Positions 1 through 64,000 of a stretch of 64,000 nt of DNA are shown piece after piece. The DNA lies in contig JAPYSB010000004.1 in assembly GCA_029936675.1 (NCBI GenBank), forward strand, positions 1 to 64,000. The letters are read 5' to 3'. Each line of letters starts with the position of its first letter. Positions within the stretch are counted from its first letter, which is position 1. This DNA comes from Dehalococcoidia bacterium (GTDB lineage Bacteria; Chloroflexota; Dehalococcoidia; Lucifugimonadales; UBA826). The position numbers were made by a program, and so were the translations under genes. The notes beneath the pieces are model-generated. The model searched no databases. It was not told where the DNA came from and saw only the letters and a list, made by a program, of their open reading frames with translations.

Positions 1-1
1 G

Positions 2-124
2 AATTGGACCGGGGATTCTGAGATTAACCAATTTCTTCCTCCGCACCAGCTATTGATGCTGAAATTACATATGAAAAACAAGCTCGAGAATTTTATCACA
101 GCAACGAGCCAACTTGAACAATAG
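2..124 (+). CDS. C-terminal end of an unidentified protein (partial)
   Basis: Frame 2 is open from the left edge of the window to a TAG at 122-124 and gives 40 residues. They include a stretch of Leu, Met, Lys and His residues and end in SQLEQ. The stop lies 18 bases from the stop of the convergent tyrS gene, which is the arrangement expected of a gene end. The other two forward frames close within the first 60 bases. No domain can be recognised in so short a piece, and it may be a chance open frame. Confidence 0.35.
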   Translation, partial: NWTGDSEINQFLPPHQLLMLKLHMKNKLENFITATSQLEQ

Positions 125-142
125 ATAAAGTTAATAGTTATT

Positions 143-1339
143 TTATATTAGCCTCACATACCTTCTCCGGCCTGCCCGAAGAATTCCCTTTTCAAGTTGG
201 CCTACCGGTTGGTTTTGTGTTACTTGAATTTCATTGATCCTGACGGCACCTTGCTCTATAAGGCGTCGGGCCTCTCCAGAACTAGACGTCAGCCCACTGC
301 TGACAAGGACATTACTCAGCTTAATGCCGGCAGCATCATCACCCGAAGGAATGACGTATTCTGCCATGTCATCTGGGGCTTGGCCTCCTTGAACCGTCTT
401 TTCAAAAAAATCCCTAGACAAACTCGCAGATTTTGCATCGTGAAAGTCGGTTACCAGTTTGTGTGCCACATTTTTTTTCAGTTCTATCGGATTGACGGAT
501 TGGCTTTCCAATGAATTCCTGATTTCAATAATTTCCTTTGTCGGAGTGTCAGTAAGCCAATCGAAATAAGGCAGTATCAATGAATCGGGAATTGACATGA
601 CCTTCCCAAAAATTTCTTGGGGCGCCTCATCTATGCCAATATAGTTTCCTAGGCTTTTACTCATTTTTTGGACACCGTCTGTTCCTGGAAGTAGAGGCAT
701 TATGAAACATTGTTGGGCTTTCATACCTCTCATTTGTTGCAATTCTCTTCCCACCAGTAAATTAAATTTCTGATCCGTTCCACCAAATTCGACATCTGAT
801 TCGATGGCTACAGAGTCATATCCTTGAAGCAATGGATATAATAGTTCTGTTATGGATATCGGCTGGTTTTCCCCGAATCTTTTTGCAAAATCTTCCCTAG
901 CCAATATCTGGGCTACCGTAAATTTACTGGTTAGTTCTATTACGTTTGTTAGAGTAAAAGGTCCAAACCATTCACTTTGCCATCTGATTTCAGTTCGCTC
1001 TTTGTCAACAATTTTAAAAAATTGGTCCAAGTATGTCTGTGCATTGGAATGAACTTCCTCAATACTTAGCATATTTCTTGTTTGAGATCTTCCGCTAGGA
1101 TCTCCAATTTGGGCTGTCCAATCCCCAACTATCAATACAACTTGGTGGCCTATCTCTTGTAGTTGCCTGAGTTTCCTTAACCCTACGGCATGCCCCACAT
1201 GAATATCGGGAGCGCTAGGATCAAAGCCCATTTTGAGACGCATTTTCTGCCCAGAATTCAATTTATCGATGAATTCCGACTTAACAATTATCTCTTCGAC
1301 ACCTCGATTGAGTATGTCTTCTTTTTCGGTTAGAGGCAT
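143..1339 (-). CDS. tyrS: Tyrosyl-tRNA synthetase
   Basis: Cytoplasmic class I aminoacyl-tRNA synthetase that charges tRNA-Tyr with tyrosine using ATP. The 398 residues fit the bacterial family. The HIGH-type signature appears as HVGH in PSAPDIHVGHAVGL near residue 45, and the KMSKS loop as QKMSKSLGNY near residue 228. An S4 RNA-binding domain closes the protein, with SSGEARRLIEQGAVRIN around residues 355-370. An AAAGG sequence sits about 8 bases before the ATG, and a TATAAA -10-like element lies further upstream. The ribF gene ends 80 bases upstream on the same strand, so the two may be co-transcribed. The identification is secure. Confidence 0.97.
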   Translation of the reverse strand: MPLTEKEDILNRGVEEIIVKSEFIDKLNSGQKMRLKMGFDPSAPDIHVGHAVGLRKLRQLQEIGHQVVLIVGDWTAQIGDPSGRSQTRNMLSIEEVHSNAQTYLDQFFKIVDKERTEIRWQSEWFGPFTLTNVIELTSKFTVAQILAREDFAKRFGENQPISITELLYPLLQGYDSVAIESDVEFGGTDQKFNLLVGRELQQMRGMKAQQCFIMPLLPGTDGVQKMSKSLGNYIGIDEAPQEIFGKVMSIPDSLILPYFDWLTDTPTKEIIEIRNSLESQSVNPIELKKNVAHKLVTDFHDAKSASLSRDFFEKTVQGGQAPDDMAEYVIPSGDDAAGIKLSNVLVSSGLTSSSGEARRLIEQGAVRINEIQVTQNQPVGQLEKGILRAGRRRYVRLI

Positions 1340-1419
1340 TTGGAATACCTTTAATTAAGTTTGAGGTTTTTATATTCTCAGATTAGGGTAAATGTTAACA
1401 ATGTTGGAGTGTAAGGGTT

Positions 1420-2352
1420 TTATTGGAGTTCACCAGATTTGGTGAGTTTTCTGACTTCCGAAACATCTGATTTCACTTGTGCAATTAGATCATCTACGCT
1501 GTTAAATGTAAGCTCATTTCTAAGTTTCTCATAAAATGATATAGATAGACTTTGGCCATATATATTTTTATCGAAATCCAATATATAAGTTTCTACAGTC
1601 TGCTCTTTTCCACCAAAAGTGGGATTCGTTCCTACACTTGTGGCTGCTGGGTATCGGACTCCAGAAACCGTTGCAACCGTGGCATATATGCCGTTTGAAG
1701 GCCTAGCAATGTCTTTATTAATTTTTAGATTAGCTGTCGGAAACCCTAATGACTTGCCCCTTTTCATTCCTGTGATGACACTCCCTTTTAAAGAGAATTT
1801 TCTGCCCAGCATAACTGAAGCATTTTTCACATCCCCGTTTAAAATGAGGCTTCTTATCATGGTGCTGCGAACTTGATTTCCTCCCTTTGTTTGCACATCA
1901 ACAACCTCTAAATCAAATCCTAATTCTGATCCTAAAGTGGCCAATTTAGCAGTATCAGCCTCTCTATTTTTACCCATTTGAAAATCAGGGCCTACGACTA
2001 ATCTTTTCATTCCCAATCTATTCTTTAGTAGTCTCAGGAAGTCTTTGGCCGTTAGATCAGCGACTTCTTGATCAAATGTAATCGCTGACACGAAATCAAC
2101 CCCTGTATCTTTCAATAAATCCAACTTAGTTTCAAAGCTGGTCAAAAAATTCGGTTGAAATCGGGGATTTATCACAGCGGCAGGATGGTTTTTGAAAGTT
2201 ACTATGCCGGATGATTTTTCGTTCTTTATCGCTGATTCTATGAGTTTTATAGCTAGGTGTTTGTGGCCCAAGTGGACTCCATCGAAAACACCTATAGTAA
2301 TAAACGAATCTCTTAGATCCTTTGCTATATTAAGTTCTTGCGATAATCTCAT
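1420..2352 (-). CDS. ribF: Bifunctional riboflavin kinase / FAD synthetase
   Basis: Makes FMN from riboflavin and ATP, then FAD from FMN. The 310 residues match the two-domain bacterial enzyme. The N-terminal nucleotidyltransferase half has GVFDGVHLGHKHL at about residues 22-34 and a VVGPDFQMG segment near residue 120. The C-terminal flavokinase half has GMKRGKSLGFPTANL near residue 195, with the PTAN motif that binds Mg-ATP. No Shine-Dalgarno sequence precedes the ATG. A possible promoter, TGGACC with 17 bases to TAGCAT, would start transcription at or next to the start codon. A perfect palindrome lies at 2396-2410 upstream. Confidence 0.96.
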   Translation of the reverse strand: MRLSQELNIAKDLRDSFITIGVFDGVHLGHKHLAIKLIESAIKNEKSSGIVTFKNHPAAVINPRFQPNFLTSFETKLDLLKDTGVDFVSAITFDQEVADLTAKDFLRLLKNRLGMKRLVVGPDFQMGKNREADTAKLATLGSELGFDLEVVDVQTKGGNQVRSTMIRSLILNGDVKNASVMLGRKFSLKGSVITGMKRGKSLGFPTANLKINKDIARPSNGIYATVATVSGVRYPAATSVGTNPTFGGKEQTVETYILDFDKNIYGQSLSISFYEKLRNELTFNSVDDLIAQVKSDVSEVRKLTKSGELQ

Positions 2353-2395
2353 GCGCCAATGCTACTAATGCTAGCGGTTTAGGTCCAGTAATTTG

Positions 2396-2410
2396 GCTAA
2401 CTATGTTAGC
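2396..2410. repeat. Perfect 15-bp palindrome upstream of ribF
   Basis: GCTAAC and GTTAGC arms flank a TAT centre, 44 bases upstream of the ribF start codon. The position suits an operator, but a regulator cannot be named and a chance palindrome is possible. Confidence 0.25.
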
Positions 2411-2529
2411 TAGTTGGCCACTATTTATGTATATTCAACATAAAAGCTAGAACGTGACTAAATTCCGATCAAGAAATGTTTAAATCGGATTCTTATCCAC
2501 ATTATTGATTGATGATATTCGGTTTGCCA

Positions 2530-3681
2530 CTATGGGCCTTCATCCGAGTAGTGTGCCAGGTTTCTGGGAGGAAATTGTTTATAGGGATATTTCTCCAAAT
2601 TTTCCTCGATAAGATCCATGCCAAGCCCAGGTTCTGTAGGTAAGGTAATATACCCATCATCTACCTCAAACGGATGTGTGGATATGTCTTTCCCAAGCTC
2701 TTCAAAATTTACGAAATATTCGGTAATCAAAAAATTAGGTATTGCGGCGGATACTTGGATTGTAGCTGAAAGACCTAGAGTAGTGCTGTTGTAATTATGA
2801 GGTGACACAGCCACATAATAAGGTTCGGCCATAGCAGCGATTTCCTTTAATTCCAAAATACCCCCGACATTACAAACATCGGGATTAATAATGTCTGCGG
2901 CTTGTTTTTCAAAAATTTCCCTGAATTCGAATTTTGTGTAAAGCGCCTCTCCAGTCACTACCGGTATGTTGATGGCTCTCTTGGCCGATGCTAATGCATC
3001 TACATTTTCTGCAAGTACCGGTTCTTCAAACCAAAATGGCTTGAATTCTTCAATTTCTTTTGCAATCTTCACGGCATGCATCGGTGCTAGTCTTCTATGC
3101 ATTTCAACCAGAATATCAATATCTGGACCAACAGCTGACCTAACAGCTTTGACATTTTCTACAGCTTGTTTCTCTACCTCTTTGTCAACGAAAGTACGCC
3201 AGGGGCCAGGGATAGGATCAAACTTCATGGCAGTAAAACCCATATCAGCAATCTTTTTTGCCTTTTCGGCTAGCCCATTCGAATCCCAGTTACCCCCTCC
3301 CCAGCCATTTGCATAAACTCTGATCTTATCTCTGCATGGCCCACCTAACAACATATAAACGGGTACCTGGCATACCTTTCCTGATATATCCCACATTGCC
3401 TGTTCTAGACCACTGATTGCACAGTAAAAATCCATAGCACCTCGCCTTCCGGCAAAATCATCAAAAGACATTTGCAAAAAATGTTTTATGTGCATGGGAT
3501 TTCTACCAATAAGGTATCTCTTCAATTGATCTATATGTGAAACTATCTGCTTGTCTCGGTCAGCCTGGGTATAACATTCTCCCCATCCTTCCACCCCTTC
3601 ATCTGTGTCGATTTTTACGAAACACAAATTCTTACCGACTCCTGGGTGGATAATGTAGTGACTAATATCTGTGATTTTCAT
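2530..3681 (-). CDS. Enolase-superfamily dehydratase, galactonate dehydratase-like
   Basis: Mandelate racemase/muconate lactonizing family enzyme of 383 residues, expected to remove water from a sugar acid by abstracting the proton next to the carboxylate. Lys153 lies in AMKFDP at the end of strand 2. The apparent Mg ligands are Glu193, Glu219 and Glu245 (in VEMH, WFEEP and TGEALY). The EMH motif supplies His195, the general-acid position in galactonate dehydratase. Asp268 and His295 form the catalytic His-Asp dyad. GAGG precedes the ATG. An SDR gene ends just upstream on the same strand, which suggests a dehydratase plus dehydrogenase catabolic pair. The substrate cannot be read from sequence. 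Confidence 0.88.
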   Translation of the reverse strand: MKITDISHYIIHPGVGKNLCFVKIDTDEGVEGWGECYTQADRDKQIVSHIDQLKRYLIGRNPMHIKHFLQMSFDDFAGRRGAMDFYCAISGLEQAMWDISGKVCQVPVYMLLGGPCRDKIRVYANGWGGGNWDSNGLAEKAKKIADMGFTAMKFDPIPGPWRTFVDKEVEKQAVENVKAVRSAVGPDIDILVEMHRRLAPMHAVKIAKEIEEFKPFWFEEPVLAENVDALASAKRAINIPVVTGEALYTKFEFREIFEKQAADIINPDVCNVGGILELKEIAAMAEPYYVAVSPHNYNSTTLGLSATIQVSAAIPNFLITEYFVNFEELGKDISTHPFEVDDGYITLPTEPGLGMDLIEENLEKYPYKQFPPRNLAHYSDEGP

Positions 3682-3723
3682 AAAAACCTCTTTTCTGTGT
3701 TACTGATCAGAATTTATTTGTTA

Positions 3724-4479
3724 CTACTGGGCAGTCCATCCTCCGTCTACAACCAGCTCACTACCTGTCACAAATGATGATTCATCGGAGGCGAGGTATA
3801 AAACAGCATAAGCCACCTCTTCAGGTTTCCCGTATCGTCCCATAGGGATTCTTCTAAGCATATCTCGGAAGGCACCAGGGTCCTGTCTCACGTCTGCAGT
3901 CATGCCTGTTTCAATCGGGGCAGGGTGTATAGAATTGCATCGAATGTGGTCTGAGGCATACTGAATTGCCACTGATTTTGTTAATAATCTGACAGCTCCT
4001 TTTGAAGCTTGATACTGCGGGCTTATGTAATCTGCACCTACCAACCCCATTTGCGAAGAAATATTAATTATTGACCCGCCACCTGAAGAACGAATAGCAG
4101 GTATGGCCGCTTTTATTCCTAAAAATGTTCCCTTTGCGTTGATATCCATGACTCGATCCCATTCTGATTCTGAGGTGTCTAGTAACATCATTCTAGATGT
4201 AACTCCGGCGTTGTTTACTAATACGTCTAATTTCCCAAAAATCGAGATAATTGTTCCTATCACCGAATCCCATTCTGAGGCTTTGAGGACGTCAAGCCGT
4301 GTGAATACGCATTTTGCACCAGAAGCGGCTATTTCAGATGCTATTTTTCTACCTTCGTTTTCTAGTATGTCAGCTATGACTACGTGAGCGCCTTCGTCAG
4401 CAAACATTTTGGCTTCGGCGGCTCCCATACCTCTGCTACCACCAGTAATTAATGCAACCTTGCCTTTTAATCGCCCCAT
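3724..4479 (-). CDS. SDR-family NAD(P)-dependent oxidoreductase
   Basis: Classical short-chain dehydrogenase/reductase of about 251 residues. The cofactor motif is GGSRGMG at about residues 13-19. A DVLVNNAG segment and the active-site YQASKGA (Tyr-x-x-x-Lys) follow, and the protein ends in SFVTGSELVVDGGWTAQ. I chose the ATG at 4479 rather than the in-frame ATG at 4491. GAGGTG lies at a good distance before 4479, and the protein then starts MGRLKGKVALITGG as its relatives do. It is transcribed ahead of the enolase-superfamily gene and may act on the same alcohol or keto-acid pathway. Substrate unknown. Confidence 0.88.
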   Translation of the reverse strand: MGRLKGKVALITGGSRGMGAAEAKMFADEGAHVVIADILENEGRKIASEIAASGAKCVFTRLDVLKASEWDSVIGTIISIFGKLDVLVNNAGVTSRMMLLDTSESEWDRVMDINAKGTFLGIKAAIPAIRSSGGGSIINISSQMGLVGADYISPQYQASKGAVRLLTKSVAIQYASDHIRCNSIHPAPIETGMTADVRQDPGAFRDMLRRIPMGRYGKPEEVAYAVLYLASDESSFVTGSELVVDGGWTAQ

Positions 4480-4686
4480 TAGACACCTCATTGTTTATTT
4501 CTTGTCCCTGAGGCATCACTGACTGAATGTAGGTGGCTAGCCTCAGAATCAGGATTTTAGGTTATCGGGTCTTCACTTACAAACTGAAAAATTTGACTGT
4601 GTCGTTTGAGCGACTTGAAATCAGTTTCAATTAAGGCTGTTTTCCTCACTTACCACAATTGGGGTGGTTTTTGGCTGAGGGTTCCC

Positions 4687-4716
4687 TTGACACCCCTAAT
4701 ATGTGAATGTGATAAT
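4687..4716 (+). promoter_or_regulatory. Near-consensus promoter of the ACIII operon
   Basis: The -35 element is a perfect TTGACA (4687-4692). An 18-base spacer leads to GATAAT (4711-4716), preceded by TG and one base, so it is also an extended -10. Predicted transcription start is near 4723, about 26 bases before the first gene of the operon. This is the strongest promoter I see in the window. Confidence 0.75.
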
Positions 4717-4748
4717 TTTCACCCGATTGACTAGGCGATAACTAGGTT

Positions 4749-5081
4749 ATGTTCGTCGAAAAAAAAGGTGGTAACAGGCAATTGGAGATAGATCCAAATT
4801 ATATTAGCGCCGCAGTCTGGGCGGATATAAAAATTTTCACGCACAATATGACTTTTTTTGTGTTGTTCATAATCATTTTTGCCGCCAATATGCTGATAGG
4901 TCACAACGCGATACCTTCTTTGGTTAAATCGCATCATCTGCCGGCTTTGCTCTCAAAGCTGCGACCCCCTTTATATTTGGTTGCTGCTGTGTCTTTCGCT
5001 GCTGCAATCTACTTTGTTGTTACTGCATTTGCTGGCGGGTTAGATGCTATTAGAGCTATATACCCTGAATTTTGGATTTAA
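4749..5081 (+). CDS. Small two-helix membrane protein heading the ACIII operon
   Basis: This 110-residue protein has a short polar N-terminus and two hydrophobic segments, at about residues 33-50 (FFVLFIIIFAANMLIG) and 75-95 (LYLVAAVSFAAAIYFVVTAF). I recognise no named family. It is the first gene after the strong promoter and ends 17 bases before actA, so it is very probably made together with the complex. It could be an accessory subunit, an assembly factor or a membrane anchor. It has no haem-binding CxxCH motif and no Cys pairs. Function unknown; the gene itself looks real from its placement. Confidence 0.75.
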   Translation: MFVEKKGGNRQLEIDPNYISAAVWADIKIFTHNMTFFVLFIIIFAANMLIGHNAIPSLVKSHHLPALLSKLRPPLYLVAAVSFAAAIYFVVTAFAGGLDAIRAIYPEFWI

Positions 5082-5098
5082 CATAGGACAGTGCTGAT

Positions 5099-5701
5099 TT
5101 GATACCAGGTGATTTCCAGCCTCAGAAACCGACTGGAACCCAGCTCGCCAAGCTGGGTGTTCTCGGCGTTGTCTTGCTTGGGGTTTTCATTGGTATAGTT
5201 CTGGTTTTGACCTTTGTGATTTCATCATGGTTGGGTAGGCCGGTTATATTTGGGCATGATGGCCCAGACCAGCCAATCGAATTTCCTCATGAAACCCATG
5301 TGGAAGAACTTGGTATGGATTGCACCTTCTGCCACAGGACTGTTGAAAAAGAAGCTGCTGCATCTGTTCCCGCCGCAGGTCTGTGTATGACATGCCACTC
5401 GGCTGTTGGTGACGATTTAGAAGGTATTACAAAAATGAGAAGCCTTTATGAGGATGGAAGATCTATTCATTGGGTTAGAGTCCATAGAGTTCCAGACCAT
5501 GTTCATTTTGTACATGAAGCCCACATAAGATACTTTTCTGAGAAGGATGGAGTAGAGGCTAAAGATGTGTGCGCCACTTGCCACGGAGATGTGGCGAGTA
5601 TGGATAAAGTTCAGCAAAACAGAGATCTCAAGATGGGAGACTGTGTTAGCTGCCATAAGCAAAATAATGCACCTACGGACTGTGTTACATGTCACTATTA
5701 G
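5099..5701 (+). CDS. actA: ACIII subunit ActA, pentahaem cytochrome c
   Basis: Multihaem c-type cytochrome subunit of alternative complex III, which oxidises quinol and reduces a soluble or membrane cytochrome c. The 200 residues start with a signal anchor at about residues 20-42. Five CxxCH haem motifs follow: CTFCH, CMTCH, CATCH, CVSCH and CVTCH, the last at the extreme C-terminus. Five haems is the known ActA number. Motifs such as FPHETHVEELGMDC and a VHRVPDHVHFVHEAH segment match the family. The start is a TTG, because an in-frame stop lies just upstream at 5084 and no ATG is available. actB1 begins 9 bases downstream. Confidence 0.93.
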   Translation: MIPGDFQPQKPTGTQLAKLGVLGVVLLGVFIGIVLVLTFVISSWLGRPVIFGHDGPDQPIEFPHETHVEELGMDCTFCHRTVEKEAAASVPAAGLCMTCHSAVGDDLEGITKMRSLYEDGRSIHWVRVHRVPDHVHFVHEAHIRYFSEKDGVEAKDVCATCHGDVASMDKVQQNRDLKMGDCVSCHKQNNAPTDCVTCHY

Positions 5702-5710
5702 AGGTAGTCC

Positions 5711-7957
5711 ATGGCTTTAACTAGAAGACAATTTTTGACTCTGATGGGCGGGTCAGCTGGTGCTGCTGTGCTGTTCCAGGCCTGTGGGTTACCGGAGCAA
5801 GAGCTTTTAATCGACTCTCCTCCTGCTATGCCCGAGGATTTGGTATCTGGAATCGACAACTGGTACGCAACTACAAATCAGCAGGGCGGTAGCTCAGAAG
5901 GGATTGTTGTAAGAGTAATGGAAGGTAGAGCAAAAAAAGTGGAAGGAAATCCAAACCATCCACTTAACCTCGGTGGGCATAGCGCACTTTCTGAAGCGGC
6001 CCTTCAAGGACTCTATCATCCTGACCGTATAAGTGCGCCACAGGTTAGAACTGGCCCTAGAGGTTCTGGGGAATATAGGGAAATAAGCTGGGAAGATGCG
6101 ATAGCAAGACTTAGCTTGAGATTGGGTGAACTTGATAGTTCTAACGAAAATAATAAGGCGGTTTTTGTCAGTAACCCGACTGGAGGCCATTCAGGGCTTG
6201 TGCTGGAAAAATTCACCGATTCGCTCGGTAGTCGTCATTTATCATATGAAGCATTGGAGACGAATGTTCTCAGAACCGCTCTTAAGGCAGTGTTTGGCAC
6301 CGATTCCATCCCTGAATTCGACATTGATAATGCAGATTTGGTTCTGTCTTTTGGAGCAGATTTCTTGTCTTCTTGGGTGTCTCCCACGAGATACGCCAGG
6401 GGCTACGGAGAATTTAGGCAGGGAAATGAGCACAGGGGTAGGCTTATACATGTAGATTCAAGATTTTCTATGACTGCTGCAAATGCTGACCAATGGGTGC
6501 ATGTGAACCCTGGGACTGAAGGGTTGCTTGCGATGAGTATCATGCAAGTTTTATCTTCGAGCCATTCCAACGCGGTTTTTGGAGATCTGGATGCTGATGG
6601 AGTACTGGATTCCTACTCCCCCGCCAATGTAGCGAATGAAGTTGGAGTATCTGTTGATACCATCAATCAAATCGCCGAGGATTTTTCTCATAGTGAACAT
6701 CCGATAGCTCTAGGTGGAGGATCTGCCGGTGCTCATACCAACGGTACCCAAAATCTGAAAGCTATCTACTCTCTTAACCATGTGGCTTCAAACCTCGGGA
6801 AAAAAGGTGGTGTTCTTTTGAATCCGCGCTCACCCATTGATGGAGTTGGTGCGGCGCCCCCTTCTAATTCGTTTTCAGAGTTTCATCGGTTGGCAGAAGA
6901 AATGAAAGCCGGGAATATCAGCGTTTTGATGGTCAAAGATGCGGATCTTTATTATGGAATGACAGATACCGTCGACATGAAAGTAGCCTTGGATAGTGTG
7001 CCCTTGATTGTTAGCTTTGGAGGTATGATGGATGATACTACCTCCGTAGCCGATTTAATATTGCCCCAACACCACTTTCTTGAAGATTGGGGTACGGATG
7101 TTCCCCTCGCTGGCCCTGGCTATCAGATGATAGGGTTTCAGCAGCCCGTAGTAAGACCTTTCTTTGAGCACAGGGGTAGCAATCTTGGCACCAAGGGATT
7201 CGCCGATATACTTATGGCTACTGCCCAAGTAATGGGTAAAGATTTAGGATTGGACGGAGAAACATTTAAAGAAGTAATTAAAAACGATGCTGAAAGGTTA
7301 TATGAATTGGATCGAGGCGGGATAGTTGCGAATAGCTTTGAGGGCTTTTGGAATGGGGTTCTTCAAAGAGGCGGCTGGTGGGACACATCCTACAAGATAG
7401 ATAATGTCCCAGAGGTTAACAGGCTTGATGGTGTAGCTTCTCCCGAGTTTGGAGGACTTGAACAAGAATTTTATATACAACCATTTATTTCTACTTTAGG
7501 TGATGGTAGTGCAGCTTCTCTACCATGGCTTCAAGCGATGCCGGATGCAATATCGACCGCCACTTGGCAAACGTGGGTTGAAATAAACCACAAAGTTGCT
7601 GAAAAAAAGGGAATATCCGAAGGAGATGTATTGGAGATTAGACCAGCAAATGGACGGACCATTAAAGCCTTGGCAATGCCTAATCCCGCTGTGCCACCGG
7701 ACACTATAGGAATTCCTATAGGACAAGGTCATAGGGATGGAGGCAGGTACTCAGCCGGAAGGGGCGCAAATATTTTGTCGGTCCTCGATTCCAAACTTGA
7801 TTCTGAAAATGGATCATTGGCTTGGGCTGCAACTAGAGCCAATGTCACAACAACCGGAGAATGGATTCGCGTTCCGAAATTTGAAAATACTGTTCCAGAA
7901 TTTCCACGCGACGAACATCAGGATATTATTCAAATCACTTCTGGTGACAATCATTAG
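5711..7957 (+). CDS. actB1: ACIII subunit ActB1, molybdopterin-oxidoreductase-like, cofactor-free
   Basis: Large periplasm-facing subunit of alternative complex III, homologous to DMSO-reductase-type molybdoenzymes. The N-terminus combines a Tat motif (TRRQFL) with a lipobox ending in LFQAC, so export by Tat and lipid modification at Cys25 are likely. The mature N-terminal region has none of the Cys residues that bind the Fe-S cluster in true molybdoenzymes, as expected of ActB, which carries no Mo cofactor. In Rhodothermus-type ACIII, ActB is one long fusion; here the protein stops at 748 residues and the Fe-S half is encoded separately by the next gene. GAGG precedes the ATG. Confidence 0.9.
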   Translation: MALTRRQFLTLMGGSAGAAVLFQACGLPEQELLIDSPPAMPEDLVSGIDNWYATTNQQGGSSEGIVVRVMEGRAKKVEGNPNHPLNLGGHSALSEAALQGLYHPDRISAPQVRTGPRGSGEYREISWEDAIARLSLRLGELDSSNENNKAVFVSNPTGGHSGLVLEKFTDSLGSRHLSYEALETNVLRTALKAVFGTDSIPEFDIDNADLVLSFGADFLSSWVSPTRYARGYGEFRQGNEHRGRLIHVDSRFSMTAANADQWVHVNPGTEGLLAMSIMQVLSSSHSNAVFGDLDADGVLDSYSPANVANEVGVSVDTINQIAEDFSHSEHPIALGGGSAGAHTNGTQNLKAIYSLNHVASNLGKKGGVLLNPRSPIDGVGAAPPSNSFSEFHRLAEEMKAGNISVLMVKDADLYYGMTDTVDMKVALDSVPLIVSFGGMMDDTTSVADLILPQHHFLEDWGTDVPLAGPGYQMIGFQQPVVRPFFEHRGSNLGTKGFADILMATAQVMGKDLGLDGETFKEVIKNDAERLYELDRGGIVANSFEGFWNGVLQRGGWWDTSYKIDNVPEVNRLDGVASPEFGGLEQEFYIQPFISTLGDGSAASLPWLQAMPDAISTATWQTWVEINHKVAEKKGISEGDVLEIRPANGRTIKALAMPNPAVPPDTIGIPIGQGHRDGGRYSAGRGANILSVLDSKLDSENGSLAWAATRANVTTTGEWIRVPKFENTVPEFPRDEHQDIIQITSGDNH

Positions 7958-7995
7958 GATATTAGGACATTTAAGGAAACAATGGGAGCAAATCG

Positions 7996-8736
7996 ATGGT
8001 AGATTCTAATAAATGGGGAATGGTTGTTGATATTGATCGATGTACTGGGTGCCAAGGGTGCGTGGTTGCCTGTCAATCTGAGAACAATATACCCATCAAT
8101 TTAGAAGAACATTTTAATCAGCGCAGAGCTATACAATGGATAAGGATTGAAAGGTATTGGGAAGGTGAATACCCAGACGTGAAGGCCAGATTTATTCCTA
8201 TTATGTGTCAACACTGCGGAAGTGCACCTTGCGAGCCAGTTTGCCCAGTCTATGCTACTTATCACAATAATGAAGGGCTGAACGTACAGGTTTACAATCG
8301 CTGCATAGGTACAAGGTTTTGCGCGAATGGATGCCCTTATCACGTCAGATTTTTCAATTTTTGGGAGCCGGAATGGCCTGAAAGCCTTAAAAATCAGCTA
8401 AACCCAGATGTGACGGTTAGAAGCCGCGGAATAATGGAGAAATGCAGTTTTTGCGTTCAAAGAATTCAAAGGTCGACCAGGGAATCTGAAAGAGATAATG
8501 AGGTTTTAGAGGATGGAGACAGAGGTCTTAATCCGGCCTGCGTTAATGCCTGTGCCAGTAATTCACTTATTTTCGGTAATTTTAACGACCCTGATAGTAC
8601 CGTGTCCAAAATGAAAGAGGACGCAATGCAGGAAGGGGGACGTGGATATCGCTTGATGGAGAATTTAGGCACAGATACTAACGTTATCTACCTAAGAAAA
8701 GTTGACGAATTTGTTGTTGAGGCCCCGCATGGTTAA
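7996..8736 (+). CDS. actB2: ACIII subunit ActB2, four-cluster ferredoxin protein
   Basis: Iron-sulphur subunit of 246 residues corresponding to the C-terminal half of fused ActB. Four Cys groups are visible: CTGCQGCVVAC near residue 15, CQHCGSAPCEPVCP near 74, CIGTRFCANGCPY near 98, and CSFC with a later CVNACAS. In characterised ACIII these hold three [4Fe-4S] clusters and one [3Fe-4S]. It relays electrons between the membrane quinone site and the haems. GGGAG lies before the ATG, 38 bases after actB1. The last 8 bases overlap the next gene. Confidence 0.92.
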   Translation: MVDSNKWGMVVDIDRCTGCQGCVVACQSENNIPINLEEHFNQRRAIQWIRIERYWEGEYPDVKARFIPIMCQHCGSAPCEPVCPVYATYHNNEGLNVQVYNRCIGTRFCANGCPYHVRFFNFWEPEWPESLKNQLNPDVTVRSRGIMEKCSFCVQRIQRSTRESERDNEVLEDGDRGLNPACVNACASNSLIFGNFNDPDSTVSKMKEDAMQEGGRGYRLMENLGTDTNVIYLRKVDEFVVEAPHG

Positions 8737-10156
8737 TGATCCTGGTGATAGAGTACTAGAACCTTATGTAGAGACAGATAACTCTGTGGAAACCAGAAAG
8801 GCTGTATCAGATGGCCTTCTGGGAATCCACAACATCACCTCGAATAGATTCTGGCAATTTGCGGCCTTGTTTGGAATTATGTTTATATTCGGGATTGTCG
8901 GGTTTGTGTGGAAGTTGAGTTCGGGGTTTGACGATAAGAGCACCTGGGGATACTACGTAGCAGTATTTGCCTTCTTGATGACTACTTCCTCGGCTGCACC
9001 AATGGTCGCCATAGCACCTCGTATTGCTAATTCGCACTGGAGGAGGCCAATATCAAGAGCTGCCGAAATATGGACTCTTGCTGGGTGTCTGAACCTAATT
9101 CTGTACATACCCTTAATTTGGCTACTTCCGTCCCTGGAGAATGGTAGGAGAAGCCTTTGGTTTTATGGCCAACAAGAAGGAGTGCCCGCATATTCCCCTC
9201 ATATATGGGCTACACTAGCAATAGTTGGGTTGGTTTTATTAGGGCTGTCCTTGTTGTGGTTATCGACTTTACCGGATTTCGCGGTTTTAAGGGACCAAGG
9301 GGAAGGTTGGAAAAAGAAGTGGGGTGGAAAACTGGCACTAGGCTGGAGAGGTACTTCGGCTCAATGGAATTGGCAGCATCATCGAATGGGGGTTGTGGGG
9401 GCTTTTTATTTCATGATGCTCGTGTTCGTACATTTCTTTATAAGTGTAGAGTTTTTGATGGTTCATGTTCCAGGCTGGATCGACTCCCTATATCCAATCA
9501 CTCATGCTCATAATGCCCTACAGGCCGGTGTTGCTACGGTGATGCTCACGATGTTTTTCTTGCGACAATTTGGCGGGTATAAGGATTATATTGGTTTAGA
9601 TCAATTTTGGGGGCTTGGCAAATTACTCCTTGCTCTATCGCTTCTTTGGTTCTGGTTTTGGTTTTCAAGTTTTAATGTGTTTTGGTATGGGGGGAAACCA
9701 TCGGAACAGGCGGTTTTGGAATTATTCGTCAAGGGGCCGTACCTTTATCTGTTCATCACAATATTTATATTGGTATTTATCCTGCCGTGGTTCACGATGA
9801 TTTGGAATCCGGTAAGGAGAAGCGTCTGGGGGCCAGCTATTTTGGCGACCTCGGTTTTAATAGGTACCCTTCTTGATAGGATAAGGTTGTATGTCGCATC
9901 CTGGGATGTTGCCGGTAGAAGCATGGCAAAGGAACTTGAGATGAAAATGCAGGATGTGCCTACAAAGATTCAAACTCCCGGATATGAAGATATTTTTATA
10001 ATGGTTGGGTTCATAGCTGGCTCAATCTTAATTTTCATGCTGGCTACCAGGTTGATACCTGCGGTTAATTTATGGGAGCAAAAGGAAATGCTTCTTTACA
10101 AGGCGGAAATTCAGTTCCATAGAACTAAAGTTACGGTAATGGGAAAACCAAGATAG
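8729..10156 (+). CDS. NrfD-type integral membrane protein, divergent second ACIII quinone subunit
   Basis: Polytopic protein of about 475 residues with roughly ten hydrophobic helices, of the NrfD/PsrC family that contains ActC and ActF. The segment HWRRPISRAAEIWTL aligns with the conserved WRxxIxRAAE motif of ActC. The following helices differ, however, and the ActC quinone-site segment SVHSxVSxDF is replaced by FVHFFISVEFLM. It may fill the role of ActF, which is otherwise missing, although actF usually follows actE. The ATG at 8729, with GAGG before it, is preferred to an upstream in-frame TTG at 8702. It overlaps actB2 by 8 bases. Confidence 0.82.
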   Translation: MVNDPGDRVLEPYVETDNSVETRKAVSDGLLGIHNITSNRFWQFAALFGIMFIFGIVGFVWKLSSGFDDKSTWGYYVAVFAFLMTTSSAAPMVAIAPRIANSHWRRPISRAAEIWTLAGCLNLILYIPLIWLLPSLENGRRSLWFYGQQEGVPAYSPHIWATLAIVGLVLLGLSLLWLSTLPDFAVLRDQGEGWKKKWGGKLALGWRGTSAQWNWQHHRMGVVGAFYFMMLVFVHFFISVEFLMVHVPGWIDSLYPITHAHNALQAGVATVMLTMFFLRQFGGYKDYIGLDQFWGLGKLLLALSLLWFWFWFSSFNVFWYGGKPSEQAVLELFVKGPYLYLFITIFILVFILPWFTMIWNPVRRSVWGPAILATSVLIGTLLDRIRLYVASWDVAGRSMAKELEMKMQDVPTKIQTPGYEDIFIMVGFIAGSILIFMLATRLIPAVNLWEQKEMLLYKAEIQFHRTKVTVMGKPR

Positions 10157-10218
10157 TGATTGAAGTCAGGTCAGAGAATTTAGTCATTTTTAATTTTAAA
10201 ATAGACGGATATATATAA

Positions 10219-11628
10219 ATGCAGGAACACACACAACTAAGCCATAAACAAATTAACGAAGATCTGTTGAAAGGTGTTTTGACTGTACCTAAATGGTGGT
10301 TGCCTGCGGTCTCATTTCTTGGCCTGGTTGTACTCACCGGGTTAGGCGCTTTCTTTTTTATGATGTATCACGGACTGGGCGTTACTGGCTTGAACAGGCC
10401 TGTTATGTGGGGAGTCTTCATTGCCAATTTCGTTTTCTGGATTGGAATCAGCCACGCTGGGATTATGATATCTGCGATTCTGAGATTAACCCAAGCAGAA
10501 TGGCGTCGTCCTATTACGAGAGCAGCAGAAGTTATGACCGTATTTTCCCTAATCGCAGCTCTGCATACCCCGTTAATGCACGTAGGCCGACCTTGGCGTG
10601 TTTTGTACTGGATTTTCCCATATGACTTTAGTCGTGGTATATGGCCAAATATCAGGTCACCATTCGTGTGGGATCCAAGTGCTGTTGGCACGTATCTGAT
10701 TGCTAGTTCGCTGTTTGTATTTGTTTGTTTATTGCCTGATATAGCGATACTCAGGGATAGGGCAAAAAAACCAATAGTTAAGAAAATTTATGCCCAGATG
10801 GCCTTGGGGTTTAGAGGAACACCTAGACAATGGAAGCTACAAATTCTTGCTGGTATTTTACTATCTGCACTTGTGTTACCTGTATTTGTGTCAGTGCACT
10901 CAATAGTGTCTTGGGATTTTGCGGTTTTGATCGGTGTTGAAGGGTGGCACTCGACCATATTTGCCCCATATTTCATAATTGGGGCAATTCATTCGGGAGT
11001 GTCGGCTGTGGCCATGCTAATGGCACTTTCTGTTTGGCTTTACGGATTGGACAAATATATTAAACCTGACCATTTTGACGCTATTGCTAGGCTGCTAATT
11101 GTAGTTGCCACGACATGGTTTTTCTTTTTCTTTTTGGAATGGGTTTACGCCTTATATACATTGGCGCCCCCTGAGATCGCTTTGAGAGAGTTACAAGCAT
11201 TTCAATGGCCATACGGACCGTTGTTTGCGATTTTTATCATCACATCATTTGTGATACCAGTTCCCTTGTGGTTGTTTAAGAGGGTAAGAAGAAGCGTCGT
11301 ATGGATGTTTTGGACAACAGTACTAGTGAATATAGGTATGTGGTTGGAAAGATTCTTAATTGTGATTCCGGGTCTTATCAGAAGGACGCATATGACATTT
11401 GATTGGGGTACATACCACCCATCGATTGTTGAAATATTGATAGTAGTGGAAACTTTCGCTTTTGTCTGTTTGGGCATGTTGTTGTTTGCTAAAGTTTTAC
11501 CATTAGTTCCATTATTCGATGTTAAAGAAGGGATGGTAAATCGCCGTCTCATAAAGGTGGGTAGACGAGTTATCCCGGCGACGATTCGTGAAGGTCTTCC
11601 CCATCACTATTATGAAAAAAAACAATAA
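10219..11628 (+). CDS. actC: ACIII subunit ActC, NrfD-type quinone-binding membrane protein
   Basis: Ten-helix membrane subunit of 469 residues where quinol is oxidised in alternative complex III. It carries the motifs expected of canonical ActC: WIGISHAGIMISAILRL, EWRRPITRAAEVMTVF, HVGRPWRVLYW, a SPFVWDPSAVGTY segment, LPDIAILRDRA and SVHSIVSWDFAV with GWHSTIFAPYF. It lies 62 bases after the first NrfD-type gene. The two proteins share the fold but are clearly not recent duplicates. A TAAAAT sequence at 10197-10202 could be a weak internal promoter. ActC assignment is firm. Confidence 0.92.
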   Translation: MQEHTQLSHKQINEDLLKGVLTVPKWWLPAVSFLGLVVLTGLGAFFFMMYHGLGVTGLNRPVMWGVFIANFVFWIGISHAGIMISAILRLTQAEWRRPITRAAEVMTVFSLIAALHTPLMHVGRPWRVLYWIFPYDFSRGIWPNIRSPFVWDPSAVGTYLIASSLFVFVCLLPDIAILRDRAKKPIVKKIYAQMALGFRGTPRQWKLQILAGILLSALVLPVFVSVHSIVSWDFAVLIGVEGWHSTIFAPYFIIGAIHSGVSAVAMLMALSVWLYGLDKYIKPDHFDAIARLLIVVATTWFFFFFLEWVYALYTLAPPEIALRELQAFQWPYGPLFAIFIITSFVIPVPLWLFKRVRRSVVWMFWTTVLVNIGMWLERFLIVIPGLIRRTHMTFDWGTYHPSIVEILIVVETFAFVCLGMLLFAKVLPLVPLFDVKEGMVNRRLIKVGRRVIPATIREGLPHHYYEKKQ

Positions 11629-11652
11629 AGGCAGTTTGAGAGAGTACTTGTT

Positions 11653-12168
11653 ATGGCAAAAAGAAGTGTATTAGGTCTGTATAGTGAAGAAGATTCTGCT
11701 GCTGATGCCCTTGATAACCTAAGAGAGGCAGGATTTGAAGAAGGAGAGTATGAAATACTCACTGGGGTTCCTTACCCTGAAGGCACCTTTGGGGAGGCAG
11801 AACCAGAGCATAAACTCTATAGGTGGCCGTTGATTGGGGCAGCATGTGGATTTACCATCGCCCTGTTGATCACGGCTGGTACTGAGTTGGCGTATCCCTT
11901 GATAACGGGTGGCAAGCCAATACTATCAATTCCAGCAATGGCCATCATCATGTATGAAGGTTCGATGCTCGGGGCTATTATATTTACCATCATAGGAATT
12001 ATTTTTGAATCGCGTCTCCCGCGAATATTTATGGGAGCGTACAGTGAAAAAATTACAGAGGGTCATATTGGTGTCACTGTGACAACTGAAGAAACTCGCA
12101 CCGACATTGCTGAAACTGCCTTGAATAAGGCAGGTACTGACGGGGAAATAATTAGAGGTTGGGAGTAA
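11653..12168 (+). CDS. actD: ACIII subunit ActD (DUF3341)
   Basis: Membrane subunit of alternative complex III with 171 residues. A soluble N-terminal part resembles a ferredoxin-like fold (VLGLYSEEDSAADALDNL) and bears the conserved PYPEG. Two hydrophobic helices follow at about residues 57-80 and 95-118, and then a second soluble segment. Length and layout match DUF3341/ActD. It carries no cofactor and is thought to be structural in characterised complexes. It lies 24 bases after actC. Confidence 0.9.
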   Translation: MAKRSVLGLYSEEDSAADALDNLREAGFEEGEYEILTGVPYPEGTFGEAEPEHKLYRWPLIGAACGFTIALLITAGTELAYPLITGGKPILSIPAMAIIMYEGSMLGAIIFTIIGIIFESRLPRIFMGAYSEKITEGHIGVTVTTEETRTDIAETALNKAGTDGEIIRGWE

Positions 12169-12185
12169 TTAAAAAGAAACCAAAT

Positions 12186-12860
12186 ATGCCTAACAATGGG
12201 TTGAATATACGAATTGCTGCGCCACTAATGATGGTTGCAGTTCTTTTGGTCGCCTTGCTTGTCAGTTCTGGTTGCTACAACAGCAAAACTGGAGAGGTCA
12301 AAGTGGGGGGTGCTATTAGCTTTGAACTGCCTGTATTTCCGGAAACAGGTTCTCACGCAGTTCAAATTTTCTCTGAAATGCACTATTCCCCTGCCTATCG
12401 GTCTCAAGAAGTTCCTAGGATCCTTCCACCGGAAGGCTCTGTTCCTGTGACAGGGGCCGAGGTTAAGATATTTGACATTGAAGCTCTTAAATCATTGTCA
12501 ATTCAAGATCATATGGCCAATTATAATGGGAGTCAGGCCGCAAAAACTTATGCGGTAAATTGCCAGGTTTGCCACGGGCAATCACTGCAGGGAGATGGTC
12601 TAATCACCACTCTAAATAGTGCACGGAATGATGGAAGTAAAGCGTATAGTGGGGCAGCTCCTGTAAATCTTATCTCAGAAAGAGTTAGTGATTTGAGTGA
12701 CGGAGAGATTTTTGGCTATATCACATGGGGAGGAAGACCTGGATTAGCTGCAGCAGCTAGAGGAAAAGATTCGACTGCAATTATGCCTCAATTTGGATAC
12801 CTGCTAACTGAAGAACAGAGATGGCAGCTAGTTCAATATATTAGGGATCAAAATAAATAG
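12186..12860 (+). CDS. actE: ACIII subunit ActE, monohaem cytochrome c lipoprotein
   Basis: Exported c-type cytochrome of about 224 residues that probably forms the electron exit of the complex. The signal peptide ends in a lipobox, LLVSSGC, so the mature protein should be lipid-anchored. A single haem site, CQVCHG, lies near residue 128, and a Met in TAIMPQFGYL near the end is the likely sixth ligand. I use the ATG at 12186. A TTG at 12159 overlapping actD would add nine polar residues before the signal peptide. No actF follows; the operon appears to end here. Confidence 0.9.
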   Translation: MPNNGLNIRIAAPLMMVAVLLVALLVSSGCYNSKTGEVKVGGAISFELPVFPETGSHAVQIFSEMHYSPAYRSQEVPRILPPEGSVPVTGAEVKIFDIEALKSLSIQDHMANYNGSQAAKTYAVNCQVCHGQSLQGDGLITTLNSARNDGSKAYSGAAPVNLISERVSDLSDGEIFGYITWGGRPGLAAAARGKDSTAIMPQFGYLLTEEQRWQLVQYIRDQNK

Positions 12861-12892
12861 GCTTATAACCACCGCTTGCTGTAAGCGCCAAT

Positions 12893-13279
12893 TTATCTAG
12901 CTACCCTGTTTCCTCGTTCAGCCTCGCCGACCACTGAAGCTACGGCAAAATCATTTGAATGGGACAATGAAAGAGAAATGTTTGACAGGCCCATTTTAGA
13001 AGCTCTGGCTTGGCCTCTACCGTGGAGCTGAATATAGGGAGGTCCCCCCCGCTCTCTTTTGATTTCTATATCTTTCCACCCTACTCCTCTTACACCTGTT
13101 CCCAGGGCCTTCATAACAGCCTCCTTCGCTGCAAATCTTGATGCCAGTTGTGCTGCTCTTCCCCTACAATATTTTTGTTCCGATTCCGTATATATTCGAT
13201 TCAAAAACCTAACACCATATTTATTCAGCACATTCCCTATTCGTGCTATTTCAATTATGTCAATTCCCGTAATCAGCAT
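12893..13279 (-). CDS. acpS: Holo-[acyl-carrier-protein] synthase
   Basis: Transfers the 4'-phosphopantetheine arm of CoA to Ser of acyl carrier protein, which activates fatty-acid synthesis. The 128 residues are typical of AcpS. The N-terminal GIDIIEIARI contains the Mg-binding Asp, and RFAAKEAVMKALGTG is the second signature with the catalytic Glu. The end of the fold is LSLSHSNDFAVASVV. AGGA lies about 10 bases before the ATG. It converges on the ACIII operon, with 32 bases between the stops. Confidence 0.95.
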   Translation of the reverse strand: MLITGIDIIEIARIGNVLNKYGVRFLNRIYTESEQKYCRGRAAQLASRFAAKEAVMKALGTGVRGVGWKDIEIKRERGGPPYIQLHGRGQARASKMGLSNISLSLSHSNDFAVASVVGEAERGNRVAR

Positions 13280-13372
13280 ATCGACTATTTCCTGAACATT
13301 TAAAATTGCTTGAGTCGGTATAGGTATAATAGAGTATCCAATAATTTTGTGACCACTGCGTTTAAATATTTA

Positions 13373-14254
13373 ATGAAATATAAACTTATTGATGGAAAAG
13401 CCATATCAGAATCAATAAAACTTGAAGTGAAGGTGTCAGTCCGTAGGTTGTTCGAAGAATGTTCGATAATACCTTCATTATCAGTTATTTTGGTCGGAGA
13501 TGATGCGGCCTCTAAAGTATATGTGAGGAACAAAAAGAGGTCTGCAATCAAAGTGGGCATGGAAAGTCACATTATCAATTTTCCTACGTTTGTTACCAGT
13601 GAAGAGGTACTACAGCAAATTCGAATTCTGAATAAGGATGATAATTGTGATGGAATTCTAATACAAATGCCACTTCCAGCTCACTTGGATGAGAACGAGA
13701 TATTATGCACGATAGATCCCCAAAAAGATGTTGATGGTCTCCACCCTCAAAATGTCGGTTTACTGTCAATGGGTTCTGCCTCATTCATTCCGGCGACACC
13801 TGCCGGTATCAAGGAAATGCTTTTAAGATCAGGGAATGACCCAAAGGGTAAACATGTGGTTATATTAGGTAGGAGTAATATTGTAGGCAAACCATTGTCT
13901 AATTTGCTTTCCCTGAAGGGGAATGGAGGTGATGCTACGGTCACTTTGTGTCATAGCATGACGGATAGTTTGAAAGATATTACTCAAAGCGCTGACATAT
14001 TGGTGGCGGCTATTGGCATACCAAATTTTGTGACTAGTGATCTAGTTTCCCCTGGTGTTGTAGCCATAGATGTAGGTGTTAATCGTGTCGAAGATAGCAC
14101 CCGCCCCCGCGGTTACCGTTTGACAGGTGATATAGATTTTGAAGGCGTATTACCAAAAGCATCTGCTATTACCCCAGTTCCTGGGGGGGTTGGGCCAATG
14201 ACAATAGCCATGCTATTAAAAAATACTCTCGATGCTGCCTTACGTAAGATCTAG
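13373..14254 (+). CDS. folD: Bifunctional methylene-THF dehydrogenase / cyclohydrolase
   Basis: Interconverts 5,10-methylene-, methenyl- and 10-formyl-tetrahydrofolate. Starting at the ATG at 13373 gives 293 residues, the usual FolD length; an upstream in-frame start at 13310 would add 21 unmatched residues. Visible signatures are YVRNKKRSAIKVGM with the catalytic Lys, QMPLPAHLDE, PQKDVDGLHPQNVG, VILGRSNIVGKPLSNLL and the C-terminal TPVPGGVGPMTIAMLLKNT. A TATAAT lies at 13325-13330, 43 bases upstream, and may be its -10 element, although no good -35 accompanies it. Confidence 0.96.
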   Translation: MKYKLIDGKAISESIKLEVKVSVRRLFEECSIIPSLSVILVGDDAASKVYVRNKKRSAIKVGMESHIINFPTFVTSEEVLQQIRILNKDDNCDGILIQMPLPAHLDENEILCTIDPQKDVDGLHPQNVGLLSMGSASFIPATPAGIKEMLLRSGNDPKGKHVVILGRSNIVGKPLSNLLSLKGNGGDATVTLCHSMTDSLKDITQSADILVAAIGIPNFVTSDLVSPGVVAIDVGVNRVEDSTRPRGYRLTGDIDFEGVLPKASAITPVPGGVGPMTIAMLLKNTLDAALRKI

Positions 14255-14386
14255 AAGTCTTTATGAATTCCACAAGATAGTTAGTAGCTGGGTTATAATT
14301 TACCTGCTCGGAAATTGGATAGCATTGGCCATTAACGTATTTCTTATAGTACGAAGTGGGAATTACTGAGAATACAAGTACATTTC

Positions 14387-15511
14387 ATGACCACACATAA
14401 AAGAGATTATTACGAAGTTCTTGGGGTCTCTCGTAACTCAAGTGACGATGACTTGAAGAAGGCGTTTAGAAAACTGGCGTTTAAATATCATCCTGATAGG
14501 AATAAGGAAGCGGGAGCTGAGGGTAAATTTAAGGAAATTAATGAAGCGTATCAAATCCTATCGGATAAAGAAAAAAGGGCTCAATATGACCGATTCGGTC
14601 ATGCCGGGGTAGGCTCCTCCTCCGTAGGGTCAAACGGGTCTTCAGGGTTTGGAGACATATTTGATTCATTTTTTGGAGGTTCCGGGTTCAGTAGATCTTC
14701 AAGAACTCAAAATTCAGCTAGGCGAGGCTCGGATCTACAGTACACAATGGCGGTCGAATTCGAAGAGGCCATTTTCGGATCGGAAAAGGAATTTCAAATC
14801 CACCGTACAGAATCTTGCAGCCACTGTAGAGGTTCCAAGAGCGAGCCTGGTAGTTCCATAGCTACTTGTGGAACCTGCCAAGGCTCAGGACAGGTGCGGA
14901 AGGCCCAGCAGAGTGTATTCGGGCAGTTTGTGCAAGTTGGAGATTGTAATAATTGCAAGGGTTCTGGAAAGATTGTCTCTAATCCATGTTCGTCTTGTAA
15001 CGGTCAAGGTCGTGAAAGAAAGAACCGGAAATTGGCCATCACCATCCCAGGAGGAATAGAGGAAGATACTCAGGTTAGGTTAACTGGTGAGGGAGAGCAT
15101 GGGATAAATGGAGGGCTTCCTGGTGATTTGTATGTAGCTTTTAAAATCAAGGAACATGACTATTTTGTGAGAGATGGGATAAACATTAAATACAGGTTGC
15201 CTATAAACATAGCTCAAGCTTCTCTTGGAGCTAAACTTAAAGTACCTACATTGGACGGCGACCATGAGATCGGAATTCCTCCAGGGACACAGACTGGACG
15301 GATTTTTAGGGTGAGGGGTAGAGGAGTGGCCCAACTTAGAGGTGACAAAAGAGGAGATTTATTGGTATTTATCGATGTAAGAATTCCAAAAACGTTGGAT
15401 TCTCAGCAACAAAAATTGATGAACGAACTAGGAGAATCTCTACCTGATACTTATGAGGATGACGAAGACAAAGGCATATTCGATAAATTCAGAAGCGCCT
15501 TTACCAATTGA
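14387..15511 (+). CDS. dnaJ: Chaperone DnaJ (type I Hsp40)
   Basis: Co-chaperone of DnaK with all three parts of a type I Hsp40 in 374 residues. The J domain occupies about residues 5-70, with the HPD motif in [11 protein letters not shown] Gly/Ser/Phe-rich linker follows. The zinc region has four CxxCxGxG-like repeats ([32 protein letters not shown]) near residues 145-210, and a C-terminal substrate-binding region completes it. No dnaK, grpE or hrcA is nearby and no CIRCE heat-shock operator is visible upstream. A TATAAT at 14294-14299 may be the -10. Its stop overlaps the prmA start. Confidence 0.96.
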
Positions 15512-16425
15512 AATGGCTTGAATTAAGCGTTCAGGCTCCTCCTGAATACGTTGAACCTTTAACTCATATCTTTTATAGGTATGGAGAAGGTGGTGTGGCA
15601 ATTGAAAGCCCAGCAGGCTTCAACCCAGATGAAGGCGAAAGCGCTCCGCAGTTGCAAACCGTTAAAGTGGTAACTTTTGTGCCTTTAGATGAATCAGCTA
15701 GGTCACGAAAGTCTAATATAGAAATTGCTGTTAGATTAGTGGCTCATTTCGCACCTATCTCTGAAATAAAAGAGAGAGAAGTCGAGGAGGAAGACTGGGA
15801 ATCTAACTGGAAGGAATATTTTCATCCTATACGGGTTGGATCTAATCTTGTCATATGTCCTACCTGGAGAACTCATGAATCTTTGGATGATGACGTTTTA
15901 ATAAAATTGGACCCAGGTATGGCCTTTGGAACTGGCCATCATCCAACAACCAGGATGTGCATGGAACTTCTTGAAACTCTCATTGTTGGTGGGGAGAAAG
16001 TGATTGATGTCGGGTGTGGCTCGGGAATTTTATCGATATCGGCAGCAAAGTTAGGCGCCGGAGATATTCTTGGCATAGAAATAGAGTCACGGTCGGTTGA
16101 GGTTGCCTTGGAAAATTGTGAATTAAATGGTATTTCTTCGCAAGTAACCATATTGAATGGCTCTTTTCCTGAAATCAGAGTTGAAAATGCTACCTTTGAT
16201 GTTGCTCTGGCAAATATTGCCGCTAAAGTTGTGATAAATTTGTCCGAATATATAATAGGTGCAGTTGCGAATGGTGGAAGGCTGGTACTATCTGGGATTT
16301 TGAAAAGTTCTTTGGAGGACGTCGAAAAAGAATATTCCTTACATGGGGTACACTTCGATAAAGTTCTTGTTGATGGTGATTGGACAGCGGTGTTAGCTAC
16401 CAAGAATGTAGCAACTGATGGGTAA
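15508..16425 (+). CDS. prmA: Ribosomal protein L11 methyltransferase
   Basis: Trimethylates ribosomal protein L11 using S-adenosylmethionine. The 305 residues begin MKWLELS, typical of PrmA, from a TTG whose last two bases form part of the dnaJ stop (TTGA overlap), so translation is probably coupled. The SAM-binding site is [19 protein letters not shown] near residue 168. The preceding [18 protein letters not shown] is the PrmA signature. dnaJ-prmA-rsmE is a common bacterial gene order. Confidence 0.95.
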
Positions 16426-16447
16426 TTTGTGACCGAACTGGGTTGTT

Positions 16448-17185
16448 ATGCATAGGTTTTTAATTGATCCATCTGACATACAAGATGGGAGAGTCCATTT
16501 TGCAGAAGAAATTTCTCTGCAAATGAAAAAAGTTTTGCGGCTTAGGAGTGGGAATGAAGTGGTGGTGTTTGATGGGGGTGGTGTGGACTACCAAGTTCGC
16601 TTGGAGGTAGTTGAAACCAAAACTAGTCTGGGTACTGTACTTTCGGCGAATGACTCACATAATGAACCAGGAATTTTCATTACCCTGTATCAAGCACTGA
16701 TAAGATCTGAAAGGTACGAATATGCCTTACAAAAAGGGGTTGAAACTGGTATTTCACGGTTTGTCCCTTTTACATCGGAGAGGACTGAAGTTTCAATCCC
16801 AAGCCAGTCTAAGATGGGCCGGTGGAGGCGAATAATAAAAGAGGCCGCCGAGCAGAGCGGTAGGTCTGTGGTGCCGCAACTATCGGACCCTATCTTATTT
16901 TCTAATATGATTAAGAACCTAAATTCTGTTGTGCTTATACCTTGGGAAGAAGAAAAAAACCAAAGTATTAGACAGATTTTATCCAAATTACGCCAGGATC
17001 CAGGATTAGATGTGACATATATTGATCTGATTATAGGTCCAGTAGGTGGATTTACCTCACAGGAGGTTTTGGATGCAGCAGATTATGGTGCAACTTCAGT
17101 TTCTTTAGGCAAGCGAATATTAAGGTCAGAAACTGCTGGAATAGTTGCGGCCGTCACGGTGTTATACGAATTTGATGATATTTAA
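16448..17185 (+). CDS. rsmE: 16S rRNA m3U1498 methyltransferase
   Basis: SPOUT-class enzyme that methylates N3 of U1498 in 16S rRNA. The 245 residues fit. The C-terminal trefoil-knot segment LIIGPVGGFTSQEV followed by SLGKRILRSETAG is diagnostic. The usual GPEGGF motif has Val in place of Glu here (GPVGGF), which is a minor oddity. An N-terminal PUA-like domain starts HRFLIDPSDIQDG. It lies 22 bases after prmA and converges on lysE with only one base between them. Confidence 0.94.
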   Translation: MHRFLIDPSDIQDGRVHFAEEISLQMKKVLRLRSGNEVVVFDGGGVDYQVRLEVVETKTSLGTVLSANDSHNEPGIFITLYQALIRSERYEYALQKGVETGISRFVPFTSERTEVSIPSQSKMGRWRRIIKEAAEQSGRSVVPQLSDPILFSNMIKNLNSVVLIPWEEEKNQSIRQILSKLRQDPGLDVTYIDLIIGPVGGFTSQEVLDAADYGATSVSLGKRILRSETAGIVAAVTVLYEFDDI

Positions 17186-17186
17186 A

Positions 17187-17834
17187 TCAGGTTAATATTC
17201 GTTGAATAAAATCCTTGCCTGCATAGGCGAAATATAAACCTAGACATATGAGAAAGATACCGCAGCAGCGCACGATTACTTTATAGGTTGTATCGCTCAA
17301 GAATTTTTTGCCTGAAGAAACCGTTAAAGCAATCATGGCATACCAGATTATGTCAGCGGATATGTGACCGGTATAAAAGGCGGCTATCCCAGCGGTTCCC
17401 GCTTCTCTTGATTCTTCAATGAAACTAAGGCCAACCGTAGCCCACCATACGAAAAAATAGGGATTAGTTGCACTTAAAATTATTCCCGCCAAAATAGGTC
17501 CTCGACTAGAATCAGCATCAGATTTATCAACAATTGGTATGGCGGTCCCAACTGGGTTTTTTGACATTCCCCATCCCATCCAAAGTAGAAACAAACCACC
17601 CGCCGTCCCGATCACGAATTCTGCAATTTGATTATTAAGAAGTTGGTCTAGCCCGAAGGTGAGGCCAATTACCAAAAACAGCTCTAGCAGTGAGTGGCCT
17701 ATCGCCGCCAAAGCTCCTGAAATGAATCCATGAGATAGACTTCTACTAATTGTGTAAATAAGAAGTGGCCCTGGCATTATTGCGCCGGAAAAGCCTGTTA
17801 AAAGAGAGGCCGTAAATAGTTGTATTATATGCAA
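17187..17834 (-). CDS. LysE-family amino-acid exporter
   Basis: Inner-membrane protein of 215 residues with about six hydrophobic helices. The N-terminal GFSGAIMPGPLLIYTIS holds the PGP motif typical of LysE/RhtB exporters, and WATVGLSFIEESREAG lies in the C-terminal half. It probably exports an amino acid or a related small solute by proton exchange; the substrate is unknown. It is the last gene of the minus-strand run der-plsY-gpsA-lysE, 9 bases after gpsA. Confidence 0.85.
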   Translation of the reverse strand: MHIIQLFTASLLTGFSGAIMPGPLLIYTISRSLSHGFISGALAAIGHSLLELFLVIGLTFGLDQLLNNQIAEFVIGTAGGLFLLWMGWGMSKNPVGTAIPIVDKSDADSSRGPILAGIILSATNPYFFVWWATVGLSFIEESREAGTAGIAAFYTGHISADIIWYAMIALTVSSGKKFLSDTTYKVIVRCCGIFLICLGLYFAYAGKDFIQRILT

Positions 17835-17843
17835 GTATCGAAC

Positions 17844-18845
17844 CTAGGTCTCTGAAGTTAATGTTCTACCCATCAATTCCTCTCTAGCATCTCTCACCGA
17901 CAAATTCTTAAACAAAATATTGTATACAGCTTGGGCAATTGGTAAATCAATATTTAGCCGATTAGCAACTGACACAACAGCTTTCGTCGTTTCTATACCC
18001 TCAGCCACGTTGTCCATAGATTTTTCGATTTGATTCAAAGGCATATCTTTGGCTAGCATCCTGCCGACTTGGTTATTGCGACTCAATCTCGACGAACAAG
18101 TTGCTATGAGATCTCCCATTCCAGCAAGGCCAGAAAAAGTAGACGATTTCGCCCCGATGGCACTACCGAAGCGGGCCATTTCTGCGAGACCTCTGGTTAT
18201 GATCGAAGCCTTTGCGTTATCTCCTAAGTTAAGTCCGTCACATACCCCGGCAGCGATTGCGGTAATATTTTTCAAGGCCCCGCATATTTCTACTCCTATT
18301 ACGTCAGTGTTTGTGTACAAACGTAGGTGAGAACAGTTAAGTATCGATTGAGCTGATTTTGCTGTTGTTAAATTAATAGAACATATTACTGATGAAGAAG
18401 GTTTACCCGCCAAGATTTCGTTAGACAAATTGGGTCCAGATAGAACGCAAATGTTATCGGGCGACAAATTGGGTATCTCTTCTTTTATTATTTCTGTCAT
18501 TCTCATGCCAGAAGTAGATTCCAGACCTTTCGACGCACTTACTATGATAGTGGATGCAGAAACATAGGTTGATACCACCCTGATATTCTTTCTCAAGCTC
18601 TGTGATGGTACTGCTATTATAAGTAAATCTGTTTTGGGAATAAGGTCTTGGGGTTTTGATGTTACTTCAAGAGTATCTGGAAATGTGATCCCCGGTAGAA
18701 AACGTTTGTTTTCACGATGTTTTTGGAGTAGATCCGATTCTTCTTTAGTTCTTACTATAAGAGAAACATGTTTTCCTTCTTCTGAATTAATTATGGCTAG
18801 TGTGGTGCCCCATGTAGTTGAGCCAATGATTGCTATATGAGCCAT
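17844..18845 (-). CDS. gpsA: Glycerol-3-phosphate dehydrogenase [NAD(P)+]
   Basis: Reduces dihydroxyacetone phosphate to sn-glycerol-3-phosphate, the backbone for phospholipids. The 333 residues carry the signature SGPNLSNEI and a C-terminal catalytic region with GDNAKASIITRGLAEM and SGLAGMGDLIATC. The Rossmann glycine motif is GSTTWG rather than the usual GxGxWG, with Thr replacing the second Gly. It is placed directly after plsY, which uses its product. Identification is firm. Confidence 0.95.
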   Translation of the reverse strand: MAHIAIIGSTTWGTTLAIINSEEGKHVSLIVRTKEESDLLQKHRENKRFLPGITFPDTLEVTSKPQDLIPKTDLLIIAVPSQSLRKNIRVVSTYVSASTIIVSASKGLESTSGMRMTEIIKEEIPNLSPDNICVLSGPNLSNEILAGKPSSSVICSINLTTAKSAQSILNCSHLRLYTNTDVIGVEICGALKNITAIAAGVCDGLNLGDNAKASIITRGLAEMARFGSAIGAKSSTFSGLAGMGDLIATCSSRLSRNNQVGRMLAKDMPLNQIEKSMDNVAEGIETTKAVVSVANRLNIDLPIAQAVYNILFKNLSVRDAREELMGRTLTSET

Positions 18846-18872
18846 ATGGTTGTGAGGTAGGCTATCAATATT

Positions 18873-19499
18873 TTAGTCACTAGTCGCTCCGATTTTTCGC
18901 TCACTACCGTTTAGTAACCGAATTATATTGTCTTTATGTTTCAATATAGTCAACGCGGATCCTACCAGCCCAAATGCACAATATGATGGTTCAATATATC
19001 CCAAGATTGATAGTGTTGTTATTGCAATACCCCCGGATAGAGAACCAATTATAGATCCCAGAGATACATATCTTGTGAATATCATAAATGGGAATGATAA
19101 AACACAAGCTACCAAACCAGACCAAGGAGACAGAACAATTAGAGCTGACCAACCCGAAGCCATTCCCTTCCCTCCTCGAAAATTTGTGAATATCGGCCAT
19201 ATATGCCCAAAAATCGCGGATAGCCCCATTATTGGATGTATCCAAGTAGGAATCCCAAAATCGTTAATATAGATCACTATCAACAACGGCAGCGCGGCTT
19301 TGAGCATATCCAATGCGAAGGCCAATATACCCCAACGCCACCCGCAGGCCCGCATGACATTTGTTGCACCGGTGCTGCCGCTGGCGTATTCCCTAATGTC
19401 AATTCCTTTGACCATTTTTGTGATAATTAGACCAAAGGACACGGAACCCAATAAATAACTGAAAATAACAAGAGTTCCTCCCGCTAAGTAAATGCTCAT
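18873..19499 (-). CDS. plsY: Acyl-phosphate:glycerol-3-phosphate acyltransferase
   Basis: Membrane enzyme that puts the first acyl chain on glycerol-3-phosphate. It has 208 residues with about five helices and three conserved loops: SGSTGATNVMRACG near residue 40, NFRGGKGMASGW near 107, and a downstream loop after YVSLGSIIG. The start codon overlaps the der stop (ATGA), so translation is coupled. The presence of PlsY indicates ester-linked bacterial phospholipids. Confidence 0.95.
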   Translation of the reverse strand: MSIYLAGGTLVIFSYLLGSVSFGLIITKMVKGIDIREYASGSTGATNVMRACGWRWGILAFALDMLKAALPLLIVIYINDFGIPTWIHPIMGLSAIFGHIWPIFTNFRGGKGMASGWSALIVLSPWSGLVACVLSFPFMIFTRYVSLGSIIGSLSGGIAITTLSILGYIEPSYCAFGLVGSALTILKHKDNIIRLLNGSERKIGATSD

Positions 19500-20845
19500 T
19501 GGTCAGTTTTCCTACTTCTGCCGCTAAACCGAAGTCTTAGTGGACTTCCTTCGAATCCGAAATTTTCTCTCAAACTATTTTCCAAATAACGCTTATAGGA
19601 AAAATGAACCATGTTTGCGTGATTCACGAAAAAAGTGAAGCTGGGTGGGTTAGAACCATCTTGCAAGGCACTGTATATTTTCAGTTCCTTTTTCCCGTGT
19701 ACTGGTGGCGGGTGGTTGGCAACCGCAGTCATGATCGTTCGCCTAACATTTGCTCGTGGAATAACTTTTGACCTTTCAGATTGAACTTTTATTGTAGTAT
19801 CCAACATGTTTTTTATCCCGGACCCTGTCAACCCTGAAGTAAAGCAAATAGGAGCATATTGGGCGAATTTGAATTTGCTTCTCACCTGGTTGGCCATATC
19901 CTGTTGGGTTGTGGCAAGTTGATCTGATAGATCCCACTTGTTAACTAGAATGACAATTCCTTTGTGTGCCTCAAGAATATAATTGGCTACATGAGTGTCT
20001 TGGGCAGTGGCAAACTCCGAAGCGTCAATAACAAGGGCGGCGACATTACAGCGATCGATCGATTGAATTGAACGAAGCACACTATATTTTTCGATCCCGT
20101 ATTCAATTTGCCCCCTACGCCGTATCCCAGCTGTGTCTATTAACTGAATATCCTTATCTTTATATTTTATGACTACATCTAGGCTATCTCGAGTTGTGCC
20201 GGCTGTTTTGCTGACAATAGCCCTATTTTCTCCAGATAAAGTATTGAGCAACATTGATTTCCCAACGTTTGTACGACCAACAATTGCCAAACCAAGGTCT
20301 GCCTCAGGTTCTGGGAAGAATTTATCGGCTGGGAAATGAGCTACTACCCTTTCCATCAAATCATCCAATCCCCTGTTGTGGTAGGCACTGATTGACACAG
20401 GATCCCCCATACCGAGAGAATACAGTTCTGAGACCATATGGTCACGGATTTCGTTATCTGCCTTACTAGCCACAGCTACAACTGGCTTGCCGGTCTTCCT
20501 AAGGATATCGACGATATCTTGATCGTTTGATGTAACTCCATCTGATATATCTACCAATAGAATTACCACATCACACTCACCGATGGCGTAATGAATTTGT
20601 GATTTCACTTGATTCCAAATATCGTCATTGGGAAACAGGTCTAGTCCTCCTGTGTCCACCAATATGAAAGGATTCCCAGCCCAGTCGGTCTCCGAGATTA
20701 TTCTGTCACGGGTTGTACCTGCAATGTCCGAGACTATCGACATTCTTTGCCCGATAAGGCGATTGAATAGAGTCGATTTCCCTACATTGGGTCGTCCAAC
20801 AATCGCAACTATTGGTTTTTTGAGCTGCCCTGTTCCAGTTTGCAT
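19496..20845 (-). CDS. der: Ribosome-assembly GTPase Der (EngA)
   Basis: GTPase with two G domains and a C-terminal KH-like domain, needed for 50S ribosome assembly. The 449 residues show GRPNVGKSTLFNRL near residue 17 and DTGGL (G domain 1), then GRTNVGKSMLLNTL near residue 190, DTAGI and NKWD (G domain 2). The C-terminal KH-like part has YKRYLENSLRENFGFEGSPLR. It lies 57 bases downstream of argF. Confidence 0.96.
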   Translation of the reverse strand: MQTGTGQLKKPIVAIVGRPNVGKSTLFNRLIGQRMSIVSDIAGTTRDRIISETDWAGNPFILVDTGGLDLFPNDDIWNQVKSQIHYAIGECDVVILLVDISDGVTSNDQDIVDILRKTGKPVVAVASKADNEIRDHMVSELYSLGMGDPVSISAYHNRGLDDLMERVVAHFPADKFFPEPEADLGLAIVGRTNVGKSMLLNTLSGENRAIVSKTAGTTRDSLDVVIKYKDKDIQLIDTAGIRRRGQIEYGIEKYSVLRSIQSIDRCNVAALVIDASEFATAQDTHVANYILEAHKGIVILVNKWDLSDQLATTQQDMANQVRSKFKFAQYAPICFTSGLTGSGIKNMLDTTIKVQSERSKVIPRANVRRTIMTAVANHPPPVHGKKELKIYSALQDGSNPPSFTFFVNHANMVHFSYKRYLENSLRENFGFEGSPLRLRFSGRSRKTDQ

Positions 20846-20902
20846 ATCAGTTAGCCTAAATTTACAGATTTGTGTTTTTAATTGGAAATAAACACTGAAG
20901 GT

Positions 20903-21817
20903 TTAGCCTGAAACTAATTCAGATAGTATGGTTTTTTGGGCATGAAGTCGATTTTCAGCTTGTTGGTATACAACAGAATTTTTATGGTCAAGCATGTTTT
21001 CTGAAACCTCCTCTCCCCTGTGGGCCGGCATATCATGCATGAATAGAAAGTCCGGTTTAGCGTATTCTACTAGGGATTCATTTACTTGGTATGGCGCAAA
21101 GGTCTCTAACCTTTCATTTTTTTCTTCCTCATCTCCCATACTCACCCAGACATCGGTGTATATCACATCAGCTTCTTTTGCAGCCTCTTCTGGGTCCGGA
21201 GTCCACATTAGATTAGTGCCTTTTATCTTAGAAATTTCTTGAGCCGACTTCCAAATTTCTATTGGTAATTGGTATTGTTCTGGGGAGGAAATAGAAAAAT
21301 CCATCCCGGCATCTGAACAGGCTATAGCTAAACTTCCTGCTATGTTGTTTCCGTCTCCTATGAAAGCTACCTTCAAACCCTCCAGTTTCCCTTTATGTTC
21401 ATAAACTGTGAGACAGTCTCCCATGGCTTGGCAAGGATGACCTTTATCAGAAAGGGCATTTATCACTGGCAGGTCAGTGTTATTTGCCAATTCTATTAAA
21501 CTATTATGTGAAAAAACTCGGGCAATTATACAATCCACCAATCTGTCTAAGACTCTAGCTACATCTGCTACAGGTTCCCTCACACCTAAACCAACCTCTG
21601 CATTGCTCAAAAAGATACATGAGCCGCCCATCTGTTTAACTCCCACTTCAAAACTAACTCTAGTCCTGAGTGAAGGCTTTTCAAATAGCAAGGCCACTGT
21701 TTTATTTGCTAATACTTGTGGAGGTGAGGATTTCTTCATTGAATACGCTTTTTGCACCAAACTAAGAACCCCCCCAGGTTCCAAATCATGAATGGTTAAA
21801 AAGTCTTTGCCTATCAT
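20903..21817 (-). CDS. argF: Ornithine carbamoyltransferase with an unusual active-site motif
   Basis: Makes citrulline from ornithine and carbamoyl phosphate in arginine synthesis. In 304 residues the carbamoyl-phosphate loop is SLRTR (49-53) and the second binding motif is HPCQ (127-130). DVWVSMG near residue 223 is the ornithine-type motif. The strongly conserved HCLPAHRG segment reads HDMPAHRG, with Asp262 in place of the Cys that contacts ornithine. AAGGAG precedes the ATG. With the VSMG motif the ornithine enzyme is still most likely, but the specificity is less certain than usual. Confidence 0.87.
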   Translation of the reverse strand: MIGKDFLTIHDLEPGGVLSLVQKAYSMKKSSPPQVLANKTVALLFEKPSLRTRVSFEVGVKQMGGSCIFLSNAEVGLGVREPVADVARVLDRLVDCIIARVFSHNSLIELANNTDLPVINALSDKGHPCQAMGDCLTVYEHKGKLEGLKVAFIGDGNNIAGSLAIACSDAGMDFSISSPEQYQLPIEIWKSAQEISKIKGTNLMWTPDPEEAAKEADVIYTDVWVSMGDEEEKNERLETFAPYQVNESLVEYAKPDFLFMHDMPAHRGEEVSENMLDHKNSVVYQQAENRLHAQKTILSELVSG

Positions 21818-21914
21818 TCAACTTTCTCCTTGTTTTTCTCGGTTATTGATTCGGCTTTTTATTTTTAGAACGATAGCAGAAATTCTAATCCGATTTAAGG
21901 ATTTATATCTGCTA

Positions 21915-22643
21915 TTAAAGGTTTTCTAGAAAGGCTCTCTCTTCCTCACTAAGAGAAAGCGACGAGATTAGATCTGGCCTTCGGAGCTTAGTCTTTTTCA
22001 GCGACTCTCTCCTTCGCCACTTTTCTATTTCAGCGTGGTTTCCAGATAAGAGGATTTCTGGAACTTTCATTCCTTGGTAGTCAGCGGGCCTCGTATACTG
22101 TGGGTATTGTAATAAACCGTCATAAAATGAATCATTTTTTGCAGAATCAGAACTATTGATAACCCCAGGGAGTAGACGGGATACTGAATCGACAATCGCC
22201 ATGGCAGGAATTTCTCCACCGCTAAGCACGAAATCACCAATACTAATTTCGTCCGTGATTAGATTGCAACGAATTCTTTCATCAAAACCTTCATACCGCC
22301 CGCATATTAAAGATATCTCCTCATGCAGTGAAAGTTCCTTTGCTATGTTTTGATTGAACTGTCGTCCCTGCGGAGATAGCAAAATTAAAGGAGAATCACG
22401 TTTTATCCTGTTTTGTTCTATGTTGGATTGCACCGATTCAAAAATAGGTTCTGGTTTCAGCAACATGCCAGGGCCACCGCCGAAAGGGTAATCATCTACT
22501 GTTTTGTGCCTGTCAACTGAGTGATCCCTAATATTGTTGATGTTTATTTGGACCAAACCAGATTTCAAGGCGCGCCCAATGACCCCTTCTTCCAAAGGGC
22601 TTTCAAATAGTTTAGGAAATAAAGTAAATATGTGGAATTTCAT
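21915..22643 (-). CDS. trmD: tRNA (guanine-N1-)-methyltransferase
   Basis: Methylates N1 of G37 in tRNAs with G36, which prevents frameshifting. Starting at the ATG at 22643 gives 242 residues beginning MKFHIFTLFPKLF, the family-typical start; a TTG at 22679 would add 12 residues. Knot motifs are ICGRYEGFDERI near residue 115 and IGDFVLSGGEIPAMAIVDS near residue 137. The catalytic Asp region is near the end. It follows mogA by 40 bases and is followed by argF. Confidence 0.95.
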   Translation of the reverse strand: MKFHIFTLFPKLFESPLEEGVIGRALKSGLVQININNIRDHSVDRHKTVDDYPFGGGPGMLLKPEPIFESVQSNIEQNRIKRDSPLILLSPQGRQFNQNIAKELSLHEEISLICGRYEGFDERIRCNLITDEISIGDFVLSGGEIPAMAIVDSVSRLLPGVINSSDSAKNDSFYDGLLQYPQYTRPADYQGMKVPEILLSGNHAEIEKWRRRESLKKTKLRRPDLISSLSLSEEERAFLENL

Positions 22644-22683
22644 GATGTTTTCGGTGAAGAAGTAATTCCTCCGGGTCAATTGG

Positions 22684-23205
22684 TTAATCGGGTTCTTTAT
22701 GCGTTTTCCAACCCCTTATCATTTCCAAAGCATGTGGTAAAGATTCAATTATCACATCCAGGCATTCTTCCACTCCTTTCGGGCTGCCCGGCAGATTAAC
22801 GATAAGACAGCCAGATCTTATTCCGGCGGTTGATCTACTCAAAATAGCGAACGGGGTACGAGCTAGAGTTTTTATTCTCATCGCCTCTCCAATCCCAGGA
22901 ATTTCCATTTCTAAAATATTCTTTGTTGCTTCAGGTGTGACGTCTCGTGGTCCTAGCCCTGTTCCGCCGGATGTTAGGATAATGTCGACCTCCCCTCCGT
23001 CAGACCAATCAACTAGTTTTTCGGAAATAATCTGAACCTCATCGGGTACGATATCTTTAAGTCGCTCTTTAAAACCGGCTGTTTCAATCATTTCGCTTAT
23101 TTTTCTCCCACTTAGATCAATCCTTTCTCCTATAGCTCCTGAATCACTTATAGTTAAGATACCTGCATAAAAGTGGGGGTTATCGTCTTGCCTTGAGGTT
23201 GCCAT
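22684..23205 (-). CDS. Molybdopterin adenylyltransferase-like protein (MogA/MoaB)
   Basis: Molybdenum-cofactor protein of 173 residues. The family signature TSGGTGLGPRDVTPEAT is complete near residues 80-96, and a PGSPKGVEECL motif lies near 138. It should adenylylate molybdopterin before molybdate insertion. Its presence implies true molybdoenzymes elsewhere in the genome, because the Mo-like ActB1 here needs no cofactor. AAGGAT precedes the ATG. Divergent from rsmH. Confidence 0.92.
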   Translation of the reverse strand: MATSRQDDNPHFYAGILTISDSGAIGERIDLSGRKISEMIETAGFKERLKDIVPDEVQIISEKLVDWSDGGEVDIILTSGGTGLGPRDVTPEATKNILEMEIPGIGEAMRIKTLARTPFAILSRSTAGIRSGCLIVNLPGSPKGVEECLDVIIESLPHALEMIRGWKTHKEPD

Positions 23206-23258
23206 GATTATATCCTTGGTAAAACGCTAAAATGGTCGTAAATATGGATAAAAATCCC

Positions 23259-23288
23259 TTGCAAAAAACTCGGTTGAATTGCCAAAAT
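23259..23288 (+). promoter_or_regulatory. Possible promoter of rsmH-ftsA-ftsZ
   Basis: TTGCAA (23259-23264) is followed after 18 bases by CAAAAT (23283-23288). The predicted transcript start near 23295 would exclude a TTG start at 23279 but allow the ATG at 23342. Match quality is moderate. Confidence 0.35.
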
Positions 23289-23341
23289 TGGTTAGGTCTA
23301 TGTGGGTGTCTACAGCTTGTGCATTCTTATTGCATTTTAAC

Positions 23342-24301
23342 ATGGGTAATGGGATCTACGGATTGAACTCTAAATCTGATGGTACTGTGCACATGCCCGT
23401 AATGGTTTCTGAGGTTCTGAAAGCCTTTGAGACTAGCCCAGAAGGGTGGTTAATTGATGGTACCTTTGGGTTAGGAGGTCATTCTTCAGCCCTACTTGAA
23501 AGATATCCACACAGGAAGGTTTTTGGTATTGACCTTGATGCTGATTCCCTTGCAATGTCGAAGGAAAGATTTCGAAAATTTAATAATCGGACTCTAATAG
23601 TTCATGGGAATTACGCAGATATGGCGATTTTGGCGCAGGAATCAGGTATAGACCCGGTGGGGGGAATACTGTTGGACCTGGGGTTGTCATCCATGCAATT
23701 AGAGACTTTAGGGAGAGGATTTAGTTTTAGGAATGACGAAATGTTAGATATGAGATATAACCAATCACAGGGACTACCTGCTGCTGAGTTGGTAAACACC
23801 TTTGAGAGTGATCAATTGACTAATATTTTTTCAAATTTCGGGGAAGAGAAAGCAGCAAAACGTATTGCAAAGGCTGTGTGTCAAAATCGGCCTATTATGA
23901 CTACGGGTAAGCTAGCGCAGATCGTGCAAGAGACGGTAGGTAGACGAGGGAAATCTAGAAGACATCCCGCAACAAAAGTTTTTCAAGCTTTACGAATAGC
24001 GGTTAATCAGGAATTTGAGAACATAATTAAGGGTTTGTCCTCAGGTCTTGATTTGCTCTCTGATAGGGGGAAATTTGTGGTACTAACATACCATTCCCTT
24101 GAAGATAGAATTGTTAAGCAGTTCTTTAAAAAGGAGTCTTTGGATTGTGTATGTTCGACGCGAATTCCTTTTTGTGTATGTGATCATAAGTCCCGGCTTA
24201 GGATTGTTACAAAAAAAGTAAAAATCCCTACTATCGAAGAGGTGGCTTTTAATCCCCGAAGTAGGAGTGCCAAGTTGAGAATAGTTGAGAAAATATATTG
24301 A
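23342..24301 (+). CDS. rsmH: 16S rRNA m4C1402 methyltransferase
   Basis: Methylates N4 of C1402 in 16S rRNA. About 319 residues from the ATG at 23342; in-frame starts at 23279 and 23300 are possible but lengthen the protein beyond the conserved HMPVMVSEVL start region. The SAM site is DGTFGLGGHSSALL. LDLGLSSMQL and YHSLEDRIVKQFF are family signatures, and RSRSAKLRIVEK closes it. This is normally the second gene of the division and cell-wall cluster, yet no mraZ precedes it and no ftsL or mur gene follows. Its stop overlaps an alternative TTG start of ftsA. Confidence 0.94.
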   Translation: MGNGIYGLNSKSDGTVHMPVMVSEVLKAFETSPEGWLIDGTFGLGGHSSALLERYPHRKVFGIDLDADSLAMSKERFRKFNNRTLIVHGNYADMAILAQESGIDPVGGILLDLGLSSMQLETLGRGFSFRNDEMLDMRYNQSQGLPAAELVNTFESDQLTNIFSNFGEEKAAKRIAKAVCQNRPIMTTGKLAQIVQETVGRRGKSRRHPATKVFQALRIAVNQEFENIIKGLSSGLDLLSDRGKFVVLTYHSLEDRIVKQFFKKESLDCVCSTRIPFCVCDHKSRLRIVTKKVKIPTIEEVAFNPRSRSAKLRIVEKIY

Positions 24302-24312
24302 ACCAGGCATCC

Positions 24313-25554
24313 ATGGGAACCGACTCTGAGTTAATCGCAGCCATAGATGTTGGTAGCACTAAGGTATGTACAATTCTAGCTCGTAAATCTAGAGGAGGAT
24401 TTCCTGAAGTAGTTTCTTACAGTGTTGTTCCTTCCTTCGGTGTCACAAAAGGTAATGTGGTGGATGCCAATGCGGCGAGCCAGGCTATTCGGAAAACTAT
24501 GAGCGAAATTCGTTCTGATGTGGGGGTGGATGTTAAGTCTGCATACGTGGGTATCACAGGGTCCCATATTGGGTATGAGAACAGGGTCGATTATTTTTCA
24601 GATATTGGCAGACAAGGGGTTGTGACGTTAGATGAAATTGCCAAGATCCCCTCTATGGTTTCTGACGGGTTACAGATACCAGGTAGGGCAATTATCCATT
24701 CCTTACCTATTCATTACGGTGTGGATGGGCACGATGGTATAAAAAACCCTGTAGGGATGCATGTTACTGGTTTAGAAGTGACAACTCATTTGATTACAGC
24801 TGATTCCTATTTTGCTGATAAGTTGAGAGAGGCAGTAACGTTGTCAGGAATAGAATTAAAGTCGATGGTATTGGAGCCATTTGCTAGCAGCGAAGCTATA
24901 TTGACACAAACAGAAAAAGATATTGGATCGGCTGTTGTTGATATTGGTGGAGGAACTACAGACATTGTTTTGTTTAGGAATGGAAGTGTTGTTTTCACCG
25001 CTGCCATCCCTGTTGGGGGATTCCAGTTCACCAACGATATTTGTTTAACTTACAACGTGGAGTTTCCAGACGCAGAAGAAGCTAAATTAAGATACGGACA
25101 TACCAATTTAGCCGCCGTGGATTTAATGGAAGTTGTTCCTATTTCCCCTGTTGGGTCTTCAGCCAACATAGAAATAAGAAGAAGGGATATATGCCAATTG
25201 ATGAGGGAACGAGCTGTGGAACTTATTCGATTAGTAGATTTGAAATTGCAGCAGGGAGGGTTGAAAGAGAATCCTAATTCCTTGGTTTATATAACTGGTG
25301 GCGCATCGCAGTTACCGGGTTTCTATGAAATGGCGGAGCAATTTATACCGAATTGCCAGGTAAGAAGAGGAATTCCAGATTTTCTTATGAGAATGACTGA
25401 TGAGTTACGAAAACCTTGTTACTCAACTGCAGTAGGAATGATATTGCATGCTTTTCGTTCTGAAAGTTCGGCAGAAAGGCAGTTGGGTATTAAAGATACT
25501 GTGGAAGATTCGGGATTTTTGAGAAGATTAATGAATGGTTTAAGGTTGGGTTAG
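24313..25554 (+). CDS. ftsA: Cell-division protein FtsA
   Basis: Actin-like ATPase that tethers FtsZ to the membrane. It has about 413 residues, with the phosphate-1 motif AAIDVGSTKVC at the start and AVVDIGGGTTDIVLF (phosphate 2) near residue 205. A YITGGASQLPG segment (adenosine motif) lies near 330. The C-terminal GFLRRLMNGLRLG looks like the amphipathic membrane-targeting helix. I use the ATG at 24313 with AGG before it; a TTG at 24298 overlapping the rsmH stop is the alternative. Confidence 0.93.
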   Translation: MGTDSELIAAIDVGSTKVCTILARKSRGGFPEVVSYSVVPSFGVTKGNVVDANAASQAIRKTMSEIRSDVGVDVKSAYVGITGSHIGYENRVDYFSDIGRQGVVTLDEIAKIPSMVSDGLQIPGRAIIHSLPIHYGVDGHDGIKNPVGMHVTGLEVTTHLITADSYFADKLREAVTLSGIELKSMVLEPFASSEAILTQTEKDIGSAVVDIGGGTTDIVLFRNGSVVFTAAIPVGGFQFTNDICLTYNVEFPDAEEAKLRYGHTNLAAVDLMEVVPISPVGSSANIEIRRRDICQLMRERAVELIRLVDLKLQQGGLKENPNSLVYITGGASQLPGFYEMAEQFIPNCQVRRGIPDFLMRMTDELRKPCYSTAVGMILHAFRSESSAERQLGIKDTVEDSGFLRRLMNGLRLG

Positions 25555-25589
25555 ATTGCAATGGGTATTTTGTTTTTTTGGAGGTACAT

Positions 25590-26651
25590 ATGACTATAAG
25601 TGGTAGGGAATTAGAGGGAGTGGCCAAGATCAAAGTTATAGGAGTAGGAGGTGGTGGTTCTAATGCGGTCTCTCGTATGTTTAGAGAGAGGATTTCAGGG
25701 GTTGAATATATTGTCATGAATACTGATATTCAGGCTTTATTGAAAAGTGATGTCCCTAACAAGATAAGGATAGGAGAACAGCTGACTCAAGGAATGGGCG
25801 TTGGTGGAGATCCTGATAAAGGTTCTGCTTCTGCTGAAGAGAGTAGGGAAGAAATATATGATGTGATAAGAGATTCTAATATGGTTTTCATAGCTGCAGG
25901 AATGGGGGGAGGTACGGGTACAGGAGCTGCACCAGTGATAGCAGAAATAGCTCAGGAAACCGGTGCTTTAACGGTTGGGGTTGTGACGAGACCATTTGCC
26001 TTTGAGGGGATAAGGAGATCAAACCAGGCTCAAATTGGTATAGAAAGATTACAAACTAATGTAGATACTTTATTAGTCATACCCAACCAAAGGCTTAGTA
26101 TTATTTCCCAAGAGGAAGTGTCTGCAGAAAATGCATTCAGATTAGCGGATGATGTTTTAAGGCTGGGAGTTCAGTCGATAACAGAGCTTATTACTAACCC
26201 AGGCGATATAAATTTGGACTTCGCTGATGTTCAGAGCATAATGAGAGATGCAGGACCAGCCTGGATGTCGATCGGGCATGCATCTGGTTCTACGAGGTCT
26301 CGTGATGCAGCGCAAGAGGCCATTACTAATCCTCTGATGGATGTTTCGATAGAAGGAGCTACTGGAGTTTTGTTCAATATAACGGGTGGGACTGACCTAA
26401 AACTTTCAGAACTTCATGAGGCGGCGGAAGTCATACAAAGGGTTGTTGATCCTGAAGCGAACATAATTTTTGGTATGACCACGGACCACAAAATGGAAAA
26501 TGAAATCAAGATTACTATCATAGCAACAGGGTTCCCTACTACTGATACCTTGCTTCAACGTGACATGGCTAGAACAGTTGAGGCCGTCAATAGAGTGGAA
26601 ATAAATGAAGACTCACTGGATCTTCCTCCATTTCTAAGGAGAGGCGGTTAA
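25590..26651 (+). CDS. ftsZ: Cell-division tubulin FtsZ
   Basis: GTPase that polymerises into the division ring. It has 353 residues from the ATG at 25590, which has a full GGAGG 5 bases upstream. The tubulin signature GGGTGTG lies at residues 106-112, after [13 protein letters not shown] near residue 18. The C-terminal peptide that binds FtsA is recognisable as LDLPPFLRR, but the linker between the core and this peptide is only about 25 residues, shorter than in most bacteria. It lies 35 bases after ftsA. Confidence 0.97.
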
Positions 26652-26717
26652 AATAATCCGGCAATAAATTTTATTACCCAAGGAATCGCACTGTTTGAAA
26701 ATCCCCATTGTTAGAAC

Positions 26718-26746
26718 CCTCTTTTGTGAATTTTTGTTCAAAGAGG
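26718..26746 (+). terminator. Hairpin downstream of ftsZ, possible weak terminator
   Basis: CCTCTTT (26718-26724) pairs with AAAGAGG (26740-26746), and an inner GAA pairs with TTC. No T-run follows immediately, so termination is uncertain; it may only stabilise the 3' end. Confidence 0.3.
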
Positions 26747-26840
26747 ATCTAAATTTTCCATTCGTGCCTAAGCTTACCTTTACTGTATAAAAATCTCTAA
26801 AAAATACTGATCTCTCCCCCTTGAGACTTTTTTTAACAAA

Positions 26841-26856
26841 CCTCAATATATAGCGT
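26841..26856. promoter_or_regulatory. NrdR box 1
   Basis: The 16-mer CCTCAATATATAGCGT matches the known NrdR box pattern (ACACwATATATwGTGT) at 13 of 16 positions. It starts 31 bases before box 2, the spacing typical of tandem NrdR boxes. It overlaps a plausible -10 region 17-18 bases downstream of TTGAGA (26821-26826), so binding would block transcription. Confidence 0.7.
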
Positions 26857-26871
26857 AACCTCACGTCAGTA

Positions 26872-26887
26872 GCACGATTTATAGTGT
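26872..26887. promoter_or_regulatory. NrdR box 2
   Basis: The 16-mer GCACGATTTATAGTGT also matches the NrdR pattern at 13 of 16 positions, with an intact TATAGTGT right half. Fifteen bases separate it from box 1, three helical turns start to start. It lies 62 bases upstream of nrdR itself, consistent with autoregulation and control of nrdJ. Confidence 0.7.
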
Positions 26888-26949
26888 GTTTGGTGATGCT
26901 TACTGGTGGTGCTTTCAGTCTTTTTTGAGTGTTGGAGTTTGCTTAATTT

Positions 26950-27504
26950 ATGTACTGTCCTTTTTGTAGTAATGAAAATTCTAGAGTGATAGATTCTAGA
27001 GATTCAGACGAGAGTATAAGGAGGAGAAGAGAGTGCTTGACTTGTGGCCTTAGATTCACGACATACGAAAGGATACAAACCAGAGCTCTTATCGTGGTTA
27101 AAAGAGATGGAAGGAGAGAGGAATTTAATAGAGATAAGCTATGGTCGAGTATGAAAAATGCTTGTGCTAAAAGGCCACTGCCAATCGGCAGTATTGAAAA
27201 AGCTATAGATGAGATCGAAACATACCTGGTTAGTGCAGGGAGGGCAGAAATGTCCTCGAGGGCAATAGGTGAGTTGGTGATGCAACGCCTCCGCAACCTT
27301 GATAGGGTAGCTTATATAAGGTTTGCTAGTGTGTACAGAGATTTTAGGGATATAGAAAATTTTAAAGAAGAAGTCGATGCGCTATTGCAACCCAAGGAAG
27401 AAGAGGCCAGTAGCCAGTTGTCATTTCTTAAAGACGATGAATTGACTCCAGTGGGGCGCAGAAAAAGAGGAAGGAAACCCAAAAAACCGACAACCCGAAT
27501 TTAA
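26950..27504 (+). CDS. nrdR: Transcriptional repressor NrdR
   Basis: Represses ribonucleotide reductase genes when dATP is high. The N-terminal zinc ribbon has CPFC at residues 3-6 and CLTC near residue 31. The ATP-cone follows (VVKRDGRREEFNRDKLWSSM, about residues 50-70). At 184 residues it is longer than the usual 150-160, because of a basic, acidic and proline-containing C-terminal tail ending in RKRGRKPKKP. The gene sits between two NrdR boxes upstream and nrdJ downstream, so both target and regulator are local. Confidence 0.95.
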   Translation: MYCPFCSNENSRVIDSRDSDESIRRRRECLTCGLRFTTYERIQTRALIVVKRDGRREEFNRDKLWSSMKNACAKRPLPIGSIEKAIDEIETYLVSAGRAEMSSRAIGELVMQRLRNLDRVAYIRFASVYRDFRDIENFKEEVDALLQPKEEEASSQLSFLKDDELTPVGRRKRGRKPKKPTTRI

Positions 27505-27513
27505 AAATAAGCC

Positions 27514-27543
27514 AGAACAATGTATAATCCGTACAAATGTTCT
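27514..27543. promoter_or_regulatory. Dyad around a TATAAT between nrdR and nrdJ
   Basis: AGAACA (27514-27519) and TGTTCT (27538-27543) form a perfect inverted repeat with a nested GTA/TAC pair. A TATAAT (27523-27528) sits inside. This could be an internal promoter with an operator for nrdJ. The dyad does not match the NrdR box pattern. Confidence 0.35.
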
Positions 27544-27612
27544 ATATTTATGGTAATTACTAAATTTTAAAGAGATATTTTAAATTAACATTTGAATTGA
27601 GGAGTAGCGTTA

Positions 27613-30099
27613 ATGACTCAGGGAGTAGTTTCAGGAGGGTCTTCTAATAGTGGTGGCAGGGAGGAAATTAGAGAAGACGTTGTAAAAGCCTTGGAATCAG
27701 TGGGGATTTCTGGTGAGGCTGCTGCTGCACTGACTAATACAATAATAGAATCAGGTGGCATTGATATATTGGATGAGAATGTCCAAAACGACGGATTGCC
27801 TTTGTCGGATAATGCCAGGTTCATTATTGAGAAGCGGTACCTCCGAAGAGATGATGAAGGAAGCCCAATTGAAGATCCAGATGGACTTTTTAGAAGGGTG
27901 TCCAACGCGGTAGCTCTTGGAGAGCCAGAGGTCAAGCAGGCTGAATATGAGGAAAAATATTATGAAATAATGTCCAACCTGAAATTCCTTCCTAATTCTC
28001 CGACTTTGGTGAATGCGGGTACCGGTAGAGGTTGCTTGTCAGCCTGTTTTGTTGTTTCTCCAGAAGATAATATTCAATCCATAATGAAAGTTGCTAACGA
28101 TGCAGCCATGATCGAAAAATGGGGAGGAGGCATTGGATTTGGATTATCAGATTTACGACCAAAGCAGGATCGGATATCCACCACACATGGACAGGCGTGC
28201 GGGCCTATTGCCGTGATGAAACTTTTTTCAGCGGTTGGGGCTACTCTTACCCAAGGGGCCTTTAGGTTAGGTGCCCACATGGGGCAATTAATCATTAGTC
28301 ATCCTGATATAAGAGAATTCATACATTGCAAAGATGATGATGACACTCTACAAAATTTCAATATATCTGTTCAAATAACGGACGATTTTATGAAAGCAGT
28401 AGAGAATGATGACGATTGGAATCTCATTAATCCTAGAGACACAGGCGACGGGCCTGCAAATGAAATTTTAGGAACAGTTAAGTCACGAGATTTGTGGGAC
28501 GAAATAGCCGAATCGGCATGGAAGACTGGAGACCCAGGGGTAGTGTTCGCAGACAGAGTTTGGGAGACGGCGCCTAATCCTCAAATGGGCAGAATAAAAA
28601 CAAGTAACCCTTGTGGGGAGGAATTTTTAGAAAACTACGGCAACTGTTGTTTGGGATCAATTAACCTTGATGCCCATATAACAGAAAATGATTTTAACTG
28701 GGAATCTTTGGAAGAAACTACTAGAACCGGAGTTCGTTTCCTTAATGATGTGATTGAAGTTAATTCATTTCCGTTACCTGTGCTACGTGAAGTCAATTTG
28801 GACACCCGTAGGATTGGTTTAGGGGTCATGGGCTGGGCCGATGCTCTTGTTAGGATGGGGCTACCCTATGACTCGGAAGAGGCCTTGAGTCTCGCTGACA
28901 AATTAGGAGGTTTTTTGAACAGGATTGCCTGGGATGAATCAGCCAGAGTTGCCGAAGAAAGAGGACCTTTCCCAGAATATGAGAATTCGGCATTGAAGGA
29001 ATGGGGTATGCCTCCAGTAAGAAACGCAAGTGTAATAACTATCGCGCCAACCGGAACGATTAGCCGAATAGCTGGTTGTTCCAGCGGTATTGAACCTCAT
29101 TTCGCTTTGGCTTGGTGGTCAAATGTATTATGGGAAGATCATGAAGGTACAAGTTCTAGACTTTTAGACTCACCATCTTCAATTCTTGAAAGTTTGAAAT
29201 CTGCTATAGGAACTGAAGAAGCTGCCAGGGAGGTTTTGAAGCAAATCGTGGAGAACCCTGATAATGCGGAAAGAATTATGGGTAGCCATGGTCTGGATTC
29301 AGATGTGTATAGAACAGCCATGAATGTTTCGGCTGAAGCACATGTAAAAATGCAATCGGTTTGGCAAAAACATGTAACTAATTCTGTGTCTAAAACCATC
29401 AATTTGGCTAATACAGCTACCGTACAGGATGTGAAAGACGCATACTGGTTAGCTTGGGAAACAGGATGTAAAGCAGTAACTGTGTATAGAGACGGGTCTA
29501 AATCAATGCAGGTTCTAGAAACAGGTAAAACCAAATCCAAGGAAGAAGAAAACCAAGGAGATCACCTGAAAGTTCCAAGGCAGCGGCCAATGTCAGTAAC
29601 TGGTGTTACGGATCGAGTGAGAACAGGCCACGGTACGATGTTTGTCAACATAACATTTGACGACGAAGGACATCCATTTGAAGTATTTGCAAATTTAGGT
29701 AAATCAGGAAGTAGCGATTCTGCTTATTTGGAGGCAATCGCAAGGCTGTCTTCGATGGCATTGAGAGCTGGAATCGATCCTTCACAAATAGTGGACCAAT
29801 TGAGAGGCATTACAGATGTTCCTGTTTGGGATGGAGGCACCCTGGTAAGATCTGCCCCAGATGCCGTCGCTTTAGCTTTAAGTAGACATCTAACTAATCC
29901 GAACGATGGGTCCAATGTGATTGACAGTGTTGCAAGCTCGGCGCAGTTAGGATTGTTTCCCTCCACAAACAAAGAGAACGACCAGCAAGATAACTCAAAT
30001 ACTGCCAGTGGAGCTAAATGCCCGGAATGTTCTGGATATTTACTTCACCAGGAAGGCTGCCTGAGCTGTCCTGATTGTGGATACAATAAATGCGAATAG
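27613..30099 (+). CDS. nrdJ: Adenosylcobalamin-dependent ribonucleotide reductase (class II)
   Basis: Reduces ribonucleotides to deoxyribonucleotides using a B12 radical, with or without oxygen. The protein has 828 residues. FLPNSPTLVNAGTGRGCLSA starts the barrel near residue 120, NPCGE near residue 334 carries an active-site Cys, and APTGTISRIAGCSSGIEPHF is the class II signature near residue 478. A zinc-ribbon tail has CPECSGYLLHQEGC followed by CPDCGYNKC. GAGGAG precedes the ATG. No B12 riboswitch is visible in the 108-base leader. Confidence 0.96.
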   Translation: MTQGVVSGGSSNSGGREEIREDVVKALESVGISGEAAAALTNTIIESGGIDILDENVQNDGLPLSDNARFIIEKRYLRRDDEGSPIEDPDGLFRRVSNAVALGEPEVKQAEYEEKYYEIMSNLKFLPNSPTLVNAGTGRGCLSACFVVSPEDNIQSIMKVANDAAMIEKWGGGIGFGLSDLRPKQDRISTTHGQACGPIAVMKLFSAVGATLTQGAFRLGAHMGQLIISHPDIREFIHCKDDDDTLQNFNISVQITDDFMKAVENDDDWNLINPRDTGDGPANEILGTVKSRDLWDEIAESAWKTGDPGVVFADRVWETAPNPQMGRIKTSNPCGEEFLENYGNCCLGSINLDAHITENDFNWESLEETTRTGVRFLNDVIEVNSFPLPVLREVNLDTRRIGLGVMGWADALVRMGLPYDSEEALSLADKLGGFLNRIAWDESARVAEERGPFPEYENSALKEWGMPPVRNASVITIAPTGTISRIAGCSSGIEPHFALAWWSNVLWEDHEGTSSRLLDSPSSILESLKSAIGTEEAAREVLKQIVENPDNAERIMGSHGLDSDVYRTAMNVSAEAHVKMQSVWQKHVTNSVSKTINLANTATVQDVKDAYWLAWETGCKAVTVYRDGSKSMQVLETGKTKSKEEENQGDHLKVPRQRPMSVTGVTDRVRTGHGTMFVNITFDDEGHPFEVFANLGKSGSSDSAYLEAIARLSSMALRAGIDPSQIVDQLRGITDVPVWDGGTLVRSAPDAVALALSRHLTNPNDGSNVIDSVASSAQLGLFPSTNKENDQQDNSNTASGAKCPECSGYLLHQEGCLSCPDCGYNKCE

Positions 30100-30232
30100 G
30101 GCTTTTCAGAATAACATAGAATTTCAACCGGACGTTTCTAGCATTTAGGTTGAAAGCGGATTGATGTATAGGCTTTATGTGGTCGCAATATGTATGTCAC
30201 CCTGCTTCGGAAAATAAATAGGACATTAACCG

Positions 30233-31243
30233 ATGAATAACAGACCTCTTCTTGCTATTACCATGGGGGACTCGGCTGGTATTGGCCCTGAAGTAGTTGC
30301 TAAGACTTTAATGGACTCCAGTATTTACGATAAATGTAACCCTTTTGTTATAGGAAATACTGAAGCTATGTGCCAGGCAATTAGTTTGATAAATTCCACT
30401 GTTTCGATAAGGCGAGTTTCATCTGTTGAAGAGATCAATACGAATGCAAAAACTGTGGATGTTTTAGACTTAGGCAATTTGAATTTTGAGAAAATAGAAT
30501 ATGGGCAGATTTCGGCCGAGTCTGGTAAAGCTTCTGTAGAGTGGATACTCAAAGCTGGTGAATTAGCGGCTTCGGGTCAGATACAAGCTATAAGCACAGC
30601 CCCAATCAATAAAGAAGCTTGTAATTTGGCAGGCCATAAAGACATAGGGCACATGGAAATTTTTCAAAGGCAGACAGGAGTGAGTCAAGTTGCCACAATG
30701 CTCATGGCAGGTGCTTTGCGCGTAGTTCATTTGACTACCCATAAATCACTCAGAATAGCTTGTGATTATGTAACTCGTGATAATGTTTTGGCAAAAATAT
30801 CTCTGACGCACGATTATTTTCAGAAATGGGGATTTCCAAATCCTAGAATAGGTGTTGCTGCCTTAAATCCACATGCAAGCGATGGTGGTCTATTAGGTGA
30901 TGAAGAGCATATTCAGATTGGACCAGCTGTTGAAGATGCTCGTTCAATGGGAATTGACGCTACCGGTCCCATACCTGCCGACACAGTTTTCAATCAAAAT
31001 ATCGATGGTAAATATGACGTATGTATAGCTATGTACCATGATCAAGGCCATATCCCAATAAAGGTGCATGACTGGCAAAGAAGTGTGAGCGTAAACCTTG
31101 GATTGCCTTTTATTAGAACCTCTGTAGATCATGGCACGGCATTTGATATCGCTGGTAAAGGAATAGCAGATCACATAAGTATGATGGAATCAATCAACAC
31201 GGCTGTATCTTTGGTAAGTGATAGTAAATTGCCTGGTAGTTAG
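30233..31243 (+). CDS. pdxA: 4-hydroxythreonine-4-phosphate dehydrogenase
   Basis: Oxidises 4-phosphohydroxy-L-threonine in the DXP-dependent route to pyridoxal phosphate. It has 336 residues beginning with the typical TMGDSAGIGPEV. STAPINKEA near residue 122 and the metal-binding GHMEIFQRQTG follow, and MYHDQGHIPIKV near residue 266 supplies another metal-binding His. AGGA lies before the ATG. It is followed by proC after 25 bases. PdxA homologues also act in catabolism, so a role outside B6 synthesis is possible. Confidence 0.92.
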   Translation: MNNRPLLAITMGDSAGIGPEVVAKTLMDSSIYDKCNPFVIGNTEAMCQAISLINSTVSIRRVSSVEEINTNAKTVDVLDLGNLNFEKIEYGQISAESGKASVEWILKAGELAASGQIQAISTAPINKEACNLAGHKDIGHMEIFQRQTGVSQVATMLMAGALRVVHLTTHKSLRIACDYVTRDNVLAKISLTHDYFQKWGFPNPRIGVAALNPHASDGGLLGDEEHIQIGPAVEDARSMGIDATGPIPADTVFNQNIDGKYDVCIAMYHDQGHIPIKVHDWQRSVSVNLGLPFIRTSVDHGTAFDIAGKGIADHISMMESINTAVSLVSDSKLPGS

Positions 31244-31268
31244 AAATGATGGACTCGAGGGATGAATT

Positions 31269-32069
31269 ATGACTATATCTTTTATTGGTGGTGGAGTTAT
31301 GGCGGAGGCGTTTATAGCAGGTGTGTTAAAAGAAGGATTGTTTTCTTCTGATCAAATATATGTAAGCGATCCCATTGCCGATAGGAGGAAATACCTGACT
31401 GACACCTACGGAGTAAATTGTCTAAAAGATAATATGGATATCTTGGGAAAAAAAGGAAAGATACTATTGGCAGTAAAACCGCAAACATTACCAGAGGTAT
31501 ACAAGGATCTTAAAGGAAAAATTTCTCCTAGTCGCCCAGTCATATCTATTGTGGCTGGAAGTAATTCATCCGATCTTTCGAAAGGATTGGAACACCGACA
31601 AATAATTAGAGTAATGCCGAACATACCTTCTCAAATAGGTAAAGGTATGTTGGTATGGACGTCAACAGATGAAGTTAATTCCACTGATATTGAAGAGATT
31701 GCCTCAATTCTAAAAACCTTAGGTGAAGAGTATTATGTTCACGATGAAAAATATATAGATATGGCCACCGCTCTAAGCGCTAGTGGTCCCGCATATGTAT
31801 TCTTATTTATTCAATCTTTGATTGATTCTGGCGTGTATTTAGGGATGCCCAGAGATATGGCTAAACATTTAGTACTGCAGACCATATTGGGTAGTACTGA
31901 ACTGGTATTGGAAAGCGGTAAACATCCCTCTGTGCTCAGTGATATGGTTACTTCGCCTGGAGGCACCACAATAGAAGCCTTAGTCTCTATGGAAAACGAT
32001 GGTTTGAGGGCTGCTTTGATCAACGGAGTCAAGGCTGCATTTGATCGCTCAGTTGAGTTAGGTAATTAA
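31269..32069 (+). CDS. proC: Pyrroline-5-carboxylate reductase
   Basis: Last step of proline synthesis, reducing pyrroline-5-carboxylate with NAD(P)H. The 266 residues start with a Rossmann motif, FIGGGVMAEAFIAGVL. RVMPNIPSQIGKGM near residue 117 and ALSASGPAYVFLFIQSL near residue 165 are family signatures, and VTSPGGTTIEAL closes the active site. The gene is 2 bases before the yggT-like gene, a common pairing in bacteria. Confidence 0.96.
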   Translation: MTISFIGGGVMAEAFIAGVLKEGLFSSDQIYVSDPIADRRKYLTDTYGVNCLKDNMDILGKKGKILLAVKPQTLPEVYKDLKGKISPSRPVISIVAGSNSSDLSKGLEHRQIIRVMPNIPSQIGKGMLVWTSTDEVNSTDIEEIASILKTLGEEYYVHDEKYIDMATALSASGPAYVFLFIQSLIDSGVYLGMPRDMAKHLVLQTILGSTELVLESGKHPSVLSDMVTSPGGTTIEALVSMENDGLRAALINGVKAAFDRSVELGN

Positions 32070-32071
32070 GT

Positions 32072-32335
32072 TTGGGACTTTATCTAGCAAATTTTCTGAA
32101 CATCCTCGCAACAGTATTTTATTTTTCAATATTAGCTCGGGTTTTGGTATCTTGGTTTAACGTGTCCCCTGGTAGCCTGTTTTTCCCTGTGATTCGGTTG
32201 ATTTACGCTATTACCGAACCTATCATGGGCCCGATCAGAAAAGTATTACCTAAAACTGGCATGTTTGATTTTTCACCAGTGGTGGCTTTGATATTACTGC
32301 ATTTTATAAGAGTGATCGCGCGAAATTTGATTTAA
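32072..32335 (+). CDS. YggT-family membrane protein
   Basis: Small integral membrane protein of 87 residues with two hydrophobic helices and the typical linker TEPIMGPIRKVLPKTGMFDFSP. The family often lies next to proC or division genes and has been linked to division-site or osmotic functions, but its biochemical role is unclear. The start is a TTG two bases after the proC stop, so it depends on translational coupling. Confidence 0.88.
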   Translation: MGLYLANFLNILATVFYFSILARVLVSWFNVSPGSLFFPVIRLIYAITEPIMGPIRKVLPKTGMFDFSPVVALILLHFIRVIARNLI

Positions 32336-32421
32336 TGCCCAACTGAATTTGCTGTGATTTCGGGTTCCACAAATCCGGATGCCTTGAGGTGCTTCAGGTT
32401 GGTTAAATCGGGCATAATGAT

Positions 32422-33180
32422 CTAAGCGTGGGCAAGCGCACCGCCGTCGATGAATATCGTTTGGCCATTCACAAAATCGCATGAATCCGAAGAGAGGTAC
32501 ACTAACATTTGTGTAAGTTCGTTTGGATGGCCTTTTCTTTTCGAGGGTATATATCGCTCCAATAAATCAGGTTCACTAGGATCTGATTCCTGCTTGGTGC
32601 TAAGCCAACCTGCACCGATACCATTGACCCTTATTCCGTCCCGTCCCCACTCGAGTGCCAGAGAAGAGGTTAATTGGTGTATTGCTCCTTCAGAGGCACA
32701 TGGGACTACAGAGTTCCACAAGCCTCTCACAGCTAGGTCAGAGGTCATATTTATTATGCGACCTCTTTTATTTTTTAACATAGTTTGCCCTACTGATTGG
32801 CAGGTTAGAAACATTGATTTGAGATTGAAACCCATTAGAGTGTCAAATTCCCATTCTGTTACCTCTTCAAACCTTTTTCCAAAATTGGCTTTGGCATTAT
32901 TCACCAGGATGTCTATCGTCCCGAAGTCATCAATTATGTTTTGAATGGATTTATCAATGGAAACTTTGGACATTAGATTAGTTGTTTGAGTGATCACCTT
33001 ATGTCCATAGCCGGATGCCTTATTGCTGGCTTCTTCCATATCAGAATTATCTGATCCTATTATTGCTACATCGGCGCCTGCCTCTGCTAAAGCACTGGAA
33101 AAAAACTTGGTCCACCCTCTACGATCGGCGCTTATGACGGCTTTTTTCCCCGTTAAATCCCATCCTTCTGGTGTACTCAT
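32422..33180 (-). CDS. SDR-family oxidoreductase
   Basis: Short-chain dehydrogenase/reductase of 252 residues. The cofactor motif is degenerate: ISADRRGWTKFFSSALAEAG stands where TGxxxGxG is expected. In place of the usual YxxxK there is CASEGAIHQL, so the catalytic Tyr and Lys both appear to be missing. The NNAKAN segment replaces NNAG. This looks like a divergent or non-catalytic SDR. GGAGGAG precedes the ATG. It follows another SDR by 43 bases, in an operon behind birA. Confidence 0.82.
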   Translation of the reverse strand: MSTPEGWDLTGKKAVISADRRGWTKFFSSALAEAGADVAIIGSDNSDMEEASNKASGYGHKVITQTTNLMSKVSIDKSIQNIIDDFGTIDILVNNAKANFGKRFEEVTEWEFDTLMGFNLKSMFLTCQSVGQTMLKNKRGRIINMTSDLAVRGLWNSVVPCASEGAIHQLTSSLALEWGRDGIRVNGIGAGWLSTKQESDPSEPDLLERYIPSKRKGHPNELTQMLVYLSSDSCDFVNGQTIFIDGGALAHA

Positions 33181-33223
33181 AGTAGATCTGCTCCTCCAAT
33201 TAGTGACGATGGCTATATCGAAA

Positions 33224-34030
33224 TCAAATTTCTAATGGTATTTCTGGTGCATGAAGAGTGGGTGCTATACCACCAGCTAGCCCACCCCCATCAATGGCAA
33301 AAAACTCTCCATTCATATAATCCGATGCCTCCGAGGCTAAATAAACTGCCAAGGGGCCCATTTCCGAAGGTTGTCCAACCCTGCCAATTGGTATGAATCT
33401 CCCGCGTTGTTGGGATCTATCACTATTTGGGTCGGTGACCTCTGTGGGGATAAATCCAGGGACTATACAATTTGTGGTAATTCCATATCTGCCTAGGCTT
33501 GTTGCCATAGCTCTAGTTAAATTTACAATTCCCCCTTTTCCTGCAGCATACATGTAGTTATCTCTTCCACCTCTAAACCCAAAACCGGATGCCACGTGCA
33601 CAATTTTTCCGCCACCATTGTCTGCCATATGCTTCGATATCCCTCTGGAACAATAAAAAGCTGTAGAGAGATTTACATCGATTCCAATCTTCCAACTTTC
33701 ATCGGTTATTTCCCAAATCGGTTTCGCAGAATCTTCTCTCACAATTCCAGCATTGTTGATCAGGACATCAACTTTCCCGAACTCTGCCAGTACAATATCG
33801 AACAGTGTTTTGATATCAGAGGTGTCTGTTGCGTCAGTCGAGATTGCTAATGATCGGCGCCCCAAACCTCGGACTAGCTTGGACACTTCTTCAATTGGCT
33901 CAAGTCTTCTCGCTGCAATTACCAGGTTAGCTCCAGCTCGGGCCATGGCTAGGCACATTTCCTTACCTAAACCAGTACCTCCACCCGTTATGACAATGGT
34001 TTTGTCTTCTAAATTAAGTTTTTCAAGCAT
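33224..34030 (-). CDS. SDR-family oxidoreductase (gluconate 5-dehydrogenase-like)
   Basis: Canonical SDR of 268 residues with TGGGTGLGKEM near residue 15, VLINNAGIV near 90, and YMYAAGKGGIVNLTRAMA containing Tyr-x-x-x-Lys. GEFFAIDGG closes the fold. I chose the ATG at 34030, because GGAG lies 8 bases before it but only one base before the ATG at 34036. Unlike its downstream neighbour it keeps the full catalytic set. The two could form a mixed pair, as some SDRs do. Substrate unknown. Confidence 0.87.
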   Translation of the reverse strand: MLEKLNLEDKTIVITGGGTGLGKEMCLAMARAGANLVIAARRLEPIEEVSKLVRGLGRRSLAISTDATDTSDIKTLFDIVLAEFGKVDVLINNAGIVREDSAKPIWEITDESWKIGIDVNLSTAFYCSRGISKHMADNGGGKIVHVASGFGFRGGRDNYMYAAGKGGIVNLTRAMATSLGRYGITTNCIVPGFIPTEVTDPNSDRSQQRGRFIPIGRVGQPSEMGPLAVYLASEASDYMNGEFFAIDGGGLAGGIAPTLHAPEIPLEI

Positions 34031-34063
34031 TTCCATACTCCAAAATTATTAAGGATCAATTTA

Positions 34064-34822
34064 TCACAATATTTTCCCTTTTTTTGCTAAAGTTACCTCA
34101 CCAGCATTAGCTGTGAAAAGTGAACCGTCCGCTTTCCGGATTATTAGTCCACCGTCATCATTGATCGATTCAGCCAATCCAACCAAAATAGGGTCATTGG
34201 GATTTTTCCCGAATGACAAGGTCACTTCTTCACCTATCGTACTCAATTTGTCAGACCATTGTTGGGTTAAAGATCTACCATCACTAATTTGAGAATAATA
34301 AAAATTTAATTTTTTTATAAGCTTCTTTAGAATTATGGAACGGCTTATATACCTACCTTTCTCACAATTAAGAGAAGTTGCAGTTTCTTCAATATCAGGC
34401 TGGATTTTTACGTCGAGATTGACGTTTAATCCGATTCCGATCACGGAAGACACAACTTTTTCACCTTCTAGCACTGTTTCGATTAATATCCCTGCGATTT
34501 TCTTGCCGTTGATTTGAACATCATTAGGCCATTTAATACTTCCATCTACCCCTAGAGTTTGTTCACAGGTAGCTAGCACTGCCATCGATGCGAAAATATT
34601 GAGATATTTTAGTTCCTGCTGATTGGGTCTAAGTAGTACCGACATTTGGATGTTGTCTCCACTCGGAGATACCCACTTCCTTTTGAACCTACCTCTACCC
34701 GATTCCTGGTAATTTGTTGACACTATGGTTCCGTTTGGTTCCTCCAAAATAGCCAAACGATTACAGGCTTCCATAGTGGAGTTTATTTCTCGTACATGGT
34801 GTATTTTTTGCCCTATTTTCAT
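34064..34822 (-). CDS. birA: Biotin--[acetyl-CoA-carboxylase] ligase, monofunctional
   Basis: Activates biotin as biotinyl-AMP and attaches it to biotin carboxyl carrier proteins. It has about 252 residues from the ATG at 34822, starting MKIGQKIHHVREINSTMEAC. GRGRFKRKWVSPSG is the biotin/AMP loop and IKWPNDVQINGKKIAGIL the second signature. No N-terminal helix-turn-helix is present, so it is not expected to be a repressor like E. coli BirA. It heads a minus-strand unit with two SDR genes. Confidence 0.93.
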   Translation of the reverse strand: MKIGQKIHHVREINSTMEACNRLAILEEPNGTIVSTNYQESGRGRFKRKWVSPSGDNIQMSVLLRPNQQELKYLNIFASMAVLATCEQTLGVDGSIKWPNDVQINGKKIAGILIETVLEGEKVVSSVIGIGLNVNLDVKIQPDIEETATSLNCEKGRYISRSIILKKLIKKLNFYYSQISDGRSLTQQWSDKLSTIGEEVTLSFGKNPNDPILVGLAESINDDGGLIIRKADGSLFTANAGEVTLAKKGKIL

Positions 34823-34920
34823 TTTCTTTTCTTGACTGTTTATTAGTGGAAAGGAACCTTGGCTAAATTTCACTCTAATCAAGTTTAGCGTAAGGAGTGA
34901 TTTTGACTAGTATACTCAGG

Positions 34921-34949
34921 TTGATAATGATATTTATGCCAACTACAAT
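34921..34949 (+). promoter_or_regulatory. Promoter of the ThDP enzyme gene
   Basis: TTGATA (34921-34926), a 17-base spacer and TACAAT (34944-34949) give a good sigma-A-type promoter. Predicted start is near 34956, about 90 bases before the coding start. The leader holds no obvious attenuator. Confidence 0.6.
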
Positions 34950-35046
34950 GTGGTTTGATCGGCTTTTGAGTAGGGCCATATTGAAACCTGCCATGCTTAC
35001 CGATTGCCGGGGATAAATAGTTATTCTAATTGGAGGATTCATATTC

Positions 35047-36687
35047 ATGAAAGTGCTTGATGCTGTAGCAAGGATATTAAAAGCTGAAGGAATTGAGTGG
35101 GCAGGGTGTTTTCCATCCAATAACCTGATTGAGGCAGTGGCCGAAGTCGGAATCAATCCAATTATGTTCCGTCAAGAACGAGGAGCAGCAATGGCGGTGG
35201 ATGGGTTTAGTCGCATGAGAAATCGAGAAGAGTTTGGAGTTTTGATAACCCAGGGTGGACCAGGATCTGAGAATACAATGGGAGGTTTGGCCCAAGCTTA
35301 TGCGGATAATGTACCAATTCTATATCTTCCCGGTGGTCCTGCAGTGTCAGCCCGATCGGTTAGGCCAAATTTTTCCCCAGCTAGAACTTATGAATCAGTT
35401 TCAGTGTCTGCCGAAGTAATATTTCAACCCGGTCAGGTAGCATCTATTATGCGGAGGGCCTTTCATGCCCTAAGAAACGGTAGACCAGGCCCTGTTATTG
35501 TTGAGATTCCCGCAGACGTTGGTGAGATGGAGGTAGATGATTCAATTGTGTCCTCCTACTCGCCTCCTAAAAGACATAAATTTGCTCCAGATCCAGCAGA
35601 GATTAAGGAGGCGGTTAGGTTGTTGCTCGCAGCGAAAAAACCTGTGATTTGGTCAGGAATGGGTGTTTTGATGTCAGGGGCATCTCCGGAGCTCACGGAA
35701 CTGGCCGAGATTGCCCAAATCCCAGTCTACTGCACTATGCCCGGTAAATCTGGGTTTGACCAAAGACATCCGTTGGCTCTTGGATCGGGAAGTTCTGCGA
35801 CATCACTACAGGCAAGGACATGGCTTCAGGAATCAGATGTTTTATTTGGGGTGGGAACTAGTCTTACACGAACTAGCTATGGACAACCGATACCAGATGG
35901 GAAAGTGATGATTCATAACACTGAGACCGTGGCCGATTTGAACAAGGATTTTAATGTTGATGTTGGGTTGATCGGCGATACAAAACTTACTCTCGGTATG
36001 ATGGTAGATGAAGTCCAGGCTCAACTTGCAGGGGATGACAGGAAAGACTCCTCAGAATTGTCAGATCAAATTGCTGAAATAAACGATAAATGGATGGCAG
36101 AATGGAACGAAGCTTTGAACTCAAATGAGATACCAATTACTCCTTACAGAGTCATTGGGGAGATGATTAACGTTCTCGATAAAGAAAATAGTATAGTGAC
36201 CCATGATGCTGGAGCTCCAAGAGATATCATAATGCCTTTTTATCCTGGTACAGTACCTCATAGCTATGTTGGTTGGGGCAAAACTACCCACTTAGGGTAT
36301 GGAATTCCACTAATGACTGGTGTGAAATTGGCATGCCCAGATAAATTCTGTATGAATATCATGGGTGATGGAGCCTTTGGTATGTCGGGCTTGGACATAG
36401 AAACTTCTGTACGAGCGGGTGCCCCAATAACAACAATTGTTTTAAACAATGGAGGTATGGCCACCTACCCGGGTGGATATCCGACAGCAAGAGAATCCTT
36501 TGGTACAACCTATATGACCGGTGATTATGCCAAAATTGCTGAGGGCCTCGGAGCGGTTGGGATAACGGTGACAAAGCCTGAGGAGATAGCTTCAGCCTTG
36601 GAACAGGCGAAACAATTGAATGCGGATGGCAAAACGGTACTCATAGATGTCCATTCAAATATGGAAGATCGGCGATCAAATTTTTAA
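35047..36687 (+). CDS. Thiamine-diphosphate enzyme, acetolactate synthase large-subunit-like
   Basis: ThDP-dependent enzyme of 546 residues. The catalytic Glu44 lies in FRQERGAAMAVDGF, and the Mg-ThDP motif runs from MGDGAFGMSGLDI near residue 440 to VLNNGG. The central domain keeps the FAD-fold layout of acetolactate synthase, though FAD binding cannot be judged. No ilvN small subunit or other branched-chain genes adjoin it. It has its own promoter and terminator, so it is a single-gene unit. It may be a decarboxylase or lyase of 2-oxo acids rather than the biosynthetic enzyme. GGAGGA precedes the ATG. Confidence 0.85.
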   Translation: MKVLDAVARILKAEGIEWAGCFPSNNLIEAVAEVGINPIMFRQERGAAMAVDGFSRMRNREEFGVLITQGGPGSENTMGGLAQAYADNVPILYLPGGPAVSARSVRPNFSPARTYESVSVSAEVIFQPGQVASIMRRAFHALRNGRPGPVIVEIPADVGEMEVDDSIVSSYSPPKRHKFAPDPAEIKEAVRLLLAAKKPVIWSGMGVLMSGASPELTELAEIAQIPVYCTMPGKSGFDQRHPLALGSGSSATSLQARTWLQESDVLFGVGTSLTRTSYGQPIPDGKVMIHNTETVADLNKDFNVDVGLIGDTKLTLGMMVDEVQAQLAGDDRKDSSELSDQIAEINDKWMAEWNEALNSNEIPITPYRVIGEMINVLDKENSIVTHDAGAPRDIIMPFYPGTVPHSYVGWGKTTHLGYGIPLMTGVKLACPDKFCMNIMGDGAFGMSGLDIETSVRAGAPITTIVLNNGGMATYPGGYPTARESFGTTYMTGDYAKIAEGLGAVGITVTKPEEIASALEQAKQLNADGKTVLIDVHSNMEDRRSNF

Positions 36688-36708
36688 TCGCATATCCTAA
36701 AAATTGCT

Positions 36709-36739
36709 TAAAGGGGGAGTCTTAAAGACTTCCCCTTTT
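36709..36739 (+). terminator. Rho-independent terminator after the ThDP enzyme gene
   Basis: A 13-base arm (AAGGGGGAGTCTT) faces AAGACTTCCCCTT with one G-T wobble and runs into TTTT. It lies about 25 bases after the stop codon. This is the clearest terminator in the window. Confidence 0.8.
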
Positions 36740-36800
36740 CACTTGATAATATTAATCGAAGCATACTTCTTACTTAAGAAAAACCATATCTCCGAGTGTT

Positions 36801-37421
36801 ATGAGATCAATAATTCAAGGCAATACTAATGTTGTGAAAGGAAGTGCCATCCTAGTATTGGCCATACTTATAGCACTATTTACGGTATTTCTTGCTACAG
36901 GCCTTTCCAATAGAACTTCTGCGACGGGAAGGAGCGGCGAGCAATTGATAGGGAAAAAGTCACCTGACTTTCTTGCTGCTGGTATAGATGGAGATCCAGT
37001 ATCTTTATCAAATTATCTCGGCTCACCAATTATTTTGAACTTTTGGGCGTCTTGGTGCCCACCATGTAGAGATGAAACACCCCATTTTGAGAAAATTTGG
37101 AGATTGTATCGACAAAAAAACGTGGTAATACTAGGAATAAACGTGCAAGATACTTTGGCCGATGCTGATGAATACATTAGGGAATTTGATGTCACATTTA
37201 CCAATGCAATAGATAAAAACGGAAAAATAATGGTGGACTACGGGGTGACAGGGCTACCTGTTACATTTTTTATAGATCGGGACGGTATTATTATAGGTCG
37301 ATGGGTTGGTTCAATCGGTGAGTCAAGTTTGAAATCAAGAGCTGAGGCATTAGAAAATGATTCATTTCGAGATATATACGGCTCTGATAAAAACCAAGAT
37401 GGATTTAGGAGGTTTAATTGA
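36801..37421 (+). CDS. TlpA-like membrane-anchored thiol-disulfide oxidoreductase
   Basis: Thioredoxin-fold protein of 206 residues, anchored by a hydrophobic segment at about residues 16-35 and facing outward. The redox site is WASWCPPC with Cys86 and Cys89. The cis-Pro motif is GVTGLPVTFF near residue 152. It is probably a reductant for cytochrome c maturation or other exported thiols. The last four bases overlap the TTG start of the hydrolase gene. Confidence 0.87.
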   Translation: MRSIIQGNTNVVKGSAILVLAILIALFTVFLATGLSNRTSATGRSGEQLIGKKSPDFLAAGIDGDPVSLSNYLGSPIILNFWASWCPPCRDETPHFEKIWRLYRQKNVVILGINVQDTLADADEYIREFDVTFTNAIDKNGKIMVDYGVTGLPVTFFIDRDGIIIGRWVGSIGESSLKSRAEALENDSFRDIYGSDKNQDGFRRFN

Positions 37422-38239
37422 CGGGCGATACTCGCAGGCAGATCAAATTTAACCACTACGGGGTAGGACTAGTTTGTTCGGAATGGGGTGATAGATCTAA
37501 TCCTTCAATGCTTTTGCTGCACGGCCTGCAAGACTGCGGTAGGAGTTGGGAAGTATTTGCCCAATCCATGTCTAGCGAATATTGGGTGGTTGCGCTAGAT
37601 AGCAGAGGTCATGGCGACAGCGACCATACTCCCGGGCGTTATACATTCCTAGATTATGTATCCGATTTAGAAGCAACTATTTTGAAATTAGGCATTGAAA
37701 ATCCAATATTGATTGGCCATTCAGCTGGAGGGAGATATGCCTTTTCATATGCTGCTCACAACCAAAAACAGGTCAAAGCGTTAGTGGTTGTTGATATAGA
37801 TCCGGACGCAGTCAACGAGTCCTCGGATTCAATGTTTGAAAGGTATAAAAACGAACCTGACGAATGGGATACTTTTGAAGATCTTGTCGACAGAATATGG
37901 TCGAGGCAACCCCAGTCTTCAGAAGAAATGGTCAGATTTCAGGCTGAAGTAATGACGGTATCAAAAGCTGATGGAGGGTGGGTATGGAAAAGAGATAGAA
38001 ACCTCATCTACGAATACGAACGACCTGACCTTTGGGAAACCTGGAGAGAAGTCGACTGCCCCACTGTCATAATCAGGGGCAGACAAAGCACACTTTTGAC
38101 CCATGAAACTGCTGTGAAAATGAGAGAGGAGTTGGGCGATTGTAGGCTGGCTGAACTTGAAGGTGGAGGCCACTGGTTTTATCAGGAATCCCCTGGTTCC
38201 TTTGAATCTACCGTTAAATGGTTCCTCAATTCTATTTAG
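37418..38239 (+). CDS. Alpha/beta-fold hydrolase
   Basis: Hydrolase of 273 residues. An oxyanion-loop HG lies in LLLHGLQDCGRSW near residue 35, the nucleophile elbow is GHSAGG with Ser102, and the likely catalytic His is in ELEGGGHWFY near residue 250. It begins at a TTG overlapping the stop of the upstream TlpA-like gene, with GGAGG correctly placed. Esterase, lactonase or haloalkane-type activities cannot be told apart from sequence. The acid residue probably lies in the segment after VIIRGRQS. Confidence 0.85.
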   Translation: MTGDTRRQIKFNHYGVGLVCSEWGDRSNPSMLLLHGLQDCGRSWEVFAQSMSSEYWVVALDSRGHGDSDHTPGRYTFLDYVSDLEATILKLGIENPILIGHSAGGRYAFSYAAHNQKQVKALVVVDIDPDAVNESSDSMFERYKNEPDEWDTFEDLVDRIWSRQPQSSEEMVRFQAEVMTVSKADGGWVWKRDRNLIYEYERPDLWETWREVDCPTVIIRGRQSTLLTHETAVKMREELGDCRLAELEGGGHWFYQESPGSFESTVKWFLNSI

Positions 38240-38248
38240 GTACGATTG

Positions 38249-39112
38249 CTACCGGCCTGTGAAATTTGGGATTCTCTTCTCAACGAATGCTTTCACACCT
38301 TCTTTGTGGTCCGATGTTTGACGGGCAATATCTTGAGCGGGTCCGGCGAGTTTTAAACTTTCCTCCAGGTTGGTGTGTAGTGATTCATGAATAAGCTTTT
38401 TTATCAAGGCCATTGAATAAGTAGCTCCGGAGGCTATTCGGTGGGCCAGATCCATGGTTTCAGTCATGAGTTGATCATGCGAGGTCATTTTGTTCACTAT
38501 GCCAAGCTCTAAAGATTCTTCAGCTGAAACTATTTCTCCCGTGTACTGGAGCATGAAAGTTTTTCCCAAACCTATCATACGGGGAAGTTGCCAGCAGGAA
38601 CCATCCGCAGGTATTAATCCCCTTCTGACGAACATCTCAGAAAACTTGGCATTGGTAGAAGCAAATCGTATGTCGCAAGACAAAGCTATGCCCATTCCCA
38701 GGCCAATAGCCGACCCGTTCACGGCGGCTATTGAGGGTTTTTGTAGATTGTGCAATCGCAGTGGGACATAACGTACGCCTTCTATCAAGTCCCTCGGCCT
38801 TGCATTTAATGCCGATTGCTTGTCCCAGGCTTGGTTCAAGAGGTCCCATGGCGTGCTATCACTTGGTATAGCCTTAGTCTCAGAAGACTCGTTATCCTCA
38901 TTCATGGTTTTGACATTGGCTCCTGAGCAGAAGGAGGGATCTGATCCAGTTAAAACCAACGCACGGAGCGCAGGAGATGACTCAAATTTGTCGAGCTCTT
39001 CTTCAAGCTCCTCCATCATTTCCAGCCCTATGGCGTTTCTTGTTTTTGGGTCATGCATGGTTAGTATTAGAACGCCATGATCGCTTTCAGATTTTATGTA
39101 GGTTCCGCTCAT
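38249..39112 (-). CDS. Enoyl-CoA hydratase/isomerase family protein
   Basis: Crotonase-fold protein of 287 residues. The oxyanion-hole motifs are SDPSFCSGANVK near residue 57 and AAVNGSAIGLGMGIALSCD near residue 130. The active-site segment reads RRGLIPADGSCWQLPR, with Asp where hydratases often have Glu; isomerases such as PaaG have Asp here. GGAGG precedes the ATG. It is 50 bases downstream of a PurM-like gene on the same strand. It probably acts in fatty-acid or aromatic acyl-CoA breakdown. Confidence 0.88.
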   Translation of the reverse strand: MSGTYIKSESDHGVLILTMHDPKTRNAIGLEMMEELEEELDKFESSPALRALVLTGSDPSFCSGANVKTMNEDNESSETKAIPSDSTPWDLLNQAWDKQSALNARPRDLIEGVRYVPLRLHNLQKPSIAAVNGSAIGLGMGIALSCDIRFASTNAKFSEMFVRRGLIPADGSCWQLPRMIGLGKTFMLQYTGEIVSAEESLELGIVNKMTSHDQLMTETMDLAHRIASGATYSMALIKKLIHESLHTNLEESLKLAGPAQDIARQTSDHKEGVKAFVEKRIPNFTGR

Positions 39113-39162
39113 CTTGTGCCTCCAATTGAAATTCTTACTTAATGAGTTTTGACTTGTTGTGG

Positions 39163-40167
39163 TTAATTGGACAGAAACCGAGCAATTTCATCAGTCTCAA
39201 AATTTGGTAGATCGTGTAAATATTGATTTTCAGCCATTTTTAGCCCATAGCCTAAATCTTTCATCATCCCGATTTTAGTTGCTTTTACCCCATTTTTATT
39301 AAGGTTTTCTAATATCGTAGAGTCATACTTTGGGTGTGCACATATCAATAAAGACCCCGAGGCTATCATCCCGAGTATGTTAAGGCCCAGGAGGTCGGAG
39401 AATTGTTTAGCTTGAGGTATCTCAGGAATGTCCTCCCTAATTATGTGCATACCTAATTTAGAGGCATATGAAAGTTCCCTTAGACCACCCGCTATTCCAC
39501 CTTCTGTGATGTCATGCATGGCAGTTATTTCCCCTGAATCTATTGCTATAGATGCATCTTTTACCACGCTGATGCCTGGGTTATATATGAGGTTTTGTGA
39601 TTCATATATTAAGCTTTCTTCAATGCCATTTTCCCTCAATTTTGTTACTGCCTCGTTGGCCAAAATTGCGCAACCCTCTATTGGGATGGCTTTAGTTAGG
39701 ATAATTGAATCTCCTATATTTGCCCCCGAAGATTTTATCTCCTTTCCTTTCTTAACCTCTCCTAGCATGACCCCTGATATCAAGGGCCGATCTATTCCTA
39801 CGGTAATTTCTGTGTGGCCACCGATAATAGATACATTTAATTGTCGGCAAGCCTCTGTGATATCTTGAAAGATTTGGTTTGTAGAAGTTTCGTCATAATT
39901 TTCCGGCAAAAGTATTGTAGTCATCATCCACTTTGGTTCGCCTCCCATTACAGCCACGTCATTGGCATTTATATTGACGACATACCAACCGATCTGGTTT
40001 GTTGTGAATGTTATTGGGTCGGTTGTTGCGACAAGATATCGATCTCCCATATCAATTAAGGAAGCATCTTCTCCGGGGGCTGGCCCTGCAACAACCCGTG
40101 GGTCCGTTGACCTAAGGTTATTCAGAACCTTTTCCAAGTGTTCTATTGGCAACTTACCAGCTTTCAT
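39163..40167 (-). CDS. PurM/HypE-like ATP-binding protein (AIR synthase related)
   Basis: This 334-residue protein has the PurM/HypE/ThiL/SelD fold. APGEDASLIDMGD near residue 28 and TDPITF form the metal-ATP site. NANDVAVMGGEPKWM near residue 68 and IIGGHTEI near residue 116 are family motifs, and the C-terminal domain has a MHDITEGGIAGGL loop. It resembles HypE most closely, but the end reads FLSN and lacks the C-terminal Cys that HypE needs for thiocyanate transfer. No hyp genes are near. Function unknown. Confidence 0.82.
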   Translation of the reverse strand: MKAGKLPIEHLEKVLNNLRSTDPRVVAGPAPGEDASLIDMGDRYLVATTDPITFTTNQIGWYVVNINANDVAVMGGEPKWMMTTILLPENYDETSTNQIFQDITEACRQLNVSIIGGHTEITVGIDRPLISGVMLGEVKKGKEIKSSGANIGDSIILTKAIPIEGCAILANEAVTKLRENGIEESLIYESQNLIYNPGISVVKDASIAIDSGEITAMHDITEGGIAGGLRELSYASKLGMHIIREDIPEIPQAKQFSDLLGLNILGMIASGSLLICAHPKYDSTILENLNKNGVKATKIGMMKDLGYGLKMAENQYLHDLPNFETDEIARFLSN

Positions 40168-40201
40168 AAGGACAATCCATCGCTGCTTTGAGATATAGAG
40201 G

Positions 40202-40210
40202 TGCTATTAT
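40202..40210 (+). promoter_or_regulatory. Extended -10 element before the HAD gene
   Basis: TGCTATTAT fits the TGn-TATAAT pattern. The predicted start is at about 40217, only 3 bases before the ATG, so the message would be almost leaderless. No ribosome-binding site is present and no -35 is clear. Confidence 0.5.
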
Positions 40211-40219
40211 AGCTGCGAT

Positions 40220-40939
40220 ATGATAAAAGCGATTTTTTTTGATCTGTATGGAACTTTGGCGGGATTTAAACCATCGCGATATGAAATTCAATCTCAGGCC
40301 TGCGACAAGTTTGGTATCTCATTAACTCAACAAGGTGTTCTTAGGGGCTATGGCCAGGCTGATGCTTTCATGACGGAGCAGAATAAAGGTCACCCCTTGC
40401 GGCAAATGTCAGAAACTGAACGATTTAATTTTTTCTGTGAATATGAAAGAAAAATTATAAAAGGTTCAGACATAGATGTAGATTTGGAGACTGCTGGGCA
40501 AATATGGCATACCGTTAGAGCCATTCCATATGACATGATTATTTATGAGGACGTTTGGCCTGTTTTGGACGAACTGAAGTCTCGAGATATATGCCTAGGA
40601 TTACTGTCGAATATGAATCGGCCGGGAAGTGAATTATTGGATGAATTTTACCTGTCAAAACATATGCAATTTGCCGTGACTTCTTTGGAATTGGGTGTTG
40701 AAAAACCGAATCCTCTAATGTTTAAGAAAGCTTTGGAGGTTGCCTGCGTTTCTGAGTTGGAGGCAGTTCATGTCGGCGATCAGATTGGTTCAGATGTTGA
40801 TGGTGCTGAAAACTCTGGCGTACGGCCGATATTAATTGACAGGGACGGAAATCACCCTGGGTTCTCACGATGTCTGAGGATTTCCAATATGGGACAGTTA
40901 TTTGGTGCTTTAAAATCCTTGGCAGAAGATTTTAGGTAG
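40220..40939 (+). CDS. HAD-superfamily hydrolase
   Basis: Haloacid-dehalogenase-like phosphatase of 239 residues. Motif I is FFDLYGTL at residues 6-13, with the nucleophile Asp in DLYGT. Motif II is LLSNMN near residue 130, motif III the Lys of VEKPNPLMFKKAL, and motif IV GDQIGSDVDGA near residue 192. A small alpha-helical cap lies between motifs I and II. The substrate is probably a small phosphate ester. It is convergent with mfd and overlaps its end by 8 bases. Confidence 0.88.
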   Translation: MIKAIFFDLYGTLAGFKPSRYEIQSQACDKFGISLTQQGVLRGYGQADAFMTEQNKGHPLRQMSETERFNFFCEYERKIIKGSDIDVDLETAGQIWHTVRAIPYDMIIYEDVWPVLDELKSRDICLGLLSNMNRPGSELLDEFYLSKHMQFAVTSLELGVEKPNPLMFKKALEVACVSELEAVHVGDQIGSDVDGAENSGVRPILIDRDGNHPGFSRCLRISNMGQLFGALKSLAEDFR

Positions 40940-43900
40940 ATGCTGTGGATTTGATTAACTCTTCAGACATTTTTGATTGAAATCTCCCTAATTTCTCAAC
41001 CACCTCTACAAGGCTGTCTTCCCAATTGTCACCAAGTTCAATTAAAGTGGATCTTATCTGCATATTACCTATAGTCCAGTCAGGACCAATTAGGTTTTGC
41101 AGCGCAAACCTCATTCCTCCCACCTCAAAGGGGAACTGAATAACCAGTTTCTCCCCTGTTTTTCGAATATATTCCATACCAGTTAACGATGCTTTGATCT
41201 TGAGCCTAACAGTAAAAAGAAGATTTAAAGCTTGCCAAGGTAGTGGGCCAAACCGATCCTTTAACTCTTGCTCTAATAAGTTAGTTTCATCCAATGTGCG
41301 GCATTTGATCAATTTTTGATATATATCTAAACGTGAAGGAAGATCTTCTATATAGTCTTGAGATATTCCAGTAGGAATTCCTAAATCTATACTTACTGTA
41401 TTAGGGTGGAGAGAACTAGGGTGATTTGGATCGTCAGGCGGAATATTTTGAGATCGTAAATCTTCAACAGCTGTTGCTAAAAGCCGAGTGTAAAGTTCGA
41501 AACCAACAGCATGAATATGACCACTTTGCTCGGCTCCCAGTATGTTTCCGGCCCCTCGGATTTCTAAGTCCTTCATAGCTATTTTGAAACCTGAACCGAG
41601 CTCTGTTGCCGATAACATTGCTTTTAGCCTTCTTTCGGCCGATTCCGTCATGGTGTGACTTTTAGGTATGAGTAGATATGAATAGCCTCTTTTAGCACTC
41701 CTGCCGATCCTTCCTCTTAGTTGGTAAAGCTGTGCTAGTCCAAATGAATCTGCTCGGTTTACTATCAATGTGTTTGCATTAGCTATATCCAATCCAGATT
41801 CTATTATTGTTGTGCAGAGTAAGACATCGGTTTCACCTTGCGAGAAAGCTAACATTGATCTCTCTAACGCTCTTTCTGACATCTGACCATGAGCGATGCC
41901 TATCTTCGCGTCTGGGACTAAGGTTCGAATATATTCGGACATATATTCGATGTTGTAGACTCGATTGTGCAAGAAATATACTTGTCCTTGGCGATCCATC
42001 TCTCTAAGTATCGCCTCTCTAATCAGTTCGTCACTAAATTCAGACACATAGGTTTTTATTGGTAGCCTCTCTTCTGGCGCACTTTCTATTGTGCTCATGT
42101 CTCTGACTCCGGCCAATGACATATGTAACGTCCTTGGTATAGGAGTGGCAGAGAGGGTTAGAATGTCCACTTGGCTTCGCATTTGTTTAAGTCGTTCTTT
42201 ATGGACAACCCCGAATCGTTGTTCTTCATCTATTATCACTAGACCTAAATCCTTGAATCTGACATCTTTCTGAACTAGTCGGTGTGTGCCAATGCATATA
42301 TCGACTGTCCCATCCATTAAGGCTTTTAGAGTTTCCTTTTGAGCCATATTTGATTTGAATCTGCTCAATACAGATAAGTTGACAGGGAAAGCATTCATCC
42401 TTTCGGAGAAAGTTTCATAGTGTTGTTGTGCCAGGACTGTGGTTGGTACTAACACAGCAACTTGCTTTCCATCCATTACGGTTTTGAAAGCTGCCCTTAG
42501 GGCCAATTCCGTCTTACCATAGCCGACATCCCCGCATATGAGCCGATCCATGGGCCGGTCTGATTCCATGTCGTCTTTTATTTCTACTAACGTGGAAATT
42601 TGATCCACAGTTTCTTCGTAAGGGAAGGATTCTTCTAGTTCGAATTGCCATTTTGTGTCAGGACCGGTAGCGTGGCCCTTACTCACCTGTCTTGCCGCGT
42701 ATATTGAGAGCAATTCCATTGCCATTTCACGAGTTGACTTCTCGACCCTCGCTTTTGTCCGAGACCATTCTTGAGTTCCCAGCCTCGTGAGTGAGGGAGA
42801 TCTATCCATGGGTGCTACATAGGGGGCAACTCTGTCTAAGTGCTGCATTGGAACATAAAGTTTATCCCCTTGAGCATACTGGAGAATTAAATATTCATGG
42901 TTACCAGAGTCTTCATACTTGCTTTCTGTACCAACAAATCTAGCTATACCGTGTTCCACGTGAACCACATAATCACCAGGAGATATTTCTTCAAAAAAAG
43001 CTTCTCTTGATACTTTATTGTTTCTTTTTGCCCGCCTGCGTTTCGCGATGCCAAATATCTCCTTGTCACCTAGAAGGGTCAGACGATGTTGTGGCGTATT
43101 AATTACAAACCCGTCTCCAATATTGGCGGTGTCAATCGGGATTACTGATAGCGGATGTAAATCAACCACAGAACCGGTGAGTGGAGCTTCAGAGGGGCTT
43201 AAATCTTTTAAGAGTTCTTTTAATCTTGAATGGTGAGAGGTAATAGCAATCACTTTACCTCCACCACTTGTGAACTCAGACATATCCTCCGATAAAGTGC
43301 CTACGTCACCTTTGTATAAAGGTGGGGAACTAAATGGCATTTGTCGAGTATCGTTATTATCTAGGTCTGATGCTCCCCAAGGCATCAGAAATATGTTTTT
43401 CTTTAATTTCTCTATAGAGTTTTCTATTTCGCTCCAAGAAATTCTATCGGTTGGAAAATTGAGCGGGATCTCTCCCCGATTTTCTTTTACCGTTCTTAAT
43501 TGATTTGTCCGTTCCTCAACATTCCATACAGAATTCATCGCGTCTACATTCCTGTATGAAATTACTAATCCATTCCGAGGAAAATAATCAAGCAAGGTCC
43601 CGTTGTTGAAAAAGCCAGAGTATAAACCCAATTCTTCAATTTGACGCCCGTTTACCAGATCATCAATTTCAGAATTAAATCGGGTTATTTCTTCAGGGTT
43701 GCATTGAGAAAGATCCACGTGAGAAAGTAGTCGGTCAAATTCATCCGCGGAGGTTGATGATATTAAAGTTTCTTTAGCTGGACTGATGGAGAACCCGTCG
43801 ACAATAGCTATTGATCTTTGGCTGTCTGGATCAAAGGTCCTTATACTGTCAATTTCATCACCCCAAAGTTCGATTCTATAGGGTATATTCTCACCTATTG

Positions 43901-44465
43901 GATATACGTCTATGATTCCCCCTCTTCTACTGACCGTGCCTGGTTCTGATACATTTGATTCAAAGGAGTAACCCATCTGCTGCCAGCAATTGACCATTTC
44001 TTCTAGATTTACTTTGTCTCCTTGTAGGTAGGAAAAGGAATTTTCTTTAAATGATTTGATTGAGATTGTTTTTTGAGCGAGAGCCGACGCTGAAGTTACT
44101 ACAACCAGTGGTTCTGAATTATTTTTTACCAAGCACTCTAAAGTTCTTAGTCTTTCTCGAGATGTGGAAAGATCTTCTGTCAATCTCTCAAATGGCAAGA
44201 TTTCACTTTCACCAAACCTGAGTGGGTTTGCTTCACTCCCCATCCAAGCGGATAAATACTCATGTAGACGCCTTGAATGCTCTGGACTAGGGCAGATAAG
44301 CAAAATAGGTATTTGCAAATCTTTCCAAAGGGATGCTGTAAAAAAAGGTACAGCCTCATCTATAATCTGAACACGGGTTTCAGGTTTCCCCTTCATGATT
44401 TCAGACACCAATATTTCATAATTGGAATCAGATTTCAAAAGCTCTGTTATTTTTATAAGATCCAT
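40932..44465 (-). CDS. mfd: Transcription-repair coupling factor
   Basis: ATP-driven translocase that removes RNA polymerase stalled at DNA damage and recruits UvrA. The 1177 residues have the full layout: a degenerate UvrB-like N-terminus with SRRGGIIDVYP near residue 180, and the RNA-polymerase-interacting domain with PGDYVVHVEHGIARFVG near residue 500. The motor follows, with the Walker A box CGDVGYGKTELALRAAFK near residue 645, DEEQRFG and the TRG motif region with QLRGRIGRS. A TRCF C-terminal domain ends it. A -10-like TAAAAT lies 9 bases before the predicted start and no Shine-Dalgarno sequence is seen. Confidence 0.97.
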   Translation of the reverse strand: MDLIKITELLKSDSNYEILVSEIMKGKPETRVQIIDEAVPFFTASLWKDLQIPILLICPSPEHSRRLHEYLSAWMGSEANPLRFGESEILPFERLTEDLSTSRERLRTLECLVKNNSEPLVVVTSASALAQKTISIKSFKENSFSYLQGDKVNLEEMVNCWQQMGYSFESNVSEPGTVSRRGGIIDVYPIGENIPYRIELWGDEIDSIRTFDPDSQRSIAIVDGFSISPAKETLISSTSADEFDRLLSHVDLSQCNPEEITRFNSEIDDLVNGRQIEELGLYSGFFNNGTLLDYFPRNGLVISYRNVDAMNSVWNVEERTNQLRTVKENRGEIPLNFPTDRISWSEIENSIEKLKKNIFLMPWGASDLDNNDTRQMPFSSPPLYKGDVGTLSEDMSEFTSGGGKVIAITSHHSRLKELLKDLSPSEAPLTGSVVDLHPLSVIPIDTANIGDGFVINTPQHRLTLLGDKEIFGIAKRRRAKRNNKVSREAFFEEISPGDYVVHVEHGIARFVGTESKYEDSGNHEYLILQYAQGDKLYVPMQHLDRVAPYVAPMDRSPSLTRLGTQEWSRTKARVEKSTREMAMELLSIYAARQVSKGHATGPDTKWQFELEESFPYEETVDQISTLVEIKDDMESDRPMDRLICGDVGYGKTELALRAAFKTVMDGKQVAVLVPTTVLAQQHYETFSERMNAFPVNLSVLSRFKSNMAQKETLKALMDGTVDICIGTHRLVQKDVRFKDLGLVIIDEEQRFGVVHKERLKQMRSQVDILTLSATPIPRTLHMSLAGVRDMSTIESAPEERLPIKTYVSEFSDELIREAILREMDRQGQVYFLHNRVYNIEYMSEYIRTLVPDAKIGIAHGQMSERALERSMLAFSQGETDVLLCTTIIESGLDIANANTLIVNRADSFGLAQLYQLRGRIGRSAKRGYSYLLIPKSHTMTESAERRLKAMLSATELGSGFKIAMKDLEIRGAGNILGAEQSGHIHAVGFELYTRLLATAVEDLRSQNIPPDDPNHPSSLHPNTVSIDLGIPTGISQDYIEDLPSRLDIYQKLIKCRTLDETNLLEQELKDRFGPLPWQALNLLFTVRLKIKASLTGMEYIRKTGEKLVIQFPFEVGGMRFALQNLIGPDWTIGNMQIRSTLIELGDNWEDSLVEVVEKLGRFQSKMSEELIKSTAST

Positions 44466-44497
44466 TATTTTATCAAAAACATTTTAACGACAAATGA

Positions 44498-44528
44498 CCG
44501 ATCCCACCAAGGACCGGCCTTCTTTTTT
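44498..44528 (+). terminator. Plus-oriented hairpin with T-run between mfd and lipoprotein gene
   Basis: CCGATCC (44498-44504) and GGACCGG (44511-44517) pair with one mismatch and are followed by CCTTCTTTTTT. The T-run is on the plus strand although both flanking genes are on the minus strand, so it would act on antisense or readthrough transcripts. Confidence 0.4.
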
Positions 44529-44538
44529 AATGTTACCA

Positions 44539-45456
44539 TCACTTTGAACTGAGGAAATTATTTTTGATTAGAGCGACTTCAATTTCCTGATAAGTCGCTA
44601 AGCCTTCAAACCTACCTTTTATCACACCTTGTTGGTCTACTAGGAATATCCAAGGCTCGCTGGGTAAATTCCAATCCTTAACCGCTTGTACAACTTTGGC
44701 ATTGGATATATTTCCTTTTATTTCCGTCGGGTTTTCATAGATTTCGACATGTATGAAGACCACGTCTTCAGAGAAATCTGAATGTAAACTTTTCACAATA
44801 TCTATTTGTGGTCCGCAGGTACCAGTTGTACAGAATGCAGGTGATCCGAAGAGAATCAGAGTGGCTTTTCCTTCGTTGATTGATTCGGCAATAGAGTATT
44901 CATAAAAAGGTTTGTAAGGGGTGCTATCAGTCGTGATGTTACTGAGATCTCGTGAAAGATTGGCAGTAGTGTTATTTGATGGGAATGCCTTGTCCCCTAT
45001 TGACGGAGCATGACTTTCCTCAGTTACTTCGATGACCGATGAGGCTTTTTTTTCAACGCCATCCGTGGATTTGAACGATACTCCTACTCCCCATTTGCCT
45101 GGTATGTCAAACGTGACATTGCTGGCGTAAACACCTTTATCTCCAACAGGCCATTTTTGAAATTTAGCGACCAGAGTTTCTTTCAGCATGGGCTGATCAT
45201 CGTTTTGGAAAAAGAAAGTTTCAAGTTTAACTTCCCCATTTTTGACTGCTCCTATTCCGGGCTCAATGATCCCAAAAGCAAGTCTGTGAGTTCCAACACT
45301 CAAATCACTGACAGCGAAGGCAATACGGGCTTTTTGAATTGAAGGGGTTTCATTTGGAGAAATTTCCGAATTATTACTTGCATTTCGGCTGCAGGAAACA
45401 CTTAGTAGGATAAGAAAAATAAATGAAACATAAAAATGTGTTTTGATTGATTTCAT
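44539..45456 (-). CDS. Thioredoxin-fold lipoprotein
   Basis: Exported protein of 305 residues with a lipoprotein signal ending in LLSVSC. The N-terminal half (residues 40-150) looks like a beta-sandwich, rich in segments such as WGVGVSFKSTDG. The C-terminal half is thioredoxin-like, with ILFGSPAFCTTGTCGPQIDI near residue 215 and EPWIFLVDQQGVIKGRFEG near 272. The Cys pair is separated by four residues (C-TTGT-C) rather than the CxxC of thioredoxins. Its start overlaps the MFS stop (ATGA), so the two are coupled. It may be a redox or metal-delivery lipoprotein. Confidence 0.78.
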   Translation of the reverse strand: MKSIKTHFYVSFIFLILLSVSCSRNASNNSEISPNETPSIQKARIAFAVSDLSVGTHRLAFGIIEPGIGAVKNGEVKLETFFFQNDDQPMLKETLVAKFQKWPVGDKGVYASNVTFDIPGKWGVGVSFKSTDGVEKKASSVIEVTEESHAPSIGDKAFPSNNTTANLSRDLSNITTDSTPYKPFYEYSIAESINEGKATLILFGSPAFCTTGTCGPQIDIVKSLHSDFSEDVVFIHVEIYENPTEIKGNISNAKVVQAVKDWNLPSEPWIFLVDQQGVIKGRFEGLATYQEIEVALIKNNFLSSK

Positions 45457-46763
45457 ATCAAAGGCCTTTGAGTTCTTTGAGACAATTTCAAAATAGGCTG
45501 CCTCGCAAAGAAAAATAAGACAGTAGCTAAAAGATATGCGATTATTGCAAAAATAAACAATTGTTTGTATCCACCGGTACTGTCATATAGAACTGCGCCT
45601 ATTATTGGACCCAGCCCTAGACCAATGATTTGAAATGGACCCATAATTCCTGAGATTGAGCCAAAGGAATGCCGACCATAATAGTTCGCTATTATCATAC
45701 CGCCCAGCACATTGAGACCTCCGGTAGCGGCCCCCCATATGACCACACATGCAAATCCGGGATACCCACCTTCTATAAACAGAAAAATGGAAGTCACCCC
45801 TAAGGACATAGGAAGGGCAGATAATACTAATTTTCGCGGAGAATATATATCAGATAAAAACCCCCACATCGGGTTAGAAAACGCATTCAAAAGGGTGCTA
45901 AGGGTCCAGGCAAGCGCCGCCATAGATATAGATAGGCCAGATTCATGTAGGTAAGGTACCAGTTGAAATCCTATGGTTCCGGATGTAAGTATTATTAAAA
46001 ATTCAGCGGATATTACCGCCCATAATGCAAAAGTCTTTGCTGCTTCGCCTGCTGACCAAACCTCCCCATCGATATTGGAGCCTTTGCCGAGATTGCCAGT
46101 CGATTCGAGAGAACTAAGGTTTTTTTCAACCCCGTCGGGTAAGAGCCCTATTGATTCAGGGTCTTTTCTAACGAAAATTATCAAAGGCAGAGCCAATAAT
46201 ATGGAATACACCCCAAGCAATTTATAGGCTGTTCGCCAGCTAGACCAAGTGCTTATCAGCGTGATTAGTTGTACATTTATGGCTCCAAAGCAAGGTCTGG
46301 CCATCGATACTATGCCAAGCACGAGATTTCTTTTTCTTTCAAAAAAATTAACCGCTACAGTTCGAGGCATAACTCCAATTAAAACAGGGTTACCCAACCC
46401 TCTCGCAATGATGTAGGCGGCATAGAAGTGCCAAATTGCAGACATGCCCCCGATCCAGTAAAAACATCCGCCGACTATTATGGAGGTTAGCGGCATTACT
46501 AACCTCGGCCCGTGAGTATCTGCGATTTTCCCAAATACAGGTGTTAACAGGCCAGCAACCCAAGTGCCGATGGTTATACCAAGTGCAATAGTGCTTCTAT
46601 CCCAACCCGTATCCTCGAACATAAGAGTTTGAATTCCCGCGAGGGTAACTTGAGCTGACCCAGAAGCGGCATAAGTTCCCATAGCCCCAACCGCGATAAC
46701 TATCCAGCCATAGTAGACAGTAGTTTTAGGTGTCCAAGACCCTGCGCGTTTCAACAATTCCAT
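45453..46763 (-). CDS. MFS transporter, monocarboxylate-type
   Basis: Major facilitator with 436 residues and about twelve hydrophobic helices. It resembles the oxalate/formate and monocarboxylate transporter group: YYGWIVIAVGAMGTYAASGS at the start, then GKIADTHGPRLVMP between helices 2 and 3, and WGFLSDIYSPRKLV in the second half. It probably imports an organic acid for the neighbouring catabolic genes. An extended -10 element places the transcript start on the ATG itself, so the mRNA is probably leaderless. No Shine-Dalgarno sequence is present. Confidence 0.88.
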   Translation of the reverse strand: MELLKRAGSWTPKTTVYYGWIVIAVGAMGTYAASGSAQVTLAGIQTLMFEDTGWDRSTIALGITIGTWVAGLLTPVFGKIADTHGPRLVMPLTSIIVGGCFYWIGGMSAIWHFYAAYIIARGLGNPVLIGVMPRTVAVNFFERKRNLVLGIVSMARPCFGAINVQLITLISTWSSWRTAYKLLGVYSILLALPLIIFVRKDPESIGLLPDGVEKNLSSLESTGNLGKGSNIDGEVWSAGEAAKTFALWAVISAEFLIILTSGTIGFQLVPYLHESGLSISMAALAWTLSTLLNAFSNPMWGFLSDIYSPRKLVLSALPMSLGVTSIFLFIEGGYPGFACVVIWGAATGGLNVLGGMIIANYYGRHSFGSISGIMGPFQIIGLGLGPIIGAVLYDSTGGYKQLFIFAIIAYLLATVLFFFARQPILKLSQRTQRPLI

Positions 46764-46769
46764 CAGGGA

Positions 46770-46778
46770 ATTTTAACA
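46770..46778 (-). promoter_or_regulatory. Extended -10 element of the MFS gene, leaderless start
   Basis: On the minus strand TGTTAAAAT reads from 46778 to 46770. Counting seven bases from its end gives 46763, the A of the start codon. Confidence 0.55.
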
Positions 46779-46828
46779 CTGTGAATTCTTATATAATCGA
46801 GATCGAAATATTTTTGGAGTATAACTAG

Positions 46829-47944
46829 ATGAAAATTTCAGATGTCAGTATTGAAGTTATAGAGCGAGAAGTACCTGACACGGGACTGGATTCTGATCTT
46901 GGGAGGTTCTCCGGTACTGTCGAACAGGGAGTCCTGCGCATTTTTACTGATGAAGGAATCGAAGGGAATTGCTTTTTGGGCGAATTTCGGAAGGGTTCTA
47001 CTCCTCTTTATAACCCTATTTTAACAGTTCTTAAACCTGAGTTGGTGGGAATGGAGGTTGCGAAGAGAGAATGGTTGTGGAGTAGGTTGGGGGTATTATC
47101 GGCTCGAAAAGGACTGAGTATGTCAGCTTGGGCTCCTGTCGATATTGCACTGTGGGACGCCGCCGGAAAGCAAGCGGGTGTTCCCATACACGAGCTGCTA
47201 GGGAATCAAAGGAATGAGATTGATGCTTATGCTACTTACCCGCCTCGTCATATCGATAGTGCAGGGTATGTAAAAGAAGCGGAGGAGATAATTAGTAGAG
47301 GTTTCAAGGCCTACAAGATTCATCCAGGCGTAATGGAGACCGATGAAGTTGTGAAAATGGTAAGTATGGTAAGGGAGCGAGTGGGTCCCACTGTGAAGCT
47401 TATGCTCGATCCAAACTGTGGATACAACTACCGGAAAGCATTTGATGTAGGCCAGGCTTTAGATGGGAATGGATTCTTTTGGTACGAAGACCCTGTCCCT
47501 CATTTTGATTTAGACGCGATTGCTGAATTGACAAGGAGATTGAAGGTTCCCATTTGTATGAGTGATCAGTCGGATAATCAATTTTACTGGGGAGCCAATG
47601 CCCTGAGGACAAGATCCAACAGGTTGGTTAGAGGAACCGCAGCTAAATTAGGAATAACAGGACTTAAGAAGTTATGCTCTATGGCGGAAGGTTTTGGTTA
47701 TAACTGCGAGATTGGAACAGCTGGGAATTCCCTTATGAACATAGCTAATTTGCATGTGATTTATTCGGTAGCGAATTGTGATTTCTATGAATATTGGATG
47801 CCGGCAGACGCTCATCAATTTGGGCTTCTAGAGGATATCGTACCGAATGACGAAGGGGTCATCACAGCAACCCGCTCCCCTGGGCTGGGATACCAAATTG
47901 ATTGGGATTACATAGAAAAACATAAAACAGGTACATTAGCCTAG
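46829..47944 (+). CDS. Enolase-superfamily protein, muconate-lactonizing-like active site
   Basis: Enzyme of 371 residues in the mandelate racemase/muconate lactonizing family. The proposed bases are Lys163 (in AYKIHPG) and Lys273 (in AAKLGITG), on opposite sides of the barrel as in the MLE subgroup. Metal ligands are Asp194 (LDPN), Glu220 (WYEDP) and Asp246 (MSDQ). No His-Asp dyad of the racemase/dehydratase type is visible, so it differs from the other two paralogues here. A TATAAT lies at 46792-46797 and GGAG before the ATG. The next gene encodes a UxuA-like protein. Substrate unknown. Confidence 0.85.
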   Translation: MKISDVSIEVIEREVPDTGLDSDLGRFSGTVEQGVLRIFTDEGIEGNCFLGEFRKGSTPLYNPILTVLKPELVGMEVAKREWLWSRLGVLSARKGLSMSAWAPVDIALWDAAGKQAGVPIHELLGNQRNEIDAYATYPPRHIDSAGYVKEAEEIISRGFKAYKIHPGVMETDEVVKMVSMVRERVGPTVKLMLDPNCGYNYRKAFDVGQALDGNGFFWYEDPVPHFDLDAIAELTRRLKVPICMSDQSDNQFYWGANALRTRSNRLVRGTAAKLGITGLKKLCSMAEGFGYNCEIGTAGNSLMNIANLHVIYSVANCDFYEYWMPADAHQFGLLEDIVPNDEGVITATRSPGLGYQIDWDYIEKHKTGTLA

Positions 47945-47961
47945 TGTGAATGGTGAATTAA

Positions 47962-48948
47962 ATGAATGTTGGAACACAGCTCAAGGCCAGGAATGATGAT
48001 GATTACAGAGTGTTCGCACAACTGGGGGTAAACAATATTTGTGGATACCCACCAGGTGATCCTCAAGAATGGACCCCACAAGTCCTGAAAGCCTATAGAG
48101 AGCATGTTGAATCTTTTGGGTTGAAGTTAGATTTTATTCCACTGCCACTCAACTCACATGAGATATCCTTGGCGGAAAACCCCAACATTATGCTTGGAAA
48201 ATCTCCTGACAGAGATAGAGAAATTGACCTGATACAAAATATTATAATGAATTGTTCCTTAGCAGGTATACCCGCTGTTAAGTACAATTTGACCCTTCTA
48301 GGTGTAGTTAGCACTGACGACGAACATTGGCGGGGAGGGTCTACGACAAGGGCTTTTAGATACGAGAACGCAATTCAAGAACCTCCTTTAACCATAGCGG
48401 GCCAAACCACAGAGGAAATGATGTGGGAAAGAATAAATTATTTTGTTCAGTCAGTGGTGCCTGTCGCGGATGAGTACAAAATTCGTATGGCCCTTCACCC
48501 TCACGATCCAGCAATGCCCAGACCCGAAGGTTTTAGAGGCGTTGACCGAGTTTTAGGAAGTGTTGACGGATTGAAAAAATATATTGATTTGAATTCAAGC
48601 GATTTTCACGGATTGAATTTTTGCCAAGGTACCGTTACTGAAATGTTGGAAAATCCGGCAGAGGAAATTTTTGACGTTATCAGATATTTTGGTGAAAGGA
48701 AAAAAATATTCAACGTTCATTTCCGAAACATTAAAGGTAGGTTTCTAGATTTTGTAGAGACCTATATTGATGATGGAGATGTCGATATGAAAAAATGTGT
48801 AGAACTGTACGGTGAACTAGATTACCCATATATGCTGATGCCCGATCATGTGCCGAACATGTCTGGGGAAAATTCTAAAATGGTAGGTTTTGCATATACC
48901 TATGGGTACATCAAAGGATTAATCGATTCTGCTGGATTCGGGACATAG
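47962..48948 (+). CDS. Mannonate dehydratase-like TIM-barrel protein (UxuA family)
   Basis: Protein of 328 residues with the xylose-isomerase-like barrel of UxuA. MALHPHDPAMP near residue 175, LNFCQGTVTEM near 218, NVHFRNIKGRF near 252, DDGDVDM and MPDHVP carry the metal and substrate residues of mannonate dehydratases. The start NVGTQLKARNDDDYRVFAQL lacks some of the N-terminal residues of true UxuA, and the family has many relatives of unknown substrate. It lies 17 bases after the enolase-superfamily gene, so the two are probably steps of the same sugar-acid pathway. Confidence 0.8.
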   Translation: MNVGTQLKARNDDDYRVFAQLGVNNICGYPPGDPQEWTPQVLKAYREHVESFGLKLDFIPLPLNSHEISLAENPNIMLGKSPDRDREIDLIQNIIMNCSLAGIPAVKYNLTLLGVVSTDDEHWRGGSTTRAFRYENAIQEPPLTIAGQTTEEMMWERINYFVQSVVPVADEYKIRMALHPHDPAMPRPEGFRGVDRVLGSVDGLKKYIDLNSSDFHGLNFCQGTVTEMLENPAEEIFDVIRYFGERKKIFNVHFRNIKGRFLDFVETYIDDGDVDMKKCVELYGELDYPYMLMPDHVPNMSGENSKMVGFAYTYGYIKGLIDSAGFGT

Positions 48949-48962
48949 TAAGTCTTTGGTTC

Positions 48963-50012
48963 CTAAGGTAGTAGTGCTTCGTTAACTGTAACTCCAAACC
49001 CTGGGCCATCTGTTGGTGAAATATATCCGTTCACGGGATGTGGTTCGCCTATCCACAGTTCATCTTTGTTACCACCCTTCGTACCTGGAAGCACTTCGGC
49101 CAAATTGTCGCAAGTTGAAGAGACAATTAAGTGAAGTCCCCATACTTCTCCTCCTCTATGTGGTACGACGGGTATATCGAGCGCATTACCCATCTCTGTG
49201 ATCCGAATGCCAGATGTTAGGCCTCCACACCATGTTATATCCGGCTGCCATAGGCCTAAGGCCTTTGTTCTTGCTATTTCTTGGTAGCCATATTCAGTGA
49301 ATTCATGTTCTCCACCGGCGATCAAAGTAGGCTTCACCAAACTTCTTAGTTCAGCTTGAGCGGCTAGATCATCGGGGTTAATCACATCTTCAAACCAGTA
49401 AATATCGAATTCTTTCAAAGATTTTGACATTTCTAAAGTAATGTCAAAACTCCATGACATGTATGTATCGATCATAATTAAAGCTTTCGGGCCTAATAAA
49501 TTTCTTGCTTTATCTGCAGTGACTATGGCTGTTGAAATGTCGTTGTCTGAGACCCACCTGTGGGGAAATTTATGGGCAGTAAAACCTAACTCTGCATACC
49601 ATTCTACGTCTGTTCCTGTAGCATACGACCGAACAGAATCCTTTTTTCTGTCTCCTATTAGTTCGTATACTGGACAGTTTTCTGCTTTTCCAAGCAGATC
49701 CCACAAAGCTAAGTCCACTCCACTTAAGGCCATTATAGCAATACCTTTTCTGCCATAGGGGAGAGAAGCGGAATAAAGGTGATCCCAGGCCTCTTTGATA
49801 TCTTGTGTGGTGGCTATTTCCTTATCTAAGAGAAGTTCCCTAAAATGCTTATTCACAACTTCTACCGCGGCTACACCACCGCCGCCGTACCCTACTCCTA
49901 CAATACCTTGATCTGTTTCAATCCTCACAACTATTTGCCAAAAGTGTGTTCGCCAAGAAGGTACTACGTTCCTGTAGTCTGGATAGACTGCTTTTACTTC
50001 AGTGATTTTCAT
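48963..50012 (-). CDS. Enolase-superfamily dehydratase, L-rhamnonate dehydratase-like
   Basis: Protein of about 349 residues. Numbered from the longer start at 50021, Lys151 (AHKFPH), Asp185, Glu211 and Glu238 (GGEHEF) form the active-site ring, with Asp261 (QPD) and His288 (VPHRGGE) as the dyad. GGEHE followed by WCGGLT is typical of rhamnonate dehydratases. I use the ATG at 50012, which has AGGATG before it, rather than the ATG at 50021. It converges on the UxuA-like gene with 14 bases between the stops. Activity on rhamnonate is inferred only from motif similarity. Confidence 0.85.
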   Translation of the reverse strand: MKITEVKAVYPDYRNVVPSWRTHFWQIVVRIETDQGIVGVGYGGGGVAAVEVVNKHFRELLLDKEIATTQDIKEAWDHLYSASLPYGRKGIAIMALSGVDLALWDLLGKAENCPVYELIGDRKKDSVRSYATGTDVEWYAELGFTAHKFPHRWVSDNDISTAIVTADKARNLLGPKALIMIDTYMSWSFDITLEMSKSLKEFDIYWFEDVINPDDLAAQAELRSLVKPTLIAGGEHEFTEYGYQEIARTKALGLWQPDITWCGGLTSGIRITEMGNALDIPVVPHRGGEVWGLHLIVSSTCDNLAEVLPGTKGGNKDELWIGEPHPVNGYISPTDGPGFGVTVNEALLP

Positions 50013-50113
50013 TAACTTCATCCTACAATTCTTAAATGGTATTGCTTTTATGTTGTTAGGTAGTTACCGCTATGATAACTTGACGGTATGTAAACATTAA
50101 GAGGGGAGTTAAC

Positions 50114-50905
50114 ATGGGATTTGAAACTATCTTAGTAGAACAAATCGGGAGAGTGGGAATCATAACCTTAAACAGACCTGATTTTCTGAATGCTTTTAAT
50201 GGTGATCTCAACAGAGAATTAAGGCTACAAATCAGAGATTTTAACAACGATTCTACAGTCGGATCTATAGTTATTACGGGGGCAGGGAGAGCTTTTTCAG
50301 CAGGAGCAGATTTAAGCAATTTTGAGGCAACTGTGAGGGGTGAATCAAGAGAATCTGACGACGAAACAGCCGCCTTCCCAAAGTGGCCCATATTTATGAA
50401 AGAATCCAAACCCACTATTTGTGCCATTAATGGTTATGCCATTGGTATGGGTATAACCCTGCCACTGGGTTGCGATATCCGTCTCATGTCAGAAAGTGCA
50501 AAACTTTCTTTTCGATTCGCATATATTGGGTTGACCCCTGAATTCGGCAGTACTAATCTACTAACTCAGACAGTTGGTATGTCGAAAGCTATGGAATTTA
50601 TGCTTACAGGTCGCTTTATTGAGGCGGATGAGGCCTTAGAATCTGGATTGGTTAATCACGTTTACCCAGATGATCAATTAATTGCTAAAGCTCTGGAGTT
50701 GGCTACCGCTGTAGCTTTTAATCCTGAGTGGCAACTCAGTCAGATTAAAAGAATGATGAGAGATCACCAATATAACGATAATCTTGATGAGGTAATGGAT
50801 ATAGAAAGTAGATTCTTTAGTCAGTCACAACAAACAGCCGCCCACAAAGAATTTCTTACTTCTTTCCGAGAGAATAGATCTCCTGATTATCATAATTTAC
50901 CCTGA
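50114..50905 (+). CDS. Enoyl-CoA hydratase/isomerase family protein
   Basis: Crotonase-fold protein of 263 residues. GAGRAFSAGADLSNF near residue 57 and CAINGYAIGMGITLPLGCD near residue 103 form the oxyanion hole; GLTPEFGST carries Glu near residue 139. It is only distantly similar to the other crotonase in the window. GAGGGGAG precedes the ATG and a glutamine-amidotransferase-like gene follows 12 bases later. It probably acts in acyl-CoA degradation. Confidence 0.88.
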   Translation: MGFETILVEQIGRVGIITLNRPDFLNAFNGDLNRELRLQIRDFNNDSTVGSIVITGAGRAFSAGADLSNFEATVRGESRESDDETAAFPKWPIFMKESKPTICAINGYAIGMGITLPLGCDIRLMSESAKLSFRFAYIGLTPEFGSTNLLTQTVGMSKAMEFMLTGRFIEADEALESGLVNHVYPDDQLIAKALELATAVAFNPEWQLSQIKRMMRDHQYNDNLDEVMDIESRFFSQSQQTAAHKEFLTSFRENRSPDYHNLP

Positions 50906-50917
50906 AGGGGTGACTAT

Positions 50918-51625
50918 ATGAAAGGATCTAAAGGACCAATTATAGGTCTGACATGTTCAGATGTTGATAGATCACTTCCTTATGCATCTATGGTAGAAAA
51001 ATTTGGCGGTGTGGTGAAACTCATTACCCCGTCAAATTTCGATAGTGTCTCTGAAACTATGAACAATATAGATGGACTAATGTTAGCTGGTGGGGCAGAT
51101 GTTCACCCTAAACACTATGGTGAAGATTCTGATGCTGAATCAGGCTCCTGGTATAACGAAGATCTGGATGATATGGAAATATCTATATTGGGATCCGCAC
51201 TTGAAACAGATTTACCAATTTTAGCCATATGCCGAGGTATGCAGGTTTTGAATGTTTTGATGGGCGGGTCCTTGATTCAACATATCGATGGCCATAACAT
51301 CGAACAAGTAGAAGGAGGTGACCGTCTCTCTAGCTACCATCGAATTTTTCTGTCCCCTGGGTGCAAATTATCCGCTACGGTTGGTTCTGGTGGTTTTGTT
51401 CGGGTCAATCATCGACATCATCAAGGGATTGCAGAGGCACAAAAATCAGATGATCTTATGGCTTCTGCCTGGTCAATGGAGGATGGCATGATAGAAGGCC
51501 TTGAAAGTCCGAATCATCGCTGGGTTTTAGGGGTTCAATTCCACCCCGAAAGAAGAGGGGAAATTCCACCGCATTTTGATAAATTGTTTAAAACCCTAGT
51601 TTTTAAGGCTACACCTACTACATAG
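50918..51625 (+). CDS. Class I glutamine-amidotransferase-like peptidase (PuuD/GGH type)
   Basis: Protein of 235 residues with a class I amidotransferase triad: Cys in LAICRGMQVLNV near residue 105, His and Glu in GVQFHPER near residue 208. The start GPIIGLTCSDVD and GLMLAGGADVHPKHY match gamma-glutamyl-GABA hydrolases, which cleave gamma-glutamyl amides in putrescine breakdown. Without other putrescine genes nearby the substrate is open. AAGGGGTGA precedes the ATG. Confidence 0.86.
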   Translation: MKGSKGPIIGLTCSDVDRSLPYASMVEKFGGVVKLITPSNFDSVSETMNNIDGLMLAGGADVHPKHYGEDSDAESGSWYNEDLDDMEISILGSALETDLPILAICRGMQVLNVLMGGSLIQHIDGHNIEQVEGGDRLSSYHRIFLSPGCKLSATVGSGGFVRVNHRHHQGIAEAQKSDDLMASAWSMEDGMIEGLESPNHRWVLGVQFHPERRGEIPPHFDKLFKTLVFKATPTT

Positions 51626-51628
51626 AGG

Positions 51629-51658
51629 GGTTTTATAGTCATAAAACCACTACTTTTT
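51629..51658 (+). terminator. Hairpin with T-run after the amidotransferase gene
   Basis: GGTTTTAT (51629-51636) and ATAAAACC (51641-51648) form a perfect 8-bp stem with a 4-base loop, followed shortly by TTTTT. It lies just after the stop codon and just before the gyrA promoter, a sensible place to separate the two units. The stem is AT-rich, so efficiency may be modest. Confidence 0.55.
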
Positions 51659-51659
51659 G

Positions 51660-51668
51660 TGCTATAAT
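51660..51668 (+). promoter_or_regulatory. Extended -10 promoter of gyrA
   Basis: TGCTATAAT is a perfect extended -10 element. Predicted start is near 51675, which gives a leader of about 114 bases. No good -35 is present, as expected for this promoter class. Confidence 0.6.
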
Positions 51669-51788
51669 TATGACTAGCAATAATTCCATGAATATCTCAT
51701 ATTTATTGTTTTCATATTATTAACCAGAACCTATTCTGTTGATGATGGGTATATGCGAAATTTTGGTTACCTAGCGGAGTATTAATTT

Positions 51789-54317
51789 ATGACATCTAGC
51801 AAGTCGGAATTCGGCTTTATAAAAGTCACCTCCATAGTAGATGAGATGAGGAGTTCTTATCTTGACTATGCGATGAGTGTAATTGTCTCAAGGGCGTTAC
51901 CTGATGTGAGAGATGGGTTGAAACCTGTTCAAAGGCGTATTTTGTATGCGATGCAGGATCTTGGTATGAGACCAGGGACTGGGTATAAAAAAAGTGCGAG
52001 ATTAGTTGGGGAAGTTTTAGGTAAATGGCATCCTCATGGAGACCTAGCTGTCTATGAAGCGATGGTCAGGCTGGCTCAAGATTTTACGGTCAGGATGCCG
52101 TTGGTTGATGGACAGGGGAACTTTGGAAGTATTGATAACGATCCGCCGGCTGCAATGAGATACACTGAGGCTCGCCTGAGTCCTGTATCCGAAGTGATGT
52201 TAGCCAATTTGGATCAAGAAACTGTTGATTGGTCACTAAATTTCGACGACACCCTGAGAGAACCTGTTGTTTTACCAGCAAGACTTCCCAACCTTTTAGT
52301 AAATGGTGCCTCGGGAATTGCAGTTGGTATGGCAACAAATATACCTCCTCATAATTTGAGGGAGGTGTGTAATGCTGTTAATGCTCTTATAGATAATCCG
52401 GAAGCTACTTCGGAAGATTTGATGAAATACGTTAGGGCCCCCGACTTTCCCACTGGTGGGACCATTATGGGGACTAGCGGCGCCAGAGAGGCGTACACAA
52501 CAGGGAAAGGACAGATTGTTGTCCGAGCTGTCGCGGAGGTGGAGGAGATGCCTCGAAATGTAAACAGGATGCAGATAGTAGTAACTGAGTTGCCTTATCA
52601 AGTCAACAAGGCGGGGTTAGTGGAAAAAATAGCTACCTTAGTAAAAAATCGCAAAATTGAGGGCATATCAGAGGTTCGTGACGAGTCTGACAGGGATGGA
52701 ATGCGCGTAGTTATTGAACTTAGGGGAGGGGTTCAACCTCAAGTTGTCTTGAATAATTTGTACAAACAAACTCCACTTCAATCTTCATTCTCGGCCAATA
52801 TGTTGGCTCTAATAGACGATATACCGAGAGTCATAACACTCAAAATAGCTTTGCAGCAATACATAAAGTTTAGGCAGCAGGTAGTTAGGCGTAGATCCGA
52901 ATTCGAATTAAGGAAGGCTGAAGAAAGAGCTCATATACTGGCCGGCCTTAGGATTGCTATAAGTAACCTTGATGAGGTTATCAAGCTTATTCGTAATTCT
53001 CAAGATGTCGAAAATGCTAGGACCGAACTTATGACTACTTTCGATCTAGATCAACCGCAGGCACAGGCTATCCTGGATATGCAGTTAAGGCGTTTGGCTG
53101 CCCTTGAGAGGGAAAAATTAGAACAGGAATACCAGCTGCTGCAAGAGACTATCAAAGGACTTCAGGAGCTTCTTGGTGATGAAGGTAAAATTTTGGATGT
53201 CATCAAAGATGAAACAGAGGAAGTAAAAAGTAAACACGGAGATAAGAGGAGAACCTCGATAAGCCATGATGCCTATGACCTCAGCCGCGAAGAGCTAGAA
53301 GCTCATGAGCAAATTGTTATCACTCTTAGTCAGGGTGGATATTTAAAAAGAATTCAGTCGAATACCTTTAGGCGTCAACACAGAGGAGGTAGAGGTGTTT
53401 CCGGTATGAACACCAGAGATGATGACCCTGTAAAGGAATTGATGGTAGTGGATACCCACGACAAATTAATGTTTTTCACCAATAAGGGGCGAGTTTTATC
53501 AAAGATAGGCTACGAATTAAGGGCAGATCAAAGTAGAAATACTCGAGGGGTCCCTGTGGCCAACATAATAAATGTTTGGGATACCGAAAATATAAGTGCA
53601 TTGATAAATATTGGGAAAAAACAATATGAAGAATATGAATACCTTGTGTTAGGAACTCGGCAAGGCCGAGTTAAAAGAATCAATCTTGATGATGTTGAAC
53701 ACATTCGGCCATCTGGATTGATCATCATGAATCTTAAAGGTGATGATGAATTAGTATCTGTTAAATTGGCTAAGTCAAAGGACGACATAATTTTCATATC
53801 AGAGCAGGGTATGGGGATAAGATTTTCAGTGGATGATCTTCCAATACGTCGCCGTACCGCGGGTGGTGTTAAAGGAATGTCATTAAGAACAGGTGATAGG
53901 GTGGTTTCAATGGATGTAGGTCACGATGACAGTAAACTGCTTGTCGTCAGCAAATTAGGACGAGGTAAAGTAAACCCTCTCAGCGAATACAGAAGGCAAG
54001 GCCGTGGCGGGTTAGGTTTACGGGCGTTCAAACTTACTAAAAATACAGGGTTAATAGCAGATGCTCAAATAGTGGATGAAACCAATGAGGTATACCTAGT
54101 TTCTGAGAATGCTCAAGTTATGAGGACTGATCTGAGTGAAATAAGGAGCCTGACTGGAAGAATCACTCAGGGAGTGACGATATTTAAGCCTAGAACAGGT
54201 GATTCAGTTTCTTCAATCGCATGCGTTGGTGACTTTGCAATTGATGATGATGATGATCAAAAACAAACTGACGCAAAGGCATCGGAAAACGGTAAAAAGC
54301 CAAAAAATAAGAAATAG
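51789..54317 (+). CDS. gyrA: DNA gyrase subunit A
   Basis: Cleavage and religation subunit of gyrase, with 842 residues. The catalytic Tyr lies in [11 protein letters not shown] near residue 122. [13 protein letters not shown] and [17 protein letters not shown] form the quinolone-region helices. The C-terminal beta-pinwheel carries a GyrA box, QHRGGRG near residue 532, which supports gyrase over topoisomerase IV. It ends with an acidic then basic tail ([17 protein letters not shown]). gyrB is not adjacent. GGAG precedes the ATG. Confidence 0.95.
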
Positions 54318-54319
54318 GG

Positions 54320-54402
54320 AACGCTGTCAGATACCCAGGTGGTGGGGGCATTTGCACGATGGTTAGGATTTATATGAGTTATATATAAATACCGACAGCG
54401 TT
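54320..54402. repeat. Nested inverted repeats between convergent gyrA and cyclase genes
   Basis: AACGCTGTC (54320-54328) and GACAGCGTT (54394-54402) are perfect 9-base arms 65 bases apart. Inside, ATTTATAT (54368-54375) and ATATAAAT (54383-54390) form a second perfect stem. The region could fold in transcripts from either side and might serve as a two-way transcript end. Confidence 0.4.
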
Positions 54403-54444
54403 GGATCGTCTTAGTGATTCGCCGGGCCTGGAAGATGCAAATAA

Positions 54445-55359
54445 CTAGAAAATTGCTATTGGGTTTGCAGGTGATCCTGTTCCACCTTGAACATAAAGAG
54501 GATTTAGACTTAGCATAAATTCGTACCTTTCCTCCTCAGCACAAGCGTTTGAGAGTGGCTCTAGATACGCGTTGTCAACAAGAGCTACCCCGTAGGCAAA
54601 TATCACACCGTGGACAGTCCAAGGAATTTGGTATTCGTTGGGTGAGGCGTCCATCATATCCCAGCCTAAGATAGCTATGTTATTGCTTTTGACAAACGGT
54701 AGGCATGAAGCGTGGAGACCTGGTCTTCCATCTGGGGTACCCCATCTACCATTATTGTCGGCAGCATATTTGTCGCGCCCACTATATACGAAAACGGCAT
54801 CACCAGATTTTATTTCCGTATTTTGCTCTTTAGCGATATCTTCCAATTCCCAACCATGAACCGGTTCGCTCAGTGTTACATAGGGTTTGTTCCTATGTTT
54901 AGGTACATCTAGTAATATTCCACGCGTTAAAATTCCATCTTTCCATTCGGCGACGGTACCAAAATTTGCACCGCCAAATTTAATGACATCATCAGGAGTT
55001 TTACCTTCCCACATTCCGTTCTTGTCCCAAACGTGGCATAAAGCATCTATATGAGTAGTGGCAGTACCGTGATAAAAAACACCGTAGTAATCCATTGCGG
55101 CGCCACCTTCAAATGGTCTTTCTTCTTTGTGCATATAATGCTGGGCAGGTCTAGGATTATCCGCTGCAGGAGTTACTGGCAATGGTCTGCTTAAAGATAC
55201 TGTCCTACCTATTGTAGCTAGCGACACTGCCTCTAAACGCTTTTCATTCGTTATCAAGTTCATGGCTCCAGCGGAACCTTTATTGCCCCATCTACCCCAG
55301 TTGGTATCTTCCAGATAAGAATCGACCTCTGATTTAGAAGGTATATTTCTGCCTGCCAT
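54445..55359 (-). CDS. Cyclase-family hydrolase (kynurenine formamidase-like)
   Basis: Metal-dependent hydrolase of 304 residues in the cyclase family. The metal motif HGTATTHIDALCH near residue 94 corresponds to HxGTHxDxPxH. The N-terminal part has WGNKGSAGAMNLITNEKR, found in the longer members of this family. AAGGAG precedes the ATG. The gene follows a GlxR-like dehydrogenase on the same strand. It may open a lactone or hydrolyse an amide in a catabolic route; the substrate is not evident. Confidence 0.84.
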   Translation of the reverse strand: MAGRNIPSKSEVDSYLEDTNWGRWGNKGSAGAMNLITNEKRLEAVSLATIGRTVSLSRPLPVTPAADNPRPAQHYMHKEERPFEGGAAMDYYGVFYHGTATTHIDALCHVWDKNGMWEGKTPDDVIKFGGANFGTVAEWKDGILTRGILLDVPKHRNKPYVTLSEPVHGWELEDIAKEQNTEIKSGDAVFVYSGRDKYAADNNGRWGTPDGRPGLHASCLPFVKSNNIAILGWDMMDASPNEYQIPWTVHGVIFAYGVALVDNAYLEPLSNACAEEERYEFMLSLNPLYVQGGTGSPANPIAIF

Positions 55360-55406
55360 TGCTGCTTGACTCCTTTATCGATACTTCTGATGCAACTGAA
55401 ATGCCA

Positions 55407-56300
55407 TCAGTCCGCTATGGTTACACCTGCCATATCCTCCATAAAATTAGCGATAGCAGAGTGATCAGAGTTGCCTTTGCCGTCGTTAATAAGGGATCCT
55501 AACATTTGCTGTACCAAGCCGGTCACCATCAACGGAACCCCGACATCCTTTCCTGTCAGTATGGCGTTGTGTAGATCTTTCTGATGGAGAACTACCCTAA
55601 AGCCAGGATCGAAATTTCCTTCTAGCATCATCGGGCCTTTTGTATTCATTACGGTGCTTCCGGCCAACCCTCCCTTGATAGCTTCAAATACAACTTTAGG
55701 ATCAATGCCAGATTTTTTCGCTAATACAAGTGCTTCCCCTAAAGCCGCGATATTTCCAGCGACTATAATTTGGTTCGCCAATTTTGTAGTGTTTCCTGCT
55801 CCGTACCCTCCGCAAAGAACTATGCTGCCGGACATTGCGGTTAGCATGTCATAATTCTTTTCAAAGATATCCTTTTCACCGCCTACCATAACCGCGAGAG
55901 TTCCCTCGATAGCTCCTGTTTCCCCACCACTTACCGGAGCATCTAAGAAATTTACACCTGCAGCGTCACAGGCTTCCCCTATCTTTTTTGAGGATGCGGG
56001 AGCAATCGAACTCATGTCGATCACAGTATCGCCTTTTGAGGCCCCTTCTAATACACCACCTGGTCCCAGAATCGCAGCCTCTGATTGAGGGGAATCAGGG
56101 ACCATTGTTATAACGATGGGGGTTTTAGACGCTACTTCTGCTGCAGAAGACGCCGGGGTGGCACCTTCAGTGGCCATTTCTTCAACTGCTTCAGCGACTA
56201 TGTCATAAACAGTCACTGCGTAGTCTGCTTTTATTAAGTTTTTCACCATGGGTTTTCCCATGATTCCCAATCCAACAAAACCTATTTCACCTCGTGCCAT
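55407..56300 (-). CDS. 3-hydroxyisobutyrate / tartronate-semialdehyde reductase family
   Basis: Beta-hydroxyacid dehydrogenase of 297 residues. GFVGLGIMGKPMVKNLI at the start is the NAD(P) site. FLDAPVSGGETGAIEGTL near residue 116 is the substrate loop, and Lys in GAGNTTKLANQIIVAG near residue 172 is the catalytic base. HQKDLHNAI in the C-terminal domain is typical of GlxR/GarR. AAGGAG precedes the ATG. It is divergent from an RraA-like gene, and both fit hydroxy-acid metabolism. Confidence 0.88.
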   Translation of the reverse strand: MARGEIGFVGLGIMGKPMVKNLIKADYAVTVYDIVAEAVEEMATEGATPASSAAEVASKTPIVITMVPDSPQSEAAILGPGGVLEGASKGDTVIDMSSIAPASSKKIGEACDAAGVNFLDAPVSGGETGAIEGTLAVMVGGEKDIFEKNYDMLTAMSGSIVLCGGYGAGNTTKLANQIIVAGNIAALGEALVLAKKSGIDPKVVFEAIKGGLAGSTVMNTKGPMMLEGNFDPGFRVVLHQKDLHNAILTGKDVGVPLMVTGLVQQMLGSLINDGKGNSDHSAIANFMEDMAGVTIAD

Positions 56301-56549
56301 TTTTGACGACTCCTTCTATTTGTTGGTTCCCGTAAAATCGGAGACCAATGCATATTTTTAATTTTGCAGCCCTTTTGTTTTCACGAACACCCCAATTATA
56401 GACTTAGATGTCACTCGGTCAACATTAGGTTGGCCAAGTAATACTGTTCCCGATATACGCCCTTGTTTTATAACTTCAATTAATGGTTCTCTGTTATTAT
56501 TCCGATGTAATTTTATTCACTGATTAAGCAACAAAACGGGAGATGGAAA

Positions 56550-57242
56550 GTGTCTGAACTAACCCAAAACGAAATCGATTCTGTTGCTGGTATGCAAACC
56601 TGCGCTGTTTCCAATGCTATTGAAAGTTTAAATATCAGATCGAGAACCGAAGGATTCATGACCCCTGATATAAAAAGTATGTTTCCAAATATGGGGTCAA
56701 TGGCGGGGTTTGCAGTTACCGCGGTTATTAAAGCCTCCACTCCGCCTTCAAGTAACATGAATTATTCTCGAGTGGAATGGGTTGATGAGATACTGAAGAT
56801 TCCAGGCCCAAGGGTTATTGTAATGAAAGATTTGGATCACCCGTTGGTAATCGGATCTTTCTGGGGTGAAGTCCAAAGCGCAATTCACAGTTCCCTAGAT
56901 TGTGTGGGAGTCGTTACTGATGGAGGGGTTCGGGATCTAGACGAAATGCAAGAATGGGGGTTTAATGCCTTCGCAAGTACAGCTTTGGTTTCTAGAGCTA
57001 ATGTTCACCTAGTAGAAGCAAATATTCCAGTCACAATTGGTGGCGTTACTGTGAATCCAGGAGATTTACTTCTTGGAGATAAACATGGAGTGATTAGTAT
57101 CCCGAAAGATATCGTTAAAAATTTGCCCGATGCTGTCGCTAAAGTGGAGGCAGGTGAAAAAGAGATTATAGACGTCTGCAAAGCCCAAAATTTTTCCCCA
57201 GAGAAACTGAAAGATATACTTCGCCAAAGATACGGTGGCTAA
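56550..57242 (+). CDS. RraA-family protein (oxaloacetate decarboxylase / HMG aldolase-like)
   Basis: Protein of 230 residues with the RraA fold. The conserved CVGVVTDGGVRDLDEM near residue 112 supplies the metal-binding Asp and Arg of the 4-hydroxy-4-methyl-2-oxoglutarate aldolases in this family. The start is a GTG at 56550, because the nearby ATG at 56543 is in another frame. It lies 23 bases before a D-2-hydroxyacid dehydrogenase gene. An aldolase or decarboxylase role in a small-acid pathway is more likely than RNase E inhibition. Confidence 0.84.
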   Translation: MSELTQNEIDSVAGMQTCAVSNAIESLNIRSRTEGFMTPDIKSMFPNMGSMAGFAVTAVIKASTPPSSNMNYSRVEWVDEILKIPGPRVIVMKDLDHPLVIGSFWGEVQSAIHSSLDCVGVVTDGGVRDLDEMQEWGFNAFASTALVSRANVHLVEANIPVTIGGVTVNPGDLLLGDKHGVISIPKDIVKNLPDAVAKVEAGEKEIIDVCKAQNFSPEKLKDILRQRYGG

Positions 57243-57265
57243 TTAATTTAACTTAAGGAAAACAA

Positions 57266-58246
57266 ATGGCTTCACCAAAAGTAGTGTTTCTGACGGGACT
57301 AAAAGAGGCGTTGATACATGAGGTTATTTCGTACAGCCCGGCTGATTACCAAATTGTAGTGTTAGATAAATCCTCGACAGAAAAACAACAAATAGATGAG
57401 GTTCGCGATGCGGATTTCTTATTGTGTTATGGACAAGATCCTTCGGATACAGTCATCAGATCGTTACGAAAATGCCGTCTTGTACAGCTACTTGCAGCAG
57501 GATACGATCGTATGAATTTAGAGCTTCTTTCAGAGCTCGAAATACCTTGTTCCAATAATGGGGGGGCCAACTCATGGGCAGTTGCAGACCAGGCACTACT
57601 TTTGATGCTTGCGATATATAAACAGCTTTTGGCAAGTAATAACGCGACTAAGGGAGGGCGTTGGTCTGAACCTATAACCGGTCAAAACACATTTGAGATG
57701 GCTAATAAAAAAGTGGGGATTTTAGGTATAGGCAATATCGGCAGGCAGGTGGCTAAGCGTGTTCAAGGATTTGATGCTGAGGTACAGTATTTTGACTTAT
57801 ACCCCCTTGACGATAAGGCTGCAAAGGAATTAAATGTCAAATATGTGTCGTTAGAAGAACTTTTTAAAACCTCTGACATAATCACATGCCACACTCCTTT
57901 GACAAAAGAAACAAAACATATAGTTAATTCAAACACGCTCTCAATGATGAAACCTACTGCTATCTTGATAAACACTTCGAGAGGACCAGTAGTCGATGAG
58001 ACAGCTTTAATTAATGCCTTGGAGGAAGGCCACATCGCTGCTGCCGGGTTAGACGTTTTTGAAAAAGAACCGGTGGATCCCGATAATCCTTTATTGAGTA
58101 TGGACAATGTTGTAGCTACTCCGCATATGGCTGGTACAACTTGGGATACTTGGGCTAGAAGGGCCAATTTCGGTTTTGAAAACATGGAAAGAGTAAGACA
58201 AGGAGAGGCTCCACAGGCAGTGGTTAGAAATTTCGATTCCAGCTGA
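57266..58246 (+). CDS. D-isomer-specific 2-hydroxyacid dehydrogenase
   Basis: NAD-dependent dehydrogenase of 326 residues. The cofactor motif VGILGIGNIGRQVAKRV lies near residue 150. NTSRGPVVDETALINALEEG near residue 235 carries the catalytic Arg, and the active-site His is in VATPHMAGTTWDTW near residue 285. AAGGA precedes the ATG. It probably interconverts a 2-oxo acid and D-2-hydroxy acid, with its substrate supplied by the RraA-like or GlxR-like proteins next door. Confidence 0.89.
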   Translation: MASPKVVFLTGLKEALIHEVISYSPADYQIVVLDKSSTEKQQIDEVRDADFLLCYGQDPSDTVIRSLRKCRLVQLLAAGYDRMNLELLSELEIPCSNNGGANSWAVADQALLLMLAIYKQLLASNNATKGGRWSEPITGQNTFEMANKKVGILGIGNIGRQVAKRVQGFDAEVQYFDLYPLDDKAAKELNVKYVSLEELFKTSDIITCHTPLTKETKHIVNSNTLSMMKPTAILINTSRGPVVDETALINALEEGHIAAAGLDVFEKEPVDPDNPLLSMDNVVATPHMAGTTWDTWARRANFGFENMERVRQGEAPQAVVRNFDSS

Positions 58247-58268
58247 ACCAATTCGGCTAGAGGATAAA

Positions 58269-59330
58269 ATGATGGGACAGGATGTGAGATTCCGACTCGA
58301 AAAGAACGAGGAAAAGCTGAATTCCCATGCCTGCCGCTCAGCCAATTCTCGAGGTAGGAAGGAGATAGAAATCCCGAGCCCTATAAGGACCGAATTTCAA
58401 AGGGATCGTGATCGAATACTTCATTCCAAGGCATTTAGGAGAATGAAGCACAAGACTCAAGTTTTTATATCACCCGTAGGAGATCATTTTGTTACCAGAC
58501 TCACCCATACATTGGAGGTTGCTCAGATCGCTAGAACTGTATCAAGGGCTTTGAATTTAAATGAAGACCTAACAGAGGCAATAGGTTTGGGTCATGATAT
58601 GGGTCACACTCCCTTTGGGCACATAGGTGAAGATGAATTAGGTAAATTAAGCCCTTTAGGATTTAGACATAATATCCAGAGTGTTCGACTTGTGGAGAAA
58701 TTAGAAAAAAATGGGAAAGGATTGAATCTCACAGAAGAAGTAAGGGAAGGAATGCTTCATCATTCGAAGCCAAAGGGGGATTTTATGTCCTCAAACTTGG
58801 TTGAAGGTATGGGCCTTGAGGCCCAGGTGATAAGAATTTCTGATGCTATTGCATACCTCAACCACGATTTAGGGGATGCTTTCAGGGCTGGTGTTTTAAC
58901 AGAAGTTGACTTGCCTCATGAGACCAAGGAGTTTTTAGGGAGAAGGCACTCTGAGCGGGTGAATCGTATGGTTATGGACATAGTTAGTACCTCTAGTAGT
59001 TCATTGGAAGATACTTTATTGAATTCCCGCCCAACAATTTCGATGAGCAAATCAATGCGAGATGCTACAAATGCTCTTCGTGATTTTATGTTTGAGAGAG
59101 TGTATATGCCCGTAGATTCGGGCCCAGAAGGTAAAACTGCCAGATTGATTATTAATGTTCTTTACGAGGCATTGGATAATAACCATGATCTAATACCAAA
59201 TGAATTTTTAGAAATAGGAGAGACCATCGATCATGCAATTGCGGATTATATTTCTGGAATGACTGATGGCTTTGCAATTCGGACTGCCGAGTCGCTATCT
59301 CCTGGAGTTGGACAGGTTTTCGCCAGTTAA
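58269..59330 (+). CDS. dgt: Deoxyguanosinetriphosphate triphosphohydrolase-like HD protein
   Basis: dNTP triphosphohydrolase of 353 residues. SPIRTEFQRDRDRILHSKAF and KHKTQVF lie near the start. The HD metal site is THTLEVAQIARTV followed by GLGHDMGHTPFGH near residue 115. MLHHSKP and RISDAIAYLNHDL complete the site. It should hydrolyse dNTPs to nucleoside and triphosphate, which tunes dNTP pools. In this gene order it stands just upstream of the primase-sigma unit. Confidence 0.91.
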   Translation: MMGQDVRFRLEKNEEKLNSHACRSANSRGRKEIEIPSPIRTEFQRDRDRILHSKAFRRMKHKTQVFISPVGDHFVTRLTHTLEVAQIARTVSRALNLNEDLTEAIGLGHDMGHTPFGHIGEDELGKLSPLGFRHNIQSVRLVEKLEKNGKGLNLTEEVREGMLHHSKPKGDFMSSNLVEGMGLEAQVIRISDAIAYLNHDLGDAFRAGVLTEVDLPHETKEFLGRRHSERVNRMVMDIVSTSSSSLEDTLLNSRPTISMSKSMRDATNALRDFMFERVYMPVDSGPEGKTARLIINVLYEALDNNHDLIPNEFLEIGETIDHAIADYISGMTDGFAIRTAESLSPGVGQVFAS

Positions 59331-59342
59331 TTTAATAACTAT

Positions 59343-59351
59343 TGTTATAAT
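59343..59351 (+). promoter_or_regulatory. Extended -10 promoter with leaderless start
   Basis: TGTTATAAT is a perfect extended -10. Seven bases beyond its end is 59358, the A of the next ATG, so the transcript should begin at the start codon. No Shine-Dalgarno sequence precedes this ATG. Confidence 0.6.
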
Positions 59352-59357
59352 CCCAAA

Positions 59358-59624
59358 ATGACCGAATCGACTAATCCCATAGATAGATTAAAAACCAGAT
59401 TGGTTTTTAAGAACATTGACCATATACAAGAACATTTAGAGGCTATGCAAAGAGACTCGCATGGTTTGGAGTATGGCCCATGGAAACTTGAAGTGGACAA
59501 CATCTGGAAAAAAATATTTTCGGATATAAACGAAATGTCAGAGGAAGCCCAGAAGATGGTGCTGGATTCAATGAGGGATATATGGGTTAGTTACATCACT
59601 CATTATGGCGCTGTTGAAAGTTAA
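59358..59624 (+). CDS. Small helical protein of unknown function
   Basis: An 88-residue soluble protein, mostly charged and helical by composition, with segments such as NIDHIQEHLEAMQRD and EEAQKMVLDSMRDIW. It has no Cys, no signal peptide and no recognised domain. It lies between dgt and dnaG behind a strong extended -10 promoter whose predicted start is its own ATG. It is followed 20 bases later by another small unknown gene. Its place in the macromolecular-synthesis unit suggests a link with replication initiation or sigma-factor expression, but nothing in the sequence proves this. Confidence 0.7.
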   Translation: MTESTNPIDRLKTRLVFKNIDHIQEHLEAMQRDSHGLEYGPWKLEVDNIWKKIFSDINEMSEEAQKMVLDSMRDIWVSYITHYGAVES

Positions 59625-59644
59625 ATCAGAAGGAGTGTCTAGGA

Positions 59645-59986
59645 ATGTCATTGAGGTTTAACCCTAATTTGGAGCAAGCGAGAAGGCGTTCTGCGTTAGC
59701 ACATAGGGTCTTGGTTAAACTGAAAACCTTGGGCCTATCTGATGATCAAAATGGTGCACTCGCTACGTTGTGCACCGACATAGGAGATTTGTGGAGTTCC
59801 CAGTTGGTTTTTCTTGAAATACTTAATAGATTTTTGGAAGAATCGGATAATTGGGATTCCATTGGAGACGATTTTGTTGATATGTTGTCCAACGTAGAAC
59901 ATATCTCATGGCATATAGATAGCTTAAAAAAACCACTGGAAACACTCGCCCAATATTCATATTCCGAATCAAAAAATACCGAATAG
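59645..59986 (+). CDS. Small helical protein of unknown function, upstream of dnaG
   Basis: A 113-residue soluble, probably all-helical protein. Segments include EQARRRSALAHRVLVKLKTL, SSQLVFLEILNRFLEES and SNVEHISWHIDSLKKPLETL. It has no recognised domain, signal or metal motif. AAGGAG is well placed before the ATG. The dnaG start follows 8 bases after its stop with no ribosome-binding site of its own, so dnaG translation probably depends on this gene. It is therefore likely to be a real, constitutively made protein. Confidence 0.72.
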   Translation: MSLRFNPNLEQARRRSALAHRVLVKLKTLGLSDDQNGALATLCTDIGDLWSSQLVFLEILNRFLEESDNWDSIGDDFVDMLSNVEHISWHIDSLKKPLETLAQYSYSESKNTE

Positions 59987-59994
59987 TACTTATT

Positions 59995-61788
59995 ATGAGT
60001 GAAATAGACGAAATAAAATCAAGACTAGATGTCGTTGACATTGTTTCTGAAAAGGTTCAGTTACAGCGTGCTGGTAGGAATTATAAAGCTAACTGTCCTT
60101 TTCATAGTGAGAAAACCCCATCTTTCATAGTGGACCCAGGGAGGCAATCCTGGAGATGTTTCGGATCATGTGGTGTCGGTGGAGACATTTTTAGCTTTGT
60201 TATGAAGACTGAAAATATGGAGTTTTCTGATGCTTTAAGAATGCTTGCTCAGCGCACCGGAGTTGAACTACGGGGATATAAAAAGAACGAATCAAAGGAC
60301 TCCTATTTTGAGATCAATAAGATAGCCTTGGATTTTTATAAAGATGCTCTTTTGACGGATGAAGCCCAATCTGCACGTATCTATCTTAAATCAAGAGGTG
60401 TAGATCAAACCTCGATTGAAAACTTCGGGCTTGGCTATAGTCCTCGAGGTCGAGATTCCCTTAAGTCTCACCTATTGTTCCATGATGTGGATCTCAGCAA
60501 CGCGGTTGAATGTGGGTTATTAAATAAATTTGAGGATGGGACCACCAGAGATTTTTTCTGGGGCCGGTTGATGTTCCCAATATTTGATAGGTCGGGAAGG
60601 CCGGCTGGGTTTGGGGCGCGTTCTATGGACGACTCAATGCCGAAGTACATAAATACCGCAGCTACCCCAGTATTTGACAAAAGAAGCACTTTGTATGGGT
60701 TTCATATGGCTAGAGAGGCGATTAGAGATAGTGATCTAGGTGTAATTGTTGAAGGTTATATGGACGTAATTGCGGCCCATGAATATGGCTATAAAAATGT
60801 GGTGGCAAGCATGGGAACAGCTTTGACTGCAGAGCAAGTCAGTCAGCTTAAAAACTTGGCTTCTACCTTTGTATTGGCCCTTGATCAAGATGTGGCGGGC
60901 CAAGAAGCTACTTTACGAAGTCTGGAATCCGCCTGGCAAATCTTTGGAGATTCTAGTAAAAGGTCGCGCGACCCTTTGTTTGCGGGAAACCCCACAAAAA
61001 TCAATGTTGTTTCATTGCCGGAGGGGAAAGACCCAGATGAATTTATTCGTTCAGAAGGGTCTGATTGGGAAATGGTTGTAAACGATGCTTTACCACTTAT
61101 GGAATATCTAATTCCAGTTGTGTCAGGGCGATTTGATTTAGATGGTCCAGGTGGAAAGGGCCGGGTAGTTGAATCTCTTGCTCCGATTCTTAGGTTATTA
61201 GATCCCTTTGATCGTGAAAAATATATTGGCATGTTAGCGGAACAATTATCTACATCGGCCGATACGGTAAAAATCGCCTTGAAGCAGGTTCGAAGAGGAT
61301 TCAATCAAAGGGATCGCAATGTTAGAGAAAATCAATACGAAAAATTTGAAGACCCAAAGCCAGTACATAACAACTACAAACTTGATGAATATACGTTGTC
61401 ATTGATAATCAACCGACCAGAATTGAAAGAGGCTGCGGTTGAACTAAATGCTGAGTGTTTTGCCAGAACTGAGGATAGAGAAATTTATCTTAGATGGTTA
61501 AACCTTGACCCAAATGAATCTTTAATTAAATTATTGGACCCAGTTCTTGAGGAAAGGTTTTCCAGTATACAGAGTTATACTATGATTCCTTCAAGTAATA
61601 CAGATACATTGATAGATTTTGATACGTGTATCAAAAGATTGGAAAGAAGAAGATTGCAGCTTTATAGAGCGGACCTAATTCAATCGCAAGACACTGATTC
61701 TCCTCCTACAATCGACCTTCAAAATGAACTAGGTGGTTTGGATAGGCAAATATTGGAGACTTATAAAGGGGATAAAGAGGGGAATTGA
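59995..61788 (+). CDS. dnaG: DNA primase
   Basis: Makes RNA primers for replication. It has 597 residues with the classical order. A CHC2 zinc domain carries Cys34, His37, Cys55 and Cys59 (CPFH and CFGSC), where the second pair is spaced by three residues instead of two. The catalytic core has FGARSMDD near residue 205, and the Toprim motif EGYMD near residue 247 is followed by ALDQDVAGQEA, with DxD retained. A C-terminal helicase-interaction region of about 150 residues follows. No Shine-Dalgarno sequence; coupled to the upstream small gene. Confidence 0.95.
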   Translation: MSEIDEIKSRLDVVDIVSEKVQLQRAGRNYKANCPFHSEKTPSFIVDPGRQSWRCFGSCGVGGDIFSFVMKTENMEFSDALRMLAQRTGVELRGYKKNESKDSYFEINKIALDFYKDALLTDEAQSARIYLKSRGVDQTSIENFGLGYSPRGRDSLKSHLLFHDVDLSNAVECGLLNKFEDGTTRDFFWGRLMFPIFDRSGRPAGFGARSMDDSMPKYINTAATPVFDKRSTLYGFHMAREAIRDSDLGVIVEGYMDVIAAHEYGYKNVVASMGTALTAEQVSQLKNLASTFVLALDQDVAGQEATLRSLESAWQIFGDSSKRSRDPLFAGNPTKINVVSLPEGKDPDEFIRSEGSDWEMVVNDALPLMEYLIPVVSGRFDLDGPGGKGRVVESLAPILRLLDPFDREKYIGMLAEQLSTSADTVKIALKQVRRGFNQRDRNVRENQYEKFEDPKPVHNNYKLDEYTLSLIINRPELKEAAVELNAECFARTEDREIYLRWLNLDPNESLIKLLDPVLEERFSSIQSYTMIPSSNTDTLIDFDTCIKRLERRRLQLYRADLIQSQDTDSPPTIDLQNELGGLDRQILETYKGDKEGN

Positions 61789-61798
61789 GTGGTTTTTT

Positions 61799-61807
61799 TG
61801 GTAAAAT
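61799..61807 (+). promoter_or_regulatory. Extended -10 promoter of rpoD
   Basis: TGGTAAAAT at 61799-61807 fits the extended -10 pattern. Predicted start is near 61814, with a leader of about 64 bases ending in a good AAGGAG. It would allow rpoD to be transcribed separately from dnaG. Confidence 0.5.
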
Positions 61808-61877
61808 GTATCCTGGCAATGCATTGTGACAACCTGAAAATTTTTAACCTGCGGCAACATTTGGAAAGGAGAAGGGA

Positions 61878-63485
61878 ATGACTACTGACGGAATTCAGCA
61901 TGTGGGAGGAGAGGCAGATCTTATAGATGGTGCTTTGAGAGGAAGTCGATCAAAAGAGGATGGATATAGGGCTGATGAGGAAGAGCAGGATGAACAGGAT
62001 GATTTACGAGAAGAAGAGGACGATGATGAGGACGATGATGAGGATTCAACAGTTCTTGAGCTGGGTATGGATGCACGTTCGGCAAGACGAGATATGGAGG
62101 AGGATGACGACGCTCCCCCATCCCTTGAAGATTTGAAAGCTAAGGCTGCTCGTGAATGGGAAAAAGAAATTGGAAGTACAGACATAATCGATGATCCTGT
62201 CCGTATGTACCTTAGAGAAATAGGTCGGGTTGATCTTTTGAAGGCCCCTCAAGAAAGAGATTTGGCTCGAAAATTTGAAGGTAAACGATTTGTAGAAAAT
62301 AAAGAAGAGGTTTTGTCTTTAGAAGAGGACACCTCACCAAAAGCAAGAGATATCGTTGTAGATATGCTTAAGACTGTTGTGGCTAGTGAAGATATCATAA
62401 AGGCAATTCTTACCTCAAAAGAGGTTGCGTATGACGGAACATTGCCTGATTTAATGGCGAACCCAGACGTTAGAGAAGCCATCGATGGTATTTTCCAGGA
62501 TGATCTACTGGAACAAATTTCTGCGATTTTGTCGGAATTGAAAGATCAAGATCCACCTGAGAATGATGTATTGAAGGAGATGATCAAACAGGCTTCGATA
62601 AATACTAGATTGCTACCTGACGACATATTCAAAGTAATTGATGGTAGACCTACAATGGATCAATTGAGGGAAATAGTTGCTGATGATTCCACTGTGGATA
62701 AGATGCAGCCATATGAACTTCTGTTTAGACAGCATATGGAACGTATAAAACAAAGAGGTGATGATGCTCAACAGCACCTTTCAGAAGCCAATCTGAGATT
62801 GGTAGTGAGTGTGGCAAAAAAATATATTGGCCGGGGAATGTCCCTTCTTGATCTGATACAGGAAGGAAATATAGGACTGATTAGAGCTGTAGAGAAATTT
62901 GATTACAGGAAAGGCTACAAATTCAGCACATACGCTACTTGGTGGATTAGACAAGCCATCACTCGCGCGATCGCAGATCAAGCTCGGACCATACGTATTC
63001 CAGTACATATGGTGGAAACTATAAATAAATTACTTAGAGTAACAAGAAGATTAGTCCAAGAGTATGGAAGAGAACCGACCAGTGAAGAAATTGGTCGCGA
63101 AATGGAGATTGCTCCGGATAAGGTTAGAGAGATTCTAAAAATTTCTCAGGAGCCTGTTTCATTAGAAACACCTATTGGAGAAGAAGAGGATAGCCATTTG
63201 GGTGATTTTATTCCTGATACGGCAGCCTTAGCACCAGTAGAGGCGGCCTCTTACCAGCTCCTTCGAGAACAGGTTATTGATGTGCTGGACACCCTTAATG
63301 ACAGAGAAGCAAGAGTTTTGGAACTCAGATTTGGGTTGGAAGATGGTAGGAGTAGAACTCTTGAAGAAGTTGGCAAGGACTTCGGGGTAACTAGAGAGAG
63401 AATTCGACAAATAGAAGCAAAAGCCCTTCGCAAACTGCGCCACCCGAATAGATCCAAAAAATTGAGAGATTTTCTAGAAAACTAA
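61878..63485 (+). CDS. rpoD: Principal RNA polymerase sigma factor
   Basis: Housekeeping sigma-70 factor of 535 residues. Residues 34-57 are almost all Asp and Glu. Region 1.2 starts at [17 protein letters not shown] near residue 105, and a non-conserved insert follows. Region 2 has [17 protein letters not shown] and [13 protein letters not shown] (2.3-2.4) near residue 320-360, and region 2.5/3.0 covers [14 protein letters not shown]. Region 4.2 ends with [19 protein letters not shown], the -35-binding helix-turn-helix. AAGGAG precedes the ATG. The extended -10 promoters in the window are the likely targets. Confidence 0.97.
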
Positions 63486-64000
63486 ATGCCGCTTGGGACA
63501 ACTAGGACTAACACTGACACCCATTCCGATGTGGTAAATAGCCGGGATGCAGTGCCAACTGTTGCCGTGATAAAGACAAATCCTGCAACTGTGGCTGCTG
63601 ATATTGGGTCCGCTATGCGCCTTGCAGGATACAATTTTCAATTGGCGCCTGATGTTGCTACCCTTCTAAAAATCAACATATCCTGGCAGCACTATTACCC
63701 TGCCTGCTCTACCTCTCCCTGGCAATTAGATGGAGTTATAAAAACGTTAAAGGAAGATGGATTTGCAGATTTAATTCCCACTCACAATGGAACTGTTGTA
63801 GTGGATGCCCGGGAGGGTGAAGTTAACAACAAGCATGATGTGGTTGTGAGACGGCATGGCTTGGAAAGTGTACATCTTGAAGATGTTGAGTGGGTGCCGC
63901 TCCATTTTGCGGACGATTTCCTAGTTTTGGACCAAATTTATCCTGATGGCATAAATATACCTAAATTTCTGATTGATAAGAATGTGATTCATCTTCCAAC
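63486..64000 (+). CDS. DUF362-family protein (5' part, cut by the window edge)
   Basis: An open frame begins with ATG directly after the rpoD TAA (TAAATG) and stays open to the window edge, giving 171 residues. The segment VATLLKINISWQHYYPACST followed by SPWQLDGVIKTLKEDG matches the DUF362 pattern, in which a KxN motif is followed by a T/S-P helix start. DUF362 proteins often bind iron-sulphur clusters in their C-terminal part, which is not in the window. It is probably co-transcribed with rpoD. Function unknown. Confidence 0.75.
   Translation, partial: MPLGTTRTNTDTHSDVVNSRDAVPTVAVIKTNPATVAADIGSAMRLAGYNFQLAPDVATLLKINISWQHYYPACSTSPWQLDGVIKTLKEDGFADLIPTHNGTVVVDAREGEVNNKHDVVVRRHGLESVHLEDVEWVPLHFADDFLVLDQIYPDGINIPKFLIDKNVIHLP

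Follow-up and report, generated by a model that had tools for sequence, protein, structure and literature searches.

The predicted gene for an NrdR-type repressor lies on the same strand as, and directly ahead of, a gene for an adenosylcobalamin-dependent ribonucleotide reductase in a 64,000-nucleotide stretch of Dehalococcoidia DNA (the window), which raises the question of whether regulator and enzyme are expressed from one control region or more than one. The first-pass annotation had proposed a single autoregulated region, marked by two NrdR-like sites upstream of nrdR. The features on which the question turns are as follows.

24298-25554, ftsA, preceding ftsZ
25578-26651, plus strand, ftsZ, upstream neighbor (TIGR00065 over cut-off)
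26722-26742, no strand assigned, conserved block TTTTGTGAAWTTTTGTTCAAA (eight species of the genus agree at 20 of 21 columns)
26821-26826, plus strand, TTGAGA, candidate -35 element of the nrdR promoter (6 of 6 columns invariant in the eight species)
26841-26856, plus strand, NrdR box 1, CCTCAATATATAGCGT (13 of 16 positions as in the consensus; 3 mismatches)
26872-26887, plus strand, NrdR box 2, GCACGATTTATAGTGT (13 of 16 positions as in the consensus; 3 mismatches)
26950-27504, plus strand, nrdR, repressor with Zn-ribbon and ATP-cone (PF22811 and PF03477; TIGR00244 over cut-off)
27613-30099, plus strand, nrdJ, adenosylcobalamin-dependent class II ribonucleotide reductase (TIGR02504 over cut-off)

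The family matches of the last two genes bear out the identities, a regulator and its class II target, on which that proposal was based. NrdR matches the structures PDB 9fvr/9fzf and 7p37, retains R12, D15, R17 and the RRRR run of the Streptomyces coelicolor protein in an alignment to 7p37, and has its closest relatives in SAR202/Dehalococcoidia genomes; its gene is present in all eight genomes of the genus and in 92 of 98 genomes of the order, including all 50 that are nearly complete. NrdJ contains domains PF00317, PF02867 and PF12637 only, and no ATP-cone was detected in it by domain search, so that the sensing of dATP for NrdJ would fall mainly to NrdR. In the genome (2.19 Mb, 96.5% complete), nrdJ is the only reductase large-subunit gene detected, and there is no match to a class III reductase. 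A cobalamin riboswitch would be a natural candidate for a B12 enzyme; it was set aside, as no Rfam match to it or to any other known RNA reaches gathering scores in the window, and the segment from 26500 to 27750 gives none even when the limit is relaxed to E=1.

Gene order was compared at 108 loci after removal of duplicates, many of them with incomplete flanks, so that the neighbor counts are lower bounds: ftsZ lies upstream of nrdR at 60 or more loci and nrdJ downstream at 83 or more, at least 46 loci carry both on one strand with nrdR, and 11 have neither. At seven loci (L090, L091, L095, L096, L108, L126, and L127), nrdR is followed by pdxA and proC, and nrdJ is absent from the 3-kb flank; the box pair scores 18 to 22 of 32 there, and the reductase of these genomes is probably encoded elsewhere.

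Scored against the NrdR box consensus ACACWATATATWGTGT, the two 16-base sites each match at 13 positions, with mismatches at the edges of both boxes. In a pattern search of the window they lie 31 bases apart, start to start, with a 15-bp spacer (26857-26871), and they fall between TTGAGA and the start of nrdR; in all of this the sequence agrees exactly with the first-pass description. A lone site of this kind is unremarkable, occurring at chance frequency in both the window and the genome. With up to three mismatches allowed, the window holds three single sites where shuffling predicts 1.05 (three are attained in 9 of 100 shuffles), and the whole genome holds 22 versus 41 for the pattern read backwards. 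Such figures would fit two AT-rich palindromes paired by chance, a reading that is nonetheless rejected as highly improbable, given that no pair with both sites at 13 of 16 or better arose in 3 Mb of Markov model sequence of intergenic composition, and given the conservation and spacing described below. Nor does the window contain a second position pair of this quality at spacings from 17 to 60. Of the 20 other genomic sites listed, 15 were checked, and for these the best partner at 30 to 33 bases on either side reaches 9 of 16 or less; the site at 17910 of the window, among the other five, lacks a partner scoring at least 13. As for further NrdR targets among the 22 single sites of the genome, no strong second pair was found.

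Conservation was assessed in an alignment of 13 distinct upstream regions, comprising eight species of the genus (the window included) and the loci L023, L036, L060, L061, and L062; L001 and L053-L059 are represented by others with which they are identical over the last 200 bases. Within the genus, all 16 columns of box 1 and 11 of the 16 columns of box 2 are invariant, and C4 and G13 of both boxes (26844, 26853, 26875, and 26884) are invariant in all 13 promoters. The invariance of box 1 and of these four G/C positions argues against chance pairing. At orthologous loci, where the first-pass annotation would have taken absence of the sites as refuting it, the boxes are thus conserved. TTGAGA sits within a run of 12 invariant columns in the eight species. 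As background, 5 of 15 columns are invariant in the spacer between the boxes, 17 of 62 from box 2 to the ATG (with gaps in 16 of the 62), and 2 of 62 at 26660-26721 (L007, incomplete there, was left out); the segment 26743-26817 is intermediate, at 27 of 75. Between these last two segments lies the block TTTTGTGAAWTTTTGTTCAAA, which contains an imperfect GAAW-TTTT-GTTC inverted repeat and is the sole copy in the genome within three mismatches; LexA, at a weaker site of its kind, or another regulator may act on it upstream of nrdR.

The spacing of the boxes was surveyed in 103 nonredundant regions upstream of nrdR, each at most 200 bases long, the majority from Chloroflexota and some from other phyla (five of the 108 loci were dropped as duplicates, and L001-L008 were not included). 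With ties shared, the best spacing is 31 in 50.6 regions, 32 in 6.2, and 33 in 3.4, counts that are inflated by kinship among loci; about half of the regions favor 31, the helix-phased spacing originally proposed, and about half have a best spacing other than 31. With a score of at least 24 there are 27 pairs at spacing 31, 12 at spacing 33, and fewer at other spacings, and the shoulders at 29 and 33 are probably two-base register shifts of a repetitive box. The peak at 31 is a further point against a chance pair. Scoring of box pairs covered 80 loci, of which 10 are titled as other phyla and one more, L112, as a Methanophagales archaeon. The NrdR boxes of L112 have the same sequences as in the Dehalococcoidia locus L089, and L112 is probably a mis-binned contig.

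With respect to the promoter, there is probably an overlap between box 1 and the -10 region of the putative nrdR promoter. An alternative -35 element, TTAACA (26833-26838), lies 17 bases before TAACCT and would place box 1 inside the promoter spacer; the loci L023, L036, and L060 have TTGACA at this position. TTGAGA was provisionally preferred as the candidate -35 element because only one of six columns of TTAACA is invariant in the genus.

Taken together, these results suggest, with a probability of roughly 0.85, that 26841-26887 is an NrdR operator. The edge mismatches of both boxes, the regions with other best spacings, and the low pair scores at the seven loci lacking a nearby nrdJ weigh on the other side. 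The box pair, with nrdR and nrdJ after it, is predicted to overlap the promoter. At high dATP, NrdR loaded with dATP and ATP would form a tetramer bound to both boxes, which are separated by three helical turns, covering the -10 region and the start of the nrdR promoter; it would thereby shut off nrdR and the downstream nrdJ, combining autorepression with repression of its target. The nucleotide requirement and the dependence on phase are established for other NrdR proteins, according to two reports (PMC12051234, PMC9110341), and are expected here from the conservation of NrdR residues.

Whether this control region is the only one for nrdJ is a separate matter. The 108-base gap between nrdR and nrdJ contains a conserved block, running from TGTATAAT to CGTACAAATGTTC, that stands out and that was overlooked in the first-pass annotation. 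Its claim of a shared control region is strengthened by authentic NrdR and NrdJ, phased tandem boxes, and conservation, and is incomplete with respect to this second element. The features of the gap are as follows.

27500-27505, plus strand, TTTAAA, weak -35 candidate of an internal nrdJ promoter, from a consensus scan, overlapping the nrdR stop codon
27523-27528, plus strand, TATAAT, candidate -10 element of the internal nrdJ promoter, from a consensus scan and conservation
27531-27542, plus strand, GTACAAATGTTC, LexA-like (SOS) box, with a pattern that also occurs before lexA and recA in the genus

TATAAT occupies the candidate -10 position in seven of the eight species of the genus, with TACAAT in the eighth. 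In the consensus scan, the internal promoter hexamers do no better than shuffles (2 found versus 2.5 expected). The conserved TATAAT and LexA-like box suggest that nrdJ is probably served by an additional, separate promoter. One might go further and propose that nrdR and nrdJ are transcribed separately, with the boxes serving as genuine NrdR sites for self-repression only and nrdJ depending mainly on a LexA-type promoter. The conservation of TATAAT and of the LexA-like box in the gap would suit such an arrangement, as would the lack of a second NrdR pair ahead of nrdJ, where the best pair scores 18 of 32 in the window and 17 to 21 in ten relatives. However, the downstream position of nrdJ at so many of the 108 loci speaks for a joint unit, a purely self-controlling NrdR would presumably be pointless in an organism with a single reductase, and no terminator-like site was found between the two genes, although this carries little weight with just 0.9 expected. 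Separate transcription is accordingly regarded as unlikely, and we infer co-transcription of nrdR and nrdJ from the upstream promoter, with the internal promoter as an addition to it.

The Gram-positive SOS (LexA) box is CGAACRNRYGTTYG. The gap box matches this consensus at 12 of 14 positions, and is not remarkable when judged on it alone, as 12 matches with up to two mismatches occur in the window versus 8.1 expected. For this reason, the lexA promoters of the genus were inspected. LexA is encoded (TIGR00498 over cut-off) in six of the eight genomes, including that of the window, and all six lexA promoters carry, after TTGACA, a site that fits GYACANYTGTTC fully or nearly, whose left half is GTAC in three and GCAC in three; all six also carry an inverted site, GYACTAATGTTC, with GTAC in two and GCAC in four. 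The recA promoters of all eight species contain an inverted A[TG]ACAWATGTTC, which departs from the pattern GTACNNNTGTTC at one or two of its nine fixed positions, and an upstream site, scored in the seven promoters that reach far enough, that is exact in three and has one or two changes in four. Relative to the Gram-positive GAAC-N4-GTTC, the pattern here, GYAC-N4-GTTC, differs at one fixed position; like Gram-positive SOS boxes it stands before recA and lexA, whereas its left half is GTAC or GCAC and nrdJ would be among its targets.

At nrdJ, GTACNNNTGTTC is exact in seven of the eight species, and the eighth has GCAC, the same change as that seen at lexA. It is also exact in L023, L036, L061, and L062 and matches at eight of nine positions in L060. 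Only 0.00015 occurrences would be expected in a gap of nrdR-nrdJ composition, a figure to be read in light of the pattern having been chosen post hoc, after the nrdJ and lexA sites were known. The same limit applies to the genome of the window, where 14 exact matches were found versus 6 for the backward control. Three of these 14 lie outside open reading frames, before lexA, recA, and nrdJ and nowhere else, at 68, 125, and 82 bases, respectively, from the first start codon. Another exact match falls within a gene for a protein of the metallo-beta-lactamase fold (L162), 37 bases past its first possible start, and could be upstream of that gene's true start. Further LexA targets were sought among matches to CGTACAWATGTTCK with one mismatch, which gave three more sites; the four proteins scanned beside them (thiolase-like, TsaD, a hydrolase, and one without a family) are not encoded by repair genes, and the candidates were discarded.

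The identity of the gap element is less firmly indicated than that of the NrdR boxes. It may instead belong to the internal promoter or be bound by a different regulator, a minority reading that draws on its imperfect palindrome and on the finding that no repair gene other than recA and lexA has an exact box outside open reading frames in the genome. In addition, the exact box is limited to close relatives, most other loci having no convincing box (L013 and L015 have no nrdJ within reach for the comparison). In the same gap of L011, L018, L020, L021, and L025, which belong to three other families of the order, there is the element TAGACCANNTGTTC, which is plausibly the same LexA-like box after drift; as it is just a possible deeper variant, it too leaves room for a regulator other than LexA. 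Set against this is the recurrence of one pattern in the promoters of both lexA and recA across the genus, with lexA, recA, and nrdJ as the sole exact matches outside open reading frames in the genome. It is therefore considered probable, though well short of certain, that a LexA box controls the internal nrdJ promoter.

According to the preferred reading, nrdJ would most likely be transcribed both from an operon promoter that NrdR autorepresses and from its own promoter repressed by LexA. The putative LexA box, at the predicted start region of the internal promoter, would form a second input within the operon: LexA would repress this promoter, DNA damage would release it, and damage would thus raise nrdJ alone while leaving the gene for the NrdR repressor unraised. 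On balance, the evidence favors a model in which the sole B12-dependent reductase of these marine SAR202 relatives is placed under two nested repressors, NrdR-dATP and LexA.

With the clean phylogenetic footprint of the NrdR operator, the rule of two boxes in fixed phase with conserved G/C pairs is carried over to a marine lineage that is uncultured. Should the LexA box prove real, a lineage that has a single reductase would have its supply of DNA precursors wired to both damage and dATP, and GYACNNNTGTTC could then be used as a candidate LexA motif when the damage regulon of these bacteria is annotated. The element TAGACCANNTGTTC in three other families, if related, would make dual control old in the order.

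Precedents exist for both inputs. The nrdRJ operon of S. coelicolor, as described in PMC9110341, likewise has nrdR followed by class II nrdJ with tandem boxes upstream; its critical pairs, at 9/18 and 40/49, are also 31 apart, the NrdR residues R12, D15, R17, and RRRR are common to both proteins, and inversion of the critical G/C pairs, whose equivalents here are C4 and G13 of each box, lowers NrdR binding about 50-fold. Among bacterial NrdR box pairs at large, 16-base boxes with a 15-base spacer, as found here, belong to the common 15-16 class, and no difference from that architecture was seen in the accessible portion of PMC12051234. An overlap of NrdR box 1 with the -10 element, as predicted here, is reported for Pseudomonas aeruginosa in the text available from PMC4409342. 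Unlike S. coelicolor, the present locus has ftsZ upstream and a LexA-like box in the nrdR-nrdJ gap; the S. coelicolor locus tags place lexA (SCO5803), nrdR (SCO5804), and nrdJ (SCO5805) side by side (PMC9739823). A literature search on LexA and nrdJ, class II reductases, Chloroflexota, and SAR202, which mostly did not extend to subscription papers, returned no report of LexA control of nrdJ, including in the accessible parts of PMC9380542, PMC9739823, PMC4409342, PMC8233155, PMC2864759, PMC5738425, PMC4211646, and PMC6472365. Two of these sources, within the portions available, do connect the regulons: both aerobic reductase subunits of Marinobacter atlanticus are in its LexA_SOS set (PMC8233155), and lexA and recA have negative fold changes in a table for an anaerobic nrdR mutant (PMC4409342); links between the NrdR and LexA regulons therefore exist in print. 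Thus, the NrdR part of the locus appears ordinary, with gene order, spacing, and contact residues as in S. coelicolor nrdRJ. Relative to the sources available, control of a reductase by DNA damage is not new as such, and the LexA part is the fresher piece.
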